A stretch of DNA of 64,000 nt from Robertkochia flava (GTDB lineage: Bacteria; Bacteroidota; Bacteroidia; Flavobacteriales; Flavobacteriaceae), in contig NZ_JAINZT010000006.1 of NCBI RefSeq assembly GCF_020166515.1, positions 124,001 through 188,000 of the forward strand, given 5' to 3'. Positions 1 to 64,000 of the stretch are shown here, one piece after another; the first letter of the stretch is position 1, and every line of letters starts with the position of its first letter. Both the position numbers and the translations under genes were made by a program. The notes under the pieces were generated by a model, which was not told where the DNA came from, did not search any database, and worked only from the letters and a program-made list of their open reading frames with translations.

Positions 1-2
1 AT

Positions 3-452
3 CAGGAGATGCTGTCTCCTAAATCGGAAACGGATGTCCATCCGGATGCGGAAAAGACAGTTGTTGCAGCTACCTCCGTTATCAGGGAAAAGGCTGTACC
101 TGCAGATAATGACAGTGTTCAGGAAGATGTGGCGGAAGCAGAATCAGAAGCTTTGGTTACCCGGAAGGTATTTGGAGAAACGACTTCGTACCGCACCTTA
201 AAAGCTGCCACAGGAGTCGAAAAGGGATTCTACCTGGTAGTTAATGTTTTCTCCAGGGAACATTATTTTAAGGATTTTACCAGCGAACTCCGGGAAAAGG
301 GATTTGAACCCCTCTACTTTAAAAACCCCGACAATGATTTTTGGTATGTATACCTGGCTTATGCCGATAATTATTACAGGGTAAAACAACTTCAGCGATC
401 GCATCTGGATGGACAGTACAAACAAGACAAATGGGTGTTGTGGGTAAAATAG
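3..452 (+). CDS. PorP/SprF-like type IX secretion membrane protein, C-terminal part (5' partial)
   Basis: The reading frame is open from the first bases of the window, so the ATG at 9 is probably internal and the gene starts upstream. About 60 residues of acidic, low-complexity linker lead into a compact C-terminal domain of about 75 residues (starts near KGFYLVVNVF, ends WVLWVK). That domain resembles the SPOR-like tail found on many flavobacterial PorP/SprF-family outer-membrane proteins linked to type IX secretion and gliding. The beta-barrel part that would prove this lies outside the window, so the family is inferred from the tail alone. A strong hairpin terminator follows 16 bases after the stop. 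Another SPOR-tailed envelope protein is possible. Confidence 0.55.
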   Translation, partial: QEMLSPKSETDVHPDAEKTVVAATSVIREKAVPADNDSVQEDVAEAESEALVTRKVFGETTSYRTLKAATGVEKGFYLVVNVFSREHYFKDFTSELREKGFEPLYFKNPDNDFWYVYLAYADNYYRVKQLQRSHLDGQYKQDKWVLWVK

Positions 453-467
453 ATGTAGTTTAGTATG

Positions 468-497
468 AAAAAAAGGCCCGCCACGGGCCTTTTTTTA
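468..497. terminator. bidirectional rho-independent terminator
   Basis: Six-base-pair GC stem GGCCCG/CGGGCC (475-480 with 484-489, three-base loop), A-run on the left and T-run on the right. It serves the PorP-like gene on the plus strand and hutI on the minus strand; the hutI stop codon lies in the T-run. Confidence 0.85.
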
Positions 498-1745
498 TGC
501 TTTTACTTCCGGAAATTCTTTTCCTTCAAGGATCACCCTGTCAATATTGTTGTTTCCAAAATCATAGGGGAGGTACTCGTAAGACGGTATTTCCCTGGTT
601 ATGATGAAACTGGCTTTTTTTCCTTTGGTGATGCTTCCATGAGAGGTGGAAAGTCCCATGGCATAGGCCCCGTTTACTGTTGCGGCGTTAATGGCTTCCT
701 CCGGTGTCATTCTCATTTTAATACAGGAAGTGGCAACCGCCAGATTCATATTGCCGCTTGGCGCTGTTCCCGGGTTGTAATCGGTGGCAATGGCCAGGGG
801 GAGTCCTGCATCAATGATCTTCCGTGCAGGCGTGTAGGGTATGGATATAAAGAAGGAGCACAGTGGCAGGGCCACCGGTATGGTGGAACTGTCCTTCAGG
901 GCTTCCAGGTCGTTTTCATTTAAAACTTCAAGGTGGTCTACACTTAAAGCCTTGTTCTTTACAGCAGCCGGTATACCTCCAATAATGTTAAACTGGTTGA
1001 CATGTACCTTTGGGGCGAGATCATATTGGGCAGCAGCTTCAAGGAGCCGTTCCATGTCTGCTACCGTAAAATAGCCTTCCTCGCAGAAAATATCAATATA
1101 ATCCGCCAGTTTCTCCCTGGCAACCTCGGGCAGGATCTCATCGATTACCATATCCATGTAGCCTTCCCGGTTATTTTTGTAATTGGCAGGAATGGCATGA
1201 GCACCGAGGAAGGTTGATTTAATGCTTACAGGATATTCTTTTTGCAGTCGTTTAATTACTCGGAGCATTTTCAGTTCGGCTTCTTTGGTAAGTCCGTAAC
1301 CACTTTTGATCTCTATAGCTCCGGTTCCCTGGGCAATTACCTGTTCCAGGCGCTGTCTCGATTGCTCATAAAGTTCTTCTTCGGAGGTTTTTTGCAGCCT
1401 TTCTGCCGAATTGAGAATACCACCACCCTTTTTGGCGATCTCTTCATAGGTGAGTCCGTTGATCCGGTCAACAAATTCCTGTTCCCGGTTCCCTGCGTAT
1501 ACCAGGTGGGTATGGCTGTCTATCCAGGTGGGAAGTACGAACCGTCCCTTCAGGTCGACCACCCTGTCTGCAATTTCGGTATTGACATACCGCATCTCGC
1601 CAAAGTCGGCTATGGTATCGTTTTCCACCAGTAAAAAAGCGTCCTGTAGCCTGGGAAGAATATTCATAGCTCTCCCTTTGAGAAGGGTTACATTTCTGTC
1701 TCTTACCTGTAAGAGTTCCTTTATGTTTATATAGAGTGTTTTCAT
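495..1745 (-). CDS. hutI: imidazolonepropionase
   Basis: Hydrolyses 4-imidazolone-5-propanoate to N-formimino-L-glutamate, the third step of histidine degradation, in the cytoplasm. The 416-residue length is normal for the family. The amidohydrolase metal motif HTH is at residues 78-80 in the family context DSHTHLVYAG, a second His lies in KVHVNQFN, and the C-terminal ATDYNPGT block carries the metal-binding Asp. The gene begins with ATG and stands alone: hutU, hutH and hutG are not next to it, so the rest of the pathway must be elsewhere if present. It is divergent from pta with about 80 bases between the start codons. Confidence 0.93.
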   Translation of the reverse strand: MKTLYINIKELLQVRDRNVTLLKGRAMNILPRLQDAFLLVENDTIADFGEMRYVNTEIADRVVDLKGRFVLPTWIDSHTHLVYAGNREQEFVDRINGLTYEEIAKKGGGILNSAERLQKTSEEELYEQSRQRLEQVIAQGTGAIEIKSGYGLTKEAELKMLRVIKRLQKEYPVSIKSTFLGAHAIPANYKNNREGYMDMVIDEILPEVAREKLADYIDIFCEEGYFTVADMERLLEAAAQYDLAPKVHVNQFNIIGGIPAAVKNKALSVDHLEVLNENDLEALKDSSTIPVALPLCSFFISIPYTPARKIIDAGLPLAIATDYNPGTAPSGNMNLAVATSCIKMRMTPEEAINAATVNGAYAMGLSTSHGSITKGKKASFIITREIPSYEYLPYDFGNNNIDRVILEGKEFPEVKA

Positions 1746-1803
1746 GATCTGAGCCTTAAACTCAAAGGTATTAAAACATTTAGGAAAGCTCTTGGTAATA
1801 GCG

Positions 1804-1811
1804 TAAATTTG
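1804..1811 (+). promoter_or_regulatory. candidate Bacteroidota-type promoter for pta-ackA
   Basis: TAAATTTG fits the TAnnTTTG -7 consensus of the Bacteroidota housekeeping sigma factor. A TTTA sequence 21 bases upstream could be a weak -33 element. The position gives a leader of roughly 12 bases before the ATG at 1830. Confidence 0.45.
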
Positions 1812-1829
1812 AAGTACAAAGCGCTATTT

Positions 1830-3923
1830 ATGAATAAAGGAATTTATATCGCCACCCTGGAGGCCAACAGCGGAAAATCGCTGATCTCCCTGGGGCTGAT
1901 GCGAACGCTCCTGGGTAAGACTTCAAAAGTGGCTTATTTCAGGCCTGTGATTGAGGACCTTCCTGAAGGAAAAATGGACAATCACATCGAAACCATTCTG
2001 AGTTATTACGAGCTTCCTATCCCTTATGAGGATTCTTATGCATTTACCCGTTCAGAAGTCATTCAGATGCGTAATAAAGGGCAATCGGGTGATATTATGG
2101 ATGCCATCATAGACCGGTATAAGAAACTGGAGAGTCAATACGATATGGTGCTGGTAGAGGGATCCGATTTTTCAGGGGAAGGCAGTGTATTCGAATTCGA
2201 TGTAAATGTACTTATAGCGAGAAACCTGGGATTGCCAACCATTATCGTAGCCAGTGGTGTCAATAAAACCAAGGAAGAGCTCCTGGGAAGTATGGAGATG
2301 GCTTACAAGACCTTTATGGGGAAGGATGTGGATGTGATCGCTCTCATCGCTAATAAGATTCAACCTGAAAACCTGGAGCTGGTTACCGGGGAAATGGGCA
2401 GGTTTCTGCCTGAGGAGGTGGAGCCCTTTGCCATTCCGCTGATGAATACCCTTTCCAATCCCACCATCAAAGAGATCATGGAAGCACTGGATGGAAAAGT
2501 GGTGATAGGGGAAGAATACCTGGATAACCAGGTGGGAAGCTATGGGGTAGGAGCCATGCAATTGCGTAATTACCTCAATCACCTCAATAACGACAGCCTT
2601 GTGATTACACCCGGCGACCGGGCAGATATAATCCTTGGGGCACTACAGGCCAATATATCCAGCAACTACCCGAGAATCTCCGGGATCGTGCTTACCGGAG
2701 GCCTGATCCCGGAAGAGTCGATCCTGAGACTTATCGACGGACTCTCGCAGGTGGTTCCTATTATATCGGTACAACAGGGTACTTTTAATGCCACCAACAT
2801 GATCGGGGATATACAGGCCAATATCTATGCCAGCAGTATACAGAAAATAGAGACCTCTATCGATACCTTCATGAAATATGTCGATTTCGACGCTGTCATA
2901 GAGCATCTTATCAACTTAAAGCCAAGGGGGATTACCCCGAGAATGTTTCAGTACGATCTGATGAAAAGGGCCCAGAAGGAGAAAAAGCATATCGTCCTTC
3001 CCGAAGGTTCAGACGAAAGGATCCTGCTTTCCGCATCGCGTTTACTGGCGATGGATATCGTTGATATTACTCTTTTAGGAGAGCCTTCTAAAATAGAGGA
3101 AAAGATAACACAATTGGGGATCCAGTTTCCCAACCGACGTCCGCATATCGTTAACCCGGTTTCATCCGGGCACTTTGAAGATTATGTGCAGACTTTTTAC
3201 GAGTTAAGGAAACACAAGAATATCAATATGGATATCGCCAGGGATATGATGAGTGATGTTTCTTATTTTGGGACCATGATGATCTACAAAGGCCATGCAG
3301 ACGGAATGGTATCGGGAGCGGTACATACCACCCAACATACCATAAGGCCAGCCCTGCAGTTTATCAAGACCAAACCGGGGGTGAGTGTGGTGTCTTCCAT
3401 ATTCTTTATGTGCCTGTCAGATCGGGTTTCTGTATTCGGAGATTGTGCGATTAACCCGAACCCAACCGCAGACCAGCTCGCAGAGATCGCGATCTCTTCG
3501 GCAGACAGTGCAAAGGCATTTGGAATAGAGCCCAAAATAGCCATGTTATCCTATTCTTCGGGAACTTCCGGAAAAGGGCAGGATGTGGATCGCGTTAGGG
3601 AAGCTACCGAGATCGTTAAATCGAAACGACCGGACCTCAAGGTCGAGGGGCCCATTCAGTATGATGCTGCGGTGGATATGACCGTAGGCCGGAGTAAGTT
3701 ACCCGATTCTGAAGTGGCCGGTCAGGCCAACGTGTTGATCTTTCCAGATCTCAATACCGGAAATAATACCTACAAGGCTGTGCAAAGGGAAACCGGAGCC
3801 CTTGCGATTGGTCCTATGCTTCAGGGCCTGAACAAACCGGTGAATGACCTGAGCCGTGGGTGTACTACCGATGATGTGTTTAATACAGTGATCATTACTG
3901 CTATTCAGGCGCAGGGTCTTTAA
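1830..3923 (+). CDS. pta: phosphate acetyltransferase
   Basis: Interconverts acetyl-CoA plus phosphate with acetyl phosphate plus CoA. The protein is the long three-domain form: an N-terminal P-loop domain (EANSGKS, residues 9-15, DTBS-like), a central DRTGG-type domain (roughly 215-330), and the C-terminal phosphotransacetylase catalytic domain (roughly 375-697, beginning near KEKKHIVLPEGSDERIL). I chose the ATG at 1830 because MNKGIYIATLEANSGKS matches the usual N-terminus; the frame also extends to a TTG at 1809 that overlaps the promoter. ackA follows after 21 bases, so the two form the classic acetate operon. Confidence 0.95.
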   Translation: MNKGIYIATLEANSGKSLISLGLMRTLLGKTSKVAYFRPVIEDLPEGKMDNHIETILSYYELPIPYEDSYAFTRSEVIQMRNKGQSGDIMDAIIDRYKKLESQYDMVLVEGSDFSGEGSVFEFDVNVLIARNLGLPTIIVASGVNKTKEELLGSMEMAYKTFMGKDVDVIALIANKIQPENLELVTGEMGRFLPEEVEPFAIPLMNTLSNPTIKEIMEALDGKVVIGEEYLDNQVGSYGVGAMQLRNYLNHLNNDSLVITPGDRADIILGALQANISSNYPRISGIVLTGGLIPEESILRLIDGLSQVVPIISVQQGTFNATNMIGDIQANIYASSIQKIETSIDTFMKYVDFDAVIEHLINLKPRGITPRMFQYDLMKRAQKEKKHIVLPEGSDERILLSASRLLAMDIVDITLLGEPSKIEEKITQLGIQFPNRRPHIVNPVSSGHFEDYVQTFYELRKHKNINMDIARDMMSDVSYFGTMMIYKGHADGMVSGAVHTTQHTIRPALQFIKTKPGVSVVSSIFFMCLSDRVSVFGDCAINPNPTADQLAEIAISSADSAKAFGIEPKIAMLSYSSGTSGKGQDVDRVREATEIVKSKRPDLKVEGPIQYDAAVDMTVGRSKLPDSEVAGQANVLIFPDLNTGNNTYKAVQRETGALAIGPMLQGLNKPVNDLSRGCTTDDVFNTVIITAIQAQGL

Positions 3924-3944
3924 TATAAAATTTTTGAAAATCAT

Positions 3945-5129
3945 ATGAACGCGATACTAGTTATTAACTCCGGTAGCTCCTCCATCAAACTTCAACTGAT
4001 AAAAATGCCCAGTGAAAGTGTGGTAGCCTCGGGGCTTATCGAGCGTATAGGCCTGGAGAATTCGGCCCTGCACCTGCAAACGGGCAAGCATAAGATCTCC
4101 AGGGAGCTCAGCATCCCTGATCACGAAACCGGGTTAAAAGAAATTACCCGGTTACTCATGGATGAAGAACAGGGGGTTATCAGAAATACCTCGGAAATCA
4201 CTGCAGTGGGCCACAGGGTGGTACATGGGGGAAGCGCATTTTCGGATACCATTGAGGTGAATGAGGAGGTTAAAAAGAGCATCAGGGATCTTTTTTCTCT
4301 TGCTCCCCTGCATAATCCGCCGAATTACAAGGGTATAGAAGTGGCAGAAAAAATATTCCCGGAAGCAAAACAGGTGGCGGTTTTTGATACGGCTTTTCAT
4401 CAAAGCATACCCACCAGGGCTAAAAAATATGCCATTCCGAATGAGTTTCACGACAAATACGAGTTACAGGTCTATGGATTTCATGGAATAAGCCATAAGT
4501 ATGTATCAGAAAAGGCAATGGAATTCCTGAAAAAGCCCAAGGGAAAATTTATAACCATTCACTTAGGGAACGGCTGCAGCATAACTGCTGTCAGGAACGG
4601 GAAGAGTATCGACCATTCCCTTGGATTTGGTCCTGTAAATGGCCTGATCATGGGAACGCGCAGTGGCGATATCGATCAGTCTGTGATCTTTTATATGATC
4701 GAAAAACTGGGGTATTCTGCGGCCCAGGTGAGTGAAATACTTCATAAGAAAAGTGGGATGCTCGGGCTAACCGGTTATAGTGATCTCAGGGATATTGAGG
4801 AGCGCGCAGCCGGGGGAGATGAAATGTGTCAGCTAGCCCTTGAGATGAACGCCTACCGGATTAAAAAATACATAGGAGCCTATATTGCCGCGATGAATGG
4901 AGTGGATGCTATCGTGTTTACTGCCGGAATAGGGGAGAACAGCGATGTATTGAGAGCCCTGGTATGCAAGGATATGGATTACCTGGGAATTACCCTGGAA
5001 CCGTATAAAAATAACATTCGGGCCAAGGAGCCCAGGGTGATCAGTAAAGACAATTCCAAGGTCACCGTCCTGGTGGTTCCCACTAATGAAGAACTGGAGA
5101 TCGCCAAGCAGGTGAACGCCTTACTGTAG
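3945..5129 (+). CDS. ackA: acetate kinase
   Basis: Transfers phosphate between acetyl phosphate and ADP, giving ATP and acetate, and completes the Pta-AckA pathway. The 394-residue length is typical. The N-terminal NSGSSSIK phosphate-binding motif, the VGHRVVHGG motif, the FDTAFH motif, GNGCSITA and the C-terminal TAGIGENS signature are all present. It is co-transcribed with pta (21-base gap). No terminator is obvious directly after the stop; the 2.1-kb repeat-rich gene-free region begins there. Confidence 0.96.
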   Translation: MNAILVINSGSSSIKLQLIKMPSESVVASGLIERIGLENSALHLQTGKHKISRELSIPDHETGLKEITRLLMDEEQGVIRNTSEITAVGHRVVHGGSAFSDTIEVNEEVKKSIRDLFSLAPLHNPPNYKGIEVAEKIFPEAKQVAVFDTAFHQSIPTRAKKYAIPNEFHDKYELQVYGFHGISHKYVSEKAMEFLKKPKGKFITIHLGNGCSITAVRNGKSIDHSLGFGPVNGLIMGTRSGDIDQSVIFYMIEKLGYSAAQVSEILHKKSGMLGLTGYSDLRDIEERAAGGDEMCQLALEMNAYRIKKYIGAYIAAMNGVDAIVFTAGIGENSDVLRALVCKDMDYLGITLEPYKNNIRAKEPRVISKDNSKVTVLVVPTNEELEIAKQVNALL

Positions 5130-5200
5130 TTGATATTACACTTCACCGTTAGAACTCCGGTATGTAAAGAGGTAACCCGGCTGGTGGGTAAATAGGCAGA

Positions 5201-5250
5201 TAGGTAAGTAGGTAAGTAGGTAAGTAGGTAAGTAGGTAAGTAGGTAAGTA
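5201..5250. repeat. 8-bp tandem repeat (TAGGTAAG, about 6 copies)
   Basis: Six uninterrupted TAGGTAAG units plus two bases, inside the first composite repeat. The other five composite units have only one to three related units here, so this copy looks expanded by slippage. Confidence 0.9.
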
Positions 5251-5273
5251 GGGTGGAGTCGTAAAGTCGTAAA

Positions 5274-5293
5274 CCTGCCTGCCGGCAGGCAGG
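5274..5293. repeat. 20-bp perfect palindrome (CCTGCC/GGCAGG type)
   Basis: A perfect inverted repeat with half-site CCTGCCTGCC. Shorter forms (CCTGCC.../GGCAGG) recur in every composite unit of the array, for example near 5819, 5990, 6190, 6522 and 6833. It could form a strong hairpin in either strand. Confidence 0.85.
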
Positions 5294-5494
5294 GTCGTGA
5301 AGTCGTAAACCTTGCAGCCGGCAGGATGTTAGCGTCGGGAAGATGAAGCAGCCCTTGATCCATCTATAATTTATCATCTATAATCCCTTACCTCGTACCT
5401 CCGTACCTCCGTACCTTCGTAACCTCGAACCCAAAAAATTACCAAATAACTCAATAACAGCACTTAACAACAATTAAGACTATTCTTACAACAA

Positions 5495-5663
5495 TAATTT
5501 CCAAAACCCATGATGTGAATCTATATTAGAGGTGTTGTTAGTTCAATACTGATAAACAAGCCCCAAGATGTTGTCAGTTAGCATACCCCAAATTGATCTC
5601 AATAACTAACCTACATTATGAGTTACGAAAAAAAAGTTCCGGTGCCCCCCGGAACTTTTTTTT
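5495..5663 (+). ncRNA. candidate structured small RNA, copy 1
   Basis: This region has no reading frame but is clearly related to 7007-7183. Shared parts are an upstream block with ACTATTCTTACAACA, a TAATTT -7-like box (5495-5502), GTTGTTAGTT, ACTGAT, GCCCCAA, GATGTT, TCAGT and a 3' terminator. Stem GTTAGTT (5537-5543) pairs with AACTAAC (5604-5610). Inner stem ACTGAT (5548-5553) pairs with GTCAGT (5573-5578) and encloses GCCCC. A terminator hairpin (5635-5642 with 5649-5656, loop TGCCCC, T-run to 5663) ends the unit. The predicted start is near 5505. I do not recognise a known family; assigning it to 6S-Flavo or another Rfam family would need a covariance-model search. Confidence 0.55.
5635..5663 (+). 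terminator. rho-independent terminator of small-RNA copy 1
   Basis: An 8-bp stem, AGTTCCGG/CCGGAACT, with a C-rich loop TGCCCC, preceded by an A-run and followed by eight T residues. Confidence 0.85.
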
Positions 5664-5710
5664 GATGCCTACCCGGCGGCAGGCAGGCTTGTGCCTCCGT
5701 AACTTTATTA

Positions 5711-5752
5711 TGGAGATTGCCGCGTCGGCCCGAAGGCCTCCTTGCAATGACA
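5711..5752. repeat. REP-like palindromic element (GGAGATTGCC type), copy 1
   Basis: GGAGATTGCCGCGTC followed by GGCC..GGCC and a CTTGCAATGACAG tail. Related elements lie near 6366-6409 and 6680-6723, in the form GGAGATTGCCACGTCCCGC with an inverted-repeat core (GTCCCGC..GCGGGAC). These look like the dispersed palindromic repeats common in bacterial intergenic DNA. Confidence 0.6.
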
Positions 5753-6365
5753 GCAGTCAGGGTGGCAAATAGGCAGATAGGTAAATAGGGTGAAGTCGTA
5801 AAGTTGTGAAGTCGTAAACCTGCCAGCCGGCAGGATGTTAGCGTCGGGAAGATGAAGCAGCCCTCTCATCCATCTATAATTTATCATCGATCATCTATAA
5901 TCCATAATCCCTTACCTCGTACCCTCGTACCTTCGTTGCAGGTTGGTAAATAGGCGGATAGGTGAATAGGGTGAAGTCGTAAAGTCGTAAACCTGCCATC
6001 CCTTACGGCAGGAAGTTAGAGTCGGGAAGGTGAAATAGCCCTCTCATCCATCTATAATTTATCATCGATCATCTATAATCCATAATCCCTTACCTCGTAC
6101 CCTCGTACCTTCGTGGCTGTACAACAGGCAGGTTGGCAAATAGGTAAATAGGCGGATAGGTGAATAGGGTGGAGTCGTAAAGTCGTAAACCTGCCATCCC
6201 TTACGGCAGGATGTTAAAGTCGGAAAGATGAAGCAGCCCTCTCATCCATCTATAATTTATCATCGATCATCTATAATCTATAATCCATAATCCCTTACCT
6301 CGTAACTTCGTACCCCTGCTTGCATGGCTGCGGGCAGGCAGGTCCGTACCTCCGTACCTTTAATA

Positions 6366-6409
6366 TGGAGATTGCCACGTCCCGCAAGGCGGGACTCGCA
6401 AAGTCGAAC
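6366..6409. repeat. REP-like palindromic element, copy 2
   Basis: GGAGATTGCCACGTCCCGC, then AAG, then GCGGGAC and CTCGCAAAG. The CCCGC/GCGGG core can form a hairpin. It is nearly identical to the element at 6680-6723. Confidence 0.6.
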
Positions 6410-6679
6410 TGTTTCAGAATATATGCCTCGTTCCCCTGTCTTCTTGGTTGTACAACAGGCAGGTTGGCAAATAGGTAAATAGGTAAATGGATAAATAGGG
6501 TGAAGTAGTGAAGTCGTAAACCTGGCAGCCGGCAGGATGTTAAAGTCGGGAAGATGAATCAACCCTGGAATCCATCTATAATTTATCATCGATCATCTAT
6601 AATCCCTTACCTCGTACCCTCGTACCCCTGCCTGCATGGCTGCGGTCAGGCAGGTCCGTACCTTTGTACCTTTAATAGG

Positions 6680-6723
6680 GAGATTGCCACGTCCCGCAAG
6701 GCGGGACTCGCAAAGACGAACTG
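6680..6723. repeat. REP-like palindromic element, copy 3
   Basis: Nearly identical to copy 2 and followed by the same GACGAACTGTTTC-type sequence. This suggests the block from about 6366 to 6560 was duplicated to about 6680-6880. Confidence 0.6.
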
Positions 6724-7006
6724 TTTCGTAGTAGGTGCTTCGTACCCCTGCCTTCTTGGCTGTACAACAGGCAGGTTGGCAAATAGGTAAATAGGCGGAT
6801 AGGTGAATAGGGTGGAGTCGTAAAGTCGTAAACCTGCCATCCCTTACGGCAGGATGTTAAAGTCGGAAAGATGAAGCAGCCCTGGAATCCATCTATAATT
6901 TATCAACTATAATCTATAATCCCTTACCTCGTAACTTCGTACCTTAAAAAAACACCAAATAACTCACTAACAATACTTCACAACAAATAAGGCTATTCTT
7001 ACAACA

Positions 7007-7183
7007 TAAATTTTCGCATCCCTGGGTGGGGTGGTATATTAGCAGTGTTGTTAGTTTGACTACTGATTACAACGCCCCAAAGATGTTATCAGTAAATCAT
7101 AACCCGGATCCAAAATGAATAGTTAACCTGCTTTGGATTACAAAAAAAAAGAGTTCCAGTGCCCCCTGGAACTCTTTTTTTTT
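7007..7183 (+). ncRNA. candidate structured small RNA, copy 2
   Basis: Diverged copy of 5495-5663 on the far side of the repeat array, in the same orientation. GTTAGTT (7050-7056) pairs with AGTTAAC (7121-7127) using two G-U pairs where copy 1 has Watson-Crick pairs. ACTGAT (7062-7067) pairs perfectly with ATCAGT (7088-7093), where copy 1 has one U-G pair. AGCAG (7041-7045) can extend the outer stem with CTGCT (7129-7133). The GCCCCAA loop and the TGCCCC terminator loop are kept. A TAAATTTT -7-like box is at 7007-7014. Keeping pairing despite sequence drift argues for a functional RNA. Confidence 0.55.
7151..7183 (+). terminator. rho-independent terminator of small-RNA copy 2
   Basis: A 9-bp stem, GAGTTCCAG/CTGGAACTC, loop TGCCCC, A-run before and nine T residues after. 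On the other strand it could also stop fumC transcription, whose stop codon is at 7233. Confidence 0.85.
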
Positions 7184-7232
7184 GTTGGTATGGCTATAAA
7201 GCGAAAACTGCTTTTCAGAGATTCGCGTTACT

Positions 7233-8630
7233 TCAGGAATTGGATCCTACCATATTTTCCGGTTTCACCCATTCGTCAAATTTTTCTGCAGTAAGGTATC
7301 CAAGGTCAAGGGCAGCCTCTTTGAGGGTGGTTCCTTCCTCGTGAGCCTTATTGGCGATCTCTGCGGCTTTATAATACCCGATCTTTGTATTCAGGGCCGT
7401 AACCAGCATCAGGGAATTGTTCACCAACTCCTTAATTCGCTTATGGTTAGGTTCGATACCTGCTACACAGTTCCTTTCGAAACTCACACAGGCATCTCCG
7501 ATCAGGCGGGCAGATTGCAGCAGGTTGGCCGCCATCATGGGTTTAAACACATTAAGCTCGTAATGTCCCTGTGTACCTCCAACGGTTACGGCAACATCGT
7601 TACCCATGACCTGGGCGCAAACCATGGTCAATGCTTCGCTTTGTGTTGGGTTAACCTTTCCGGGCATGATAGAACTACCGGGTTCATTAGCTGGAATAAT
7701 GATCTCACCGATTCCGGAGCGTGGTCCGGAGGCCAGCATTCTGATGTCGTTAGCGATCTTATTAAGCGATACTGCAAGCTGTTTCAGGGCGCCGTGAGTT
7801 TCCACAATAGCGTCGTGGGCAGCAAGGGCTTCAAATTTATTCTCAGCGGTTTTAAAGGGCAGTTCAGTGAACTTTGCGATATAATTGGCCACTACTTCCG
7901 CATAGCCTTCAGGAGTATTAATGCCCGTTCCTACAGCTGTACCACCAAGGGCGAGTTCAGAAAGATGCTCCAGGGTGTTGTTCAGTGCCTTAAGACCATG
8001 GTCGAGTTGAGATACATATCCTGAGAATTCCTGCCCCAGGGTTAGGGGAGTGGCATCCATAAGGTGGGTACGCCCGATCTTAACCACATTCCTGAATTCT
8101 TCCGATTTCTTCGCCAGCGTATCTCTCAAAAGGGTAACCCCTGGAATGGTGGTTTCCACGATCATTTTATAAGCGGCAATATGCATCCCGGTTGGAAAGG
8201 TGTCGTTAGACGATTGTGATTTATTGACATCGTCATTGGGCTGAAGGGTTTTTTCGCCTTCTCCTATGGTTTTACCGGCTATCTGGTGTGCCCTGTTTGC
8301 AATAACTTCATTTACGTTCATATTGCTTTGGGTACCCGAACCGGTTTGCCAGATCACCAACGGAAACTGGTCATCGTGTTTTCCTGCCAGGATCTCATCA
8401 CAGGCCGCTGCGATAAGGTCGCGTTTTTCTTCAGAAAGAACTCCAAGTTCACAATTGGTATAGGCTGCAGCCTTTTTCAGAAAGGCAAAACCATAGACCA
8501 CTTCAAGGGGCATGGAGGCCGGGGCCCCGATCTTAAAGTTGTTTCGGGAGCGTTCGGTTTGGGCACCCCACAATTTATCGGCGGGTACTTTTACCTCTCC
8601 CATAGTATCTTTCTCTATTCTGTATTCCAT
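7233..8630 (-). CDS. fumC: class II fumarate hydratase
   Basis: Reversibly hydrates fumarate to L-malate in the TCA cycle, without an iron-sulfur cluster. The 465-residue protein contains the family signature [11 protein letters not shown], the SSNDTFPT block and the [10 protein letters not shown] block. I start at the ATG at 8630 ([16 protein letters not shown]), which matches the usual N-terminus; the frame runs 24 codons further upstream but only with non-family sequence. The gene is single and divergent from the small membrane protein at 8900. Confidence 0.95.
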
Positions 8631-8899
8631 AGGATATATTGATTTTTTGTTGCACAAATTTACATTTTTTACAAGCCATTTCCGCCTTAAAACAGGGTTC
8701 ATTTTTAAGGATGGAAAGGAAAGGGTAAACGGCGGATTTAGAATGAAGTACCTGCAATTCCAAAGGGTTTGAGGTGGGCAGGAAAGCCTGTGGTGGCAGC
8801 AGAAGATTCGCAGAACCCCAGAAATAATTCATGAAATACTGGGCATAAATAAACAAATCTGGTTATCTTTGACGCGAATTCAGAAAATTTCCGGAAACT

Positions 8900-9073
8900 A
8901 TGTTCGAATTTGATCAGTATCTTGGCTTTTTAGCCTTCTTAACCATCCTGACCATCGGGTTTTGGTTAATGATCTTTCTCCTAACCTTCGTAATCCCTTA
9001 TTGGGTGGGAGGTTCAATCATTGAAATGATCAAGGAAAAAAGAGCTGCTAAAAAAGCTGAGCAAGGAGAATAA
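8900..9073 (+). CDS. 57-residue single-pass membrane protein
   Basis: A short frame starting MFEFDQYLGFLAF, too small for many gene finders. Residues about 8-40 are strongly hydrophobic (one or two membrane segments, ending PYWVGG), followed by a charged cytoplasmic-type tail rich in Lys, Glu and Ala (IKEKRAAKKAEQGE). The gene ends directly in a strong terminator, which supports it being a real transcription unit. Function unknown. Confidence 0.6.
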   Translation: MFEFDQYLGFLAFLTILTIGFWLMIFLLTFVIPYWVGGSIIEMIKEKRAAKKAEQGE

Positions 9074-9103
9074 AAAAAGGAAGCGAAAAGCTTCCTTTTT
9101 TTG
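9072..9103 (+). terminator. rho-independent terminator
   Basis: Stem GGAAGC/GCTTCC (9079-9084 with 9090-9095) flanked by an A-run and a T-run. It overlaps the stop codon of the 57-residue protein gene. Confidence 0.85.
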
Positions 9104-9320
9104 TATTAAACCCTTCCCTTTTTCCTTCTCTCTGTCTCTTTTTTCAAAATGAATTGCACATCCATTTTGGAAGACTGTCTTTCAGGTGATGTCTGTTCCC
9201 TGTGTCCTGTTATTTCGAATGATTCAGATAGTGTGATTCGAAAGTAGACAGGGGGGAAGGAATCCCAGATACCTGAATTTATCTTGTTAACAGTAAGGCT
9301 TTGTACGGCCCGTTAGAATA

Positions 9321-9357
9321 TAAAAGAGGGAAGCTTTTGCTTCCCTCTCTCTTTTAA
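9321..9357 (-). terminator. rho-independent terminator of the receptor gene
   Basis: Stem GAGGGAAGC/GCTTCCCTC with a short loop. In the minus-strand direction it is followed by a T-run, 27 bases after the stop of the outer-membrane receptor. The remaining DNA between 9104 and 9320 shows no gene or clear signal. Confidence 0.8.
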
Positions 9358-9383
9358 CAAGTATGTGTTTCCGATAGCACGGA

Positions 9384-11879
9384 TCAGAATCCGCCTTCAT
9401 CTTCAAAATCATCCCCTCCGCGATTTCGTTGTGCGTCCCGTTTGCTTTGGTTGAAGCGGTATACAAAACCGATCAGGAATTGCCGCTCTCTCCACTGGAA
9501 TTCACTGTTGGAGGTAAAGAATTCTGTTTCCGTAAAAGACATCCTTCTCCGGGAGTTTAATAAGTCTCTTACGTTCATACTAATGGTGGCGTTGTCATTA
9601 AAAATGTCTTTTGCAAAGGCCAGGTCTAAGGAGAAAATTCCCTTGTTCCTGGTCTGTGAGTTTTCACTGGGTCCCCTGTAAAAGGCATTCGTTTGCCAAT
9701 CAATTTTTCCGGGAAGGGTAACCTTGGAACTGAAGCGGGCGAACCAGCTGAAATTGGAAGCACCATAATCAATTCCGTTGTATTCTCCGGTTGTAATAAA
9801 TTTAAAAACATTCACATTGGAGTTGATCCTAAGCCATTTTGCAGGATTCCAAAGAATGGCTGCTTCCCCCCCGTACCGTTCATTAGTGGCCAGGTTAATG
9901 GGGATGGTTCTGATGATATTAATACCGTCTGGCGTGGTGAGACCGGTATCTTCCTGCACCCTTTCAAAGGCTTCGGTCTCTCTTTGGAAATACACCGAAG
10001 TGGTCAAAGTAAGTTTATCCCATCGTTTCAGGTATCCCAGATCATAGGCATTGGCATATGCGGGATTCAGGTCCGGATTTCCCTGGAAGATATTGGTTCT
10101 GCTGGAACGCGAAGGGAAAGGATTAATGAACCATCCCCGCGGCCTGTTGATCCTACGGTTATACCCTAAGGTAATATTTTCGTTTTCGGCTAATTCCCAG
10201 GTAAGGTTCAGGGTGGGGAAGAGCCCGATAAAATTTTTATTAAAATTAGGGTCGAATGTGAGGCCCAGCTCTTCTTCAAGTGTGCTCTCGTCGAGTTCAG
10301 ATTCTACCTTTCCTTTTAATTGGGTGGTTTCCATTCGAAGACCGGCAAGAAAGGAGAACTTTCCAAGTTTGGTCCCGTATTGAGTATACAGGGCATTAAC
10401 ATTTTGTTCGAAGGTAAAGATATTGGTAAGACCAAAGTTAGTCACAAATTCTCCCAGGCTTCTGTCGAGCGAATCCAGTTGATAATCGTTCACCGACTTT
10501 TCAAATGAACCCCGATATCCCGCCTCGAAACGTGCATCATCTCCAAGTGGCAGTACATAATCGGCCTGAATCAGGTAATCATCCTGGCTTTCTGTCTCAA
10601 AAACCCTTTCCTCTGCGACTAAAAACGGAGTAGGCTGTGTACGGTCTTCGCGGATCCCGGTATTTATGGTCTCATCATCGAAGGAATACTGAAAGTCTAC
10701 GGTTAAATTGTGGCCTTCATCATTAAAATTATTCCTGTAATTCAGGGATACCTGGTAACTTTTGTCGTCCTCATTTTCTTCTTCCACCCGAACGGTCTGA
10801 TCAAAGCCGCCGTCCCTGAAAAATCGATCGCTGCGATTTTCCGTGCGGTCTTTTTCATCTGATAAACGGGTAAAGAAACTGGCTGTTACCGATGATTGTT
10901 CGGTTAAAAAGTATTCTACCCCGATATTGGCGTTGAAACCATTGTTAAGACGCGAAATATCCCGGTCTTCTATGATCTTATCAAAAGTACCCTCGTTGTA
11001 ATCATTCTCAAAGAAACCATTTCCGGGAGGTGCACTGTAGCTATAACCCAGGGTATTGAAGAAATTGAATTTTTTTGTTCTGAAATTTAAGTTGGTTGTG
11101 GTTTGGAATCGATCGGGATATCCCCCGTTTACCTGAACCGTACCGTTAAATCCCAGCGTCTTATCCCTTTTCAAAACAATGTTCAGGATTCCCGCAGTAC
11201 CTTCAGCATCATATCTTGCAGATGGGCTTGTAATAACTTCAACGCGTTCAATGGCATCTGCTGGTAATTGCTGCAGGGCATCAGTAGAACCAAAACCTGC
11301 AAGGGCCGAAGGGCGCCCGTTGATCAGGATGCGTACGTTATCATTTCCTCTTAAGGAAACATTCCCTTCGATATCCACAGCTACAGAGGGTACATTGTTT
11401 AGTGCATCTGTTACGGTTGCACCGGCTGTGGTAAGATCTTTTCCTATATTGTAAACCTTTTTGTCAAGTTTGATCTCCACAGTGGTGCGCTCTCCTGTAA
11501 CCTCTACGGCATCAAGAGTGGCGACATCCAGGGCCAGGGAGATGGTTCCAAGATCTACTCTGCCGCTGAGGGTCTTATTCTTTACTTCATAGGTTTTGTA
11601 GGAAATAAATTCTACCCGGATATTATAGTTCCCGGAGGGAGCTTCCACCTCAAAAGCGCCTTCTGCATTGGTAACGCCTCCCGTTACGGTATTGGAGTCA
11701 TCAGTGCTTTCCAGCACCAGGGTAGCGAATTCCAGTGGAGTTCCATTATCTGCGTCTACTACTTTTCCTGTAACTGTGGTTTTACGTTGGTCGCCCTCAC
11801 CCGGAGTTTGAGCGAAAGAGAGTGCTGTGCTGCATAAGAGAAGAAATAGCACACATTTGATCTTAAGATCCTGTTTCAT
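9384..11879 (-). CDS. TonB-dependent receptor-like outer-membrane beta-barrel protein
   Basis: An outer-membrane protein of 831 residues. It has a signal peptide (1-23, cleaved near SFAQ), a carboxypeptidase-regulatory-like beta-sandwich domain (about 34-120, starting TVTGKVVDADNGTPLEFATL), a plug domain (about 140-230, with DALNNVPSV and the NVRILINGRPSA block), and a long barrel rich in aromatic beta strands. The barrel resembles the OMP_b-brl_3 family rather than SusC, and no SusD gene is adjacent. Substrate unknown. The gene is a single unit with its own terminator; the C-terminus is unusually acidic (DDFEDEGGF). Confidence 0.85.
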   Translation of the reverse strand: MKQDLKIKCVLFLLLCSTALSFAQTPGEGDQRKTTVTGKVVDADNGTPLEFATLVLESTDDSNTVTGGVTNAEGAFEVEAPSGNYNIRVEFISYKTYEVKNKTLSGRVDLGTISLALDVATLDAVEVTGERTTVEIKLDKKVYNIGKDLTTAGATVTDALNNVPSVAVDIEGNVSLRGNDNVRILINGRPSALAGFGSTDALQQLPADAIERVEVITSPSARYDAEGTAGILNIVLKRDKTLGFNGTVQVNGGYPDRFQTTTNLNFRTKKFNFFNTLGYSYSAPPGNGFFENDYNEGTFDKIIEDRDISRLNNGFNANIGVEYFLTEQSSVTASFFTRLSDEKDRTENRSDRFFRDGGFDQTVRVEEENEDDKSYQVSLNYRNNFNDEGHNLTVDFQYSFDDETINTGIREDRTQPTPFLVAEERVFETESQDDYLIQADYVLPLGDDARFEAGYRGSFEKSVNDYQLDSLDRSLGEFVTNFGLTNIFTFEQNVNALYTQYGTKLGKFSFLAGLRMETTQLKGKVESELDESTLEEELGLTFDPNFNKNFIGLFPTLNLTWELAENENITLGYNRRINRPRGWFINPFPSRSSRTNIFQGNPDLNPAYANAYDLGYLKRWDKLTLTTSVYFQRETEAFERVQEDTGLTTPDGINIIRTIPINLATNERYGGEAAILWNPAKWLRINSNVNVFKFITTGEYNGIDYGASNFSWFARFSSKVTLPGKIDWQTNAFYRGPSENSQTRNKGIFSLDLAFAKDIFNDNATISMNVRDLLNSRRRMSFTETEFFTSNSEFQWRERQFLIGFVYRFNQSKRDAQRNRGGDDFEDEGGF

Positions 11880-11964
11880 AGTTAGTTAGTGTCTAATCTT
11901 TTTTCGAAATCGTTAGACACCAAATATAGATGAAGCACTAAACCCCCGCGGTTAAAGCATTGTT

Positions 11965-11998
11965 AAATAAAAACCGGTATGCTGGCATACCGGTTAAT
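11965..11998 (-). terminator. rho-independent terminator of arsC/prfB unit
   Basis: An 11-bp inverted repeat, AACCGGTATGC/GCATACCGGTT (11972-11982 with 11985-11995). On the minus strand it is followed by a T-run, just downstream of the arsC-like gene. Confidence 0.8.
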
Positions 11999-12002
11999 AT
12001 TT

Positions 12003-12344
12003 TCATAAAATATTTTTAATGTTTTCGGGTGGCCTGCCAATTACGGCTTTAGCGTTTTTCACCACGATCGGACGTTCGATCAACCTGGGATGTTCGATCA
12101 TGGCCCGGATGATCTCTTCATCACTCATAGACTTGCCTTTGTATTCTTCTTTCCAGATCTTTTCGTTCTTACGAACCAGGTCGATTGGGGCCATACCCAG
12201 GCATTTCAATACCTCTTTGAGCTCGGTTTCGTCGGGCACCGTATCGAGATATTTAATCACTTCGAACTTCTCCCCGGAATTCTCCAGGATCTCAAGACCT
12301 TCTCTTGATTTGCTGCATCTCGGGTTGTGATATATTTTAATCAT
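12003..12344 (-). CDS. arsC: ArsC-family arsenate reductase (glutaredoxin-dependent type)
   Basis: 113 residues of the ArsC/Spx thioredoxin-fold family. The N-terminal NPRCSKSR motif carries the catalytic Cys10, and the C-terminal block LIERPIVV contains the conserved Arg. By family this reduces arsenate to arsenite with glutathione/glutaredoxin-type thiols. No arsenite pump or ArsR regulator is nearby, so a general redox role (as for YffB-like relatives) is possible. The gene lies 30 bases downstream of prfB on the same strand and is probably co-transcribed. Confidence 0.8.
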   Translation of the reverse strand: MIKIYHNPRCSKSREGLEILENSGEKFEVIKYLDTVPDETELKEVLKCLGMAPIDLVRKNEKIWKEEYKGKSMSDEEIIRAMIEHPRLIERPIVVKNAKAVIGRPPENIKNIL

Positions 12345-12374
12345 AAGAATATGGATTTTAGGGTAAAATAATAC

Positions 12375-13475
12375 TTAGATTTCCTCTTCCTTTTGTCCCA
12401 TCATCATAAGGTATGCCTTTAAAAATCCATCCAGGTTACCATCCATTACTGCATCAACATTTCCGGTTTCATGTCCGGTTCTTACATCTTTGATCAGTTT
12501 ATAGGGATGCATAACGTAGTTTCTGATCTGTGACCCCCATTCTATCTTCATCTTACCGGCCTCGATCTCATCCTTCGCCGCCTGTCTTTTCTTCAGTTCA
12601 ATCTCATAGAGCTGCGATTTCAGCATTTGCATGGCCTTCTCCCTGTTCTCCAGCTGGGAACGGGTTTCTGAATTGTGGATCACGATTCCCGTAGGGTGGT
12701 GGGTCAGGATAGCCTTGGTTTCTACCTTGTTTACATTTTGTCCTCCCGCACCACTGGAACGTGCAAAATCCCATGAAATATCAGCGGGATTAATCTCAAT
12801 TTCAATACTGTCGTCTGCCAGAGGGTATACATAAACCGAAGCAAAGGAGGTATGTCTCTTCGCATTGCTGTCGAAAGGCGAAATACGCACTAACCGGTGC
12901 ACTCCGTTTTCCCCCTTAAGCCAGCCGAAGGCGTAATCGCCATCAAACTCCAGGGTTACTGTTTTAATTCCGGCCACATCGCCCTCCTGATGGTTCAGCT
13001 CTTTAATCTTGATGCCGTGTTTTTCACCCCACATAATATACATACGCATCAGCATTGAAGCCCAATCACAGCTTTCCGTACCACCTGCACCAGCGGTGAT
13101 CTGCACCACGGCGCTCATGCTGTCGCCTTCCTCAGAAAGCATATTTCTGAATTCCAGGCTTTCTATTTGTTCCCGGGCTTTTTCATACTGGGTATCCACA
13201 TCTTCTTCGGTGGCATCTCCTTCTTTGTGAAACTCGAGCAAAACCTCCAGGTCATTAACAAGGGTTTTGGCGGTGTTGTAATCTTCCACCCATTTCTTTT
13301 CGGTTCTCAGTGCCTTCATAATGACCTCTGCCTCCCTGGGTTTGTCCCAAAAATCCGGGGCAAAGGTCTTTTCCTCTTCATTTTGTATCTCAATAAGCTT
13401 AGCCTCTATATTGAGGTATTTCTTAAGGGCTTCCACCCGTTGGGCAAGGTCTTTAAATTGATCGGTAGTGATCAT
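12375..13475 (-). CDS. prfB: peptide chain release factor 2
   Basis: Recognises UGA and UAA stop codons and triggers peptide release on the ribosome. The 366-residue protein has the catalytic GGQ at 244-246 (AGGQNVNKVET). It is encoded by one uninterrupted frame from the ATG at 13475. At the position where many bacteria have the CUU-UGA programmed +1 frameshift (after the KKYL sequence near residue 20), the codons read straight through (AAG AAA TAC CTC AAT). The usual autoregulatory frameshift is therefore absent. arsC follows downstream. Confidence 0.95.
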   Translation of the reverse strand: MITTDQFKDLAQRVEALKKYLNIEAKLIEIQNEEEKTFAPDFWDKPREAEVIMKALRTEKKWVEDYNTAKTLVNDLEVLLEFHKEGDATEEDVDTQYEKAREQIESLEFRNMLSEEGDSMSAVVQITAGAGGTESCDWASMLMRMYIMWGEKHGIKIKELNHQEGDVAGIKTVTLEFDGDYAFGWLKGENGVHRLVRISPFDSNAKRHTSFASVYVYPLADDSIEIEINPADISWDFARSSGAGGQNVNKVETKAILTHHPTGIVIHNSETRSQLENREKAMQMLKSQLYEIELKKRQAAKDEIEAGKMKIEWGSQIRNYVMHPYKLIKDVRTGHETGNVDAVMDGNLDGFLKAYLMMMGQKEEEI

Positions 13476-13590
13476 AAGGATCTAATTTTGCTCAAAAGTA
13501 AGATACTTTTTCCATACCTCCTATTACTCAAAAGTAACGGACTGAGGCGAGGAATGAATATTAGGGGTTTACAACTTTATAATGTAAGAA

Positions 13591-13620
13591 TTGGTTTTAA
13601 ATATTCTTTAGTTATTTTTA
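13591..13620 (+). promoter_or_regulatory. candidate Bacteroidota-type promoter for the metalloprotease gene
   Basis: TTGG at 13591-13594 as -33 and TATTTTTA at 13613-13620 as -7, about 19 bases apart. The ATG lies 24 bases after the -7 box. Confidence 0.45.
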
Positions 13621-13644
13621 GGCTTCGTTTAAAACCCTACTAGT

Positions 13645-16059
13645 ATGACACCAAGCTATAAAAAATCGGCTATGGCCTTTGCATTATTATTCCTGGTTGC
13701 TTTCACCGGAATTAATGCTCAGGAAACAAAAGTGAAAGACCTTGAAAAAACTTCCGGGTATTTTGATTTCTATTATAATGACGACAAAGGGAAGTTATTC
13801 CTGGAGGTAGACCGGTTGGATGAGGAATTCTTATATGTATACTCCCTCAAGACCGGGGTTGGAAACAATGATCTCGGTCTCGACCGCGGGCAGCTGGGAA
13901 ATGAGCAGGTAGTTTATTTTACCAAATCCGGCAATAAGATCCTCCTGGTGCAGCCTAATCTTAAGTACCGCGCAGATTCAGAAAACCTGCAGGAGTGACA
14001 GTCTGTGGAGCAGGCTTTTGCCAGGTCTGTGCTCTACGGGTTTGAAATAGAAGAGCGCCTGGAAAACGGAAGTTATCTGGTAGACCTCACCCCATTTCTC
14101 ATGGAAGACTGGCACGGGGTGGCCAGGAAAATCAAGGGTGCTAATGCGGGAAGTTACAGTCTGGACAAGTCGCGATCGGTATTGTGGATGGAAAACACCA
14201 AAAATTTCCCGGAAAATACGGAGCTGGAGGCTTTACTGACATTTAAAGGGGAGCCTAAGGGAAGAATGATCAGTTCTGTTACCCCTGATGCCCGTCTTGT
14301 TTCCGTGGTTCAGCACCATTCTTTTATCAAACTACCCGACAGCGATTATAAAACCAGGGCGTTTCATCCCGGAGCCGGGAACATCATGATGAGCTATTAT
14401 GACTATGCAGGGGCCATAGGGACCGATCTGGTAAAACGACTGGCAATACGTCACCGTCTGGAGAAAAAAGATCCGGGGGCAGAGGTAAGCGAGGCGGTAG
14501 AACCTATCGTTTATTACCTTGATAACGGAACCCCTGAACCTGTTCGAAGTGCCCTGATGGAGGGAGCTTCCTGGTGGAATCAGGCTTTTGAGGCCATTGG
14601 GTACAAAGATGCCTTTCAGGTAAAAATACTTCCTGAAGATGCCGACCCTATGGATGTTCGCTATAATGTAATACAGTGGGTACACCGCTCTACCCGGGGA
14701 TGGAGCTATGGTGCCAGTGTTACCGATCCCAGAACCGGGGAGATCATTAAAGGTCATGTGAGTCTGGGAAGCCTTAGGGTGCGCCAGGATTACCTGATCG
14801 CCCAGGCGCTTTTGGATAAACCCTTTGATCGGGATGGCGATCCGATGCTGGAGATCGCCCTGGCCAGGATACGGCAATTGGCTGCTCATGAAGTGGGGCA
14901 TACCCTGGGCTTTACGCACAACTTTGCGGCCAGTATCAGCAACCGGGCTTCGGTTATGGATTATCCCCATCCCCTGTATGAGTTAAAGGGCGGACAGATC
15001 ACCGCTCCTGAGGCATACGACAAAGGAATAGGAGAATGGGATAAGGTTACCGTAGCCTATTTATATGGAACTATTCCGGAAGGGGCAAATGAAAAGGCGT
15101 ATCTGGATAAGGTGCTTGATTCTGCTGCAGAACAAGGGCTTCAGTTTATATCGGACAGCGATTCCCGGGCCAGGGGCGGGGCTCACCCATATGCCCATCT
15201 CTGGGATAACGGGAAGGATGCGGCACAGGCACTGAATGAGGTATTGGATATCCGCGAGAAAGGGATCAGCCAGTTTGATGCTTCCCACATTCAGGAAGGC
15301 GAACCCTACTCTGTCCTGGAAGATGTTTTCGTACCACTGTATCTCTTTCACAGGTATCAAACCGAAGCTGCTGTAAAAGTACTGGGAGGAGTAGATTACA
15401 GTTATGCCGTTAAGGGGGCTTCTGCTGTAATACAGCGACCGGTACCCGAAAAAATGCAGGAGGAAGCTCTTGATGCTTTGTTGCGTACGCTTTCTGCGGA
15501 AGAACTGGCCATTCCGAAGGCGCAATTAGCCCTTTTTCCACCACGGGCATACGGCTATCCCAGAACACGCGAGAGTTTCAAATCGAAAACCGATGTAGCC
15601 TTTGACCCTTACAGTGCGGCAGAAACGGCAGCAGATATGACACTGTCCCTCTTATTACATCCTTCCAGAGCCTCCCGGTTGGTACAGCAAAAGGCTTTTG
15701 ATAAAAATTTACCGGGTCTGGAAGATTTGATGAAATCATTATTAGAGAATACCTTTGAAAAAAATCATAAGGATCCCTATCTGCAGGAAATTCAGCAAAT
15801 GATAAATTTCCGGGTACTGGAACATCTTATGATCCTGGCCTCGGCCACCGAGGCGTACGGGCAGGTAAATGGCGTTGCCAGGTGGACCATCAATGAGATC
15901 GAAAATACATTGAAGAGTACCAATCGTTTACCGGAGTATTATTCCGTGGAGTATGTGAACCGTATCCGTGAGTTCAGGGAACACCCGGAAGAATTTAAGT
16001 TCACTCCGGCTAAGCCTTTACCTGACGGGGCTCCTATTGGAAGTTATTGTGAATTATAA
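13645..16059 (+). pseudogene. zinc-dependent metalloprotease interrupted by one in-frame TGA
   Basis: One frame runs from 13645 to 16059 (804 codons) and is broken only by TGA at 13996-13998, codon 118. Both halves are in the same frame and join in sense (SENLQE-stop-QSVEQAFARSVL). The N-terminal part has a signal peptide (to about residue 27, cleaved near NAQE) and the start of the DUF5117/5118-type region. The long part has the zinc motif HEVGHTLGFTHN (His415, Glu416, His419), then a helical C-terminal region. A secreted or periplasmic peptidase of the Bacteroidota metzincin-like group is expected. The stop most simply reflects a CGA-to-TGA change or a sequencing error. A GTG at 14005 could restart translation but would lack a signal peptide. 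Confidence 0.75.
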
Positions 16060-16071
16060 GGAAGGAATACT

Positions 16072-17112
16072 ATGGAAATAAACCTGATAAGTGATACGGT
16101 AACCAGGCCCTCAAAAGGGATGCTGGAAGCCATGATGCAAGCAGAGGTGGGTGACGATGTTTTTAAAAACGACCCTACTATTAATGCCCTGGAAGAAAAG
16201 GTGGCAAAACTGTTCGGAAAGGAGGCAGCCCTGCTTTTTCCAAGTGGAACCATGGCCAATCAAACCGCTATAAAACTACATACACAACCGGGAGATCAGC
16301 TTATCGCGGATAAATACGCCCATGTGTATAATTACGAAGGCGGAGGTGTAAGTTTTAACAGTGGGGTCTCGTGTAAATTAATAGACGGAGAGCGCGGAAT
16401 GGTTACCGCCAAACAGGTAGAGGCTTCCATTAATCCACCGGACTTTTATCATAGTCCGAGAACTTCCCTGGTTTGCCTGGAAAATACGACTAACAAGGGA
16501 GGGGGTGCCTGCTGGGATCTTGAGGAGATGAAGGCCATTCGAAAGGTTTGTGATACACATGGGCTGAAATACCACCTGGATGGAGCCCGCCTTTGGAATG
16601 CCATGGTGGCCAGAAAACAAAAGCCCCAAGACTTCGGGCATCTTTTTGATACGATCTCTGTATGTTTTTCCAAAGGACTGGGTTGCCCGGTGGGCTCCAT
16701 GCTGGTTGGTTCAAAGGAAGATATGGATAAGGCACTTCGTATCAGGAAGGTACTGGGCGGTGGCATGCGTCAGGCCGGTTACCTTGCAGCCGCAGCCATA
16801 TATGCCCTGGATCACCAGTGGGAACGACTCGAAGAAGATCACCGGAAAGCGGAAGAGATCGCCGCAGTGCTGCGCACGTTACCCTTTATAAAAGGGGTGG
16901 AACCCGTAGAAACCAACATCCTGATCTTTAATATCACCGATGATGTGGATGAATCGGGATTTCTGAACACCCTTAAAGAACACGGCGTCCATATTATCAG
17001 TATGGGGCAGGGAAAATTGCGCATCGTGACGCATCTCGATTATACCGATACGATGCATCAGTATTTTCTGGACCTGATTCAACGTATACCAGTAAAAAAA
17101 GCGACCCTTTAG
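16072..17112 (+). CDS. ltaE: low-specificity L-threonine aldolase
   Basis: A PLP enzyme that cleaves L-threonine or L-allo-threonine to glycine and acetaldehyde. The 346-residue protein matches the fold-type I aldolase family: an N-terminal LISDTVTRPSKGMLEAM, LFPSGTMANQ for cofactor binding, HLDGARLWNA with the PLP-binding Asp, and the Schiff-base Lys201 in FSKGLGCPVGS. It follows the metalloprotease gene by 12 bases and is probably co-transcribed with it. A terminator overlaps its stop codon. Confidence 0.92.
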   Translation: MEINLISDTVTRPSKGMLEAMMQAEVGDDVFKNDPTINALEEKVAKLFGKEAALLFPSGTMANQTAIKLHTQPGDQLIADKYAHVYNYEGGGVSFNSGVSCKLIDGERGMVTAKQVEASINPPDFYHSPRTSLVCLENTTNKGGGACWDLEEMKAIRKVCDTHGLKYHLDGARLWNAMVARKQKPQDFGHLFDTISVCFSKGLGCPVGSMLVGSKEDMDKALRIRKVLGGGMRQAGYLAAAAIYALDHQWERLEEDHRKAEEIAAVLRTLPFIKGVEPVETNILIFNITDDVDESGFLNTLKEHGVHIISMGQGKLRIVTHLDYTDTMHQYFLDLIQRIPVKKATL

Positions 17113-17127
17113 GAGTCGCTTTTTTTT
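17094..17127. terminator. bidirectional terminator
   Basis: Stem GCGAC/GTCGC (17101-17105 with 17115-17119) with an A-run upstream and eight T residues downstream. It lies between the convergent threonine aldolase and YegP-like genes. Confidence 0.8.
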
Positions 17128-17141
17128 CTTGATGATGTGTG

Positions 17142-17474
17142 TTATTCTACAGAAAGGTCCTTGATTTTCGCTCCTGCAGCGTGATTCTTAACCGAAGAAA
17201 TTCCATTTTCCATCCCTGCTTCAGAGGTGTACATTTGAGAACTACCGATTACCTGGCCGTTTGCAGCCTTAAGGTTAAAATGAAATTTGCCGTTGGATGC
17301 TGTTTTTCTTTCGTATTTCCCGTCATCATCGGCATTGTCCATTACCGACTTTATTCCCTTTTCTGCCCCGTTCTTACTCTCGTACCCCTGGCTTGACAGT
17401 ATGATCTGTCCGTTATTTGCCTTCAGGTTAAAGTAGAATTTTTGATTTTTGTCGCTTTGAAATATTTCAAACAT
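17142..17474 (-). CDS. YegP-like protein with two DUF1508 repeats
   Basis: 110 residues made of two similar halves of about 50 residues. Each has a core KFYFNLKANNGQ or KFHFNLKAANGQ followed by I.SSQ.Y.S..G...GI.SV. This is the tandem DUF1508 (YegP) arrangement. The small cytoplasmic protein has no known biochemical function. It is a single gene ending at a shared convergent terminator. Confidence 0.85.
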   Translation of the reverse strand: MFEIFQSDKNQKFYFNLKANNGQIILSSQGYESKNGAEKGIKSVMDNADDDGKYERKTASNGKFHFNLKAANGQVIGSSQMYTSEAGMENGISSVKNHAAGAKIKDLSVE

Positions 17475-17591
17475 GGGTTCAGGTATTTTTTAAGATTTAA
17501 CTTTTAAGAACTTAAATATACCTCAAGTATGAAAAAATATCCCTTTACAACTTGTTAAGCGGGGTTTAAAATCCGTTAAAGTACAGTAGCC

Positions 17592-17915
17592 CTATTTAAA
17601 CATATCCATTCCCGGAATATCGGGCATTCCCTCTTTGGCCACTGCTCCAAGCTCCGCCTCATTGACCTTGGTGGCTTTTTCGATCAGGTTGTTCACCTGC
17701 AGGATCAGATAGTCTTCCAACTGCTCTTTATCTTCCAGGAGTGAATCGTCGATCTCGATACTTTTCATTTCCCGGTTCGCTGTCATACTGAGTTTGAGCA
17801 GGCCATCATTACTTTCCTGGGTAACGATAACGGTATCCAGCCTTTTTTTGGTTTCTTCTATTTTTTTCTGGGTTTCCTTGATCTTGCCCATCATTCCCAT
17901 TAAATCTCCAAACAT
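17592..17915 (-). CDS. YbaB/EbfC family nucleoid-associated protein
   Basis: A 107-residue DNA-binding protein that typically coats DNA as a dimer. It has the family layout: an N-terminal [14 protein letters not shown], a Lys/Glu-rich helix ([14 protein letters not shown]), a central beta region and a C-terminal helix rich in Met and Pro. The start is placed at the ATG at 17915, because the 17 upstream codons are not family-like. It is not next to dnaX or recR here. The region 17475-17591 shows no gene. Confidence 0.88.
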
Positions 17916-18010
17916 GGTCTTTTTCTTTAAGATTAACGGGACAAAATTAATAATTTCACCGGGCAATTATTAAAACTTTTACCAGAAGCAGCAATTCTAT
18001 ACCGAAGTAG

Positions 18011-18018
18011 TATTTTTG
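18011..18018 (+). promoter_or_regulatory. candidate -7 promoter element for oligopeptidase B
   Basis: TATTTTTG matches TAnnTTTG, 31 bases before the ATG. No convincing -33 box was seen. Confidence 0.35.
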
Positions 18019-18049
18019 TTGCCATTGGTTAAAAAGATGTATTAGATAT

Positions 18050-20107
18050 ATGAAGGTATTAAATGCCCCTGTAGCGGAGCAACGTCCGTTCAAGCTGGAA
18101 AAGCACGGTGATATCAGAGAGGACGAGTTCTATTGGTTAAGGGATCGGGATGCAGATGCGGTTATCGCCTATCTGAACGAAGAAAATGCCTATTATGAAG
18201 CGCAAACAGCTCATACAAGGGGGCTTAAAGAGAAGTTATTCCTGGAAATGCGCTCGCGTATCAAGGAGGACGATGAATCGGTACCCTACCATTATAATGG
18301 TTACTGGTATATTACCCGGTATGAGGAAGGTAAGGATTACCCCTTGTATTTCAGAAAAGCAGATACAGAAGGGGCGGAAGAAGAGTTGCTGTTTGATTGC
18401 AATGAAATGGCTGCCGAGCACAGTTATTTTCATCTCCGGGGCATCAATATTAGTCCGGATAACCGTTGGGTGGCCTATGGGGTGGATACGGTAGGGAGGA
18501 GAATTTATACCATCTATATAAAAAACCTGCAGACCGGGGTTTTTTATGAGCACGAGATCGAACATACCACCGGAAGCAGTGTTTGGGGAAACGACAATTC
18601 CACGCTGTTCTATACCAGAAAGGATGAAGTGACCCTGCGCTCAGACCGGATCTACCGCCATCAGTCGGGCTCGGACCCCGAGCGTGATGTGCTGGTGTAT
18701 CATGAGGAAGATGAAACCTTTAACGCCTTTGTCTATAAATCCAAATCGAATCGCTATATTATTTTCGGATCGGAAAGTACCCTTACCTCAGAATACAGCA
18801 TTCTGAACGCGGATGATCCTTTAGGCGCTCCGGTGGTGTTTCAGCCTCGGATCAGAGGATTGGAATATGGCATATCGCATTATGAGGATCATTTTTATAT
18901 TCTTACCAATGCCGATAATGCGACCAATTTCAAGCTGATGAAAACCAGGACAGATGCTACGTCCAGGGAGCACTGGCAGGAGGTTATTGCACATCGTGAG
19001 GATGTTTTGCTGGAAGATGTGGATATCTTTAAAAAGTACCTGGTGGTGAGTGAGCGTAAAGAAGGACTTAACCTGATCCGTATCATCCGTTGGTCTGACG
19101 GTTATGAATATTTTATTCCTTTCGATAATGAAACCTATACGGCGTTTCCATCGACCAACCTGGATTTTGATACGGTCAACCTGCGTTATGTATATAATGC
19201 CCTTACTACGCCGGCAAGTACCATAGATTTCAATATGGATACCATGGAAAAAACCATCCTGAAAGAGCAGGAGGTGCTGGGTGGGAATTTCAATAAGGAT
19301 CACTACGCTTCAGAGCGGATCTGGGTTGAGGCTGCAGACGGGGTAAAGATTCCGGTTTCAATTGTGTATCGAAAAGGCATAAAACTGGATGGAAAAAATC
19401 CGTTGTTGCTTTATGGATACGGGTCTTACGGAGCTATTATAGATCCGTATTTCTCCTCGGTACGACTGAGTTTACTGGACCGGGGCTTTATTTATGCCAT
19501 AGCACATGTAAGAGGAGGGGAATACCTCGGCAGGCCTTGGTATGAACAGGGAAAATTATTGCATAAGAAAAATACGTTCTCGGATTTTATCGCCTGTTCC
19601 CGTTCCCTGATCGAAAGGGGGTATACCTCAAGCGAACATTTATATGCCATGGGAGGGTCTGCCGGAGGGTTGCTAATAGGGGCAGTGATCAATGAAGCTC
19701 CTGAATTATATAATGGGGTTGTGGCCCAGGTACCCTTTGTGGATGTGGTAACCACCATGCTGGATACGACCATACCGCTTACAACCGGGGAATTTGATGA
19801 ATGGGGAAATCCGGAGGAAGAATCCTTCTATCATTATATCAAATCCTATTCTCCCTATGACAATGTAAAAGAGCAGAACTATCCTCATATGCTGATCACC
19901 ACAGGGCTACATGATTCCCAGGTACAGTATTGGGAGCCTGCAAAATGGGTGGCTCGCCTTAGAGACCGGAAAACTGACTCTAATTCCCTGCTTTTTTATA
20001 TTAATATGGATGCGGGGCACGGCGGTGCTTCCGGGCGTTTTGAGGCCTTGAAGGAGGAGGCAATGGAGTACGCTTTTCTCCTTGATTTAGAAGGTATAAG
20101 CATCTAA
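18050..20107 (+). CDS. ptrB: oligopeptidase B (S9 family serine peptidase)
   Basis: A cytoplasmic-type prolyl oligopeptidase-family enzyme cleaving small peptides after Arg or Lys. The 685-residue protein has an N-terminal seven-blade propeller and a C-terminal alpha/beta hydrolase domain (from about 430). The nucleophile Ser537 is in GGSAGG, the acid is in HDSQVQYWE, and His657 is in GHGGASG. The family pattern DEFYWLRDRD is near the N-terminus. No signal peptide is apparent. It is a single gene followed by the sulfonolipid locus after 68 bases. Confidence 0.9.
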   Translation: MKVLNAPVAEQRPFKLEKHGDIREDEFYWLRDRDADAVIAYLNEENAYYEAQTAHTRGLKEKLFLEMRSRIKEDDESVPYHYNGYWYITRYEEGKDYPLYFRKADTEGAEEELLFDCNEMAAEHSYFHLRGINISPDNRWVAYGVDTVGRRIYTIYIKNLQTGVFYEHEIEHTTGSSVWGNDNSTLFYTRKDEVTLRSDRIYRHQSGSDPERDVLVYHEEDETFNAFVYKSKSNRYIIFGSESTLTSEYSILNADDPLGAPVVFQPRIRGLEYGISHYEDHFYILTNADNATNFKLMKTRTDATSREHWQEVIAHREDVLLEDVDIFKKYLVVSERKEGLNLIRIIRWSDGYEYFIPFDNETYTAFPSTNLDFDTVNLRYVYNALTTPASTIDFNMDTMEKTILKEQEVLGGNFNKDHYASERIWVEAADGVKIPVSIVYRKGIKLDGKNPLLLYGYGSYGAIIDPYFSSVRLSLLDRGFIYAIAHVRGGEYLGRPWYEQGKLLHKKNTFSDFIACSRSLIERGYTSSEHLYAMGGSAGGLLIGAVINEAPELYNGVVAQVPFVDVVTTMLDTTIPLTTGEFDEWGNPEEESFYHYIKSYSPYDNVKEQNYPHMLITTGLHDSQVQYWEPAKWVARLRDRKTDSNSLLFYINMDAGHGGASGRFEALKEEAMEYAFLLDLEGISI

Positions 20108-20121
20108 TTAAAAAAAAATTT

Positions 20122-20129
20122 TAAATTTG
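20122..20129 (+). promoter_or_regulatory. candidate -7 promoter element for the sulfonolipid genes
   Basis: TAAATTTG matches the TAnnTTTG consensus, 46 bases before the ATG of the cysteate synthase-like gene. The expected -33 region is A-rich without a clear TTTG. Confidence 0.4.
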
Positions 20130-20175
20130 CATCAATCCGAGTCCCTCCAAATTCTTTGGACCTAACTTGATATCT

Positions 20176-21216
20176 ATGGAACAAAAGATTAAAGCTTACA
20201 ACAACGTACTTGAGTTAGTAGGAAATACTCCTTTGATCAAACTCAATAAAATCACCAGTAATTTCGATGGTAACTTTTACGCTAAAGTGGAAGGATTTAA
20301 TCCTGGTCACTCCTCTAAGGATCGTATTGCGCTCCATATTATTGAGGAAGCTGAAAAGCGAGGGGTATTGAAACCTGGGGACACCATTATTGAAACCACT
20401 TCGGGTAATACCGGTTTCAGTATCGCCATGGTGAGTATTATTAAAGGGTATGAATGTATCCTGGCGGTAAGCTCCAAGTCGTCTAAAGACAAGATCGACA
20501 TGCTCCGTTCTATGGGGGCCAAGGTTTATGTTTGTCCTGCCAACGTAAAGGCAGACGATCCCAGGTCGTATTACCAGGTAGCCAGGCGGCTGCACGAGGA
20601 GATCAAGGGGTCGGTATATATTAACCAGTATTTTAACGCGCTCAATACAGATGCACATTACCGAACCACAGGACCCGAGATCTGGGAACAAACCGGTGGG
20701 GCCATCACCCATTTGGTAGCCTGTAGCGGAACCGGAGGTACTATTTCAGGTACTGCCCGTTTCCTTAAGGAAATGAACCCTGATATCCGTATCATAGGTG
20801 TTGATGCTTATGGGTCGGTCTTAAAGAAATACCATGAAACCAGGGAGTTCGACCCTGCAGAGATCTATCCCTACAGAATTGAAGGACTGGGAAAAAACCT
20901 TATTCCTACCGCGACTGATTTCGACGTAATTGATACCTTTGTAAAGGTGACCGATGAGGAGGCCGCCCATTCTGCCAGAGAGATTTCAAAAACTGAAGGG
21001 TGTTTTGTGGGATATACCAGCGGGGCTGCCATGCAAGCCGTTAAGCAACTGGCTGCAGAAGGTGAATTTAATGAGAAAAGCAACGTGATCATTATATTTC
21101 CCGATCATGGCTCGCGATATATGAGTAAGGTTTACAGCGATGACTGGATGGAGGAGCAAGGATTTTTTGACGCTGTGAATTCTGAACTGGAACAGGACAT
21201 TCAATACGTGAAATAA
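20176..21216 (+). CDS. PLP-dependent cysteine-synthase-family enzyme, probable cysteate synthase
   Basis: A fold-type II PLP enzyme of 346 residues. The Schiff-base Lys49 is in GHSSKDR, the substrate loop TTSGNTG is at 74-80, and the phosphate-binding GTGGT is near 180. General annotation would be cysteine synthase/cystathionine beta-synthase family. Its neighbours (SDR reductase and a serine-palmitoyltransferase-like enzyme) form the capnine pathway set known from flavobacteria. There the PLP enzyme makes L-cysteate from O-phosphoserine and sulfite; I therefore infer cysteate synthase (called CapA in some work). I start at ATG 20176; the frame opens at a TTG three codons earlier. The JmjC-like gene follows after 11 bases. 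Confidence 0.75.
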
Positions 21217-21227
21217 ATTATAATAAC

Positions 21228-22094
21228 ATGGAATTCGCCAAGGTAGAAAAAGTTGAAAAACTTGATCCCCTGGAATTCTATGAGCTTTACCTGCGTCCCT
21301 GCAAACCGGTTATTTTTAAGGATCTCGCCTCCGAATGGGCTGCCGTGAACAAATGGACCCTGGAATTCTTCAAGGAGCGATACGGGCATTGGGAGGTCCC
21401 CATGTACGATAGCTCCTATCACAATCCCGGGAAAGGATATATGAAACCCGTGGTCTATAAAAAATTCGGAGATTATCTCGATCTTATTGCAGCAGGCTCC
21501 ACAGACCTGCGGTTTCATAATTTTCAGATCATGAAAAGGGCTCCTGAACTTTCAGGCGATTTCCAGATCCCTGATATTATGGATGGCTTTTTGCGGTTTG
21601 CTTTGATGTTCTTTGGAGGAAAGGGGGCTGCGCTGAACCTGCATTACGATATCGATTGTTCTCATGTGTTTCTCACCCATTTTCAAACCCAGAAAAAAGT
21701 TTTTCTGTTTTCCCCTGATCAGGGGCCATTGCTTTATCATTTGCCTTTTACCAATCACGCCCATGTGAACGTGCTCAATCCCGATTTTGAAAAATACCCT
21801 GCTTTTCGGATGGCTGAAGGCCTGGAAGCTATTATTGAGCACGGAGAAACATTATTTATTCCCAAGTTATGGTGGCATTTCGTATATTACTCCGAAAGTG
21901 GGTTTTCCCTGGCTTTAAGAGCCAATGATTCGTGGGCTACCAAAACCAGGGGAATATGGAATCTTGTAAGGCTGTTTACCATGGATAATGGTATGAATTT
22001 GCTTGCAGGAAATTCCTGGAAAACTTTTAAAGAGCAAACCGCTCATAAGCGGGCTGCAAATTACCTGAATCAAAACAGAAGAAAATCTGCTTAA
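21228..22094 (+). CDS. JmjC/cupin_8-like Fe(II)-dependent dioxygenase-type protein
   Basis: A 288-residue cupin-like protein related to JmjC oxygenases. The facial-triad pattern is visible: His139-x-Asp141 in LHYDID and a distal His217 in LWWHFVYY. The spacing fits non-haem iron and 2-oxoglutarate enzymes. No signal peptide. It sits between the probable cysteate synthase (11-base gap) and the SDR gene (its stop overlaps the next ATG by one base), so it is translationally linked to the sulfonolipid genes. A hydroxylation step on the lipid or its precursor is a reasonable guess but is not shown by the sequence. Protein or tRNA hydroxylation are alternatives for this fold. Confidence 0.75.
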   Translation: MEFAKVEKVEKLDPLEFYELYLRPCKPVIFKDLASEWAAVNKWTLEFFKERYGHWEVPMYDSSYHNPGKGYMKPVVYKKFGDYLDLIAAGSTDLRFHNFQIMKRAPELSGDFQIPDIMDGFLRFALMFFGGKGAALNLHYDIDCSHVFLTHFQTQKKVFLFSPDQGPLLYHLPFTNHAHVNVLNPDFEKYPAFRMAEGLEAIIEHGETLFIPKLWWHFVYYSESGFSLALRANDSWATKTRGIWNLVRLFTMDNGMNLLAGNSWKTFKEQTAHKRAANYLNQNRRKSA

Positions 22095-22948
22095 TGAAAA
22101 ATATTTTGATCACCGGGGTTTCTTCCGGTATTGGCTATGGAACTGCATTGTATTTCCTGGAAAAAGGATACCGCGTTTTCGGTAGTGTAAGAAAGCAAAA
22201 AGACCTGGAAAGAATCGCTGAACGCTTTCCGGACCGGTTTATCGGACTGGTATTTGATACCACCTCTGATGAAGGCATTGCCGGTGCCCTGGAACAGGTT
22301 AAAGAAGTACTTGGGCCTGATCGCGGGCTTGATGTTTTGGTAAACAATGCGGGCATTTCTGTAAATGGTCCAATGGCCTACATTGCTGTTGACGAATTCA
22401 GGCATCAGCTTGAGGTTAATGTTTTGGGGGTGCTTCGGGTAACCCAGGCCTTTTTACCATTACTCGGTTTCGATAATTCCCTTCCCAAAGGTCATATTAT
22501 AAATATAAGTTCCGGATCCGGAAGGGTTACAAGACCTTTTATGGGGCCGTATTCTGCTTCTAAATTTGCGCTTGAATCCATGTCGGATGCTTTTCGAAGA
22601 GAATTGATGGGCATGGGGATCAAGGTCACCGTGGTAGAACCGGGTCCGATCAAAACAGATATCTGGTCAAAGGCCAGGAAAGGCGATGAAGAAGTTAAAT
22701 ATTCCGGAACCGTTTACGGGGAGGTGTATCGCAATCTCGATAAGATGGTGGATAAAATGGAGGCCATGGCTCTTGATACCGAAGAAGTGGCTGAATTGAT
22801 ATATGATATTGCGGAAGGTAGGAAAAATAAGACCCGATACCTGATTGCTCCAAAGCGTTGGATGTTCCTGTTAGCCATCTATTTATTGCCAGACAGGACT
22901 CTCGACCGGATGTTTAAAAAGCAATTCGACGGGCTGGTTCGGCAATGA
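22094..22948 (+). CDS. short-chain dehydrogenase/reductase, probable 3-oxocapnine reductase
   Basis: A classical SDR of 284 residues. The cofactor motif is GVSSGIG (near residue 7), then NNAG, a catalytic Ser in SSGSG, and Tyr153/Lys157 in YSASK. An Arg in FGSVRKQK after the second strand suggests NADPH. The C-terminus has a hydrophobic stretch (MFLLAIYLLP) that may touch the membrane. Its start overlaps the JmjC-like stop. In the capnine pathway an SDR reduces the 3-keto product of the cysteate acyltransferase, encoded next; that role is inferred from context. 3-Ketosphinganine reductase is the close alternative. Confidence 0.78.
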   Translation: MKNILITGVSSGIGYGTALYFLEKGYRVFGSVRKQKDLERIAERFPDRFIGLVFDTTSDEGIAGALEQVKEVLGPDRGLDVLVNNAGISVNGPMAYIAVDEFRHQLEVNVLGVLRVTQAFLPLLGFDNSLPKGHIINISSGSGRVTRPFMGPYSASKFALESMSDAFRRELMGMGIKVTVVEPGPIKTDIWSKARKGDEEVKYSGTVYGEVYRNLDKMVDKMEAMALDTEEVAELIYDIAEGRKNKTRYLIAPKRWMFLLAIYLLPDRTLDRMFKKQFDGLVRQ

Positions 22949-22980
22949 TAAATATGTTATGATAAGAGTTTTAAATTCTT

Positions 22981-22988
22981 TACTTTTG
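22981..22988 (+). promoter_or_regulatory. candidate -7 promoter element for the acyltransferase gene
   Basis: TACTTTTG matches TAnnTTTG, 41 bases before the ATG at 23030. The 81-base gap after the SDR gene leaves room for a separate promoter. Confidence 0.4.
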
Positions 22989-23029
22989 CCAGCTGTTAAA
23001 TAAGACAATCTTAAAAACACTCCATATAC

Positions 23030-24289
23030 ATGAGAGATTTATTTGATAGAATTATCGAAAACAAAGGGCCTCTTGGAAAATGGGCCTCACAGGCTGAAGG
23101 TTATTTTGTTTTTCCAAAACTGGAAGGACAAATTTCCAACAGGATGAAGTTTAATGGGAAGGAAGTAATCACATGGAGTATTAATGACTATCTGGGATTG
23201 GCCAATCACCCTGAAGTGATTAAGGCAGATGCCGAGGCTGCAGCCGAACACGGGGCAGCTTACCCTATGGGGGCCAGAATGATGAGTGGACATACCGATC
23301 TTCATGAACAATTACAAAACGAACTTGCAGCTTTTGTAAATAAGCAAGCTGCTTACCTGCTTAATTTTGGATACCAGGGTATCATGTCGGCCATCGACGC
23401 ACTGGTAACTAAAGACGACATTATTGTTTACGACGTAGACTCGCACGCATGTATCATAGACGGTGTACGTCTGCATATGGGAAAACGCTTTACCTATCAG
23501 CATAACGATATGGAAAGCCTGGAGAAGAACCTGGAGCGCGCTACCAAAATGGCGGAGCAAACAGGTGGTGGGATCCTGGTGATCTCTGAAGGGGTTTTTG
23601 GTATGCGAGGAGAGCAGGGACGTCTTAAAGAGATCGTTGCGTTAAAAGAAAAATTTAAGTTCAGACTTCTCGTTGATGATGCTCACGGATTTGGTACTCT
23701 TGGTGCCACAGGGGCAGGAGCAGGAGAGGAGCAGGGAATACAGGATGGGATCGATGTATATTTCGCGACCTTCGCGAAGTCGATGGCCAGTATCGGTGCA
23801 TTCCTTGCCGGAGATAAAGAGGTGATCGACTATCTGAAATACAACCTGCGTTCGCAGATGTTCGCCAAGTCGCTGCCAATGATCTTCGTAAAAGGAGCCC
23901 TGAAACGTCTTGATATGCTCAGGACTATGCCGGAGCTCAAGCAAAAGCTATGGGATAATGTGAATGCCCTTCAGAACGGACTGAAAGAACGCGGTTTTGA
24001 TATTGGAACCACACAGAGTTGTGTAACTCCGGTATATCTTAACGGAAGTATTCCTGAGGCTATGGCCCTGGTAAAGGACCTTAGAGAGAATTACGGTATT
24101 TTCTGTTCTATTGTTGTGTATCCTGTGATCCCAAAAGGCCTCATTCTTTTAAGAATGATCCCTACGGCAACACATACCATGGAAGATATTCAAATTACCC
24201 TGGATGCTTTTTCAGCGATCCGTACCCGACTCGAGAACGGAACCTACAAGCGACTGTCGCAGGCAGTTGCCATGGCAATGGGTGAATAA
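23030..24289 (+). CDS. alpha-oxoamine synthase, probable cysteate fatty acyltransferase (SPT-like)
   Basis: A PLP-dependent Claisen-type enzyme of 419 residues. It has NDYLGLANHPEV near the N-terminus, the PLP-stacking His in the SHACIIDG block, DDAHGFGTLG for cofactor binding, and Schiff-base Lys250 in FAKSMASIG. The family joins an amino acid to an acyl thioester with loss of CO2 (serine palmitoyltransferase, AONS, KBL). The cysteate synthase-like gene upstream and the flavobacterial context point to cysteate plus fatty acyl giving 3-oxocapnine (called CapB in some work), the base of sulfonolipids used in gliding Bacteroidota. Serine palmitoyltransferase remains possible if serine is also used. 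A strong terminator follows. Confidence 0.78.
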   Translation: MRDLFDRIIENKGPLGKWASQAEGYFVFPKLEGQISNRMKFNGKEVITWSINDYLGLANHPEVIKADAEAAAEHGAAYPMGARMMSGHTDLHEQLQNELAAFVNKQAAYLLNFGYQGIMSAIDALVTKDDIIVYDVDSHACIIDGVRLHMGKRFTYQHNDMESLEKNLERATKMAEQTGGGILVISEGVFGMRGEQGRLKEIVALKEKFKFRLLVDDAHGFGTLGATGAGAGEEQGIQDGIDVYFATFAKSMASIGAFLAGDKEVIDYLKYNLRSQMFAKSLPMIFVKGALKRLDMLRTMPELKQKLWDNVNALQNGLKERGFDIGTTQSCVTPVYLNGSIPEAMALVKDLRENYGIFCSIVVYPVIPKGLILLRMIPTATHTMEDIQITLDAFSAIRTRLENGTYKRLSQAVAMAMGE

Positions 24290-24316
24290 AGAAACTGATC
24301 CTGTTTTAAATATTAG

Positions 24317-24346
24317 ATCCGCCGGTATTTCCGGCGGATTTTTTTT
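24317..24346 (+). terminator. rho-independent terminator of the sulfonolipid unit
   Basis: A 9-bp stem, ATCCGCCGG/CCGGCGGAT (24317-24325 with 24331-24339), followed by eight T residues. The DNA from 24347 to 24566 shows no gene; a weak CCGCAG/CTGCGG hairpin near 24512-24538 may stop the convergent gene. Confidence 0.9.
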
Positions 24347-24566
24347 GACTTTAACCTGCGGATTCAGGGAGGTAGTACAGAGACCTATGTGTTTAACTAT
24401 TTTTATTATCCTTTAAGGATCGTTTTTAGTCTATACCAAAGCATAACCCATTCCAGCCTATCTGAACTGTCTGACAGGAGCAAAATAGCCTAAGGCACCT
24501 CTTAGAAATAACCGCAGTCATCATAAAGATGTCTGCGGGTTTTGAATTTAATTTTTGAATAAGGCC

Positions 24567-25712
24567 TTAAGCTTCAAATTTTGAAAGTTCTTTGCGATAG
24601 GTACGCCATTTCTTGATGAGCCTCGGGTCGTAATCCTTCCATAGGGCCTGTACCTGGTTATTGGTTTCCAGTTCGGGATTGGTTTCCACTACCTTGACGC
24701 CCTTGGCATTAAATAGATTGATCACTTCTTTGAAAATGATCGCGGTAATGCCCTTCCCGGTGTATTCCGGGCTCACTCCGATAAGCAGCAAGGTAGCCTT
24801 GTCGTTCTTTTTCATGGCTCGCATAAGGTGATAAAATCCAAAGGGGAATAGTTTTCCATTGGCCTTTTGAAGCGCCTTGGTGAACGAGGGCATTACTACG
24901 GAAAACGCGACGAGCTCCCCTTGTTTATCCGCGATAAGTGCGATATAGTCGGGGTGGATGAATTTCAGAAACTTTTGCTTGTAATGCGCTACCTGGTAAG
25001 GCTTTATAGGGGTAAAAGACTGTAAGGAACCGTAAGCCTTGTTCATAAGGTCAAAGATCTTATCGGCGTAGGGCAGGAGTTCTTTATTGGTTTTGAATTT
25101 TAATAGATGTAGCCCGAAACGTTCCATGACCAGGCCTGCGAACTTATCTACCTTGGGCGGCACCCCTTTGGGTACGTCTATTTCATATTCCTTCCAGTCG
25201 ATCTCTTTGGTAAACCCGGCATCTTCCATCAGGGTGTTGTAATAGGGAGGATTGTAATAGGTAGACATGCTTCCCGGGCGGTCAAAGCCTTCCAGTAGCA
25301 TCCCGGCCTTATCCATGTTGGTAAAACCGGCAGGCCCTTCAGCATATTCCAGACCCAGTTCCCTGCCTTTTTCTGCTACTTTTTTAAACAGTTTTTTTGC
25401 TACGGCCATATCATTGATGGCTTCAAACCAGCCGAATCGTATTTTTGGTTTCCCAAGTTCCTTAACCTCCGGCCAATTAACGATAACCGCGATCCGGCCA
25501 ACAGGAGTATTATTTTTAAAAGCCATATAGAACCAGGCATCAGCTTCGCGGTAGGCAGGATTCTTCTCCGGATCAAAATTATCGATCTCTTCCTTTATGA
25601 TGGGAGGCACCCAATTCGGGGAACTTTTATACAGTTCAAAGGGGAATTTCACAAATTGCTCAAGACCTTTCCTTCCGGCAATTTCCCTGATCTCAATCGT
25701 AGTATCACTCAT
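24567..25712 (-). CDS. GNAT-like acyltransferase family protein
   Basis: 381 residues with two GNAT-like halves. The N-terminal half has a pattern FPFELYKSSPNWVPP and an AVIVNWPEV strand; the C-terminal half has a GNAT acyl-CoA-binding region around LLIGVSPEYTGKGITA. Proteins of this type are often annotated simply as N-acetyltransferase. It faces the sulfonolipid acyltransferase gene convergently. Bacterial ceramide synthases, which N-acylate sphingoid bases, belong to a GNAT-like group of similar size, so N-acylation of capnine is a testable hypothesis, not a shown function. The start is the ATG at 25712; the frame also has an in-frame TTG at 25724. It is probably co-transcribed with the upstream outer-membrane protein (12-base gap). 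Confidence 0.65.
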   Translation of the reverse strand: MSDTTIEIREIAGRKGLEQFVKFPFELYKSSPNWVPPIIKEEIDNFDPEKNPAYREADAWFYMAFKNNTPVGRIAVIVNWPEVKELGKPKIRFGWFEAINDMAVAKKLFKKVAEKGRELGLEYAEGPAGFTNMDKAGMLLEGFDRPGSMSTYYNPPYYNTLMEDAGFTKEIDWKEYEIDVPKGVPPKVDKFAGLVMERFGLHLLKFKTNKELLPYADKIFDLMNKAYGSLQSFTPIKPYQVAHYKQKFLKFIHPDYIALIADKQGELVAFSVVMPSFTKALQKANGKLFPFGFYHLMRAMKKNDKATLLLIGVSPEYTGKGITAIIFKEVINLFNAKGVKVVETNPELETNNQVQALWKDYDPRLIKKWRTYRKELSKFEA

Positions 25713-25724
25713 ATTCTCGTCCAA

Positions 25725-26684
25725 TTAAAAGGATTTATTCCTTTTCTTATTTCTCTTCTGTTTTTTAAGAGCCTTCTTCTCGAATGAAGACATATTGTCT
25801 ATTTTCTTTTTCGGGTCCTTGTGAAAGTCCAGGCGGTACGCCACCCCCATCTCTCCGAAATACCTCCCCGGAGTATCCTTTATGTTCAGGCCACCGGAAA
25901 GATCTACCTGCAGGTTTTTATTTAATAAGTGGGCAGCCCCAAGGCGAAATACTCCGTCTCCGTAAAAATCACTTTTAAACCCCTGGTGTTCCGCAAATAA
26001 AGACCAGCGCCCGTTACTAAGGGCATGGGTTAGCGTGATCACATAGTTCAATGCAGGATCATCGCCGGTAAATTTATCATAAATGAGGTTGGAAACCAAA
26101 ACCCATCGTGGGGTTAGCTGGTGTTGTGCCGCCAGCATAACCTTTGGGCTTACGGTAGGTTCATTGGGAGGGAGGAAAGGGTTGTCTCCAAAATTAAAAT
26201 TTGCCCCGGCATAAATGGCAATGGCCGGTATCAGGTTCTTCCATTGAAAAGAATTGTTGGCCTTCCAGCTGTAGATGTTGGGTTTGCTGCGCTCTTCATT
26301 TTTAAAAGGGTCATAGATCAGGTATTTTGCTCCTACCGTATTGTGCAGGAAATTAGTGCGGTTGTAGCTGGATGCCGGCAGGGTGGAATTGTCTGTAACC
26401 TGTTCATAGGCGGCACTACCATCTATAATGATCTCCAGTTGTTCAAAAAACAATCCGAACCGGAAGACATAATCCAACCCGAATTGATCAGCGCTGGTTC
26501 GTAGTCCAGCATGTTCCCTGTTTTCATAAAAAAAACCGTTTTCTCCCTGTATAACCCCTGTTCCAACACCGTAGGCGCTGTAGGAGGCACCGGGCCGGTT
26601 GGAGTTAATGGTATTGGTGTACTGGGAATAGCCGGGAAAGGCAAGCAGAACAAGAAGCAGGAGGCAGGTATATGGGCTTTTCAT
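25725..26684 (-). CDS. secreted/outer-membrane protein of the phenol_MetA_deg-like type
   Basis: 319 residues with a signal peptide (MKSPYTCLLLLVLLAFPGYSQ) and a body of alternating aromatic/polar strands typical of an outer-membrane barrel. The opening block INSNRPGASYSAYGVG and closing GEMGVAYRL recall Bacteroidota proteins often labelled as transporter or MetA-pathway of phenol degradation. The C-terminal 35 residues are extremely basic (KKALKKQKRNKKRNKSF), unusual for a barrel. I start at the ATG at 26684, since the upstream extension is not signal-like. The GNAT-like gene follows after 12 bases. Function unknown. Confidence 0.65.
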   Translation of the reverse strand: MKSPYTCLLLLVLLAFPGYSQYTNTINSNRPGASYSAYGVGTGVIQGENGFFYENREHAGLRTSADQFGLDYVFRFGLFFEQLEIIIDGSAAYEQVTDNSTLPASSYNRTNFLHNTVGAKYLIYDPFKNEERSKPNIYSWKANNSFQWKNLIPAIAIYAGANFNFGDNPFLPPNEPTVSPKVMLAAQHQLTPRWVLVSNLIYDKFTGDDPALNYVITLTHALSNGRWSLFAEHQGFKSDFYGDGVFRLGAAHLLNKNLQVDLSGGLNIKDTPGRYFGEMGVAYRLDFHKDPKKKIDNMSSFEKKALKKQKRNKKRNKSF

Positions 26685-26848
26685 GGGTGAAAATTTTATA
26701 AGTTTCGGGGTATTATCTTTCGGTTTTACCGCTCTAAAATAATAAGATTGTGGCATTATTCCTTCTATGTTGAGAAACTCTGTTGTGATTATAACTGAAA
26801 TCGGGGTAATTTATTATTTTTTTAAGGCGGCCCGCCATGGGAAACCCT

Positions 26849-26856
26849 TATTTTTG
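26849..26856 (+). promoter_or_regulatory. candidate -7 promoter element upstream of DUF4834-YfhO unit
   Basis: TATTTTTG matches TAnnTTTG and lies 24 bases before the ATG at 26880. Confidence 0.4.
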
Positions 26857-26879
26857 CGGTGTAATTCAAAACCAAAAGC

Positions 26880-27152
26880 ATGCAGTTACTCAGAACATTG
26901 CTTATCATTTTGATGATCCTTTTCGGAATGAGAATTCTGGCCAGGCTTTTCGGGCCGTTTCTAGTGAAATATGCCTCAAAGAAGGTAGAGAAAAAATTCA
27001 GGGAACGCTTCGAAAAACAATATGGAGGCAGGAATCCGGACAGCAATTATAAGGAAGGTGAAACCATCGTTGAGCCTGATAAGACCACTCGAAATTCCAA
27101 AAATTCTTCAGAAAAAGTTGGAGAATACATCGAATTTGAAGAAATTGACTAA
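26880..27152 (+). CDS. DUF4834 family small membrane protein
   Basis: 90 residues. One N-terminal membrane helix (LLRTLLIILMILFGMRILARLFG) is followed by a basic amphipathic stretch (ASKKVEKKFRERFEKQ) and an acidic C-terminus (EYIEFEEID). The layout matches the DUF4834 family of Bacteroidota, which has no assigned function. It is 21 bases upstream of the yfhO-like gene and probably in the same operon. Confidence 0.8.
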   Translation: MQLLRTLLIILMILFGMRILARLFGPFLVKYASKKVEKKFRERFEKQYGGRNPDSNYKEGETIVEPDKTTRNSKNSSEKVGEYIEFEEID

Positions 27153-27173
27153 CCTAACTAACTAGACGACTTA

Positions 27174-29615
27174 ATGACAGACCAACTGAAAAAGGCAGTA
27201 CCTCATTTTGTGGTACTGTTGTTGTTTATTGCAGCTTCTCTTTTTTACTTTTCTCCGGTTCTTCAGGGGAAACAGATCTTTCAAAGTGATATTGTTCAAT
27301 ACATTGGTATGGCCCATGAACGGGACCAGTACAAGCAGGAAACAGGGATCGAATCTTACTGGACCAACAGTGCCTTTGGGGGCATGCCTACCTATCAGTT
27401 AGGCGCAAATTACGCCCATAATTACATCAAGAAACTGGACCGTGCGCTGCGGTTTTTACCCAGGCCGGCAGACTATCTTTTTCTCTATTTTATAGGCTTT
27501 TATATGCTCATGCTGGTTCTCAGGGTACCCTGGAAGCTTGCTGCAGTCGGGGCACTTGGATTTGGTTTTTCCACCTATCTCATTATTATTCTGGGGGTAG
27601 GGCATAATGCAAAAGCCCATGCTGTTGCCTATTTTCCCTGGGTGTTGTCCGGTATCCTACTGGCGCTGAGAAAACGCTATGTTGCAGGGTTCCTGTTAAC
27701 CGCCCTGGGTATGGCCCTTGAGATCAATGCGAATCACTTTCAGATGACCTATTACCTGTTGCTTCTTGTCCTGGTATTAGGAGGCGTATTTCTTTTTGAT
27801 GCAATCAGAAAGAAAGAGCTCCCTTCTTTTTTTAAGGGGATAGGGGTTTTGGTGATTGCAGTTCTTCTTGCTATCGGAACCAATGCAGCGAACCTTCTTG
27901 CTACCAGTGAGTATACAAAATGGTCTACCAGAGGGGCCAGTACATTAACCATGGATCCGGAAGGGAACCCGGTTGAGCAAAGCAACGGACTGGATAAGGA
28001 ATATATTACTGCATACAGCTATGGTATCCTGGAATCGTTCAACCTGTTTTCTTCCAGGTTGTTCGGAGGTGGCGATCAGGAAAATGCAGGGAAAGATTCG
28101 AATACGTATAAATTCCTGGTGAACCAGGGTGTAAATCCCGGACAGGCCGAGAATTTCACTAAAGCCCTACCCATGTACTGGGGCGGACAGCCTGGTGTTG
28201 CCGCACCGGCTTATGTGGGAGCCGTACTCTTATTTTTCTTTGTAGCAGGAATATTCCTGGTCAGGGAAAAACACAAATGGTGGTTGCTGGGCGGTGCCCT
28301 GTTATCGCTGGTACTTTCCTGGGGTAAGAATTTTGAAGCCTTAACCAATTTCATGATCGATTACTTCCCGCTTTACAATAAGTTCAGGGCCATTACCTCG
28401 GTGCAGGTCATTCTCGAGCTTTGTATTCCAGTACTGGCAGTATTGGCCATGGCGGCATTACTGGATAAATCGGTGGAGAAAGCTGTCAAGGAAAAGGCCA
28501 TTACCTACAGTTTATTGATTTTCGGGGGATTAGGAGCGGTGTTGTTTTTATTAAAAGGAACCTTTGATTTTACAGGAGCCTATGATGAGTATTATGCCCA
28601 GTCTGTTGGACCGGAGGTGGTACAAATGATCGTGAGAGATCGAAAGGCATTCTATACCCAGGATCTTCTGAGGAGCCTGCTTTTTGTAGTGTTGTCCGGA
28701 GCACTGAGTTGGTTGCTGGTTCGTGGAAAATTGAAACGCGACCTGTTTATTGCAGGTGCTGGAATTCTCATACTTGCAGACTTGGTAACGGTAGATAAGC
28801 GCTATGTGAACGAGGAGGATTTTGTTCAGGCAAGGGTGATGAAGAAACCTTTTCAACCCGATGAGGCCGATCAGGAAATTCTTAAAGATCAGGGACATTT
28901 CAGGGTGTATGACACTCAGGAAGGTCTTAATGGCGCCGGAACTTCCTACTTCCACAACTCCATTGGGGGCTATCATGCAGCCAAACCGAAGCGAATTCAG
29001 GAACTGTTTGAATATCAACTGGCTCAAAATAATCCGGAGGTCCTCTCGATGTTCAACGTGAGATATATTAAAAGACGCGATGAACAAGGTCAGGTAGTTG
29101 CCATGAATAATCCGAATGCCAACGGGAATGCCTGGTTCGTGGAAGAGCTCGAAGCGGTAGAGAATGCCAATGCCGAGATGCAGGCACTTACCGGTCTTGA
29201 CACGAGCAGAAAGGCTGTGGCAGACACCTCTTCCTGGGAAGAAAAGGAATGGAAGAAATATATCGGAAATTACGTGAAAGATTCTGCCAGTGCCATTTCC
29301 CTTGCGTCTTACGCCCCCAATAAAATGGTATACAAAAGTTCCAATGCACATGACGGGATCGCTGTATTTTCAGAAATGTTCTATCCACATGGTTGGGAGG
29401 TGAGCATCGATGGCTCAGAAACAGGACATTTCAGGGTTGATTATGCGTTAAGAGCTCTTTTTGTACCCGCCGGGGATCATGAGATCGTATTCGAATTTAA
29501 GCCTGAAGTGGTGCAAACGGGCACCACCATAGCCCTGATGAGTAATTTGTTGTTATTCCTGTGCTTTCTCGGAGGCATTTATCTGCTATTCGGGAAAAAG
29601 GCGATAAAGTCGTAA
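27174..29615 (+). CDS. YfhO family membrane protein
   Basis: A large integral membrane protein of 813 residues with about 12-14 hydrophobic segments in the first 530 residues and near the C-terminus. Between these is a soluble region (about 540-770), containing the family-like KPKRIQELFEYQ and YPHGWEVSIDG blocks. YfhO proteins belong to the GT-C-like superfamily and are tied to glycosylation of cell-wall or surface polymers in Firmicutes. The catalytic role here is inferred from family only. A glycosyltransferase and a flippase follow directly, which supports a surface-glycan role. Confidence 0.85.
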   Translation: MTDQLKKAVPHFVVLLLFIAASLFYFSPVLQGKQIFQSDIVQYIGMAHERDQYKQETGIESYWTNSAFGGMPTYQLGANYAHNYIKKLDRALRFLPRPADYLFLYFIGFYMLMLVLRVPWKLAAVGALGFGFSTYLIIILGVGHNAKAHAVAYFPWVLSGILLALRKRYVAGFLLTALGMALEINANHFQMTYYLLLLVLVLGGVFLFDAIRKKELPSFFKGIGVLVIAVLLAIGTNAANLLATSEYTKWSTRGASTLTMDPEGNPVEQSNGLDKEYITAYSYGILESFNLFSSRLFGGGDQENAGKDSNTYKFLVNQGVNPGQAENFTKALPMYWGGQPGVAAPAYVGAVLLFFFVAGIFLVREKHKWWLLGGALLSLVLSWGKNFEALTNFMIDYFPLYNKFRAITSVQVILELCIPVLAVLAMAALLDKSVEKAVKEKAITYSLLIFGGLGAVLFLLKGTFDFTGAYDEYYAQSVGPEVVQMIVRDRKAFYTQDLLRSLLFVVLSGALSWLLVRGKLKRDLFIAGAGILILADLVTVDKRYVNEEDFVQARVMKKPFQPDEADQEILKDQGHFRVYDTQEGLNGAGTSYFHNSIGGYHAAKPKRIQELFEYQLAQNNPEVLSMFNVRYIKRRDEQGQVVAMNNPNANGNAWFVEELEAVENANAEMQALTGLDTSRKAVADTSSWEEKEWKKYIGNYVKDSASAISLASYAPNKMVYKSSNAHDGIAVFSEMFYPHGWEVSIDGSETGHFRVDYALRALFVPAGDHEIVFEFKPEVVQTGTTIALMSNLLLFLCFLGGIYLLFGKKAIKS

Positions 29616-29617
29616 CT

Positions 29618-30916
29618 GTGGAGCCGAAAACGCTAAAAAGAGTTCTTATCATAACCTATTACTGGCCTCCTGCCGGAGGCCCCGGGGTGCAACGCTGGCT
29701 GAAATTCGTTAAATACCTCAGGGAATTTGGCGTTGACCCCCTGGTATATGTTCCCGAAAATCCCAGTTACCCGCTGTTAGACCAGGACCTGATCAAAGAG
29801 GTGCCGGAGGATATCACAGTTTTTAAACATCCTGTATTTGAACCGTATTCCATAGCATCGGTATTTTCTAAAAAGGGAACCGAAGCCATGAGCAGTGGCC
29901 TGATAAAGGAAAAGGAACAAGGGATCAAAGAACGCCTGCTTTTATGGATAAGAGGGAATCTTTTTATTCCGGATGCCCGCAGATTCTGGATACACCCCTC
30001 GGTAAAATTTCTCGAACCGCTACTTGAGCAAAAACAAATTGATACAGTGGTCACCACAGGCCCTCCGCACAGCTTACACCTGATAGGATTAAAGCTTCAG
30101 AAGGAAACCAAGGTGAAGTGGATCGCAGATTTCAGAGATCCCTGGACCAGTATAGGCTATCATAAAAAACTGAAATTAAGCCGCTGGGCTGCAAAAAAGC
30201 ATAAGCAACTGGAAAAAAAGGTGTTGAAAAGTGCGGATATCGTACTTGCCACAAGCCATACTACAGCAAAGGAGCTTGAAGGGATCTCAGGTAGGGGAGT
30301 TAAAACCCTGACCAACGGGTTCGATACAGCGGATACCCCGGTAGAGGTTGGCCCTTCTTCAAAATTCCGGCTTGCTCACATAGGATCCCTCCTTACCGGC
30401 CGGGACCCTAAAATTCTCTGGGAGGTACTGGGAGAATTGGTGGAGACTGAACGGAGTTTTAAGGACGACCTTGAGATCAATCTGGTTGGTGCTGTGAGTG
30501 AAGAGGTACTGCAATCGGTTAAAAATGCCGGCCTGGAACCCTTTCTGTTTGTGAAGGGATATGTATCTCATGACAAGGCCCTGCAATTGCAAAGGGAAGC
30601 CAGGGTATTACTGCTGCTGGAGATCGATTCAAAAGATACCCGCGGAATTATTCCCGGGAAACTTTTTGAATATATGGCTGCAAGGCGCCCGGTTTTGGCA
30701 ATTGGTCCGGAAAACTGGGAAGCCGGAGAACTCCTTGCCGAAAGCAGGGCAGGAGCAGTATTTACCTATAAGGAGAAACAACCCCTTAAAGAAGCGGTAA
30801 TTGAGCTTTACCGCAATTATAAGAACGGAACTATCTTCGGGGAAGAAACCCAAATAAGTCAATACACCCGAAAGGCCCTGACCGAAAAATTAGCCACCAT
30901 TATTAAGGATATCTGA
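29618..30916 (+). CDS. glycosyltransferase (GT-B, family 4-like)
   Basis: 432 residues with the GT-B pattern: an N-terminal ITYYWPPAGGPGVQR near residues 10-24, a DFRDPW block, and a C-terminal nucleotide-sugar domain ending in the GKLFEYMAARRPVLAIG motif typical of GT4-like enzymes. No membrane segment. I place the start at the GTG at 29618, three bases after the yfhO stop; the frame also opens further upstream inside yfhO. Its stop overlaps the ATG of the flippase gene. It probably adds a sugar to a lipid-linked intermediate exported by the flippase. Confidence 0.82.
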   Translation: MEPKTLKRVLIITYYWPPAGGPGVQRWLKFVKYLREFGVDPLVYVPENPSYPLLDQDLIKEVPEDITVFKHPVFEPYSIASVFSKKGTEAMSSGLIKEKEQGIKERLLLWIRGNLFIPDARRFWIHPSVKFLEPLLEQKQIDTVVTTGPPHSLHLIGLKLQKETKVKWIADFRDPWTSIGYHKKLKLSRWAAKKHKQLEKKVLKSADIVLATSHTTAKELEGISGRGVKTLTNGFDTADTPVEVGPSSKFRLAHIGSLLTGRDPKILWEVLGELVETERSFKDDLEINLVGAVSEEVLQSVKNAGLEPFLFVKGYVSHDKALQLQREARVLLLLEIDSKDTRGIIPGKLFEYMAARRPVLAIGPENWEAGELLAESRAGAVFTYKEKQPLKEAVIELYRNYKNGTIFGEETQISQYTRKALTEKLATIIKDI

Positions 30917-32379
30917 TGGGAATCGTTAAAAAGCAATCTCTCGCAAATTTGATGAGTACCTATGTCGGTTTCGGAATAGGGGCAGTGAATACTATCTTTC
31001 TGTACACATACTTTCTAACCGATACCTATTACGGTCTGGTAACGTACTTGTTATCTACGGCTAACCTGCTTATGCCAGTTCTTGCATTTGGAGTCCAGAA
31101 CACCCTCGTAAAATTCTATACGTCTTTTTCCGATACCGAAGAGCGACGAAAATTTACTGCCATGATGCTTTTTTTACCCCTGTTGGTTGCGGTAGTACTA
31201 GGAGGGATAGGGGTATTGACCTTTAAATTCATATCATCTTTCCTTACCGCTGGCAATGAGGTGATCTCTGATTATATATGGACCATTTATATTATTGGGT
31301 TTGCCATGGCCTATTTCGAGGTATTCTATGCCTGGGCAAGGGTGCATCTTCGATCTGTATTCGGGAATTTCCTCAAGGAGGTATTCCCCAGGATCTGCAT
31401 TATGTTGCTACTGCTGGCAGTATCTGTGAAATGGCTGGACGTAAAAGCATTTATCTATTCCCTTGTATGGGTATACCTGCTGCGAATGCTGCTTATGGCG
31501 CTTAGTGCGGCCAGGACACAAAAACCGTCTTTAGAATGGGGACTGCCATCCAGGTGGGTGGATATTTTGAAATACACGGTTCTGATAATTATAGGAGGGT
31601 CGGTAGCCGCTGTTTTTCTTGATATTGACCGGTTTATGATCAACCAGTATGAGCACATTGAAAACATTGCATACTACAGTGTAGCGGTTTACATAGCAGT
31701 AGTTATTGCAGTTCCGGCAAGAGCACTGCATCAGATCACCTATCCGCTGACCTCTAAACTGATGAATGAACGCAACCACAGGGAGCTTGCTGAACTCTAT
31801 CGCAAGAGCTCCATCAACCTGCTTGTGGTAAGCGGCCTCATTTTTGTTCTCATCATGGTGAATATTGAACAACTTTATATGCTGCTTCCGGATTCCTACC
31901 GTGGCGGAATTACCGTGGTATTTTTGATCTCCCTGGCGAAACTTAGTGATAATCTTATTGGAAATAACAATGCCATTATTTACAATAGTAACTATTACCG
32001 TATGGTTCTGCTTTTCGGTCTTTTACTGGCGGTTTTAACGGTGGTATTGAATATGATCTTTATTCCTTTGTGGGGTATAAACGGAGCTGCATTTGCCTCC
32101 CTTTTGGCCTTTCTCATTTATAATGCCTCCAAGTTATGGTATATTAAAAGAAAAATGGGCCTTTTTCCGCTTACAGGAAATACGGTAATGGTCTTTGTGA
32201 TCATGTTTGCATTTCTGCTGGTGTTCTATTTCTGGAGCTTTCCTTTCCATCCCATCCTGAATATCATTCTCAAGTCAGTAATGGTGGTGGGGCTTTATCT
32301 TTACCTGGTGTACCACCTTAAGGTTTCCGTTGAGATCAATGAAGAGATCGACAGCTATATAAAAAAGGGGAAGCCTTAA
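30916..32379 (+). CDS. polysaccharide/lipid-linked oligosaccharide flippase (Wzx-like, MATE/MOP fold)
   Basis: 487 residues with 12-14 membrane helices spread over the whole length, and the family-like N-terminus LANLMSTYVGFGIGAVNT. Proteins of this kind move undecaprenyl-linked sugars across the inner membrane. The ATG overlaps the stop of the glycosyltransferase (TGATG), so translation is coupled. The order YfhO, glycosyltransferase, flippase suggests a small glycan-export module. A terminator begins just before the stop codon. Confidence 0.82.
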   Translation: MGIVKKQSLANLMSTYVGFGIGAVNTIFLYTYFLTDTYYGLVTYLLSTANLLMPVLAFGVQNTLVKFYTSFSDTEERRKFTAMMLFLPLLVAVVLGGIGVLTFKFISSFLTAGNEVISDYIWTIYIIGFAMAYFEVFYAWARVHLRSVFGNFLKEVFPRICIMLLLLAVSVKWLDVKAFIYSLVWVYLLRMLLMALSAARTQKPSLEWGLPSRWVDILKYTVLIIIGGSVAAVFLDIDRFMINQYEHIENIAYYSVAVYIAVVIAVPARALHQITYPLTSKLMNERNHRELAELYRKSSINLLVVSGLIFVLIMVNIEQLYMLLPDSYRGGITVVFLISLAKLSDNLIGNNNAIIYNSNYYRMVLLFGLLLAVLTVVLNMIFIPLWGINGAAFASLLAFLIYNASKLWYIKRKMGLFPLTGNTVMVFVIMFAFLLVFYFWSFPFHPILNIILKSVMVVGLYLYLVYHLKVSVEINEEIDSYIKKGKP

Positions 32380-32397
32380 TTGGGTTCCCCTTTTTTG
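32361..32397. terminator. bidirectional terminator
   Basis: Stem GGGGAA/TTCCCC (32367-32372 with 32385-32390), with A-run and T-run on the two sides. It lies between the convergent flippase and Tyr/Arg-rich protein genes. Confidence 0.8.
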
Positions 32398-32434
32398 TTA
32401 CACTAATCAAACTCATTAAAATTGCCTAAGTCTC

Positions 32435-33592
32435 TCAGGATCTGTTTTTTCTTCCTCTGGTGCTTCTGTCATTTTTTGCATTACCAGATTTTGATCTGGA
32501 AGAATAGGTCCTGCTCATGTTTTTACCGCTCTTTCGGTTATCCTTTTTGCTGTAGGCTCTGCTTTTTTTAACTGCAGCCCTTTGCGGTTTCTGATAACTA
32601 TTGCGTTTCGTCCGGTTTACCGTAGTAGAGCGGGTTATGGTTTTTCCGCCCTTTTTAACTTCTGTAGTTCGGGTACTACTTACACGAACAGGCTTTTTAT
32701 TTTTAGCATTGTAATTCCTGTTATAACCTTTTCCGGACGGATTCCTTCTTGGTTTGTAATCTTTGTTATACCCCCTGGTATTGTTGGCTACAGTTTTCTT
32801 TCTTCCGTTGGAATTCGGAGTTGATTTATTGTAGCCTCTTTTATTCTTTTCATACCTGAGGCTTCGATCTCTGATATCCCGTCTTACCTGAACATCTCTC
32901 CTGTTCACCACTCTGCGGTCATTCATATAAACACTACTTCTGGGGTTCTTACCCTTATGGTGATAGGTTCTTCCCACATTGGCATAGGCCCTTCTGTGGT
33001 TGTTGTTGTACGGTCTGTAATAGGTGTATCGTACAGGGTGGTAATACCTTCTGTAGGGTCTCGGATTAACGATACAAAACCTGGCTGCTGGTCGTACAAA
33101 GTAATTGTATACCGGTCTGTACACGAATTGTCTGTTATACACATTTACATATCCCTGGAATCTGCTAAATCCGCCATAGGCATCGTAATACACGTATAGG
33201 CCACCAATTCTGGAGACACGTCCCCTGTTGTACCATACATTAATATTCCCGATCCGGTTTACTCTGCCATAGAAATCATAATATACAGGAGTGTTTTCGA
33301 TCTGGATCACTGCCCCGTAATCGTCATACTGAACCCAGGGGTCGTAATTGAATCCTGAATTAAAACTGATACTTACTCCCGGACTGTGGTATGCGGCACC
33401 AAGGTAGGAGGGTTGATCGATAAAAAAGTCGAACTCCCCATCTGGATATACTGAAAACGTAATACCGCCTTCAACGAATATCATGGAATTGGAATAACCA
33501 AAAGTTCGTTGTGAAGCCTCTCCGGTAGTTCCGGCCTGTATTGCTCCATAGCTCAAAAAGATGCTTAAAAATGTAATGATAACGTGTTTCAT
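32435..33592 (-). CDS. secreted Tyr/Arg/Asn-rich low-complexity protein
   Basis: 385 residues. A signal peptide (MKHVIITFLSIFLSYGAIQAG) is followed by about 80 ordinary residues, then three to four degenerate repeats of about 18 residues of the form VYYDFYGRVNRIGNINV / VWYNRGRVSRIGGLYV / VYYDAYGGFSRFQGYVNV. The last 230 residues are extremely basic and rich in Tyr, Asn, Arg, Lys and Ser. Similar repeat proteins are common in flavobacteria but have no known function; an envelope or matrix role is a guess. The start is the ATG at 33592. A sigma-54-like promoter lies upstream at 33645-33664. Confidence 0.7.
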   Translation of the reverse strand: MKHVIITFLSIFLSYGAIQAGTTGEASQRTFGYSNSMIFVEGGITFSVYPDGEFDFFIDQPSYLGAAYHSPGVSISFNSGFNYDPWVQYDDYGAVIQIENTPVYYDFYGRVNRIGNINVWYNRGRVSRIGGLYVYYDAYGGFSRFQGYVNVYNRQFVYRPVYNYFVRPAARFCIVNPRPYRRYYHPVRYTYYRPYNNNHRRAYANVGRTYHHKGKNPRSSVYMNDRRVVNRRDVQVRRDIRDRSLRYEKNKRGYNKSTPNSNGRKKTVANNTRGYNKDYKPRRNPSGKGYNRNYNAKNKKPVRVSSTRTTEVKKGGKTITRSTTVNRTKRNSYQKPQRAAVKKSRAYSKKDNRKSGKNMSRTYSSRSKSGNAKNDRSTRGRKNRS

Positions 33593-33644
33593 GATCAAAA
33601 GGGTTTTAAGGTTCAACAACTTTTGGTTGGTATTACTTTCTTAC

Positions 33645-33664
33645 ATTCAAACAGCGTGCCAAAA
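33645..33664 (-). promoter_or_regulatory. sigma-54 (RpoN)-like promoter for the Tyr/Arg-rich protein
   Basis: On the minus strand the sequence reads TTTTGGCACGCTGTTTGAAT. TTGGCACG is a full -24 element, and TTTGAA sits at the -12 position with the correct spacing (consensus TGGCACG-N4-TTGC). It would start transcription about 45 bases before the ATG at 33592. A near-identical element occurs at 33942-33961. Confidence 0.6.
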
Positions 33665-33746
33665 TTGATGATGCCCGAATTTACTGGGCTGCAGAAGTGT
33701 TTGTGGGAATAGTATACTATTGGTAAACAGTGTTTTATAAAAAAAA

Positions 33747-33790
33747 ACTCCACAATCCGATCTTAGCGAAACGGTATTGCGGAGTTTTTA
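33747..33790. terminator. long imperfect hairpin, possible terminator
   Basis: ACTCC and CAAT (33747-33751, 33753-33756) pair with ATTG and GGAGT (33776-33779, 33781-33785), with an A-run on one side and a T-run on the other. It could act in both directions between the peroxiredoxin and the Tyr/Arg-rich gene. Confidence 0.5.
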
Positions 33791-33810
33791 AAACTAACCA
33801 ACCAATAATC

Positions 33811-33932
33811 AAAAAATTAGCACTGGGCTAATACCTTTATGTTTTCAGATCAGAACCGTTTTAGAAGATGTACTGAGGGTACGGTTTAAAACTCCTCAGG
33901 TTAAGCTCTTCAGATTTTGGGTCCTGATGTAT
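33811..33932 (-). ncRNA. candidate sigma-54-dependent small RNA
   Basis: The segment between the sigma-54-like element at 33942-33961 and a minus-strand terminator (ATTAGC/GCTAAT at 33816-33821 and 33827-33832 followed by six T) contains no ATG and no frame. It would give an RNA of about 120 bases. Internal pairings include CTGAGG/CCTCAG and, mutually exclusive with it, AACCGT/ACGGTT. It lies immediately downstream of the peroxiredoxin gene, so a 3'-UTR-derived RNA is the alternative. Confidence 0.35.
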
Positions 33933-33941
33933 AGTATTGAT

Positions 33942-33961
33942 TTCAAATAGTGTGCCAAAAA
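33942..33961 (-). promoter_or_regulatory. sigma-54 (RpoN)-like promoter element, second copy
   Basis: Minus-strand sequence TTTTGGCACACTATTTGAAA: TTGGCAC at -24 and TTTGAA at -12, same spacing as the copy at 33645-33664. It points away from the peroxiredoxin gene into the non-coding segment that ends at the terminator near 33811. Confidence 0.5.
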
Positions 33962-33976
33962 GTATTCAGACGATCG

Positions 33977-34621
33977 CTACAGGACTTTTAATGCGTCTTC
34001 AAGCGCTTTCGGCTCAGCCCTTTTGGTGTAATCTTCATTGGCATAAACGTAACGTACAATCCCGGTTTCATCAAGAATAAAGGTCGCAGGTACAGGGAGG
34101 TTCCAGTCGCTGTTTCCCTGGGATGTTTCGAGATCGATCCCGAAAGTACTGTAAACTTCCTTAAGGCTTTCAGGAACCTGGAATACCAGTCCGGCCTTTT
34201 TAGCCAATTCATGATCCTTATCACTGAAAACTTTAAAGTTCAGGTTGTTCTTTTCTGTAGTGGATAGTGAATTATCAGGGGTTTCAGGACTTATGGCAAT
34301 AAGTTGTGCTCCCAGCGCCTTGAAATTTTCAAGTTCTTCCTGCATACTTCTCAATTCCAGGTTGCAATAAGGGCACCAGCCACCCCTGTAGAAACTGATA
34401 ATGGTTTTGGTGCCTTCTATTTCCTTGCGGAGGGATACCGGTTGGTGGTGAGGGTCGGTTAATGTGGCATCCGGAAATGAAGCTCCTGTTTTGAGTATGG
34501 TGTCGGTGATGGCTTTTTCTTTGAGTATAAGGGTGGCCTGATCCATGACAGATAAGGCCTCTTCAGGTATTTTATTACGGTTGGCCTGGTTGAGGGCATT
34601 CAGTTTTTCTGTTAATGACAT
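33977..34621 (-). CDS. peroxiredoxin-like (AhpC/TSA) family protein
   Basis: 214 residues with a thioredoxin fold. An N-terminal helical region (1-40) is followed by the domain GASFPDATLTDPHHQPVSL, then the active-site stretch RGGWCPYCNLEL with Cys83 and Cys86, then LIAISPETPDNS and the cis-Pro region VPATFILDE. The CPYC pair is closer to a thiol-disulfide oxidoreductase or AhpC-TSA-2-like protein than to a classical 2-Cys peroxiredoxin. Expected role: reduction of peroxides or disulfides in the cytoplasm. It is a single gene with no visible regulator. Confidence 0.85.
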   Translation of the reverse strand: MSLTEKLNALNQANRNKIPEEALSVMDQATLILKEKAITDTILKTGASFPDATLTDPHHQPVSLRKEIEGTKTIISFYRGGWCPYCNLELRSMQEELENFKALGAQLIAISPETPDNSLSTTEKNNLNFKVFSDKDHELAKKAGLVFQVPESLKEVYSTFGIDLETSQGNSDWNLPVPATFILDETGIVRYVYANEDYTKRAEPKALEDALKVL

Positions 34622-34697
34622 AATGTAAATTGATTTTAGATTCCTTAAATGGGTCGTTTAAGAAAACCGTACATTACCCTAAATCACAAAAAATCAG

Positions 34698-37475
34698 CTA
34701 CAGCTTTTCCCGAAGGTACTTCCAGGTATGCCCCTTTTTAAGTGCAACTACCTCTTCAGGAGTTCCGGAAGCAACGAGTTGCCCACCATTTATTCCGCCA
34801 TCGGGCCCCAGGTCTATAAGATAGTCTGCACATTTGATGAGATCCAGGTTGTGTTCAATAACCACTACCGAATGCCCTTTTGCGATCAGGGCATTAAAGG
34901 ATGCCAATAACTTTTTGATGTCGTGGAAGTGGAGCCCGGTTGTGGGTTCGTCAAAAATAAACAGGGCTTTGTCACTGCTGTTCCCTTTTACCAGAAAGGA
35001 AGCCAGTTTGATCCGCTGTGCCTCTCCGCCGGAAAGGGTGGAGGAGGACTGACCAAGGGTAACATAACCCAAACCAACATCCTGAAGGGGTTTTAATTTA
35101 TTTACAACCTTGGTTTCCTTGTTCGATTCGAAAAAATCAACGGCATCGTCAATGGTCATATTCAGGATGTCGTCTATGTTCTTTTCCTGGAATTTAACCT
35201 CCAGCACATCCTTTTTGAATCTTTTTCCACCGCAGGTCTCACACTCCAGGTGGACATCGGCCATAAACTGCATTTCTATGGTTACCTCGCCCTCACCTTT
35301 ACAGGTTTCACATCGGCCCCCTTCAACATTAAAAGAAAAGTGTTTAGGCTTATAGCCGCGAATTTTAGATAATTTCTGATTCGAAAAAAGTGACCGGATA
35401 TCGTCATAAGCTTTGATATAGGTGACCGGGTTGGAACGGGAGGAACGCCCGATGGGGTTTTGATCCACAAACTCCACTGATTTGAGCTTACCGAAATTCC
35501 CTTCTATAGCAGTGAACTGTCCGGCCTTCTCTCCATACCCTCCCGTTTCCTTTAAAACTGCAGGAAAAAGGATCTTCTTTACCAGGGTGCTTTTCCCACT
35601 TCCGGAAACCCCTGTAATTACGGTCAGGCAGTTCAATGGAAATCGGACATCCAGATTTTTGAGGTTATTTTCCCGGGCTCCTTTAATGTCTATATAAAAG
35701 CTTCCTTTTCGGCGTTTTTCAGGCAGGGCTATTGTTTCTTTTCCGCTCAGATACTTCCCGGTAAGTGAACTGTTTTTTAGCAGTGATGCATAACTGCCGG
35801 TTGCGACCACTTCCCCGCCGTGGGTTCCGGCCTCGGGTCCAATATCGATAATCTCATCGGCAGCTTTCATGATATCTTCGTCGTGTTCCACCACGATAAC
35901 CGTATTGCCAAGATCGCGTAGGGATTTGAGTACGCCAATAAGTTTTTCGGTATCCCTGGGATGCAATCCTATACTGGGTTCATCCAGGATATACATGGAA
36001 CCTACCAGGCTGCTTCCAAGGGAGGTGGCCAGGTTGATTCTCTGGGATTCACCTCCACTGAGGGTGTTGGATTTACGATTGAGAGTCAGGTAATCCAATC
36101 CGACATTACTTAGAAAATCCAGCCTGTTGTTGATCTCTTTTAACAGGCGATTGGCAATGGTGGTTTCATGCGCCTCCAGAACGAGTTCCTTGAAGTATTT
36201 CTTTAACTGATCTACCGGAAGCTCCACCAGGTCAATAATAGTTTTATCACCCACCTTTACATAGGAGGCTTCCTTTCGCAGGCGTTTTCCTTTGCAAACC
36301 TCACATTTGGTCTTCCCCCGGTATCGGGACAGCATGACCCGATTCTGTATCTTATAGCTTTTTTCTTCCAGTTCATTGAAAAAGGTTCTCAGGCCTGTGA
36401 AATAGGAATTCCCTTCCCAGATCAGGTCCCTTTGTGCCTCGCTAAGCTGATACCAGGGTTTGTGAATGGGGAAATCAAATTTATAGGCGTTGTTAACCAG
36501 TTGATCGCGATACCAGCTCATACTTTCTCCTCTCCAGGGAAAAATAGCGTTCTCGTATACCGATAATCCTGTATTGGGAACGATGAGTTCTTCATCAAGG
36601 CCTATAACGTCGCCATAGCCTTCACATTTGGGACAGGCCCCGTAAGGATTGTTGAAACTGAAAAGATGTACATTGGGTTCGAGAAAGCTCATCCCGTCCA
36701 GTTCGAACTTGTTACTGAAAGGGTGTGTTTTTCCTGTGCGTACCTCCTCGAGGATACATTCACCCTTTCCTTCAAAAAAGGCCGTGTCTACCGCATCGGC
36801 AAGGCGGTTGAAAAAATCTTCATTATGGCTTACCACAACCCGGTCTACCACCAGGAAAAAATCGTGGTCGATCTCTTCTTCAATTTCGTCAATGCGCAGT
36901 ACCTGTTCCTGGTATTTGATCCTTGCATACCCCTGTTGTGCCAAAATCTGTAGTGTTTTCAGAACACTCCTGTCGTCAGGGATGTGCACGGGTGCAAGGA
37001 GCAATAATTTACTGCGTTCCTCAAACTGTTTAACAAAGCGGATCACGTCGGTAACCGTATGTTTCTTCACTTCCTTCCCCGATACGGGAGAATAGGTCTT
37101 TCCGATACGGGCATACAGCAGCTTAAGATAATCGTAGATCTCTGTGGTAGTACCCACGGTAGAACGGGGGTTGGTGGAATTCACCTTTTGTTCTATAGCA
37201 ATTGCCGGAGCTATTCCTTTGATGTAATCTACCTTAGGCTTATCCAGGCGACCCAGAAATTGCCGGGCATAGGAGGAAAGACTCTCCACATAACGTCGTT
37301 GCCCCTCGGCATACAACGTATCAAAGGCAAGACTGGATTTTCCACTTCCTGACAACCCCGTGATCACCACAAGTTTGTTCCGGGGGATCGCTACATCTAT
37401 GTTTTTCAGGTTGTGGAGTTTAGCTCCTTTTATGAGGATATTTTTTTTGGGATCTAAAGTGGAAATATCAATCAT
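34698..37475 (-). CDS. uvrA: UvrABC excision nuclease subunit A
   Basis: The damage-recognition ATPase of nucleotide excision repair; it acts as a dimer with UvrB. 925 residues with two ABC ATPase modules: Walker [10 protein letters not shown] near 40 and GVSGSGKST near 630, two [16 protein letters not shown] signatures, and zinc-binding cysteines in [16 protein letters not shown] and the CETCKGEG...CETCGGKR pair. The start is the ATG at 37475 ([12 protein letters not shown]); the frame extends 7 codons upstream. It is divergent from the sigma factor gene. Confidence 0.97.
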
Positions 37476-37567
37476 AGCCTGGTTTGAAAACCACAAAGAT
37501 AAGAATCTAATGCGATTGATTTTAAATGAGTTGTAAAAGAAAGATTATAAAAAAATGCTAAAAATTT

Positions 37568-37600
37568 TTTGTTTTTGTCTTTGAAATATAATTATATTTG
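37568..37600 (+). promoter_or_regulatory. Bacteroidota-type promoter for the sigma factor gene
   Basis: TTTG at 37568-37571 (-33) and TATATTTG at 37593-37600 (-7), 21 bases apart: a complete match to TTTG-N(19-21)-TAnnTTTG. The leader to the ATG at 37712 is about 105 bases. Confidence 0.6.
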
Positions 37601-37711
37601 GTTCAACCAAGCTAAAAGAATTACGCCTATACTATAGAATTACTTTTTATCAATCAACTAATTGCTATGCCTTTTGTTTTGAAGGGCATGCTATTCTTAA
37701 AAAGTAATTTT

Positions 37712-38293
37712 ATGGACCAGGAACTTCAGGATTCATGTTTGGTAGCCAGCTACCTGCGAGGTAATGAGAAGGCACTTGAAGTGCTAATTAACAGACATTC
37801 CCAACGTATTTATAGTTTTATTTATTCGAAAGTTTACAACCGTGACATTACGGAAGATATTTTCCAGGATACCTTTATCAAAGTCATTCGTACCCTGAAA
37901 AGGGGGAAATACAATGAAGAGGGGAAATTCCTTCCCTGGGTTATGCGTATCGCGCACAACCTGGTGATCGATCACTTCCGGAAGAATTCCAGGATGCCCA
38001 AATTTGAAGGCAGTGATGATTTTAACATCTTTTCTGTTCTGGGTGATCCTAGCCTGAATGCAGAAAAACAGATCATAAAAGATCAGGTGGAGCACGATGT
38101 GCGTAGGCTGATCTGCGAATTGCCTGAAGATCAGCAGGAAGTGCTTATAATGCGGCTTTACAAGGATATGAGCTTTAAGGAAATTGCCGATAAAACAGGG
38201 GTTTCCATCAATACCGCCCTGGGAAGAATGCGTTACGCCATTATTAACCTCAGGAAACTGGTTGAAAAAAACAATATTATTTTAACCAATTGA
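37712..38293 (+). CDS. ECF-type RNA polymerase sigma factor
   Basis: 193 residues with sigma region 2 (about 10-85: SYLRGNEKALEVLINRHSQRIYSF and the DITEDIFQDTFIKV core) and region 4 (about 135-185: LPEDQQEVLIMRLYKDMSFKEIADKTGVSINTALGRMRYA). Regions 1 and 3 are absent, as in ECF factors. The start is the ATG at 37712 (MDQELQDS); an upstream extension of 15 codons is not family-like. There is no recognisable anti-sigma gene. Instead a 47-residue frame follows after 52 bases and ends at a terminator. Confidence 0.9.
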   Translation: MDQELQDSCLVASYLRGNEKALEVLINRHSQRIYSFIYSKVYNRDITEDIFQDTFIKVIRTLKRGKYNEEGKFLPWVMRIAHNLVIDHFRKNSRMPKFEGSDDFNIFSVLGDPSLNAEKQIIKDQVEHDVRRLICELPEDQQEVLIMRLYKDMSFKEIADKTGVSINTALGRMRYAIINLRKLVEKNNIILTN

Positions 38294-38345
38294 CACAATA
38301 ACAAGAGGTTTGCCCCGTTATTCAAAAGAATATTAAACTAACAAC

Positions 38346-38489
38346 ATGGCAAATCTTTACATTTCAAATTCCTCTAAAAAGAAAGAATTAAAACCCAAAA
38401 AGGAAACCGTTGATTTCCTTCTCAATTATTCTAAAGCTTTAAGTGTTACTAAGTACCAGAAAATGATTTTCGAGACCATCTCGAACTGA
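38346..38489 (+). CDS. 47-residue protein encoded after the sigma factor
   Basis: A short frame starting MANLYISNSSKKKELKPKK and ending MIFETISN. It is basic in the first half and mixed helical in the second (TVDFLLNYSKALSVTKYQ). The ATG follows an AACAAC sequence typical of local leader regions, the frame ends 10 bases before a strong terminator, and the gene lies in the same direction as the sigma factor. It could modulate the sigma factor; no family is recognised. Confidence 0.6.
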   Translation: MANLYISNSSKKKELKPKKETVDFLLNYSKALSVTKYQKMIFETISN

Positions 38490-38496
38490 TCATTTC

Positions 38497-38534
38497 AAAA
38501 AAGCCCGGAATTGGTTGTTCACCGGGCTTTTTTG
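38497..38534. terminator. bidirectional terminator
   Basis: Stem AAGCCCGG/CCGGGCTT with A-run and T-runs. It is shared by the 47-residue protein gene and the convergent nth gene. Confidence 0.85.
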
Positions 38535-39181
38535 TTTTTGTAATAGTCGTTAATTACGCTTTTTCTCCCAATGGTTTTAGTGATGATGTCCTTTTCCAGG
38601 TCCCAGCCTCTTGCAGGGGAGTACTCTCTTCCGTAATAGATGATCTGCAGGTGGAGTTTATTCCATTTCTCTTCAGGAAATAATTTTTTCGCATCTTTCT
38701 CCGTTTGCACCACGTTTTTACCTGTGGTGAGATTCCACCGGTACATCAGCCTGTGAATATGGGTATCTACCGGGAAAGCGGGGATCCCAAAGGCCTGCGC
38801 TACAACCACGCTCGCGGTTTTATGACCTACACCCGGAAGTTTCTCCAGTTCTTCAAGGGTAGTGGGGACCTCGCCGTTGTGTTTGTCAATAAGGATCTGA
38901 GAAAGCTCATGAATGGCCTTTGATTTGGTTGGCGATAACCCAACCGGCTTTATGATTTCCCTGATCTCATCCACACTCAGGTGCACCATATGATGGGGAG
39001 TATTGGCTTTTTTAAAAAGTATGGGGGTAACGGTATTTACCCTGGCATCGGTGCTCTGAGCAGAGAGCAGGACCGCGATGAGAAGTGTATAGGGGTCTGT
39101 ATGGTTCAGGGGTATGGGTACGGTGGGATACAGTTCTTCGAGGGTATCAACCACAAAGGCCGCTTTTTCTGCTTTGGTCAT
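38519..39181 (-). CDS. nth: endonuclease III-like DNA glycosylase lacking the iron-sulfur cysteines
   Basis: A 220-residue HhH-GPD protein for removal of oxidised pyrimidines. The hairpin-helix-hairpin is LPGVGHKTA with catalytic Lys121, and catalytic Asp139 is in FPVDTHIHR; both are intact. Canonical Nth has four Cys near the C-terminus (Cx6Cx2Cx5C) that hold a [4Fe-4S] cluster. Here that region reads YGREYSPARGWDLEKD..., and the whole protein has no cysteine. The fold and active site are therefore kept but the cluster is gone. It is divergent from the bcp gene and convergent with the sigma-factor unit. Confidence 0.9.
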   Translation of the reverse strand: MTKAEKAAFVVDTLEELYPTVPIPLNHTDPYTLLIAVLLSAQSTDARVNTVTPILFKKANTPHHMVHLSVDEIREIIKPVGLSPTKSKAIHELSQILIDKHNGEVPTTLEELEKLPGVGHKTASVVVAQAFGIPAFPVDTHIHRLMYRWNLTTGKNVVQTEKDAKKLFPEEKWNKLHLQIIYYGREYSPARGWDLEKDIITKTIGRKSVINDYYKNKKAR

Positions 39182-39224
39182 TATTTGTTAATTTAGAGCA
39201 TCGTAAAACTATTAAAAAAAATCT

Positions 39225-39683
39225 ATGAATACATTGAAAGCAGGAGATAAGGTGCCCGCCTTTTCGGGGACTACCGATAAAGGAGAGAAAATCAGCCTTG
39301 ATGATTTTAAAGGCAGTAAACTCGTGGTCTTCTTTTATCCGAAAGCGAGCACTCCGGGTTGTACGGCAGAAGCATGTAACCTGAGAGACCATTATAAGGA
39401 ATTGCAGGACAAAGGGTACAAACTGCTCGGAGTGAGTGCCGATTCTGAAAAGCGGCAGTCCAATTTCAGTTCAAAATACAAATTCCCCTTTCCCTTACTG
39501 GCCGACGAGGATAAGGAGGTGATCAATGCCTTCGGGGTTTGGGGCCCAAAGAAATTCATGGGTCGGGAATATGACGGGATTCACCGTATGACTTTTATAG
39601 TTAATGAAGAAGGTACGGTAGAACGCGTAATTGATAAGGTCAAGACCAAGGATCACGCCGCTCAGATCCTTGAGAATTCATAA
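39225..39683 (+). CDS. bcp: thioredoxin-dependent thiol peroxidase (Bcp/PrxQ type)
   Basis: Reduces hydrogen peroxide and organic hydroperoxides with thioredoxin as electron donor. The 152-residue protein has the peroxidatic Cys46 in STPGCTAEA and the resolving Cys51 five residues on, the arrangement of PrxQ/BCP. It starts with ATG 43 bases from the divergent nth start. The pairing of a DNA-repair glycosylase and a peroxidase back-to-back may reflect a shared oxidative-stress theme but could be chance. Confidence 0.93.
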   Translation: MNTLKAGDKVPAFSGTTDKGEKISLDDFKGSKLVVFFYPKASTPGCTAEACNLRDHYKELQDKGYKLLGVSADSEKRQSNFSSKYKFPFPLLADEDKEVINAFGVWGPKKFMGREYDGIHRMTFIVNEEGTVERVIDKVKTKDHAAQILENS

Positions 39684-39699
39684 TTTGTGATACCCATTG

Positions 39700-39733
39700 A
39701 AAAAAAAGGCCCTGTTTAACAGGGCCTTTTTTA
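39700..39733. terminator. bidirectional terminator
   Basis: Stem AGGCCCTG/CAGGGCCT, four-base loop, with A-run and T-run. It lies between bcp and the convergent 487-residue gene. Confidence 0.85.
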
Positions 39734-39754
39734 TGGTTGTATATGATCTTCAGA

Positions 39755-41218
39755 TCAGGATTTTGATTTATCCGTGATCTGCTTTGGAGATTTGTAATCA
39801 AAAAGGTGTTTTTGTTTGATCAGTTCGGCGATTCCCGACGGAAGCATTTCTTCCCATCCTTCCTCATTGTTGGAGATCTTTTTAAGTACTTCTCTGGAGA
39901 AGATGTTCAAAATATCCGGATCGTAGTCAAAGATGTCTACCACCTTACCGTTGTATTTAAAGAACTTGTAGAGTTCTTTCATACGCGGATGCACCTTCAG
40001 ATTGTTGCTGGTAACCAGAAGCCCTGTTTCCGGATCCACCATAGGGTAGAGGTATACCCTGAGATCCTTGTAGAAAAGTTTTCCAAAGGCCTCCAGGATC
40101 CCTCCGCTCAGGTGACGGTAATACCGTTCGTCGAAGATTTCCACCAGGTTGTTTACACCCATGGTCAGGGCCATACGTTCTCTGGTATAATTGGAGAAGT
40201 ATTCCACTAGTTTGTAATACTCCTGGAAGTTGGAGATAAGTACGGTTTGTCCGAGTGAACAAAGCAGTCTTGCGCGGTCCATGAAGTCTTCTTCATCGAT
40301 CTCACCTTCGGCCCTCAGGTTGGAAAGCGTGATCTCGAAAATTACCACCGTGTTTTCCACGTCTACCTTATTTTCCCTGATAAATATGTCATATGATTTC
40401 TGAAACATATCCATATTTACCTTGGTTACGGGCCTGAAACTACCGCGAAGGGCAAGTATGTTCTTTTTGTACAGAATGGCAGCAGGCAGGATGTTATTCC
40501 CATCAGGGCCAAACATTACCGCTTCGGTCATTCCGTTTTTCACCAGCTGCAAGCTCATCAGTCGGTTATCGACATTTTCGAAGCGCGGCCCGGAGAAGTT
40601 TATCATATCGATCTCTATGGTGTCCTTGTCAATAAGATCATAGAGATACTTCAGTAATTTTTTGGGTTTATGATGTTTGTAAAAAGCACCATAGATCAGG
40701 TTAACCCCCAAAATACCCAGGGTTTCCTGTTGTAGCCTGGCTTCGGTTTGCTTAAAACGGATGTGAAGTACAATATCGTTATACGCTTCTCCCGGTTCCA
40801 GTTGAAATTTGATACCCAGCCAGCCATGGCCCAGGTATTTCTTGGCAAAATCGATAGTTGCCACGGTATTGGCGAAAGAAAAGAAGATCTTATTGGGGTG
40901 TTCCTCCCTGGAAATTCGTTCCTCCATAAGCTGCATTTCATGTGAAAGCATCTTGGTAAGCCTGGCTTCGGTTACGTATCTCCCGTCTTCTTCTACCCCA
41001 TAAATAGCATCACTGAAGGCTTTGTCATAGGCACTCATAGCCTTGGCAATGGTACCCGAGGCACCACCCGCCCGGAAAAAGTGACGAACGGTTTCCTGAC
41101 CGGCACCTATCTCCGCAAATGTTCCGTAAATGGTTTCATTCAGATTAATTCGTAAGGCTTTCGCCTTAAGGGAAGGGACGTTCTCGAAATTCCTATCTCC
41201 TTTTAAAACTATCGGCAT
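39755..41218 (-). CDS. conserved flavobacterial protein of unknown function (487 residues)
   Basis: A soluble protein without signal peptide or membrane helix. Distinctive blocks are KAKALRINLNETIYGTFAEI at the N-terminus, GGASGTIAKAMSAYDK, NKIFFSFANTVATIDFAKK, the long central ETLGILGVNLIYGAFY, RGSFRPVTKVNMDM, and VHPRMKELYKFF near the C-terminus. I recall close relatives throughout Flavobacteriaceae, sometimes carrying implausible names such as nicotinate-nucleotide adenylyltransferase; I see no nucleotide-binding motif to support that. The gene stands alone, with its own terminator and a divergent MBL-fold gene upstream. No function is assigned. Confidence 0.7.
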   Translation of the reverse strand: MPIVLKGDRNFENVPSLKAKALRINLNETIYGTFAEIGAGQETVRHFFRAGGASGTIAKAMSAYDKAFSDAIYGVEEDGRYVTEARLTKMLSHEMQLMEERISREEHPNKIFFSFANTVATIDFAKKYLGHGWLGIKFQLEPGEAYNDIVLHIRFKQTEARLQQETLGILGVNLIYGAFYKHHKPKKLLKYLYDLIDKDTIEIDMINFSGPRFENVDNRLMSLQLVKNGMTEAVMFGPDGNNILPAAILYKKNILALRGSFRPVTKVNMDMFQKSYDIFIRENKVDVENTVVIFEITLSNLRAEGEIDEEDFMDRARLLCSLGQTVLISNFQEYYKLVEYFSNYTRERMALTMGVNNLVEIFDERYYRHLSGGILEAFGKLFYKDLRVYLYPMVDPETGLLVTSNNLKVHPRMKELYKFFKYNGKVVDIFDYDPDILNIFSREVLKKISNNEEGWEEMLPSGIAELIKQKHLFDYKSPKQITDKSKS

Positions 41219-41280
41219 AGTTCAATTTTCTTTGCAACAAAGTTAAAAAAGTTTCATGAAGCTAATCTGATAATAAATGA

Positions 41281-41288
41281 TAAATTTG
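41281..41288 (+). promoter_or_regulatory. candidate -7 promoter element for the MBL-fold gene
   Basis: TAAATTTG matches TAnnTTTG and lies only 15 bases before the GTG start at 41303, so the leader would be very short. Confidence 0.4.
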
Positions 41289-41302
41289 GTAAAAAATCAG
41301 GA

Positions 41303-42067
41303 GTGAAAGTTACGTTTTTAGGAACAGGTACATCACAGGGAATTCCTGTAATTGCAAGCGATCATCCGGTATGTCTTAGTGAAGACCCTAGGGATAAAAG
41401 ACTTAGGGTATCGGTCATGGTATCCTGGGATGACTTTAATTATGTGGTTGATTGCGGTCCCGATTTCCGGCAGCAAATGCTGGCCAATAACGTAAAGCAT
41501 ATTGACGGCATTCTCTTTACACATGAGCATGCAGACCATATTATGGGACTGGATGATATACGTCCCTTTTTCTTTAAACAGGGAGATATTCCAATTTATG
41601 CCCATAAAAGAGTATTGGATTCTCTTCGGAATAAATTTGATTATATTTTTGCCACCGAAGACCGCTATCCCGGGGCTCCTGCCGTACAGGAAAACGAAGT
41701 GGTGAACGGGGAAAGCCTGGCTCTTGGAGGACTAGAGGTAATTCCTGTGAATGCGATGCACAACAGGCTTCAGGTATTTGGGTACCGGTTTGGGGATTTT
41801 GCCTACCTCACTGATGTCAAGCATATCGAAGATGAGGAAGCAGCCAAACTTAAAGGCGTAAAGGTGCTTGTGGTCAATGCCCTCAGAAAGGAGGCACATC
41901 ACTCGCATTTTAACCTGGAGGAGGCTGTAGCCTTCGTTCAAAGCGTTGGCCCTGAACGCGCCTATTTTACGCACATCAGTGCTTATTTAGGTTTCCATGC
42001 GGAAGTCGAAAAAGAATTGCCTGAAGGTATTCACCTGGCTTATGATAATCTCGTAATTGAACTATAA
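41303..42067 (+). CDS. MBL-fold metal-dependent hydrolase (PhnP-like)
   Basis: 254 residues with the metallo-beta-lactamase fold. It opens MKVTFLGTGTSQGIP, has the metal motif FTHEHADHIMG (HxHxDH), a further Asp in LTDVKHIED, and His residues in EAHHSHFNLEEA and FTHISAYLGFH. This pattern resembles PhnP-type phosphodiesterases, but no phn genes are present, so a general cyclic-phosphate or tRNase-Z-like role is left open. Translation starts at a GTG, overlapped by an AGGAG sequence, one of the few Shine-Dalgarno-like sites here. A small anchored protein gene follows after 17 bases. Confidence 0.85.
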   Translation: MKVTFLGTGTSQGIPVIASDHPVCLSEDPRDKRLRVSVMVSWDDFNYVVDCGPDFRQQMLANNVKHIDGILFTHEHADHIMGLDDIRPFFFKQGDIPIYAHKRVLDSLRNKFDYIFATEDRYPGAPAVQENEVVNGESLALGGLEVIPVNAMHNRLQVFGYRFGDFAYLTDVKHIEDEEAAKLKGVKVLVVNALRKEAHHSHFNLEEAVAFVQSVGPERAYFTHISAYLGFHAEVEKELPEGIHLAYDNLVIEL

Positions 42068-42084
42068 TAACCCTAACTACTACT

Positions 42085-42579
42085 ATGAAAAGTAAAATAT
42101 TCATGTATCTCTTTGTATTTGCAGCACTTTTAAACCTGTATCAGTATGTAAGTGCATCCAAATACATAGAATCTGAAACGGCAAAGATCGGGAATCTCAG
42201 GGCAGAGAAAGAAAGCCTTCAGGATTCGGTGCAGTCGCTGTTATTAAAGCAGATGGACCTGCAGTATTTCGACCTCGAACACAATGATGATGCATTCGCC
42301 TATTACGAACACCTGGACCTGGAGAATCCCTCCCGGTATATTGCTGATAAGTTGCTGGAAACCAACGAAGCCAAAGGGAATAACCCTTTGGTGCCTTACG
42401 ATGGCATGAGCGGGGCTCCAATGAAGATCAACAAGATCAAGGTTTTAAACCACAGGTGGATCATAGCAGATTTCTCCGATGGGAAATACTGGGGAGAGAT
42501 CCTGGTTGAATATTACCTGAATGATGATATGAGCATTGACTTTACCACGCTTGGTCATTTATTGTATTCCAGAAGCTAA
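42085..42579 (+). CDS. membrane-anchored coiled-coil protein of unknown function
   Basis: 164 residues. A membrane anchor (about 5-24: IFMYLFVFAALLNLYQYV) is followed by a short coiled coil (about 30-60: ETAKIGNLRAEKESLQDSVQSLLLKQMD) and a C-terminal globular region with WIIADFSDGKYWGEILVEY. Similar small proteins sit downstream of MBL-fold genes in other flavobacteria as far as I recall. It lies 17 bases after the MBL gene, probably in an operon. No function known. Confidence 0.65.
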   Translation: MKSKIFMYLFVFAALLNLYQYVSASKYIESETAKIGNLRAEKESLQDSVQSLLLKQMDLQYFDLEHNDDAFAYYEHLDLENPSRYIADKLLETNEAKGNNPLVPYDGMSGAPMKINKIKVLNHRWIIADFSDGKYWGEILVEYYLNDDMSIDFTTLGHLLYSRS

Positions 42580-42628
42580 ATTTTTTTTCAAAGTGGCATA
42601 AACCCCCAACTTAAAAACTCTGATTTCC

Positions 42629-44026
42629 ATGATCGAGCGTCTCGGGAAAACCTTTACAGATATCTACAGGCGCAATATGCCTGATGCCTTTGTATTTGCA
42701 CTGCTACTCACCCTGGTTTGCGGTGGGGCGGCTTTGGTTCTGCGACCGGTAGGACTAATGGAGGTGGTCTCTGCCTGGTATGAGGGATTCTGGATGTTGC
42801 TCGAGTTTGGAATGCAAATGGTATTGCTGGTTATAACGGGATATAGTATTGCCTTATCTCCTTTCCTGAGGAAACAGATCGATGCCCTGGGAAAAGCCCT
42901 GAATACGCCCTGGCAGGTCTATTTTTTTGTCACCCTGCTGGGATGCTTACTGTGTCTGGTCAGCTGGGGGTGGATCATTATCACTGCGGTACTTGCCCGG
43001 GAGCTTGCCCTTCGGGTGGAGGGGATCCATTATCCATACCTTATCGCCTGTGTCTATTGTTCCTTTATCAGTTGGGTCGCGGGATTATCGAGCAGCATAC
43101 CGCTATTACTGAATACGGAAGGTAATTTCCTGGTTGAATCAGGAATTTTAAATAACACCATAGGAACCGAATATACCCTGGGTTCAGGGTTAAACCTGGT
43201 GATGGTGCTGATCCTGGTGCTTTTCACCCCATTTGTTATGTTGCTGTTGCGACCAAAGAGATCAGAAGGCAAAGCTCTGAGTGACCTCCTGGAACAATCC
43301 GAGAACAGAGCAACTGAACTTTCCATCGCAGAAGAAGCGAAGCGCACCTCTATTGGAGGCCGGGCGGCCTCTGATGTATTAAACAACAGCAAAGGGTTGC
43401 TGTTGGTCATAACCACTGCAGGTATGGTCTATGTAGCACATCATTTCTACACCAGGGGCGTGGATCTGAACCTGAACATCATGATCTTTATTTTCCTTAT
43501 GCTGGGAATGCTTCTCCATCAAACCCCGTTGCGATATGGTATTTCCATGAAAAGGGCAAGCAGTAATGTTTCCGGCATTCTGTTCCAGTTTCCATTTTAT
43601 GCCGGGATCATGGGAATCATGATCCACACTGGGCTCGCAACCGAACTGGCAGCTCTTATGGTAAGAACAGCTACTCCGGAAAATTTCGGGGTTTTTGCAT
43701 ACATCACAGGAGGACTGGTCAATTTTGCCATTCCCTCAGCAGGAGGCGAGTTTGCGGTTATCGGTCCGAGCATACTCCAGGCCGTGAGTGAGTTGGCTGC
43801 TAATGAGGCCGAGGCTTTACAGATGATCGCTCGTTCGTCTATGGCCATAGCCTATGGAGAGTCTTTAAGTAATTTGCTTCAACCTTTCTTTCTTTTACTG
43901 GTAATCCCGGTAATGGCTGCGGGTATCCGTATACAAGCCCGGGATATTATGGGGTATTTGGTGATCCCATTTCTGTTATTCTTCCTGTTGCAGATGGCAC
44001 TGCTGTTCTTATGGCCAATGTCATAA
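42629..44026 (+). CDS. atoE: short-chain fatty acid transporter, AtoE family
   Basis: An integral inner-membrane protein of 465 residues with about 12 hydrophobic segments. The N-terminus IERLGKTFTDIYRRNMPDAFVFALLLTL, the SWGWIIITAVLARELA block and the NFAIPSAGGEFAVIGPSIL block match the AtoE short-chain fatty acid permease family. Expected substrate: acetoacetate, butyrate or similar acids. It is followed 81 bases later by an amidohydrolase lipoprotein that could supply acids, but no shared operon is certain. Confidence 0.85.
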   Translation: MIERLGKTFTDIYRRNMPDAFVFALLLTLVCGGAALVLRPVGLMEVVSAWYEGFWMLLEFGMQMVLLVITGYSIALSPFLRKQIDALGKALNTPWQVYFFVTLLGCLLCLVSWGWIIITAVLARELALRVEGIHYPYLIACVYCSFISWVAGLSSSIPLLLNTEGNFLVESGILNNTIGTEYTLGSGLNLVMVLILVLFTPFVMLLLRPKRSEGKALSDLLEQSENRATELSIAEEAKRTSIGGRAASDVLNNSKGLLLVITTAGMVYVAHHFYTRGVDLNLNIMIFIFLMLGMLLHQTPLRYGISMKRASSNVSGILFQFPFYAGIMGIMIHTGLATELAALMVRTATPENFGVFAYITGGLVNFAIPSAGGEFAVIGPSILQAVSELAANEAEALQMIARSSMAIAYGESLSNLLQPFFLLLVIPVMAAGIRIQARDIMGYLVIPFLLFFLLQMALLFLWPMS

Positions 44027-44107
44027 AATGTCAGATTTTCATTGCTTCGTATTTAGGATATTACCTCTATAATCAGTAGTTTAGGTGAAATCTAACTTTC
44101 ATCTGTT

Positions 44108-45817
44108 ATGTACTTTCGATCGATTTGGTTACTTCTGTTGGTTATTATTTTAGGCGCTTGTAAAAAAGAAGCTTCTTTCGACACCGTTATTGCTCATGCT
44201 ACTATTATTGACGGGAGTGGAGCTCCGGGATACCCCGGGTATATCGGGATAAATGCCGATACCATTGCTTATGTAGGAAAGGAAGCTGTGGCTTCTGAAA
44301 ATACCGTGGATGGCTCCGGACTGGTGGCTTCTCCGGGTTTTATCAATATGCTCAGCTGGGCTACCGAATCGCTCATCGAGGATGGCAGGTCGATGGGAGA
44401 CCTAAGACAGGGAGTAACCCTAGAGGTATTTGGAGAAGGTTGGTCTATGGGCCCCCTTACTCCTGTGATGAAGAAGGAGGAAGTGGAACAGATGGCGGAT
44501 ATTAAATACGATATTCAATGGACCACGCTGAATGAATACCTGGAATTTCTTGAGCAGAAAGGTATCGCCCCAAATGTAGCCTCTTTTATTGGGGCTACCA
44601 CCCTGCGAATTCACACGGTAGGGTACGACAACCGCAAACCTACGGAAGAAGAAATGGATAGTATGCGATTGCTGGTACGGGAGGCTATGGAAGCAGGGGC
44701 CATGGGTATAGGATCTTCCCTGATTTATGCTCCGGCGTTCTATTCAGATACCCAGGAGCTTATTGCACTTTGTAAAGAAGCTGCTGCCTATGACGGTATG
44801 TATATTTCTCATATTCGCAGTGAGGGTGATCGTTTGCTGGAAAGTATAGATGAGCTTATGGAAATAGCGGATAAGGCTGGAATTCGTGCCGAGATCTACC
44901 ATCTGAAGCAAGCGGGCAAGAAGAACTGGAATAAACTGGATGCAGTGATCCGTAAGATCGATTCTGCCCGAAATGCAGGACTGGACATAAGTGCTAATAT
45001 GTATAATTATACTGCGGGTGCTACCGGGCTTAATGCGGCCATGCCCCCGTGGGTCCAGGAAGGCGGATATGATGCATGGGCAGAGCGTTTAAAGGATCCG
45101 GAGATCCGAAGCAGAGTCGTCCGGGAAATGAGGGATCCCGAGGTGGAATGGGAGAACCTGATGCAGGCAGCCGGAAGCGCAGAGAAGATGCTTCTGGTGT
45201 ATTTTAGAAATGACAGTTTAAAGCATCTTACCGGTAAAACTTTGGCAGAGGTGGCTGAAATAAGAGGCAAGAGCCCGGAAGAAACGGCTATGGATCTCGT
45301 TATCGAAGACGGCAGCAGGGTAGGTACGGTTTATTTTCTTATGGATGAGGAAAATGTAAAACGACAACTTCAATTGCCCTATATGTCCTTTGGTTCTGAT
45401 GCAGGGTCCATGGCGCCGGAGGGGGTGTTTTTAAAATCCGGCACCCATCCGAGGGCCTATGGTAATTTTGCCAGGTTGCTGGGTAAATATGTTCGTGATG
45501 AAAAGGTGATCCCTCTGGAAGATGCCATACATAAACTCACAAAACTTCCGGCATCACATCTTAAGCTTCAGAAACGGGGATTGCTGGCACCGGGTTATTT
45601 TGCAGACATCGTACTTTTTGATCCGGAAAAGATCACCGATAACGCCACTTTTGAGAAACCGCATCAGCTCGCGGATGGGGTTGTCCATGTATTTGTAAAC
45701 GGAGTTCAGGCTCTGGAGAACGGGGAACATACCGGACAGTTTTCAGGAAGGGTTGTTCGCGGACCGGGCTACCGTGAAAAGGGTTCGGAAGTCATGGGTT
45801 TGCCCCCTGAAGAATAG
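44108..45817 (+). CDS. N-acyl-D-amino-acid deacylase-like amidohydrolase lipoprotein
   Basis: 569 residues. A lipoprotein signal peptide with a lipobox ends at Cys18 (ILGACKKEA), so it is probably anchored in the outer or inner membrane. The body matches D-aminoacylase/N-acyl-D-glutamate deacylase: HATIIDGSGAPG near 30, His in SHIRSEGDRL, His in YHLKQAGKKNW and Asp in GSDAGSMAPEG are kept. The first metal motif, normally PGFIDxHxH, reads PGFINMLSW (77-84), so both His are missing, and the residue expected to be Cys (GNCG) is Glu (GEGW). Only part of the binuclear centre can form. Substrate unknown. Confidence 0.75.
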   Translation: MYFRSIWLLLLVIILGACKKEASFDTVIAHATIIDGSGAPGYPGYIGINADTIAYVGKEAVASENTVDGSGLVASPGFINMLSWATESLIEDGRSMGDLRQGVTLEVFGEGWSMGPLTPVMKKEEVEQMADIKYDIQWTTLNEYLEFLEQKGIAPNVASFIGATTLRIHTVGYDNRKPTEEEMDSMRLLVREAMEAGAMGIGSSLIYAPAFYSDTQELIALCKEAAAYDGMYISHIRSEGDRLLESIDELMEIADKAGIRAEIYHLKQAGKKNWNKLDAVIRKIDSARNAGLDISANMYNYTAGATGLNAAMPPWVQEGGYDAWAERLKDPEIRSRVVREMRDPEVEWENLMQAAGSAEKMLLVYFRNDSLKHLTGKTLAEVAEIRGKSPEETAMDLVIEDGSRVGTVYFLMDEENVKRQLQLPYMSFGSDAGSMAPEGVFLKSGTHPRAYGNFARLLGKYVRDEKVIPLEDAIHKLTKLPASHLKLQKRGLLAPGYFADIVLFDPEKITDNATFEKPHQLADGVVHVFVNGVQALENGEHTGQFSGRVVRGPGYREKGSEVMGLPPEE

Positions 45818-45841
45818 GGTTGCACGAAGCGTTAAAGCATC

Positions 45842-46831
45842 TCATTTTATATTGTGCAGTGGCTTCTTTCTGGTAAGCCCGCCAACAGTGTCTTTTACGG
45901 TGGTAAGCACCACAAAAGCTTTGCTGTCCACTTTTTCGATTTCCCTTTTGATACGGGCATATTCCAAACGGGTAATCACCGTATACACGATCATGATATC
46001 TCTGTTTGCAGATCCGGAAAGATAAGGGGAGTAGCCACTTTGACCCCGGAAGAGAGTACAGCCCTTCCCCATGGTTTCTACAATAACCCGGCGTACTTCT
46101 TCATACTTAAGTGAAATAATGGTAACAGCCATGTACTCCTCAACCCCGTCAATTACAAAATCTACCGTTTGGGAAGCGGCAAAATAGGTGAGAATGGCGT
46201 ATAAGGCGATCTCAACAGAAATAATATAGGCTGCAGTGATAAAAATGATCAGGTTAAAGATAAGGATGACATTTCCAACCGTTAGCGGAGTTTTTCTACT
46301 GGTATAGATGGCAAGTACTTCTGTGCCATCAATGATTGCCCCGCCACGAATGGCCAGTCCGATACCCAGCCCCAGAAAGAACCCTCCGAAAGCCGCGACC
46401 AGGATCTTATCATCTGTAACAGCCGGGATCGTTATCAGGTGAACCAGGGTGGATAACAGGGTGATAGCCACAATGCTCTTTACTGCAAATCTTTTTGAGA
46501 TAACAAAATAACCCAGGATAAGAAACGGCAGGTTGATGCCGAAAATCAGAATACCCAGAGGGATGGCCGAAACTGCCGAAATTATAAGGGAGATACCTGT
46601 AACTCCGCCATCAATAAAATTACTGGGAAGAAGAAATCCCTTGAGTCCGAAGGTAGCCGATACGATACCTATAAGGATGTAAATGCTGTCCGTTATCCAG
46701 TGTTTAACTTCTACTTCCAGGTCTTCAACCTGTTTTCTAAAGGTCTTTTCCGGAGCACTTCCACGTTTTAACTCTTCGCGATAATGCTTGCGTACAACAT
46801 CGAGAATGATCTTTTTGAAGAAATAGCTCAT
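45842..46831 (-). CDS. YitT family membrane protein
   Basis: 329 residues. About 40 charged residues precede five to six membrane helices (starting DSIYILIGIVSATFGLKGFLLP), with the family motif GGVTGISLIIS and GIGLAIRGGAIIDGTE. A C-terminal soluble DUF2179-type domain (about 240-315) carries GKGCTLFRGQSGYS. The family is widespread and proposed to be transport-related, but no substrate is established. It is a single gene, convergent with the amidohydrolase gene and downstream of the lactonase. Confidence 0.88.
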   Translation of the reverse strand: MSYFFKKIILDVVRKHYREELKRGSAPEKTFRKQVEDLEVEVKHWITDSIYILIGIVSATFGLKGFLLPSNFIDGGVTGISLIISAVSAIPLGILIFGINLPFLILGYFVISKRFAVKSIVAITLLSTLVHLITIPAVTDDKILVAAFGGFFLGLGIGLAIRGGAIIDGTEVLAIYTSRKTPLTVGNVILIFNLIIFITAAYIISVEIALYAILTYFAASQTVDFVIDGVEEYMAVTIISLKYEEVRRVIVETMGKGCTLFRGQSGYSPYLSGSANRDIMIVYTVITRLEYARIKREIEKVDSKAFVVLTTVKDTVGGLTRKKPLHNIK

Positions 46832-46926
46832 AGGCTTCTGGTATTTCCTCCTAAAGATATCAATTAAAGCTTAGCTCTGATGGTATTTTGCAATCCGTAT
46901 ATTTAAAGGTACCGTTGATCCGGTGA

Positions 46927-48030
46927 TTAAAAGGTGATACAAACCGGGGCAGGAACCTGAACCTGGTCTGTATAGATAAGATTACCCGAAAGCGTATCCC
47001 GTTTAAAACACACCAGGTTATCTGATCGTTCATTAGCAACAATAAGATACTTATTGTCCGGGGTTATATTAAAGTTTCTGGGCCAATCCCCGCGTACCGA
47101 TTCGAACCCAACCAGGGAAAGTCTTCCGTTTTGCTGGTCAACCCGGTAGATCGCCAGGGTTTGATGTCCACGGTTGGAGACGTAAAGGAAGTTTCCTGAA
47201 CGGTCCAGGTGTATATCTGCGCAGAGGTTTTCGCCGGTATAGCTATCCGGAAGCGTCGAAATTTCCTGTGCCACACTAAAGGCAGTGCCTGTAGTATCCA
47301 TTTTGATAAGGTTAACCGTAGCACTGAGTTCATTGACTAGGTATATCCATTTTTGATTGGAATGGAAGGCCATATGACGTGGTCCGGATCCCGGAGCTAA
47401 AACAATGCTATCCGAAATTTCAGGATTTTGACCGGACTCCCCGTTGTTGACCCTGCTTATCCAGAGTTTATCTGTTCCAAGGTCAGCCGTAATGAGGTGG
47501 TTGTCATCCAGGAAATAGGAGCTGTGAGCATGCGGAGCTTCCTGTCGGGGATGAGGGCCGTTGCCTTTAAATTCGAGAGAACCCATTGAAGTGAGATTTC
47601 CTTCATCATTCATTCGGAACATGGCAACAGTACCGCTGCTGTAATTGGATACTGCAATATTCCTGTTTTTATCTATGCTGATATGACATGGATGGGTTCC
47701 AATTTCCTCTGCCAGAGATACCTGCTGAAGTGAGTCGCCATTGATCATGAAAGCCCTGAGACTTCCAATTTCCTGTTCACTTACGGCCAAAAGAAAGTTA
47801 CCCTCTTTTGCTTTCGCCAGGTAGGAGGGGTCTTTAACATTCATCAAAGCTCTTAGCTCTTTAAATTTACCCTCTGGGGTAATGGCAGCCTTGTAGATTC
47901 CCTTACTGTTATTTTTGCTGTAGGTACCGATATAGAATTCAGTAGGTATATCCGGGTGATCACCTCCAGAATTTTGCATGCAGGAGGTCAGTGATGTTGT
48001 GATTGCGAATAAAAAAATGAAACGAAGCAT
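46927..48030 (-). CDS. lactonase family beta-propeller lipoprotein (6-phosphogluconolactonase-like)
   Basis: 367 residues with a lipoprotein signal (LTSCMQ, Cys17) and a seven-blade propeller: FYIGTYSKNNSKGIYKAAI at the start, THPCHISIDKNRNIAVSNYSSGTVAMF, GSGPRHMAFHSN and WPRNFNITPDNKYLIVANE. This matches the Pgl-type lactonase family (YbhE-like). A lipoprotein signal suggests an extracytoplasmic sugar lactonase rather than the pentose-phosphate enzyme. It is the last gene of a tight minus-strand run, one base after the esterase stop. Confidence 0.82.
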   Translation of the reverse strand: MLRFIFLFAITTSLTSCMQNSGGDHPDIPTEFYIGTYSKNNSKGIYKAAITPEGKFKELRALMNVKDPSYLAKAKEGNFLLAVSEQEIGSLRAFMINGDSLQQVSLAEEIGTHPCHISIDKNRNIAVSNYSSGTVAMFRMNDEGNLTSMGSLEFKGNGPHPRQEAPHAHSSYFLDDNHLITADLGTDKLWISRVNNGESGQNPEISDSIVLAPGSGPRHMAFHSNQKWIYLVNELSATVNLIKMDTTGTAFSVAQEISTLPDSYTGENLCADIHLDRSGNFLYVSNRGHQTLAIYRVDQQNGRLSLVGFESVRGDWPRNFNITPDNKYLIVANERSDNLVCFKRDTLSGNLIYTDQVQVPAPVCITF

Positions 48031-48031
48031 A

Positions 48032-48694
48032 TCAGTTATGAAGATTTAACCATTTGAGCAGGGAATAAAAATTTTGAGGTGCAACTCCATGACCTACGGG
48101 AAACTCTTCGTAGGTATGAGCAACCCCCAGTTCATTCAGGATCTTTGGTGTTCTTCTTGCCCATTCAACAGGGATCACCTGGTCTGCACTTCCGTGAGAG
48201 GCATAAACAGATAACCCGGAGAGGTCTTTGTCTGTAGGGATTCCGGCTATGAGGTCCTGGTTGATATATCCGCTCAGGGCAATTACATTGCTGATCTTTT
48301 CCGGATAGCTTAAGGCAACGGCATAACTTAGGATACTACCCTGGCTAAAGCCGAGAAGATTGATCTTATTTCGATTTAATCCGTAGCCCTCACAGGCTTC
48401 CTCAATAAAAGCCATGATCAGGTCGCGGGATTTTTTTGCCTGCTCGTTATCGCTCCATTTTCCTTCAACATCATCAAAATTTATAGCATACCACGCATAG
48501 GCATTCGGCATCAGGGTGTACGGAGCTCTTGCTGAGATGACTATACAGTGTTCAGGAAGCTCGTATGCAAATGAAAAAAGATCTTCTTCATTGCTGCCGT
48601 ACCCATGAAACATAAATATTACGGGGGCGTCTTTTATTTCTATGCCTTCTGCGGGCCTGATCAGGTGATAAAGTGAAAGTTCCTTTGTGGTCAA
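48032..48694 (-). CDS. alpha/beta hydrolase (phospholipase/carboxylesterase type)
   Basis: A 221-residue esterase with the alpha/beta-hydrolase fold. It has FMFHGYGSNEED as the oxyanion region, nucleophile Ser in GFSQGS, Asp in the SADQVIP loop and His in PVGHGVAP. No signal peptide. There is no ATG before the fold; the likely start is TTG at 48694 (MTTKELSLYHLI), 28 bases downstream of the previous stop, while the frame opens at another TTG at 48763 inside the upstream gene. It is part of the 52.2-46.9 kb operon. Confidence 0.8.
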   Translation of the reverse strand: MTTKELSLYHLIRPAEGIEIKDAPVIFMFHGYGSNEEDLFSFAYELPEHCIVISARAPYTLMPNAYAWYAINFDDVEGKWSDNEQAKKSRDLIMAFIEEACEGYGLNRNKINLLGFSQGSILSYAVALSYPEKISNVIALSGYINQDLIAGIPTDKDLSGLSVYASHGSADQVIPVEWARRTPKILNELGVAHTYEEFPVGHGVAPQNFYSLLKWLNLHN

Positions 48695-48722
48695 AATAGC
48701 GTAAACAGATTTAGATTTATGA

Positions 48723-49049
48723 TTATCGAATAAAAGTGAACCATTTCCGGAAGTAAGGTCCAACTACCGGTATGGAGTTCCATTTTTGTTGTATAGCACC
48801 CAGAATTCCGTAAAACCAGAGCGCAAAAAAGAAAATCCAGTAGGCGGTGTGCAGCATCCACATATCGAGGTTACCCACAGAATATCCTAACAGCCAGTAA
48901 AGCAAATGAAGGCCGAAAGCCTGGCGGATGTGAAACCGGGCGAACTCATTCTGAGGTTCCTGGTTCATGAAAATAGCAATAAGTGCTCCGATAATGGTTA
49001 GGTAGCTAACGATGGCGGTGGTTTTTCCCTGTTCTTCGGTTACGCCCAT
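48723..49049 (-). CDS. small DUF4870-like membrane protein
   Basis: 108 residues with three to four hydrophobic segments. The pattern SYLTIIGALIAIF, then FHIRQAFGLHLLYWLLGY and a final VVGPYFRKWF is typical of DUF4870-type proteins (formerly in Tic20-like groups). Function unknown. It sits three bases after the dihydroorotase-like stop and upstream of the esterase, on the same strand. Confidence 0.7.
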   Translation of the reverse strand: MGVTEEQGKTTAIVSYLTIIGALIAIFMNQEPQNEFARFHIRQAFGLHLLYWLLGYSVGNLDMWMLHTAYWIFFFALWFYGILGAIQQKWNSIPVVGPYFRKWFTFIR

Positions 49050-49052
49050 AGC

Positions 49053-50315
49053 TTAAGTTGTTGGGTTGATCTCGTGGTGCTTTCCATGAATAACCCCATA
49101 TACCATCCCTTTCATTTCTTTTCTTAGAAAAGCACTGTTTTTGGAGGCAGAAAGGATATGTTGTTTTTCAAAGACATATTCCTTATCCGGATCAAACAGG
49201 GTCAGGTTAGCGATCTGACCTTCTTCAATGGCGGGAGCAGCTATATTGAACCGCTCTCTTCCGGAACTAAGGATACGAATAGTATCTTCCAGGGGGAGGA
49301 TCTTGTGAAGCGATCCCAGAGCACTTTCCAGTCCGATAGTGCCATAATCGGCGTAATCAAATTCCACCTTTTTTCTTTCAATATCCCGGGGATCATGATC
49401 GGTAGTCACCATATCGATTATCCCGCTTTTTAAACCTTTAAGCAATGCTTTACGGTCCTTTTCCGTGCGCAGCGGAGGCAACACCTTATACCGGGTGTCA
49501 AAACCCTTAAGCTCTTCTTCTGTGAGAAAAAGGTTGTGAATGGCTACGCTGCAGCTTACATCCAATCCTTTTTTCTTACCTGCTGCGATAAGGTCCACCG
49601 ATCGTTCGGTAGATATGGTTGGAATATGCAACTTGCCGCCGGTATATTCAAGGATGTAAAGGTCTCTTGCGATCTGTAATTCTTCTGAAAGGGCTGGGAT
49701 TCCCTTTAACCCGAGAGCTATAGCAGTTGCCTCCTCATTCATAACCCCTTTTCCGGAAATGTCCTTTTCCAGGGGGAAGGATTGCACCAGGGCATCGAAA
49801 TTCTGAGCATACTGCAAGGCTATTTTAAGCAGATTCGGATTGCGAACGGGACTTTTGTAGTCTCCAAAAGATATAGCCCCTGCCTGCTTCATATCATACA
49901 TTTCAGCAAGGTCTGTGCCTTCTCCCTTAACCGTGAGTGCGCCTACGGGATGTATCTTGGTGGGCGTATCTGCACTTTTGGACTTAAGAAAAGTCATGTC
50001 GGTATTGGAATCGGCTACAGGGTTGGTGTTCGGATTCAGGGCAATATCCGTAAAACCACTTCTGGCGGCAGTGAAAAGACCGTTCTTCAGGGTTTCTCTT
50101 TCCTCGAAACCGGGCTCCCCAAAACTCACGCTGCTGTCAAACCATCCCCTGGATACGTGCAGGTTGGGCAATGCTATAACAGAAGTGTTTTTGTCTGCAG
50201 CTACCGAAGAACCGATGCTGGCAATTTTTCCGTTTTTAATCAGGATATCACAGCGCTTCGCGTGGTATTTTCCCTGGGGATCAATGATCGTGGCTGATCT
50301 TAGGAGGATATTCAT
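49053..50315 (-). CDS. dihydroorotase-like protein with degenerate metal site
   Basis: 420 residues, full length for class I dihydroorotase, with recognisable family blocks such as EPGFEERETLKNG and TTDHDPRD. However, where active enzymes have DxHxHxREPG, this protein reads DSSVSFGEPG (60-69): both metal-binding His and the substrate-binding Arg are replaced (Ser62, Ser64, Gly66). The region that normally carries later metal-binding residues (VQSFPLEKD) also lacks the expected His. It is therefore probably inactive as a dihydroorotase and may act as a structural partner, like PyrC-prime proteins with ATCase. Its ATG overlaps the stop of the BatA-like gene by four bases. Confidence 0.8.
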   Translation of the reverse strand: MNILLRSATIIDPQGKYHAKRCDILIKNGKIASIGSSVAADKNTSVIALPNLHVSRGWFDSSVSFGEPGFEERETLKNGLFTAARSGFTDIALNPNTNPVADSNTDMTFLKSKSADTPTKIHPVGALTVKGEGTDLAEMYDMKQAGAISFGDYKSPVRNPNLLKIALQYAQNFDALVQSFPLEKDISGKGVMNEEATAIALGLKGIPALSEELQIARDLYILEYTGGKLHIPTISTERSVDLIAAGKKKGLDVSCSVAIHNLFLTEEELKGFDTRYKVLPPLRTEKDRKALLKGLKSGIIDMVTTDHDPRDIERKKVEFDYADYGTIGLESALGSLHKILPLEDTIRILSSGRERFNIAAPAIEEGQIANLTLFDPDKEYVFEKQHILSASKNSAFLRKEMKGMVYGVIHGKHHEINPTT

Positions 50316-52237
50316 TTAAAATATTTTAAAATGAGCATTTCGGTTAGGAAAAAGACTAATGCAAAAATAACAAACCATTTCCAAAGCTCGTTGACCTTGT
50401 TTTCAATTTTTACCTGATCCAGTCCTTCATTGATCGAATCGTAAAAGGTTATATCTTTCAGCATTTCCGGATCGAGAAATTCAAGCACGCTTTCAGTTCG
50501 TGGTAAATTAAGGCTGAGATTCCCGACCTTTTCCATGTCTTTCATCACCCCGTAGTGCCCGGGGGCAGTAAATTGTTCATCCAGAAAGATCCTGATGTAA
50601 TTCCCGAAGTTCTGTTGCCTCGGGATAAATGATCCTGACGCGTGTTGAAGGGAAAGGATCTGATCTTTCTTTAATTGCGTTTTTATATCGGCTTCCCGAT
50701 CTGCTGAAAGGGTAAAATATGCCTTTGGGCGATTCAGGCTTTGAAGGCCAATGTTGTAGAAAACGGGAACGATCAATGCGGATGACTGAAAATCTGAACT
50801 CTCTTCATCCAGGGAGGCAGTAAAGGCATAATGTCCGTTGGATCCGTATAGAAAAGGAATGTTTCCGGAGAATTCCAATACACTTTGAGCACTTCCCCGT
50901 ATCGAAAAATATCCCGAAACCAAGGGATACCTGAAGTTTTGTATCCTGTCATTAAAAACATCCCTCACCAGGGGGTGGTCATAATTTATCGTATTTACCA
51001 CTGCCTCGCTGCGTACAATGCTATCCCTAAGCGGCAGTCCAAGAGATTGATTGAGAGCGTTAAAGCTTTCCGTAACCTCTTTAAAGGAGGGAACCTGTAC
51101 TATTTTTATACCGTTTTCTGCGAGATCCACCAGAGTTTTACCCAGGGCTTCAGGTAATTGATCCAATTGGTCGAGGATGACCAGGTTCTGGTTGGAAAGC
51201 TGGTTAAAATCGACAGCATTCGGGGATACTGACACAAAATTAAATTCATCATCGGTAAAGATTCGCCCCAGGTGGGTCGCAGGGAATCCCCCAATGTGCA
51301 TTACATTTATTTTCTGATCTTCCTCTGTGCTGAAATAAAGGTAGTTGTCGTATTTAAGACCGGAATCGGAGATTTCAACGCGGTTTAGCGTGAGGTCTTC
51401 CTTTGGCAGGGTAAACTGTACCTTCGCAGACCCGGACCGGAATGCTGCCGTACCTCTGGCAAGGAGTTCGCTATCAGAAAAAATGGATACCGGAGTGCTT
51501 TCTTCCTCTTCGTCGTCTGTAATGCTCAGCGAGACACTAATGGTAATATTTTCAGGGCCATCATCAGACAGGGAAAGGGAGTCAATACTGATATTCCTGA
51601 GGTTTGGACTTCTGAGGGGAATTAACCGGACCTCTGCATTGCCGGGTGGCAATGTCTCCTGAATGTCTGTTGTTTTTTGCAGGTCTGAAAGTATGTATAA
51701 GGCATTGTTCTTTTTCCTGGGACCAAATTCTGGATTGGCTTTTAACACCACCTCATTTAGATCAAGTTGTTTTGGGGTATAGGTTAGGGCCAGTAACTGA
51801 TTTCTGATCTCAGATTTAGTCCCCGGGCCGAATTCCCCGTCATTGGTAATCACCTTTACAGGAATATCTGCCGGCCATTCAGAGAGAAATCGGTTAACCG
51901 CAGACTCCAATAATGATCCCTGTGCAGCGGGCATCTGCATACTGTAGGAATTATCGAAATAGATCACATAGGTGGCGTCCTGTTCACTGGCATCGGGATC
52001 GCCCAGGTAAGGTTGGGCAAATGCCAAAACGAGCATGGCTAAGCCAAATAAACGCATCAAAAGAACCAGCCATTTCTTCAGGGTTGAACTTTTCCGGGTT
52101 TGCAGATCGATCTCCTTTAAAAACCGCACATTGGTAAACACCTCTTTTTTAAACCGCCTTAACCTGAATAAATGCACGATTATGGGTATCAAAAGCAGTA
52201 AAAGAGCCCAAAGAATTTCCGGATGTTTTAAATGCAT
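50312..52237 (-). CDS. BatA/VWA domain membrane protein
   Basis: 641 residues. The BatA-type N-terminus has a hydrophobic segment (ILWALLLLLIPIIVHLF), a basic patch (RLRRFKKEVF) and a second helix (LVLLMRLFGLAMLVLAFAQPY). A von Willebrand A-like domain follows (about 85-280) with the MIDAS core DNSYSM. The long beta-rich periplasmic region ends in a C-terminal helix (WFVIFALVFFLTEMLIL). This is the lone BatA-like protein type of Bacteroidota, not the full Bat operon. No function is firmly known. It is followed directly by the dihydroorotase-like gene. Confidence 0.8.
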   Translation of the reverse strand: MHLKHPEILWALLLLLIPIIVHLFRLRRFKKEVFTNVRFLKEIDLQTRKSSTLKKWLVLLMRLFGLAMLVLAFAQPYLGDPDASEQDATYVIYFDNSYSMQMPAAQGSLLESAVNRFLSEWPADIPVKVITNDGEFGPGTKSEIRNQLLALTYTPKQLDLNEVVLKANPEFGPRKKNNALYILSDLQKTTDIQETLPPGNAEVRLIPLRSPNLRNISIDSLSLSDDGPENITISVSLSITDDEEEESTPVSIFSDSELLARGTAAFRSGSAKVQFTLPKEDLTLNRVEISDSGLKYDNYLYFSTEEDQKINVMHIGGFPATHLGRIFTDDEFNFVSVSPNAVDFNQLSNQNLVILDQLDQLPEALGKTLVDLAENGIKIVQVPSFKEVTESFNALNQSLGLPLRDSIVRSEAVVNTINYDHPLVRDVFNDRIQNFRYPLVSGYFSIRGSAQSVLEFSGNIPFLYGSNGHYAFTASLDEESSDFQSSALIVPVFYNIGLQSLNRPKAYFTLSADREADIKTQLKKDQILSLQHASGSFIPRQQNFGNYIRIFLDEQFTAPGHYGVMKDMEKVGNLSLNLPRTESVLEFLDPEMLKDITFYDSINEGLDQVKIENKVNELWKWFVIFALVFFLTEMLILKYFK

Positions 52238-52283
52238 TCCCTATTGAATATGTATAAATATAAGATTAATCTTCAGGTAAGTT

Positions 52284-53105
52284 TTATTTATCCAACCATC
52301 CTGTAAATTTTTTCCACCAGGAGCTTCCCGAGGTATCCTTTAAGTTCAGTTCCATGTTCAGGGCATGCGAATACCCGATCTCAAACAACTCATCGGCCTT
52401 TTGGGTGTCGAATATAGGGAAGGAAGAGAGTTCAGGGGGTTCGATGTAGATATCGCATTGAGATTTAATAGTGCTGTTTTGCCCGTTAACACTTAACTGA
52501 AACGTCCTGGCCGCAATATTGGCAATATTTCCAAGCTCTTTGATTTTATCCATTGGACTTATATTGATCACTATGGTATATTCACAGCAGCTCTTAAGGG
52601 GGGCCAGCGGGATATTGCTGAAAACCCCGCCATCTGCGTAATACAGGTCATCAATTTTTACAGGAGAGAACAACACCGGGATGGAGGCCGATGCCTGTAC
52701 GATTTCCGAGAGATCTCCCTCCCGGAAATAAGTGACCCGGGCGTTTAGTATATCCGTGGCTCCCACAATCATCGGGATCTTAAGTTCCTTAAGATCTATT
52801 TTACCCAATTTGGATTGCAGTAAGGCTCCCAGCTTATCGAGATTGAAAAGCCCGGTTTTGGGCATCTGAAAATTAGTGAGATCCATCATGGAAAGCGCTT
52901 TGACGGCTTCATGGGTCTCCTCGGGAGTTTTTCCAGCAGCAATAAAAGCTCCTGCTACTGCTCCTGCACTTACCCCTGATATAATATCCGGTTCGATGCC
53001 TCTTTCCTTAAGGGCTTTTATAGCGCCCAGGTGTGCGAAGCCCCGGGCGCCACCACCCCCAAGTACGAAACCATACTTATAGGGTTTAGCCTGTTTAGCG
53101 CTCAT
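52284..53105 (-). CDS. patatin-like phospholipase
   Basis: 273 residues with the patatin fold: oxyanion motif GGGGARG (17-22), nucleophile Ser46 in GVSAG, and the Asp of the dyad in YADGGVFSN. It acts as a lipid acyl hydrolase at membranes; substrate unknown. No signal peptide, so it should be cytoplasmic, as in RssA-like relatives. The start is the ATG at 53105, which overlaps the end of the S10 peptidase gene by 11 bases; the frame extends 12 codons further upstream within it. Confidence 0.88.
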   Translation of the reverse strand: MSAKQAKPYKYGFVLGGGGARGFAHLGAIKALKERGIEPDIISGVSAGAVAGAFIAAGKTPEETHEAVKALSMMDLTNFQMPKTGLFNLDKLGALLQSKLGKIDLKELKIPMIVGATDILNARVTYFREGDLSEIVQASASIPVLFSPVKIDDLYYADGGVFSNIPLAPLKSCCEYTIVINISPMDKIKELGNIANIAARTFQLSVNGQNSTIKSQCDIYIEPPELSSFPIFDTQKADELFEIGYSHALNMELNLKDTSGSSWWKKFTGWLDK

Positions 53106-54591
53106 ATTTAGCGGCCTTGCCGTTGGAAGAAGAACTTTCAATAAAAACTCTCAGATCATCATTGGCTTTCTGAAGGTCTTCTGCCCGAAGGTACATCATA
53201 TGGCCACTGCGATACCCCTTAAAACTCAACCGGTCTTTCATCTTTCCGGAAGGGTCCAGTTGCCACATGCTGTATTTGGTATTGAAATAGGTGGTTGCAC
53301 CATCGTAATATCCGGCCTGATATAACACATTGAGATACGGATTCTGTGCCATGGCCTGTCTCAGGTTGTCGCGTGTCTCGTCGTCGTCGTTATTCCACGG
53401 ATGTACCGGACCAAATACATTGTACTTGATGTCTGTATGAAAACCAAGCTCCTGTTGTATATAGTAGTTTATGGCCGGAGTAAATGAATGCAGCCAGGAA
53501 GTAAGTTCAGCACTGTAGTCGGGGGCGTCTCCGGATTCTTTCTTGTCGATACCCAGATACCTGGAATCCAGACGGCCAACGGTGTAACCTTCATCCCTCA
53601 ATAGTTCTTTCCAGAAGAATCCGTTTGGCACCGAAAGGTTGTGTTGCAAAATAACTCCGGCATCAATTCCGGTGTACTTTGCCATTTTTTGAGCAATAGC
53701 CTCGCGTTCTGCGGGCTCAATAAATCCGCCTTTGGCCAGGGCAGGAATAAGTTCGTCTATGGTAAAACGCTCTGATTCCGGTAAGATCTCCAACAAGTCT
53801 TTTTGCTGAAGAGACGGGTCCAGGGCCTTATGATGCCATGCGGCAGCGGTGTAGTAGGGGGTATTCAGGGCTTCTGCCACTGGTCCGCCTCGTCGAAGCA
53901 CCTGGTAGTCGGCAGGTGAAACCATGATCACTCCATTCAGGTACATCCACTCGCTGTTCTGCAGCTCAAGAGCCAGGCCGGCAACACGGGTGCCTCCGTA
54001 ACTCTCCCCGATAATATATTTCGGACTTCGCCACCTGTTGTGTCGGGTTACAAAAGTATTGATCCAATCGGCCAGGTATTTGATGTCTTCATTCACGCCA
54101 AAGAACAATTCTCTCTCCGGCATTTCTCCATCTTTATTAGGGACCATTCTGGAATATCCCGTGTTTACCGGGTTTACATATACAATATCTGCAATGTCCA
54201 GAATGGAATTCGGATTGTCCTTAACACCGTAAGGTTGTACCGGATATCCTTCATCATCAATATTCAGGATCTTAGGCCCGGTGTAGGCCAGGTGCATCCA
54301 AACCGAAGCAGATCCGGGACCTCCGTTAAATGAGATCACTAACGGACGGTTGGCATAATCCTTAAGATCGGTGCGGTAATAATAAGTATGGTAGAGAGTG
54401 GCAATAACCTCTCCGGTTTCATTCCATACCGGTTGGGTACCGGTAGCAGCATTGTACTTTACCTGTTTCCCTTTGATGTTCACCGAATGACTGGTGGTGA
54501 TAAGCGTATCTACAGGAAGTTGAAGATTTTGGGCATTTACACTAACCACCCATAAAAGCGATAATAGCGTATAGAAGGAAATTGTTCTCAT
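53095..54591 (-). CDS. secreted S10 family serine carboxypeptidase
   Basis: 498 residues with a signal peptide (1-20, cut near VNAQ). The S10 pattern is clear: SFNGGPGSASVW (88-98), a VNPVNTGYSR block, nucleophile Ser197 in GESYGG, and C-terminal VLYQAGYYDGATTY and GYRSGHMMYL carrying the Asp and His of the triad. It removes C-terminal residues from peptides outside the cytoplasm. The patatin gene overlaps its 3' end. The spacer to the TIGR02757 gene (54592-54700) shows no clear signal. Confidence 0.9.
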   Translation of the reverse strand: MRTISFYTLLSLLWVVSVNAQNLQLPVDTLITTSHSVNIKGKQVKYNAATGTQPVWNETGEVIATLYHTYYYRTDLKDYANRPLVISFNGGPGSASVWMHLAYTGPKILNIDDEGYPVQPYGVKDNPNSILDIADIVYVNPVNTGYSRMVPNKDGEMPERELFFGVNEDIKYLADWINTFVTRHNRWRSPKYIIGESYGGTRVAGLALELQNSEWMYLNGVIMVSPADYQVLRRGGPVAEALNTPYYTAAAWHHKALDPSLQQKDLLEILPESERFTIDELIPALAKGGFIEPAEREAIAQKMAKYTGIDAGVILQHNLSVPNGFFWKELLRDEGYTVGRLDSRYLGIDKKESGDAPDYSAELTSWLHSFTPAINYYIQQELGFHTDIKYNVFGPVHPWNNDDDETRDNLRQAMAQNPYLNVLYQAGYYDGATTYFNTKYSMWQLDPSGKMKDRLSFKGYRSGHMMYLRAEDLQKANDDLRVFIESSSSNGKAAKYER

Positions 54592-54700
54592 GAAGATTTT
54601 CTTTATTTGGACATAAAAATAGGAATAAAGAAAATCTTACAAAAAAGTAAAGTAAAGAAGTATTTTATACTGCTGAATGCCAGTGATTTAAAGGGGTGTA

Positions 54701-55468
54701 TCAGAACTTTTCAAAAACCCCTAAGCCAAAGAGGGCGAAATCATACCGAACCGGATCCTGTGCATCTAATTTTCGTAAGGAATCATCGAGTTCTATCAAG
54801 GCTTTTGCATCGTTTTGTTTTCTTTTTAACAAGCCCAGTTTTCGGGCCGCTTTACCGGAGTGTACATCCAGCGGACAGGAGAGTTGTGCCGGTGACACCT
54901 GTTTCCAGAGTCCCAGGTCGACCCCTTTATTATCCTGCCTCACCATCCAGCGAAGGAACATATTGATGCGTTTGGCAGAAGATCCTTTTAGCGGGTTGGA
55001 GACGTGCTTTTCGGTACGCTGCAGATGAGGGATCTCGAAAAACCGGCCTCTGAAATCCGCAATGGCTTCCTGGAGGCGGGGAGCATTGCGGTATTCTGAA
55101 AAAACGGACTCTATACCTCCGTATTCGTTATAGATGTGTCTGAGTCCTTTTATGAAGTGTTTGAAATCGTCTCCGTTGTATGTGCGATGAACGAAAGGGG
55201 AGAGCCTTTCCAGGTCTGTTTCCCGGTGCGACATCACAAAGTCAAAAGGGCTGTTCCCTAAAAGTTCCATCATGCGATTCGCATTATTGATGATGCTTTT
55301 GCGGTTTCCCCAGGCAATGGTAGCAGTGAGAAAACCCGCAATCTCCATATCTTCCTTTTGCCGGTATCTGTGAACGATCTGGACAGGATCGGTGTCGATA
55401 AATTCCGGATTGTTGTATTGTGTGGCCTTCTCATCCAGAAAGGCCTTGAGTTCGTTATGGGTAAGCAT
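54701..55468 (-). CDS. TIGR02757 family protein
   Basis: 255 residues matching the TIGR02757 (DUF2400) family of Bacteroidota. It contains the DPVQIVHRYRQKEDMEIAGF block at 27-46, FLRWMVRQDNKGVDLGLW near 170, and the basic helix RKLGLLKRKQND. The family shows a distant likeness to HhH-type DNA glycosylases in its helical layout, but no catalytic function is established. The ATG overlaps the stop of lolD (TAATG), so the two are co-translated. Confidence 0.88.
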   Translation of the reverse strand: MLTHNELKAFLDEKATQYNNPEFIDTDPVQIVHRYRQKEDMEIAGFLTATIAWGNRKSIINNANRMMELLGNSPFDFVMSHRETDLERLSPFVHRTYNGDDFKHFIKGLRHIYNEYGGIESVFSEYRNAPRLQEAIADFRGRFFEIPHLQRTEKHVSNPLKGSSAKRINMFLRWMVRQDNKGVDLGLWKQVSPAQLSCPLDVHSGKAARKLGLLKRKQNDAKALIELDDSLRKLDAQDPVRYDFALFGLGVFEKF

Positions 55469-56160
55469 TACACAGGGACTTCCGCTCGTTCCACCTCCCG
55501 ATTGACAATGCGCCCGTCTACCATGACCAGCTTCCTGTCGGCCATATCTGCGAGTTCATCATTGTGGGTCACAATAACAAAGGTTTGCCCAAATTCGTCC
55601 CTGAGCTCAAAGAAGAGTTTGTGTAACCGGTCTGCACTTTCAGAATCCAGATTCCCGCTGGGTTCATCTGCAAAAACGATATCAGGCTTATTCATCAGGG
55701 CCCTGGCAACTGCAACCCGCTGTTGTTCGCCACCCGATAAGGTTCCCGGTTTGTGGTCGAAGCGATGAGACAACCCCAGGAAGGTCAATAACTCCTTTGC
55801 CCTGGTTTCAGCCTCCTTTCGAGGCGTATTTTTGATAAAGGCCGGGATACATACATTCTCAAGGGCTGTAAATTCGGGAAGTAGTTGATGGAATTGAAAA
55901 ATAAATCCGATATGATCATTCCTGAATTTGGCTAACGCTTTGTCCTTTAAAGGATGTATATCCGTTCCATTTATGCGTATAGAACTATCGTTACGCTTAT
56001 CGGGAGTATCAAGGGTACCCAGAATTTGTAAAAGCGTGGTTTTTCCTGCCCCGGAGGCTCCTACAATAGACACCACCTCCCCCTTGCTGATATGCAGGTC
56101 TACTCCCTTGAGGACTTCAAGAGACCCATAGGTCTTATGGATGTTTTGGGCTATGATCAT
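55468..56160 (-). CDS. lolD: LolD-like ABC transporter ATPase
   Basis: 230 residues, the ATPase of a MacB/LolCDE-type transporter. Walker A is GASGAGKTT near 38-46, then Q-loop, [15 protein letters not shown] signature, Walker [13 protein letters not shown], and a His switch in VTHNDEL. In the Lol system it powers release of lipoproteins from the inner membrane. The partner permease is not adjacent. The start is the ATG at 56160, since the frame's 17 upstream codons are not family-like. It is divergent from msrA. Confidence 0.88.
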
Positions 56161-56286
56161 AATTTCGAATAAAAGTTGCGGAAAAATACGGATTACCGTT
56201 AGAACTGGCAAAATTTACATCTTTTACCCCTGGGTTTTTGCCTGCCAAATAATCGTTAAAGAAGAGATTGTTGTTTAATAATTAAA

Positions 56287-56294
56287 TATATTTG
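56287..56294 (+). promoter_or_regulatory. candidate -7 promoter element for msrA-folE
   Basis: TATATTTG matches TAnnTTTG, 46 bases before the msrA ATG. TTG sequences lie 13-16 bases upstream, slightly closer than the usual -33 spacing. Confidence 0.4.
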
Positions 56295-56339
56295 TTAAAC
56301 AACATTTTGACATTTCAATATTAAGTAACTTTTATTACC

Positions 56340-56888
56340 ATGAATAGAGAAACAGCAATACTTGCAGGCGGATGTTTCTGGTGTACAGAAGCAGTGTTTG
56401 AGAGGCTGGAGGGTGTTTTATCTGTGAGGTCTGGGTATACAGGCGGTTCAATAAAGAATCCTGCCTACAGGGAAATTTGTACAGGCAGAACCGGGCATGC
56501 AGAAGGTGTTATGATCGAGTTTAATCCTGACATTATCAGTTTCAGAGGGCTTCTCGAGATTTTTTTTGCCACCCACGATCCTACAACCTTAAATCGTCAG
56601 GGCAATGATATGGGAACCCAGTATCGCTCTGCAATATTTTGCACAAATTCCAGGCAAATAGAAGAGGCCCGGGAATTTATCAAAATGCTCGGGGAGGAAG
56701 GAGTCTTTGAGAATAAGATCGTTACCACTATCGAAGAGGCAGGCCCGTTTTACGAGGCTGAAGACTATCACCAGGATTATTACAGGCTTCATAAGGAACA
56801 ACCTTACTGCAGGATAATTATAGACCCGAAGATCAAAAAATTAAAACAACATTACGCTAATAAATTAAAAACCACCCATGCCTTATAA
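56340..56888 (+). CDS. msrA: peptide-methionine (S)-S-oxide reductase
   Basis: Repairs oxidised methionine in proteins using thioredoxin. The 182-residue protein has the catalytic GGCFWCTE motif (Cys12), the [15 protein letters not shown] region, [10 protein letters not shown] and the [16 protein letters not shown] block. No MsrB domain is fused and no signal peptide is present, so it acts in the cytoplasm. Its 3' end overlaps the folE start by 11 bases. Confidence 0.95.
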
Positions 56889-57474
56889 AAACTTTGAGGA
56901 ATATAACATTAAGATAACGGAAGAAGTCAAAGACCGTTATCGTCACATCATTACGGAATTAGGGGAAGATGCCGATCGTGAGGGGTTAGCCAACACTCCT
57001 GAGCGCGCTGCCAAAGCCATGCAATTTCTAACCCAGGGGTACTACCAGGATGCCTCGGCCATTCTTAAAAGTGCCATGTTCAAGGAAAGTTACAACGAGA
57101 TGGTTATCGTAAAGGATATAGAGATCTACTCGTTGTGTGAACACCATATGCTCCCTTTTTTCGGGAAAGCTCACATTGCCTATATACCAGATGGTTATAT
57201 TGTGGGGTTAAGCAAACTCCCGAGAATTGTAGATGTCTACGCAAGAAGACTTCAGGTTCAGGAAAGGCTCACGCATGATATTCTGGAGTGCATTAATCAA
57301 ACCCTAAAACCAAAAGGCGTTGCAGTTGTTATCGAGGCGGCCCACATGTGTATGATGATGCGGGGCGTTCAAAAGCAAAATTCGGTAACCACCACTTCAG
57401 GATTCCGGGGTCAGTTTGAAAAAATAGAAACGCGGAATGAATTTCTAAAGCTCATTAGCTCTCATCTTACCTGA
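56878..57474 (+). CDS. folE: GTP cyclohydrolase I
   Basis: Converts GTP to 7,8-dihydroneopterin triphosphate, the first step of folate (and pterin) synthesis. The 198-residue protein has zinc ligands in [12 protein letters not shown], the substrate loop [10 protein letters not shown], and the second Cys in [12 protein letters not shown]. It starts inside the end of msrA, so the two are translationally coupled. The downstream gene at 57529 is 54 bases away. Confidence 0.96.
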
Positions 57475-57528
57475 TCGTACAAGATAGGAGGGTTTTTATT
57501 TCTGCTGATTTTTGCCTTACTTGGAAAA

Positions 57529-57804
57529 ATGAAATACGGAAAACTGGTATTAAGTATTATTCTTGACCTTGTGGGTATGGGGTCTTATCTCTATCCAGGC
57601 ATAGGGGAGGGGGCAGATTTGATCTGGGCGCCATTGGCCGGTTTTCTCATCACCCGGATGTACCCGGACCGTAGTGGTAAAATTGGTGGGTTAATAGGGT
57701 TTGTGGAAGAACTAATTCCGGGAATGGATGTGATCCCCACCTTTACCCTAATGTGGATCTACACCTACGTTTACAAACGTAAAGAAATCGGCGAGGTTTC
57801 CTGA
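57529..57804 (+). CDS. small membrane protein of unknown function
   Basis: 91 residues with two to three hydrophobic segments (KLVLSIILDLVGMGSYL, LIWAPLAGFLI, IPTFTLMWIYTYVY). Charged residues lie between them (YPDRSGKIGG) and at the C-terminus. I do not recognise a named family with certainty. It follows folE in the same direction and may be the last gene of that unit; it is convergent with the DUF6787-like gene (5-base gap). Confidence 0.65.
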   Translation: MKYGKLVLSIILDLVGMGSYLYPGIGEGADLIWAPLAGFLITRMYPDRSGKIGGLIGFVEELIPGMDVIPTFTLMWIYTYVYKRKEIGEVS

Positions 57805-57809
57805 GTGAT

Positions 57810-58106
57810 TTATTTGATTTTGATCCCAAACCGGGATAACATCTTCTTTTCAAAATTCCAGAAAAAGGAAAATTGCCCGAACAACCATCCGAATACCACC
57901 AGCAACACCTGGTAAACAGGAAATATGACAAAGATCCTTACGGGCCAGTAGATCCAGGCATTGGTTGTTTCCTGGTCGAGTCCCATAAAGTGTGTTACCG
58001 GGCTGGCTAATTTTGCTGCAGTGGATCCTGTGATCGCAAATACCACAAAAACAACGAAAAGTTGAAAATTAGAATCAATTCCCCAGCGTTCTTTTAATTT
58101 CTTCAT
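57810..58106 (-). CDS. DUF6787-like small membrane protein
   Basis: 98 residues. A basic N-terminus (MKKLKERWGIDSN) is followed by a hydrophobic helix (QLFVVFVVFAITGSTAAKLA) and a second one (IFVIFPVYQVLLVVFGWLFG), with an aromatic and basic C-terminus. It resembles the Bacteroidota family DUF6787; function unknown. The start is the ATG at 58106. It lies 29 bases after the DUF6146-like gene on the same strand. Confidence 0.65.
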   Translation of the reverse strand: MKKLKERWGIDSNFQLFVVFVVFAITGSTAAKLASPVTHFMGLDQETTNAWIYWPVRIFVIFPVYQVLLVVFGWLFGQFSFFWNFEKKMLSRFGIKIK

Positions 58107-58135
58107 GCCTTTAATTTTCCGGCTGCAAATATAAG

Positions 58136-58597
58136 TCAATTTATTCTTGGATAAAAAGGGCCGAGGCGTTGATTGTACTTCCGTAGGAAATACAGGAAAT
58201 AATTAAACAACATATAATTCACCTCGTAACCATAATCGGTAGAGGGATCATAATTTATGGGAAACATATAAAGGTTAGGGTCATAGGTCTGGGGTTGCAT
58301 GACCCGGTTATTCCAATTTGTAACGAAAATATTGTTGCGGTTTTCCATAAAATTCTGAGAATAATAGCCGCGGGGTTGCGCTATTCTGTTGAGCCATGGA
58401 TAAAATCCGGGATCCATGATGATGATGTCATATTCTGTGGAATCATTTCCGATCCGCACCGTATCCTGACCCTCAGATTCGAAAATCTCCTGCTCTTCTG
58501 GGGTGATTTCTAAATCCTTATTGCTGTTCTGGCTTTTACCTCCGGAACAGGCTGTGATCAGGGCAATGATGAAGATCGAAATTAAAAACGTTCTCAT
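58136..58597 (-). CDS. DUF6146-like lipoprotein
   Basis: 153 residues with a lipoprotein signal peptide ending at Cys17 (LITACSGG). The mature part has an acidic segment (EITPEEQEIFESEG), then a Tyr/Asn-rich domain including YYSQNFMENRNNIFV and GYEVNYMLFNYFLYFL, which fits the DUF6146 family of Bacteroidota. Function unknown. The start is the ATG at 58597; the frame runs further upstream but only as unrelated sequence. It shares a strand with the DUF6787-like gene and may be co-transcribed. Confidence 0.7.
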   Translation of the reverse strand: MRTFLISIFIIALITACSGGKSQNSNKDLEITPEEQEIFESEGQDTVRIGNDSTEYDIIIMDPGFYPWLNRIAQPRGYYSQNFMENRNNIFVTNWNNRVMQPQTYDPNLYMFPINYDPSTDYGYEVNYMLFNYFLYFLRKYNQRLGPFYPRIN

Positions 58598-58682
58598 AGC
58601 TTTAACGTACTTTATCTTAAGATACAAAAAAGAAAGCTCACCACACGAATCTCCACCCCTGATTACATGATATATGCAGGTG

Positions 58683-59315
58683 TTATCCAAACAAACCCTC
58701 GATCAGGCCGGAGAGTCCACCTTGTTTTTTCCCGGAGCCCACTATCATATCACTAACATCGTCCAATATGCTTCCATCTCCATCCTTATCGAGTAGAGAC
58801 ATAAGTAAATTTTGATTTTGTTTGGGTTGCCCGCCAAGCATACTCGCCAGCAAAGTATTCAGCTGGTCGGGATTACTGATCTGATTCCTCCGCTTTTGTC
58901 GTCCCAGCATACCAAGCAGGATAGGAGCAAGGGTCATCATCATTTTAGAAATATCCCTTGTGTTTAATCCACTTCGCCTGCTCAGTTCATTTTCCATTTC
59001 CGGAGTGCTTTGCCCGAAGATATGCCCAAGGATCCCTGCTCCGTCTTTAAGGATTTCTTCGTTGACCCCGCCCTGGAAAAGCCCGTCCAGGTCGTCCAGT
59101 ATTCTCCCGTCATGCCGCTCCGTATTGAGGGCATCGAGCAGGCCACCGGCCTTTTCCGGAGATTTGGCATTCTTCTTTAGGGCGCCCATGATCAGCGGCA
59201 TGGCCATACCGGTAAATTCTGCTGCCCGGGCCTGATCTACTCCTGTTTCATTACTCAATCCTCCGATGATTTGTTTTCCTAAATCACTTTCCAGCAAACT
59301 CACCAATCCTGCCAT
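58683..59315 (-). CDS. DUF937 domain protein
   Basis: 210 residues matching the DUF937/YidB-like pattern: repeated helical segments with GMAMPLIMGALKKNAKSPEKAGGLLDAL and KMMMTLAPILLGMLG. A C-terminal DGDGSILDD-type acidic loop and a Gly-rich end (GLSGLIEGLFG) follow. A homologous pair of segments (residues 1-95 and 100-190) suggests internal duplication. No signal peptide. Function unknown. The start is the ATG at 59315, since the frame upstream continues only into serA sequence. Confidence 0.78.
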   Translation of the reverse strand: MAGLVSLLESDLGKQIIGGLSNETGVDQARAAEFTGMAMPLIMGALKKNAKSPEKAGGLLDALNTERHDGRILDDLDGLFQGGVNEEILKDGAGILGHIFGQSTPEMENELSRRSGLNTRDISKMMMTLAPILLGMLGRQKRRNQISNPDQLNTLLASMLGGQPKQNQNLLMSLLDKDGDGSILDDVSDMIVGSGKKQGGLSGLIEGLFG

Positions 59316-59409
59316 GATGTATAGTTTTAAAATATTGGAAATCCAAGTTTTAAGATACAAAAAAGCCCCCAAATTAATGGAGGCTTCAGAAATGCGGGTA
59401 TTTAAAGCC

Positions 59410-60363
59410 TTATTTTTTAAGTAATTCCGTGATCTGAGTAGCCAGCTCTGTACCAATGCGGTCCTGTGCCTCATCTGTAGCAGCCCCGATATGGGGCGTA
59501 AGAGAGACTTTTGGGTGCATAAGTACCCTGATGGCCGGAGTGGGTTCATTTTCGAATACATCCAACCCTGCAAATCCCAGGAGGCCATTATCCAGGGCGT
59601 CAACCATAGCGACCTCATCGATCACACCGCCCCTGGCTGCATTAATAAGTCCGGCTCCCTTCTTCATGATCTTGAATTCTTTTTCTCCGATCACATAGTC
59701 TTTCTGGGCAGGGACGTGCAGGCTGATAAAATCGGCATTTTTCAGGACTTCTTCCTTAGAAACAGTTTTGATATTAAACTGTACTTTTTGTCCGTCATAA
59801 AAGGATAATTCAAGGTTTACCTCTTCGATAAAGGGATCAAAAGCGATAACCTTCATGCCAAGGCCCAGGGCGATTCTGGCAGTTTCCTGTCCGATCCTTC
59901 CAATTCCGATAATTCCCATGGTTTTTCCGCGTAATTCCGAACCGCGGGCATAGGCTTTTTTGAGCTGGCCGAATTTACTCTCTCCTTCCAGAGGCATATT
60001 TCTGTTGGCATCATACAGGTATCGTACACCTCCAAAAAGGTGGGCGAAAACCAGTTCTGCAACAGAAGAGGAGGAGGCAGCAGGGGTATTGATCACATGT
60101 AGCCCTTTACTGCGGGCATAATCCACATCAATATTATCCATTCCAACACCACCACGTCCGATAATTTTTAAAACAGGGCAGGCATCTATCAGATCCTTAC
60201 GCACCTTGGTGGCACTGCGCACCAATAGAACGCCCACTTCATGTTCATTGATGAAATTTTCCAGTTGTTCCTGTGCCACCGTAGTGGTGATCACTTCAAA
60301 TCCGGCATCTTCAAGAGCTTTTTGTCCGCTGGTTGAAATCCCGTCGTTGGCTAAAATTTTCAT
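59410..60363 (-). CDS. serA: D-3-phosphoglycerate dehydrogenase (short form, no ACT domain)
   Basis: Oxidises 3-phosphoglycerate to 3-phosphohydroxypyruvate for serine synthesis. The 317-residue protein has the D-isomer 2-hydroxyacid dehydrogenase layout: Rossmann motif GIIGIGRIGQE near 145-155, the Arg in NAARGGVID, and the catalytic His in TPHIGAATDEAQ. The C-terminal ACT domain that gives serine feedback in other bacteria is missing. The start is the ATG at 60363. It lies 37 bases after serC on the same strand. The supply of phosphoserine is relevant to the cysteate synthase at 20.2 kb. Confidence 0.92.
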   Translation of the reverse strand: MKILANDGISTSGQKALEDAGFEVITTTVAQEQLENFINEHEVGVLLVRSATKVRKDLIDACPVLKIIGRGGVGMDNIDVDYARSKGLHVINTPAASSSSVAELVFAHLFGGVRYLYDANRNMPLEGESKFGQLKKAYARGSELRGKTMGIIGIGRIGQETARIALGLGMKVIAFDPFIEEVNLELSFYDGQKVQFNIKTVSKEEVLKNADFISLHVPAQKDYVIGEKEFKIMKKGAGLINAARGGVIDEVAMVDALDNGLLGFAGLDVFENEPTPAIRVLMHPKVSLTPHIGAATDEAQDRIGTELATQITELLKK

Positions 60364-60400
60364 GCTGTATTGTACTTCTCTTTTGATTATTACTTTACTA

Positions 60401-61465
60401 TCAGGCTTTGTTTTCAAGCTCCCGCATTACGTCTGCGAGTACCTGTACGCTTTCTGTTTCCATGGCGTTATACATGGAGGCGCGGTAGCCCCCAACACTC
60501 CTGTGACCGTTAATACCGTTAAGTCCGGCCTCTTTTGCCATTTCGTCAAAAACAGGTTTTAATCCTTCATCAGTAAGGTTAAAGGTCGCATTCATGACTG
60601 AACGGTCCTCCTTTTCAGCAAACCCTTTGAACAAGGGGTTTCTGTCGATCTCATTATAGATGATCTCCGCTTTGCGGTTGTTGTGCTCTTCAATGGTTTT
60701 TATTCCGCCAAGCGTTTTGAGCCATCTCATGGTAAGCATGGATACATAAACGGAGAATACCGGAGGGGTGTTAAACATACTTTCTTTTGAGATGTGCTGG
60801 CGATAATCGATCATGGAAGGTATCGGGCGGGATACTTTACCCAGGATATCTTCTTTGATCACCACCAATACGGTTCCGGCAGGTCCCATATTTTTCTGAG
60901 CCCCGGCATAGATCAGGGAGAACTTCGAAAAGTCTATGGATCTGGAAAAAATATCGGAACTCATATCCGCTACCATGGGTACAGCTGTTTCCGGAAACGA
61001 CTTCATCTGGGTTCCGAAAATGGTGTTATTACTGGTGCAGTGAAAATAATCGGCATCTTCTGGCACTACATAACCTTTCGGGATATAATTAAAATTGGCA
61101 TCAGCGGAAGAAGCTACTTCTGTAACCTCTCCAAAGAATTTTGCCTCTTTAAGCGCCTTAGCAGCCCAGGTTCCGGTATTGAGATAAGCCGCCTTGTTTT
61201 CCAACAGATTATAGGCAACATTGAGAAACTGCATGCTTGCTCCTCCCTGTAAAAACAATGCTTTATATCCCTTTCCTTCCAATCCGAGTAGTTCCAGGGC
61301 CAGGGCCTGAGCCTCCTCCATTACGGCAATGAATTCCTTACTGCGGTGAGAGATCTCAAGGATAGACAGGTCTATCCCGTTAAAGTTCAAAACTGCCTTT
61401 GAGGCTTCCTGAAATACCGTCTGAGGTAAGATACATGGACCGGCACTGAAGTTGTGTTTTTTCAT
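60401..61465 (-). CDS. serC: phosphoserine aminotransferase
   Basis: A PLP enzyme that turns 3-phosphohydroxypyruvate plus glutamate into O-phosphoserine. The 354-residue protein has the N-terminus [13 protein letters not shown], the phosphate-binding SHRSKEF block, [11 protein letters not shown] and the Schiff-base Lys in [12 protein letters not shown]. It is upstream of serA in the same operon. O-phosphoserine is also the expected co-substrate, with sulfite, for cysteate synthase in sulfonolipid synthesis, linking this operon to the 20-24 kb cluster by metabolism. Confidence 0.95.
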
Positions 61466-61662
61466 AGAAATAAATGGTCAGTTGTGTGTTAAAGACGAAT
61501 ACAAAGTTGCATATAATTGCTTGAATAGCCTTGAAGAAAAATCATAATTTTAGTTCTATATTCCAGAGGATTGTTATCAATATTTCAATAGATTAATAAA
61601 AAAATTGTCAGAATAATAATACAGAACGAAAAACTCCTTTTAGTTTTTAATTTTTACCTGAA

Positions 61663-61706
61663 ACAAAAAACCGGAATGCTGCAAAAAACAGCAAACCGGT
61701 CTTTTC
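61663..61706 (-). terminator. terminator of the 172-residue secreted protein gene
   Basis: ACCGG..GCTG pairs with CAGC..CCGGT (about 61669-61699), and on the minus strand a T-run follows. A second perfect hairpin, TTCCATTC/GAATGGAA, lies at 61718-61737 between it and the stop codon. The rest of 61466-61660 shows no gene. Confidence 0.65.
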
Positions 61707-61747
61707 TTTTTAAAGATTTCCATTCAGACGAATGGAAGGGACTCTTG

Positions 61748-62266
61748 TTAATGATCGAATTTCTGAAGATCGACAATAACCACTTTATTATTATCTCCGT
61801 TTTTTAAATACATTTTAAATTCCCTTTTTATCAACTGGTCGTCTTTAAACACGGATTTGTACTGGTTTTTATCAATCTGCCATCCTGTATTTTCATTGTA
61901 GACCTGGTCTCTTACGGGTTTTGGTATGGCGATGTTTTTATATCGCTCTGAACACACAGAGATATCTCCATTTTCATCATAAACGGCATACATATATCCT
62001 TTGTTGGATATAAACTCCACTACATAATCTGTCTGGGTGATATTTGTGATATGGGTCAGGGAAAATGGATTGTGCTCCAGATCATAGCGCGCAGCCAAGG
62101 CTTCCATATCCCGTGCGATGTCCGGGGTATATTCATCCTGAACAGTACTCAGAAATTTTTCATTCTTTGCAGACACGACTACATCTTCAAGTTCTACGGG
62201 GACTTCCTGTGCGGTGACGATCCCGATGGTCAGGATCGCTAACATGCTTACTACTAAAGTTTTCAT
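61748..62266 (-). CDS. secreted protein of unknown function, paralogue A
   Basis: 172 residues with a signal peptide (MKTLVVSMLAILTIGIVTAQ), then the block PVELEDVVVSAKNEKFL, a central YVVEFISNKGYMYAVYDENGD beta region and a Lys-rich end. The layout (repeated strand pairs, YD.NG.I) recalls PepSY/BLIP-like folds common in small flavobacterial secreted proteins, some misnamed as nucleotidyltransferases. The neighbouring gene at 62482 is a clear paralogue. Function unknown. Confidence 0.7.
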   Translation of the reverse strand: MKTLVVSMLAILTIGIVTAQEVPVELEDVVVSAKNEKFLSTVQDEYTPDIARDMEALAARYDLEHNPFSLTHITNITQTDYVVEFISNKGYMYAVYDENGDISVCSERYKNIAIPKPVRDQVYNENTGWQIDKNQYKSVFKDDQLIKREFKMYLKNGDNNKVVIVDLQKFDH

Positions 62267-62481
62267 TGTAATTGGGTTTTAAAGGTTATTGATTGGATAT
62301 CTCAATTTTTGAGATCCACATGGTAATAGGGAACCAGCAGGGTGTCTTATTTATTTTAATCCATTACATGTACCACAACAGTTCCGGGTTTCCTTAAACA
62401 GGGAAAGGAATCCTGTTGGTGCAGAATTCCGGTCCCTCCTGATTATTGGTTGTTTACGGATGTGTTAAAGAAATCAGGAAG

Positions 62482-62976
62482 TTATTTCAGGTCGATGATC
62501 ATGATTTTTTTATCTCGCCCTTTCTTTAAGGTAACCTTATATATTTTCTTAAACACTTCATCATCTTTGTACAGGGTTGTATAATCACACCCTCTGTATT
62601 CCCAGCCGAGATTGTCTTTTAAGATTTCATCTCTTACTGCCACAGGGAGGGCAATATCTTTGTACTTTTCCTGACATTTGGTGATTTCTCCCCTTCGGTC
62701 ATAGGTGGTATACATACTTCCCTTATCACTTTTGAACTCGATGAAATAGTCACTTTTTGCGCTACCTCTGTAATGTTCACTATGTATAAGGTCATAACTG
62801 GCCGCCTTGTTTTGCATTTTAATAGCATGATTAGGAGTGTATTCATCCTGCATGGCATGTAAGAAGGTGGAGTTTTTAGGGGATACGGTTACATCTTCAA
62901 GTTCTACCGGAGTTTCCTGTGCGCTGAGGATCCCTATTCCCAGGATCGCTAATGCGCTTAATACTAAAGTTTTCAT
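62482..62976 (-). CDS. secreted protein of unknown function, paralogue B
   Basis: 164 residues. It shares the signal peptide type (MKTLVLSALAILGIGILSAQ), the PVELEDV.VS.KN..FL block, the QDEYTP block and the YFIEFKSDKGSMY.TYD region with paralogue A, so the two arose by tandem duplication. Both end in a charged LKKG/LKNG..K.VI.D.. stretch. The 215 bases between the genes carry no frame. It is probably the first gene of a two-gene unit. Function unknown. Confidence 0.7.
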   Translation of the reverse strand: MKTLVLSALAILGIGILSAQETPVELEDVTVSPKNSTFLHAMQDEYTPNHAIKMQNKAASYDLIHSEHYRGSAKSDYFIEFKSDKGSMYTTYDRRGEITKCQEKYKDIALPVAVRDEILKDNLGWEYRGCDYTTLYKDDEVFKKIYKVTLKKGRDKKIMIIDLK

Positions 62977-63242
62977 AATTATTGGATTTAAAGGTTTGTG
63001 ATGCTTTCAAAACAAAGGTGTGGAAATAAAGCAGTGAAGTGATAGCAGTCTGGTTGCAGAAAATGTAACCCTCGTTCCGAAATGTTAAAATGAATTTTTA
63101 AAACCTTTAAAAAATTATTTCAAGGCTTTAAATTATGTTGCAAAAAACTTCGGTAAGCCTTGATTTTTCTGGAGATATTGAAAAAGAAAGAAGTAGAGGT
63201 GTATGAGGCGTAGTTTTACGTATTTTTTGAATGAAATGAACC

Positions 63243-64000
63243 TTAAAAATCCGGGTTCATCGTGTTTTTTACATGGGCTCTGGCACTTTGGGGGAAATTC
63301 ATGCTGTCCAGCAGGGCAATATACCGCGGGTGGTCGCCCACCAGCTCCAGGTCGGGTTCCTGGGCCAGCCAGGTCATTTCCATTTCTCTGGCTGCATACG
63401 ATTTTTCAAGCCATTCAAGGGTTTTGTCTGCATCCTTTCTGTAAGCGTGATAAAGGGCGATAAACCAGGCTGGACTTCCTGCCTCACTGTTTTGATAGCT
63501 TTCCAGAAGAACCTGCAATTGTTTGTCAACCTCAGCCCGGTTGTTGTTTAGGTCGGCTACTATGGCTCTTAGCCATCTGAATATGGGAGAAATGTCTTCA
63601 TGCTCAAAAGAGTTGTAGAAATGCATGACCACTTCTTCCATTTTCTCGTATTCCCCCAAAAAGTAATAGGCTTTGGAAGCTTCCCTTAGATAATTGAGAT
63701 CATCTTTGTGTCTTGGATAACTTTCATCGAGTTTCTGGACAGCTTCTGCAGGTCGATCCAGAAAATAATAATTAAGAGCGATCATTGCACTTACAATGGC
63801 ATTTATAGGATCCCGTTGTTGCCAATTTAAGTTTGATTCAAGTGCGTTTTTATGTTGACCGGTTTTCTCGGCATGATCCGGGTGGGTTCTGATCCAGGTT
63901 TCATATGGAATTCCAAAATGTTCAGGTACCGTATCCTGCACATTGAGTTCGTAGTAAAAAATTCCATTTGCCAATCCGTCTTTTGCATCATCATTGTCCG
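63243..64000 (-). CDS. TPR-like C-terminal part of a larger protein (5' partial)
   Basis: The minus-strand frame is open to the right edge of the window, so the start lies outside. The visible 252 codons are alpha-helical with TPR-like repeats (for example AVQKLDESYPRHKDDLNYLREASKAYYFLGEYEKMEE). They end in a LEKSYAAREMEMTWLAQEPDLELVGDHPRYIALLDSMNFP segment typical of the C-terminus of TPR proteins fused to HTH or adenylate-cyclase-type regulators. The N-terminal domain that would define the function is not visible. Confidence 0.65.
   Translation of the reverse strand, partial: DNDDAKDGLANGIFYYELNVQDTVPEHFGIPYETWIRTHPDHAEKTGQHKNALESNLNWQQRDPINAIVSAMIALNYYFLDRPAEAVQKLDESYPRHKDDLNYLREASKAYYFLGEYEKMEEVVMHFYNSFEHEDISPIFRWLRAIVADLNNNRAEVDKQLQVLLESYQNSEAGSPAWFIALYHAYRKDADKTLEWLEKSYAAREMEMTWLAQEPDLELVGDHPRYIALLDSMNFPQSARAHVKNTMNPDF

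Follow-up and report, generated by a model that had tools for sequence, protein, structure and literature searches.

A dispersed family of predicted C-rich small RNAs and its probable LytTR-type regulator in Robertkochia and other Flavobacteriaceae

Results

Two diverged RNA gene copies between ackA and fumC

Robertkochia flava is a marine bacterium. The window analyzed here is a 64,000-nt stretch of its contig NZ_JAINZT010000006.1. Between ackA (3945-5129) and fumC (7233-8702, opposite strand), both supported by Pfam, it carries two diverged non-coding gene copies in the same orientation, A (5468-5664) and B (6981-7185), which are separated by an intergenic repeat array. The following elements were assigned to them:

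5468..5493, + strand: direct-repeat box of A, CAACA-N16-CAACA, a probable LytTR response-regulator site judging from spacing statistics
5522..5529, + strand: -7 promoter box of A, TATATTAG, exactly 28 nt after the direct-repeat box
5530..5664, + strand: predicted RNA of copy A, with its start placed a few nt past the -7 box and its end at the terminator T-run
5548..5578, + strand: inner hairpin of A, ACTGAT 5548-5553 with GTCAGT 5573-5578 and a GCCCC loop at 5560-5564, supported by covariation
5628..5663, + strand: predicted intrinsic terminator of A, from the inverted-repeat listing
6981..7006, + strand: direct-repeat box of B, CAACA-N16-CAACA, recognized in the sequence
7035..7042, + strand: -7 promoter box of B, TATATTAG, 28 nt after the direct-repeat box
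7043..7185, + strand: predicted RNA of copy B, with a putative start and its end at the terminator
7062..7093, + strand: inner hairpin of B, ACTGAT 7062-7067 with ATCAGT 7088-7093 and a GCCCC loop at 7074-7078, supported by covariation
7140..7185, + strand: predicted intrinsic terminator of B, from the inverted-repeat listing

With B as DNA query, A was retrieved at an E-value of 1.6e-16 and 75% identity, and local alignment of the transcribed parts scored 102, compared with 24 for the best of 200 letter shuffles. Common to both copies are CTATTCTTACAACA, TATATTAG (5522-5529; 7035-7042), ACTGAT with GTCAGT or ATCAGT, and GCCCC, and both end in perfect terminator hairpins. A preliminary description of this DNA had proposed two same-orientation non-coding segments sharing an upstream block, a -7-like box, a core and a terminator; these indeed lie where it placed them, with a similarity far above chance that starts farther upstream than was noted, at about 5433/6946. 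Within the upstream block CTATTCTTACAACA is shared, but the extra leading A of that description is a G in B, and the block is one of the two halves of an element built on a repeat, CAACA, at 5468 and 5489 in A and at 6981 and 7002 in B; the other half had been missed. The statement that no coding frame explains the conservation agrees with our by-eye reading, in which the longest ORFs span 15-38 codons and are not alike. Compared with shuffled sequences, folding gave z-scores of -5.3 and -6.6 for A and B, terminators included. Scanning the window revealed no tRNA, tmRNA or Rfam family.

The repeat array extends over window positions 5177-6950 and consists of 8-nt (GGTAAATA-like) and longer units, with copies of 50-270 nt. 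Letters resembling this array also flank the copies at 107 and 109 kb of the contig.

Sibling copies in Robertkochia

A DNA search of the R. flava genome located five type I copies within 46 kb of one contig, at 85.5, 107.5, 109.1, 129.5 (copy A) and 131.0 kb. The diverged copies first described are real, but the genome holds five of them and not two. The DNA search found nine further copies in four genomes of the same genus (R. sediminum, R. marina, R. solimangrovi and R. sp. 3YJGBD-33), and reading around the matches gave more. Each predicted RNA is about 125-150 nt long and, judging from sequence, ends at an intrinsic terminator. The 107 kb copy of R. flava occupies the same gnd-like/pirin-like site as one R. 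marina copy. R. sediminum keeps the genes hutI-pta-ackA-fumC (79-89% protein identity), and no box was found in this stretch, including the ackA-fumC gap of about 600 nt. Because the gene order is kept without a box, the placement of A and B appears to be lineage-specific, and the two copies are best read as a lineage-specific addition to the sibling family.

A fixed promoter module

LytTR proteins bind direct repeats of 9 bp, spaced by 12 bp, in front of promoters, according to the available part of PMC6193735, and the sites have a 21-bp period (available parts of PMC6193735 and PMC10602386); AgrA acts near -60, as given in the accessible part of PMC4227749. The copies analyzed here have the same period of 21 bp. 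All 14 copies that were found by the transcribed part alone, distributed over five genomes, carry CMACR-N16-CAACA exactly 28 nt before the -7 box, with CMACR 54 nt and CAACA 33 nt before that box. The same layout is shared by 18 entries (17 type I and one type II) collected with a pattern that presupposes the box; this set omits the 107-kb copy, the first 60 nt of which are identical to the 109 kb copy. A shorter box pattern gave 30 matches in the five Robertkochia genomes, compared with 4 for a reversed-pattern control, and TAnnTT was present at +28 in 26 of these, at +29 in one and absent in three. Seven of the eight matches in R. flava are the five type I copies, a type II copy and the leader of a kinase gene. 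The eighth, at 26248-26280 of the window on the minus strand, has no -7 box.

The regulator-kinase locus

In R. flava and the four relatives, a response regulator with REC and LytTR domains (Pfam) is encoded directly upstream of one copy. The locus order is a UbiA (menA-like) gene, the regulator, a type I RNA, a type II RNA and a kinase, and reading of ORFs by eye further gave menB-like and menC-like neighbors. The kinase contains HisKA_2 and HATPase domains (Pfam); its N-terminal half appears TPR-like by eye, with no TPR family above its cut-off. The locus has two of the features expected of a LytTR two-component system with regulatory-RNA output, a LytTR-domain regulator with an adjoining kinase and repeats about 21 bp apart before a promoter. 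In R. flava the regulator gene lies about 44-46 kb from A and B, adjoining another sibling copy. In R. solimangrovi the contig stops just past the type I copy; a different contig of that genome carries two further boxes. The direct-repeat box also precedes the kinase gene.

Kinase leaders with the box include L031:16436-16560 and those of Galbibacter (L128, L130 and L132). A terminator-like hairpin, AAAGCCTAAA..TTTAGGCTTT, occurs in seven of the eight kinase leaders compared, R. sediminum being the exception, and is conserved between two genera. In some sibling RNAs the GCCCUAAAUG loop is a possible pairing partner for the 3' arm of this hairpin, which suggests attenuation at the kinase leader.

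Box and regulator across the Flavobacteriaceae

The regulator was scored as present at E<=1e-60 in 22 of 120 genomes of the family, and because of this threshold genomes scored as lacking it may hold diverged regulators. When the R. flava genome is excluded, 19 of the remaining 21 have a full site downstream of the regulator; these are partly the same species as a second collection of named regulator loci, of which 80 were kept out of 274 found, four of them from Robertkochia. Of these 80 loci, 68 carry one or more full sites downstream of the regulator, 137 sites in all, and none carries a full site upstream of it.

The spacing in the 80 named loci is precise. Among half-site gaps of 6-30, that of 16 accounts for 149 cases and no other for more than 5; among gaps of 10-49 to the -7 box, that of 28 accounts for 125 cases and no other for more than 4. 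The half-site gap of 16 was not found on the reverse strand of these loci. The 12 box-negative loci comprise 11 from Arenibacter (two of them with less than 450 nt downstream) and one from Maribacter litoralis, where the gap is 29. In the Arenibacter loci L142, L148, L157, L162, L173, L175, L196, L199 and L200, the regulator is kept and no full box was found in about 4 kb downstream, which makes them a natural case of loss or rewiring.

Box enrichment is confined to genomes with the regulator: the pattern gave 147 matches vs. 26 for the control in 21 regulator-bearing genomes, and 31 vs. 24 in 20 genomes without it. When one locus per genome was considered, for 30 of the 36 genomes with matches, the -7 box was found at +28 in 11 of 19 loci from genomes with the regulator and in 0 of 11 from those without.

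Related RNAs and other genes preceded by the box

An RNA model built from 16 Robertkochia copies (R1) was run over 299 genomes of the family and matched 23 of these at E<=0.01. A full box accompanied the match only in two genomes of the own genus, in G282, G034 and G242 (E-values of at most about 3e-6) and in G177 (0.0055). In the other 17 there was no box near the match, and most of these look like chance terminator matches. A second model, built from 12 RNAs of other genera (R2), matched eight of 120 genomes, all eight among the 22 with the regulator; three of them had supplied training sequences. Since R2 does not recover the Robertkochia copies, homology between these and the RNAs of other genera rests on promoter, motif order and loop and not on a model.

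Among 20 box sites in four other genera, chosen by consensus, the -7 box is at +28 in 19. Many of these sites precede RNAs of the form CAGTGTAATTAAGTGATAGTG...CCCCAAATC...ACTTAACC...CCCAAATC...CCTAC, which echoes copy A, whose second stretch is ACCCCAAATTGATCTCAATAACTAACCTAC. A TTAAGT/ACTTAA stem in this set reaches 95.8% pairing, but the changes within it are one-sided and no different from those in shuffles, so it provides no evidence of covariation. A second RNA class, consisting of the 20-mer CATTTTCATATAGTGTTCTC and a terminator, follows the same promoter module in 45 of the 80 named loci (e.g., L141:4821 onward) and was absent from the eight Robertkochia sources checked. Rfam gave no match at gathering in 20 regulator-locus sources and 20 further sources that included dispersed sites, and none at E<=0.01 on four loci.

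Some boxes precede open reading frames. At L229, a box with the -7 box at +28 is followed, from 92 nt past the box start, by an ORF of 121 codons that reads as a response-regulator receiver domain. ORFs of 33-35 codons encoding similar peptides (e.g., ..IQVYRNEFLSGIVMLTKKLFML) follow box promoters in L265, L274 and L247, the last without a -7 box at +28. As such similar-peptide ORFs occur in other genera, the regulon may include a small protein, and the receiver-domain-like gene (L229) and the 33-codon ORF (L265, L274) indicate that it is not purely RNA.

Two observations concern individual copies. In other genera, several dispersed copies (L076, L255, L267 and L272) are followed by letters that look alike by eye, and each seems to adjoin a convergent gene of one kind at its 3' end. 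L081 (genus g147) gave a weak R1 match without a box, with the motifs GCCCCAAG, CCCC and AAACCTAC, and is possibly a relative under other control.

A covarying hairpin with an invariant GCCC loop

The 16 aligned Robertkochia copies, a set from which the nearly identical 107 kb copy, a degenerate copy and a type II copy were excluded, have a consensus structure of an inner hairpin and a terminator. For covariation, five RNAs (from four named Galbibacter species or strains and G282) were added to give 21 rows. The G. marinus RNA, to which that of G034 is identical, has a different loop and was therefore not included; G282 and G034 share a genus. With arms trimmed by hand, which favors structure, the inner hairpin was 88.4% paired in the 21 rows, and its covariation was 0.373 vs. 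0.181 in shuffled alignments (0 of 500 as high) and at most 0.131 when slid. The inner stem with pairing-preserving differences, originally noted for A and B, is thereby borne out in an alignment of homologues, where it covaries above shuffles across 21 chosen sequences. The outer stem that was described with it did not withstand comparison, since 67.6% of the cells were paired in the 16 copies vs. 65.0% in shuffles, 61 of 500 of which scored as high. Of the two C-rich loops reported earlier, the inner one is conserved, with GCCC invariant in 21 of 21 rows; the one in the terminator is not characteristic of the family, several copies having other loops there.

Discussion

Proposed circuit and alternative explanations

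At the level of sequence, sibling genes, a fixed promoter module, co-occurrence with the regulator, a covarying C-loop hairpin and terminators are all apparent. These features point strongly to control of the sibling RNAs by the regulator; its binding and activating role would follow by analogy with known LytTR proteins, and the copies are presumably transcribed. We consider it probable that the siblings, A and B among them, are C-rich regulatory RNAs whose expression is driven by the sensor pair. In such a circuit, the activated LytTR regulator would bind two half-sites 21 bp apart upstream of the -7 box and recruit RNA polymerase to the promoter of each sibling RNA, and the box before the kinase gene would give feedback. 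The covarying hairpin would present GCCC(C/U), often with a second C-rich CCC-RRR stretch, and several copies would raise the RNA dose. The RNA would most likely act in trans by pairing of its C-rich loop with G-rich mRNA stretches.

For the mode of action, the GCCC loop may pair with such stretches or the repeated C-rich elements may bind a protein. In the latter case, the RNAs would be regulator-controlled sponges whose repeated CCC-RRR elements titrate an RNA-binding protein, which we regard as the less probable option, though a serious one. The pattern CCC[CT]?RRR occurs 43 times in 28 RNAs, compared with a shuffle mean of 11.3 (maximum 18 of 200), a surplus that is partly due to shared descent because the RNA sequences are related. 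Two or more such motifs are present in 17 of the 28 RNAs, and GCCCYAAA is also found in the type II RNA of some species. Loop complements are not enriched in the R. flava genome, where one simple pattern for perfect 10-nt complements matched 21 sites and its reversed control 42. Two of the 21 are antisense to sRNA copies and none is clearly in a 5' leader; one match near a start (L223) reads, by eye, as a lipoprotein signal peptide. Hfq, expected for an Hfq-dependent sRNA, gave no match in the R. flava genome with profile PF17209, which as a control matched five of 14 genomes. Against titration, only eight of the 16 Robertkochia copies carry two motifs, a candidate binding protein did not emerge, and a conserved loop is equally expected of a seed.

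It is rather unlikely that another regulator binds the box and the LytTR gene is merely a neighbor. The 11 Arenibacter loci without a downstream box would fit such an arrangement, but box and regulator co-occur across genomes, the box is also at the kinase promoter, and direct repeats of 21-bp period are those of LytTR proteins.

A still smaller probability is assigned to A and B having no regulatory function and being repeats that are either non-autonomous mobile elements or products of slippage (MITE-like, or belonging to the intergenic array). Sites of the copies differ between species, the R. sediminum ackA-fumC gap has no box, and A and B flank a repeat array; on the other hand, the promoter spacing and the hairpin persist where the rest of the sequence has diverged, no terminal inverted repeats bound the copies among the inverted repeats listed, and the box tracks the regulator across genera.

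That A and B are 6S RNA paralogs binding RNA polymerase is hardly credible. A resemblance to 6S-Flavo (RF01685), a structured RNA of the same bacterial group, lies in the hairpin, whose loop is open and C-rich, and in an outer pairing seen in A (fold) and B (by eye). Against this, Rfam gave no match in the window at gathering, the relaxed matches included no 6S family, the outer stem is unsupported, and the 6S-Flavo match of the genome (90.4 bits, over the cut-off) is at a separate locus on another contig. Of the preliminary description, the small structured RNA that has a promoter-like box and a terminator of its own is sustained by the sequence data, and the 6S-Flavo hint is not.

Comparison with known systems

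Regulation of a regulatory RNA by a LytTR-type protein is known in Firmicutes (RNAIII, VR-RNA, SpoZ), and the present sRNA family is undescribed in the literature covered, as far as the available parts of these sources go. In the RgaS-RgaR/SpoZ system of Clostridioides difficile, a VirR-type regulator directly activates an sRNA and key bases of the direct repeat are 21 bp apart (-51/-72); it differs in having one sRNA, an Agr-type kinase and a Firmicutes host, with no sibling family mentioned in the available part (PMC10602386). AgrA/RNAIII of S. aureus and VirR with VR-RNA, VirT and VirU of C. perfringens are likewise LytTR-type switches with regulatory-RNA output, but these are Agr-type quorum-sensing systems of another phylum, and the accessible parts mention no dispersed sibling family (PMC4227749, PMC10602386).

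FopS of Bacteroides thetaiotaomicron forms a large paralogous Bacteroidota sRNA family with intrinsic terminators; it differs in that its seed is a single-stranded 5' segment and its promoters are of the canonical sigma-ABfr type, with no LytTR link mentioned in the part available (PMC11697453). In place of a conserved single-stranded 5' seed followed by a terminator, the motif in the present RNAs is located in a covarying hairpin loop. They have no match in Rfam, which may not include FopS. Searches of the literature for LytTR with sRNA or small RNA in Bacteroidetes or Flavobacteriaceae, with most subscription journals outside their scope, found no such family or circuit, and the available parts of PMC10197871 and PMC5395568 contain no such LytTR-sRNA circuit.

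Two further comparisons come from well-studied RNAs. The Qrr RNAs of vibrios are several sibling sRNAs under one response regulator, with LuxO/sigma-54 promoters and Hfq; the likeness to the present family lies in siblings under one response regulator and implies no homology. C-rich loops are also found in RNAIII.

Implications

A wider picture can be proposed only tentatively: in much of the Flavobacteriaceae, a LytTR pair beside menaquinone-type genes might have a mainly RNA output, in which expanding, dispersed siblings with CCCCAAAU-like repeats and a fixed promoter module serve as a tunable RNA sink or a multi-target silencer. In our judgment, less work has been devoted to regulatory RNAs and their control in Bacteroidota than in model bacteria. 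The sRNA family described here comes with a likely regulator, kinase and binding site, and with single-base precision of spacing across many genera. If the proposed circuit is true, the LytTR-to-RNA theme of Firmicutes would extend to another phylum, and sibling sRNAs would be seen multiplying around a regulator locus.
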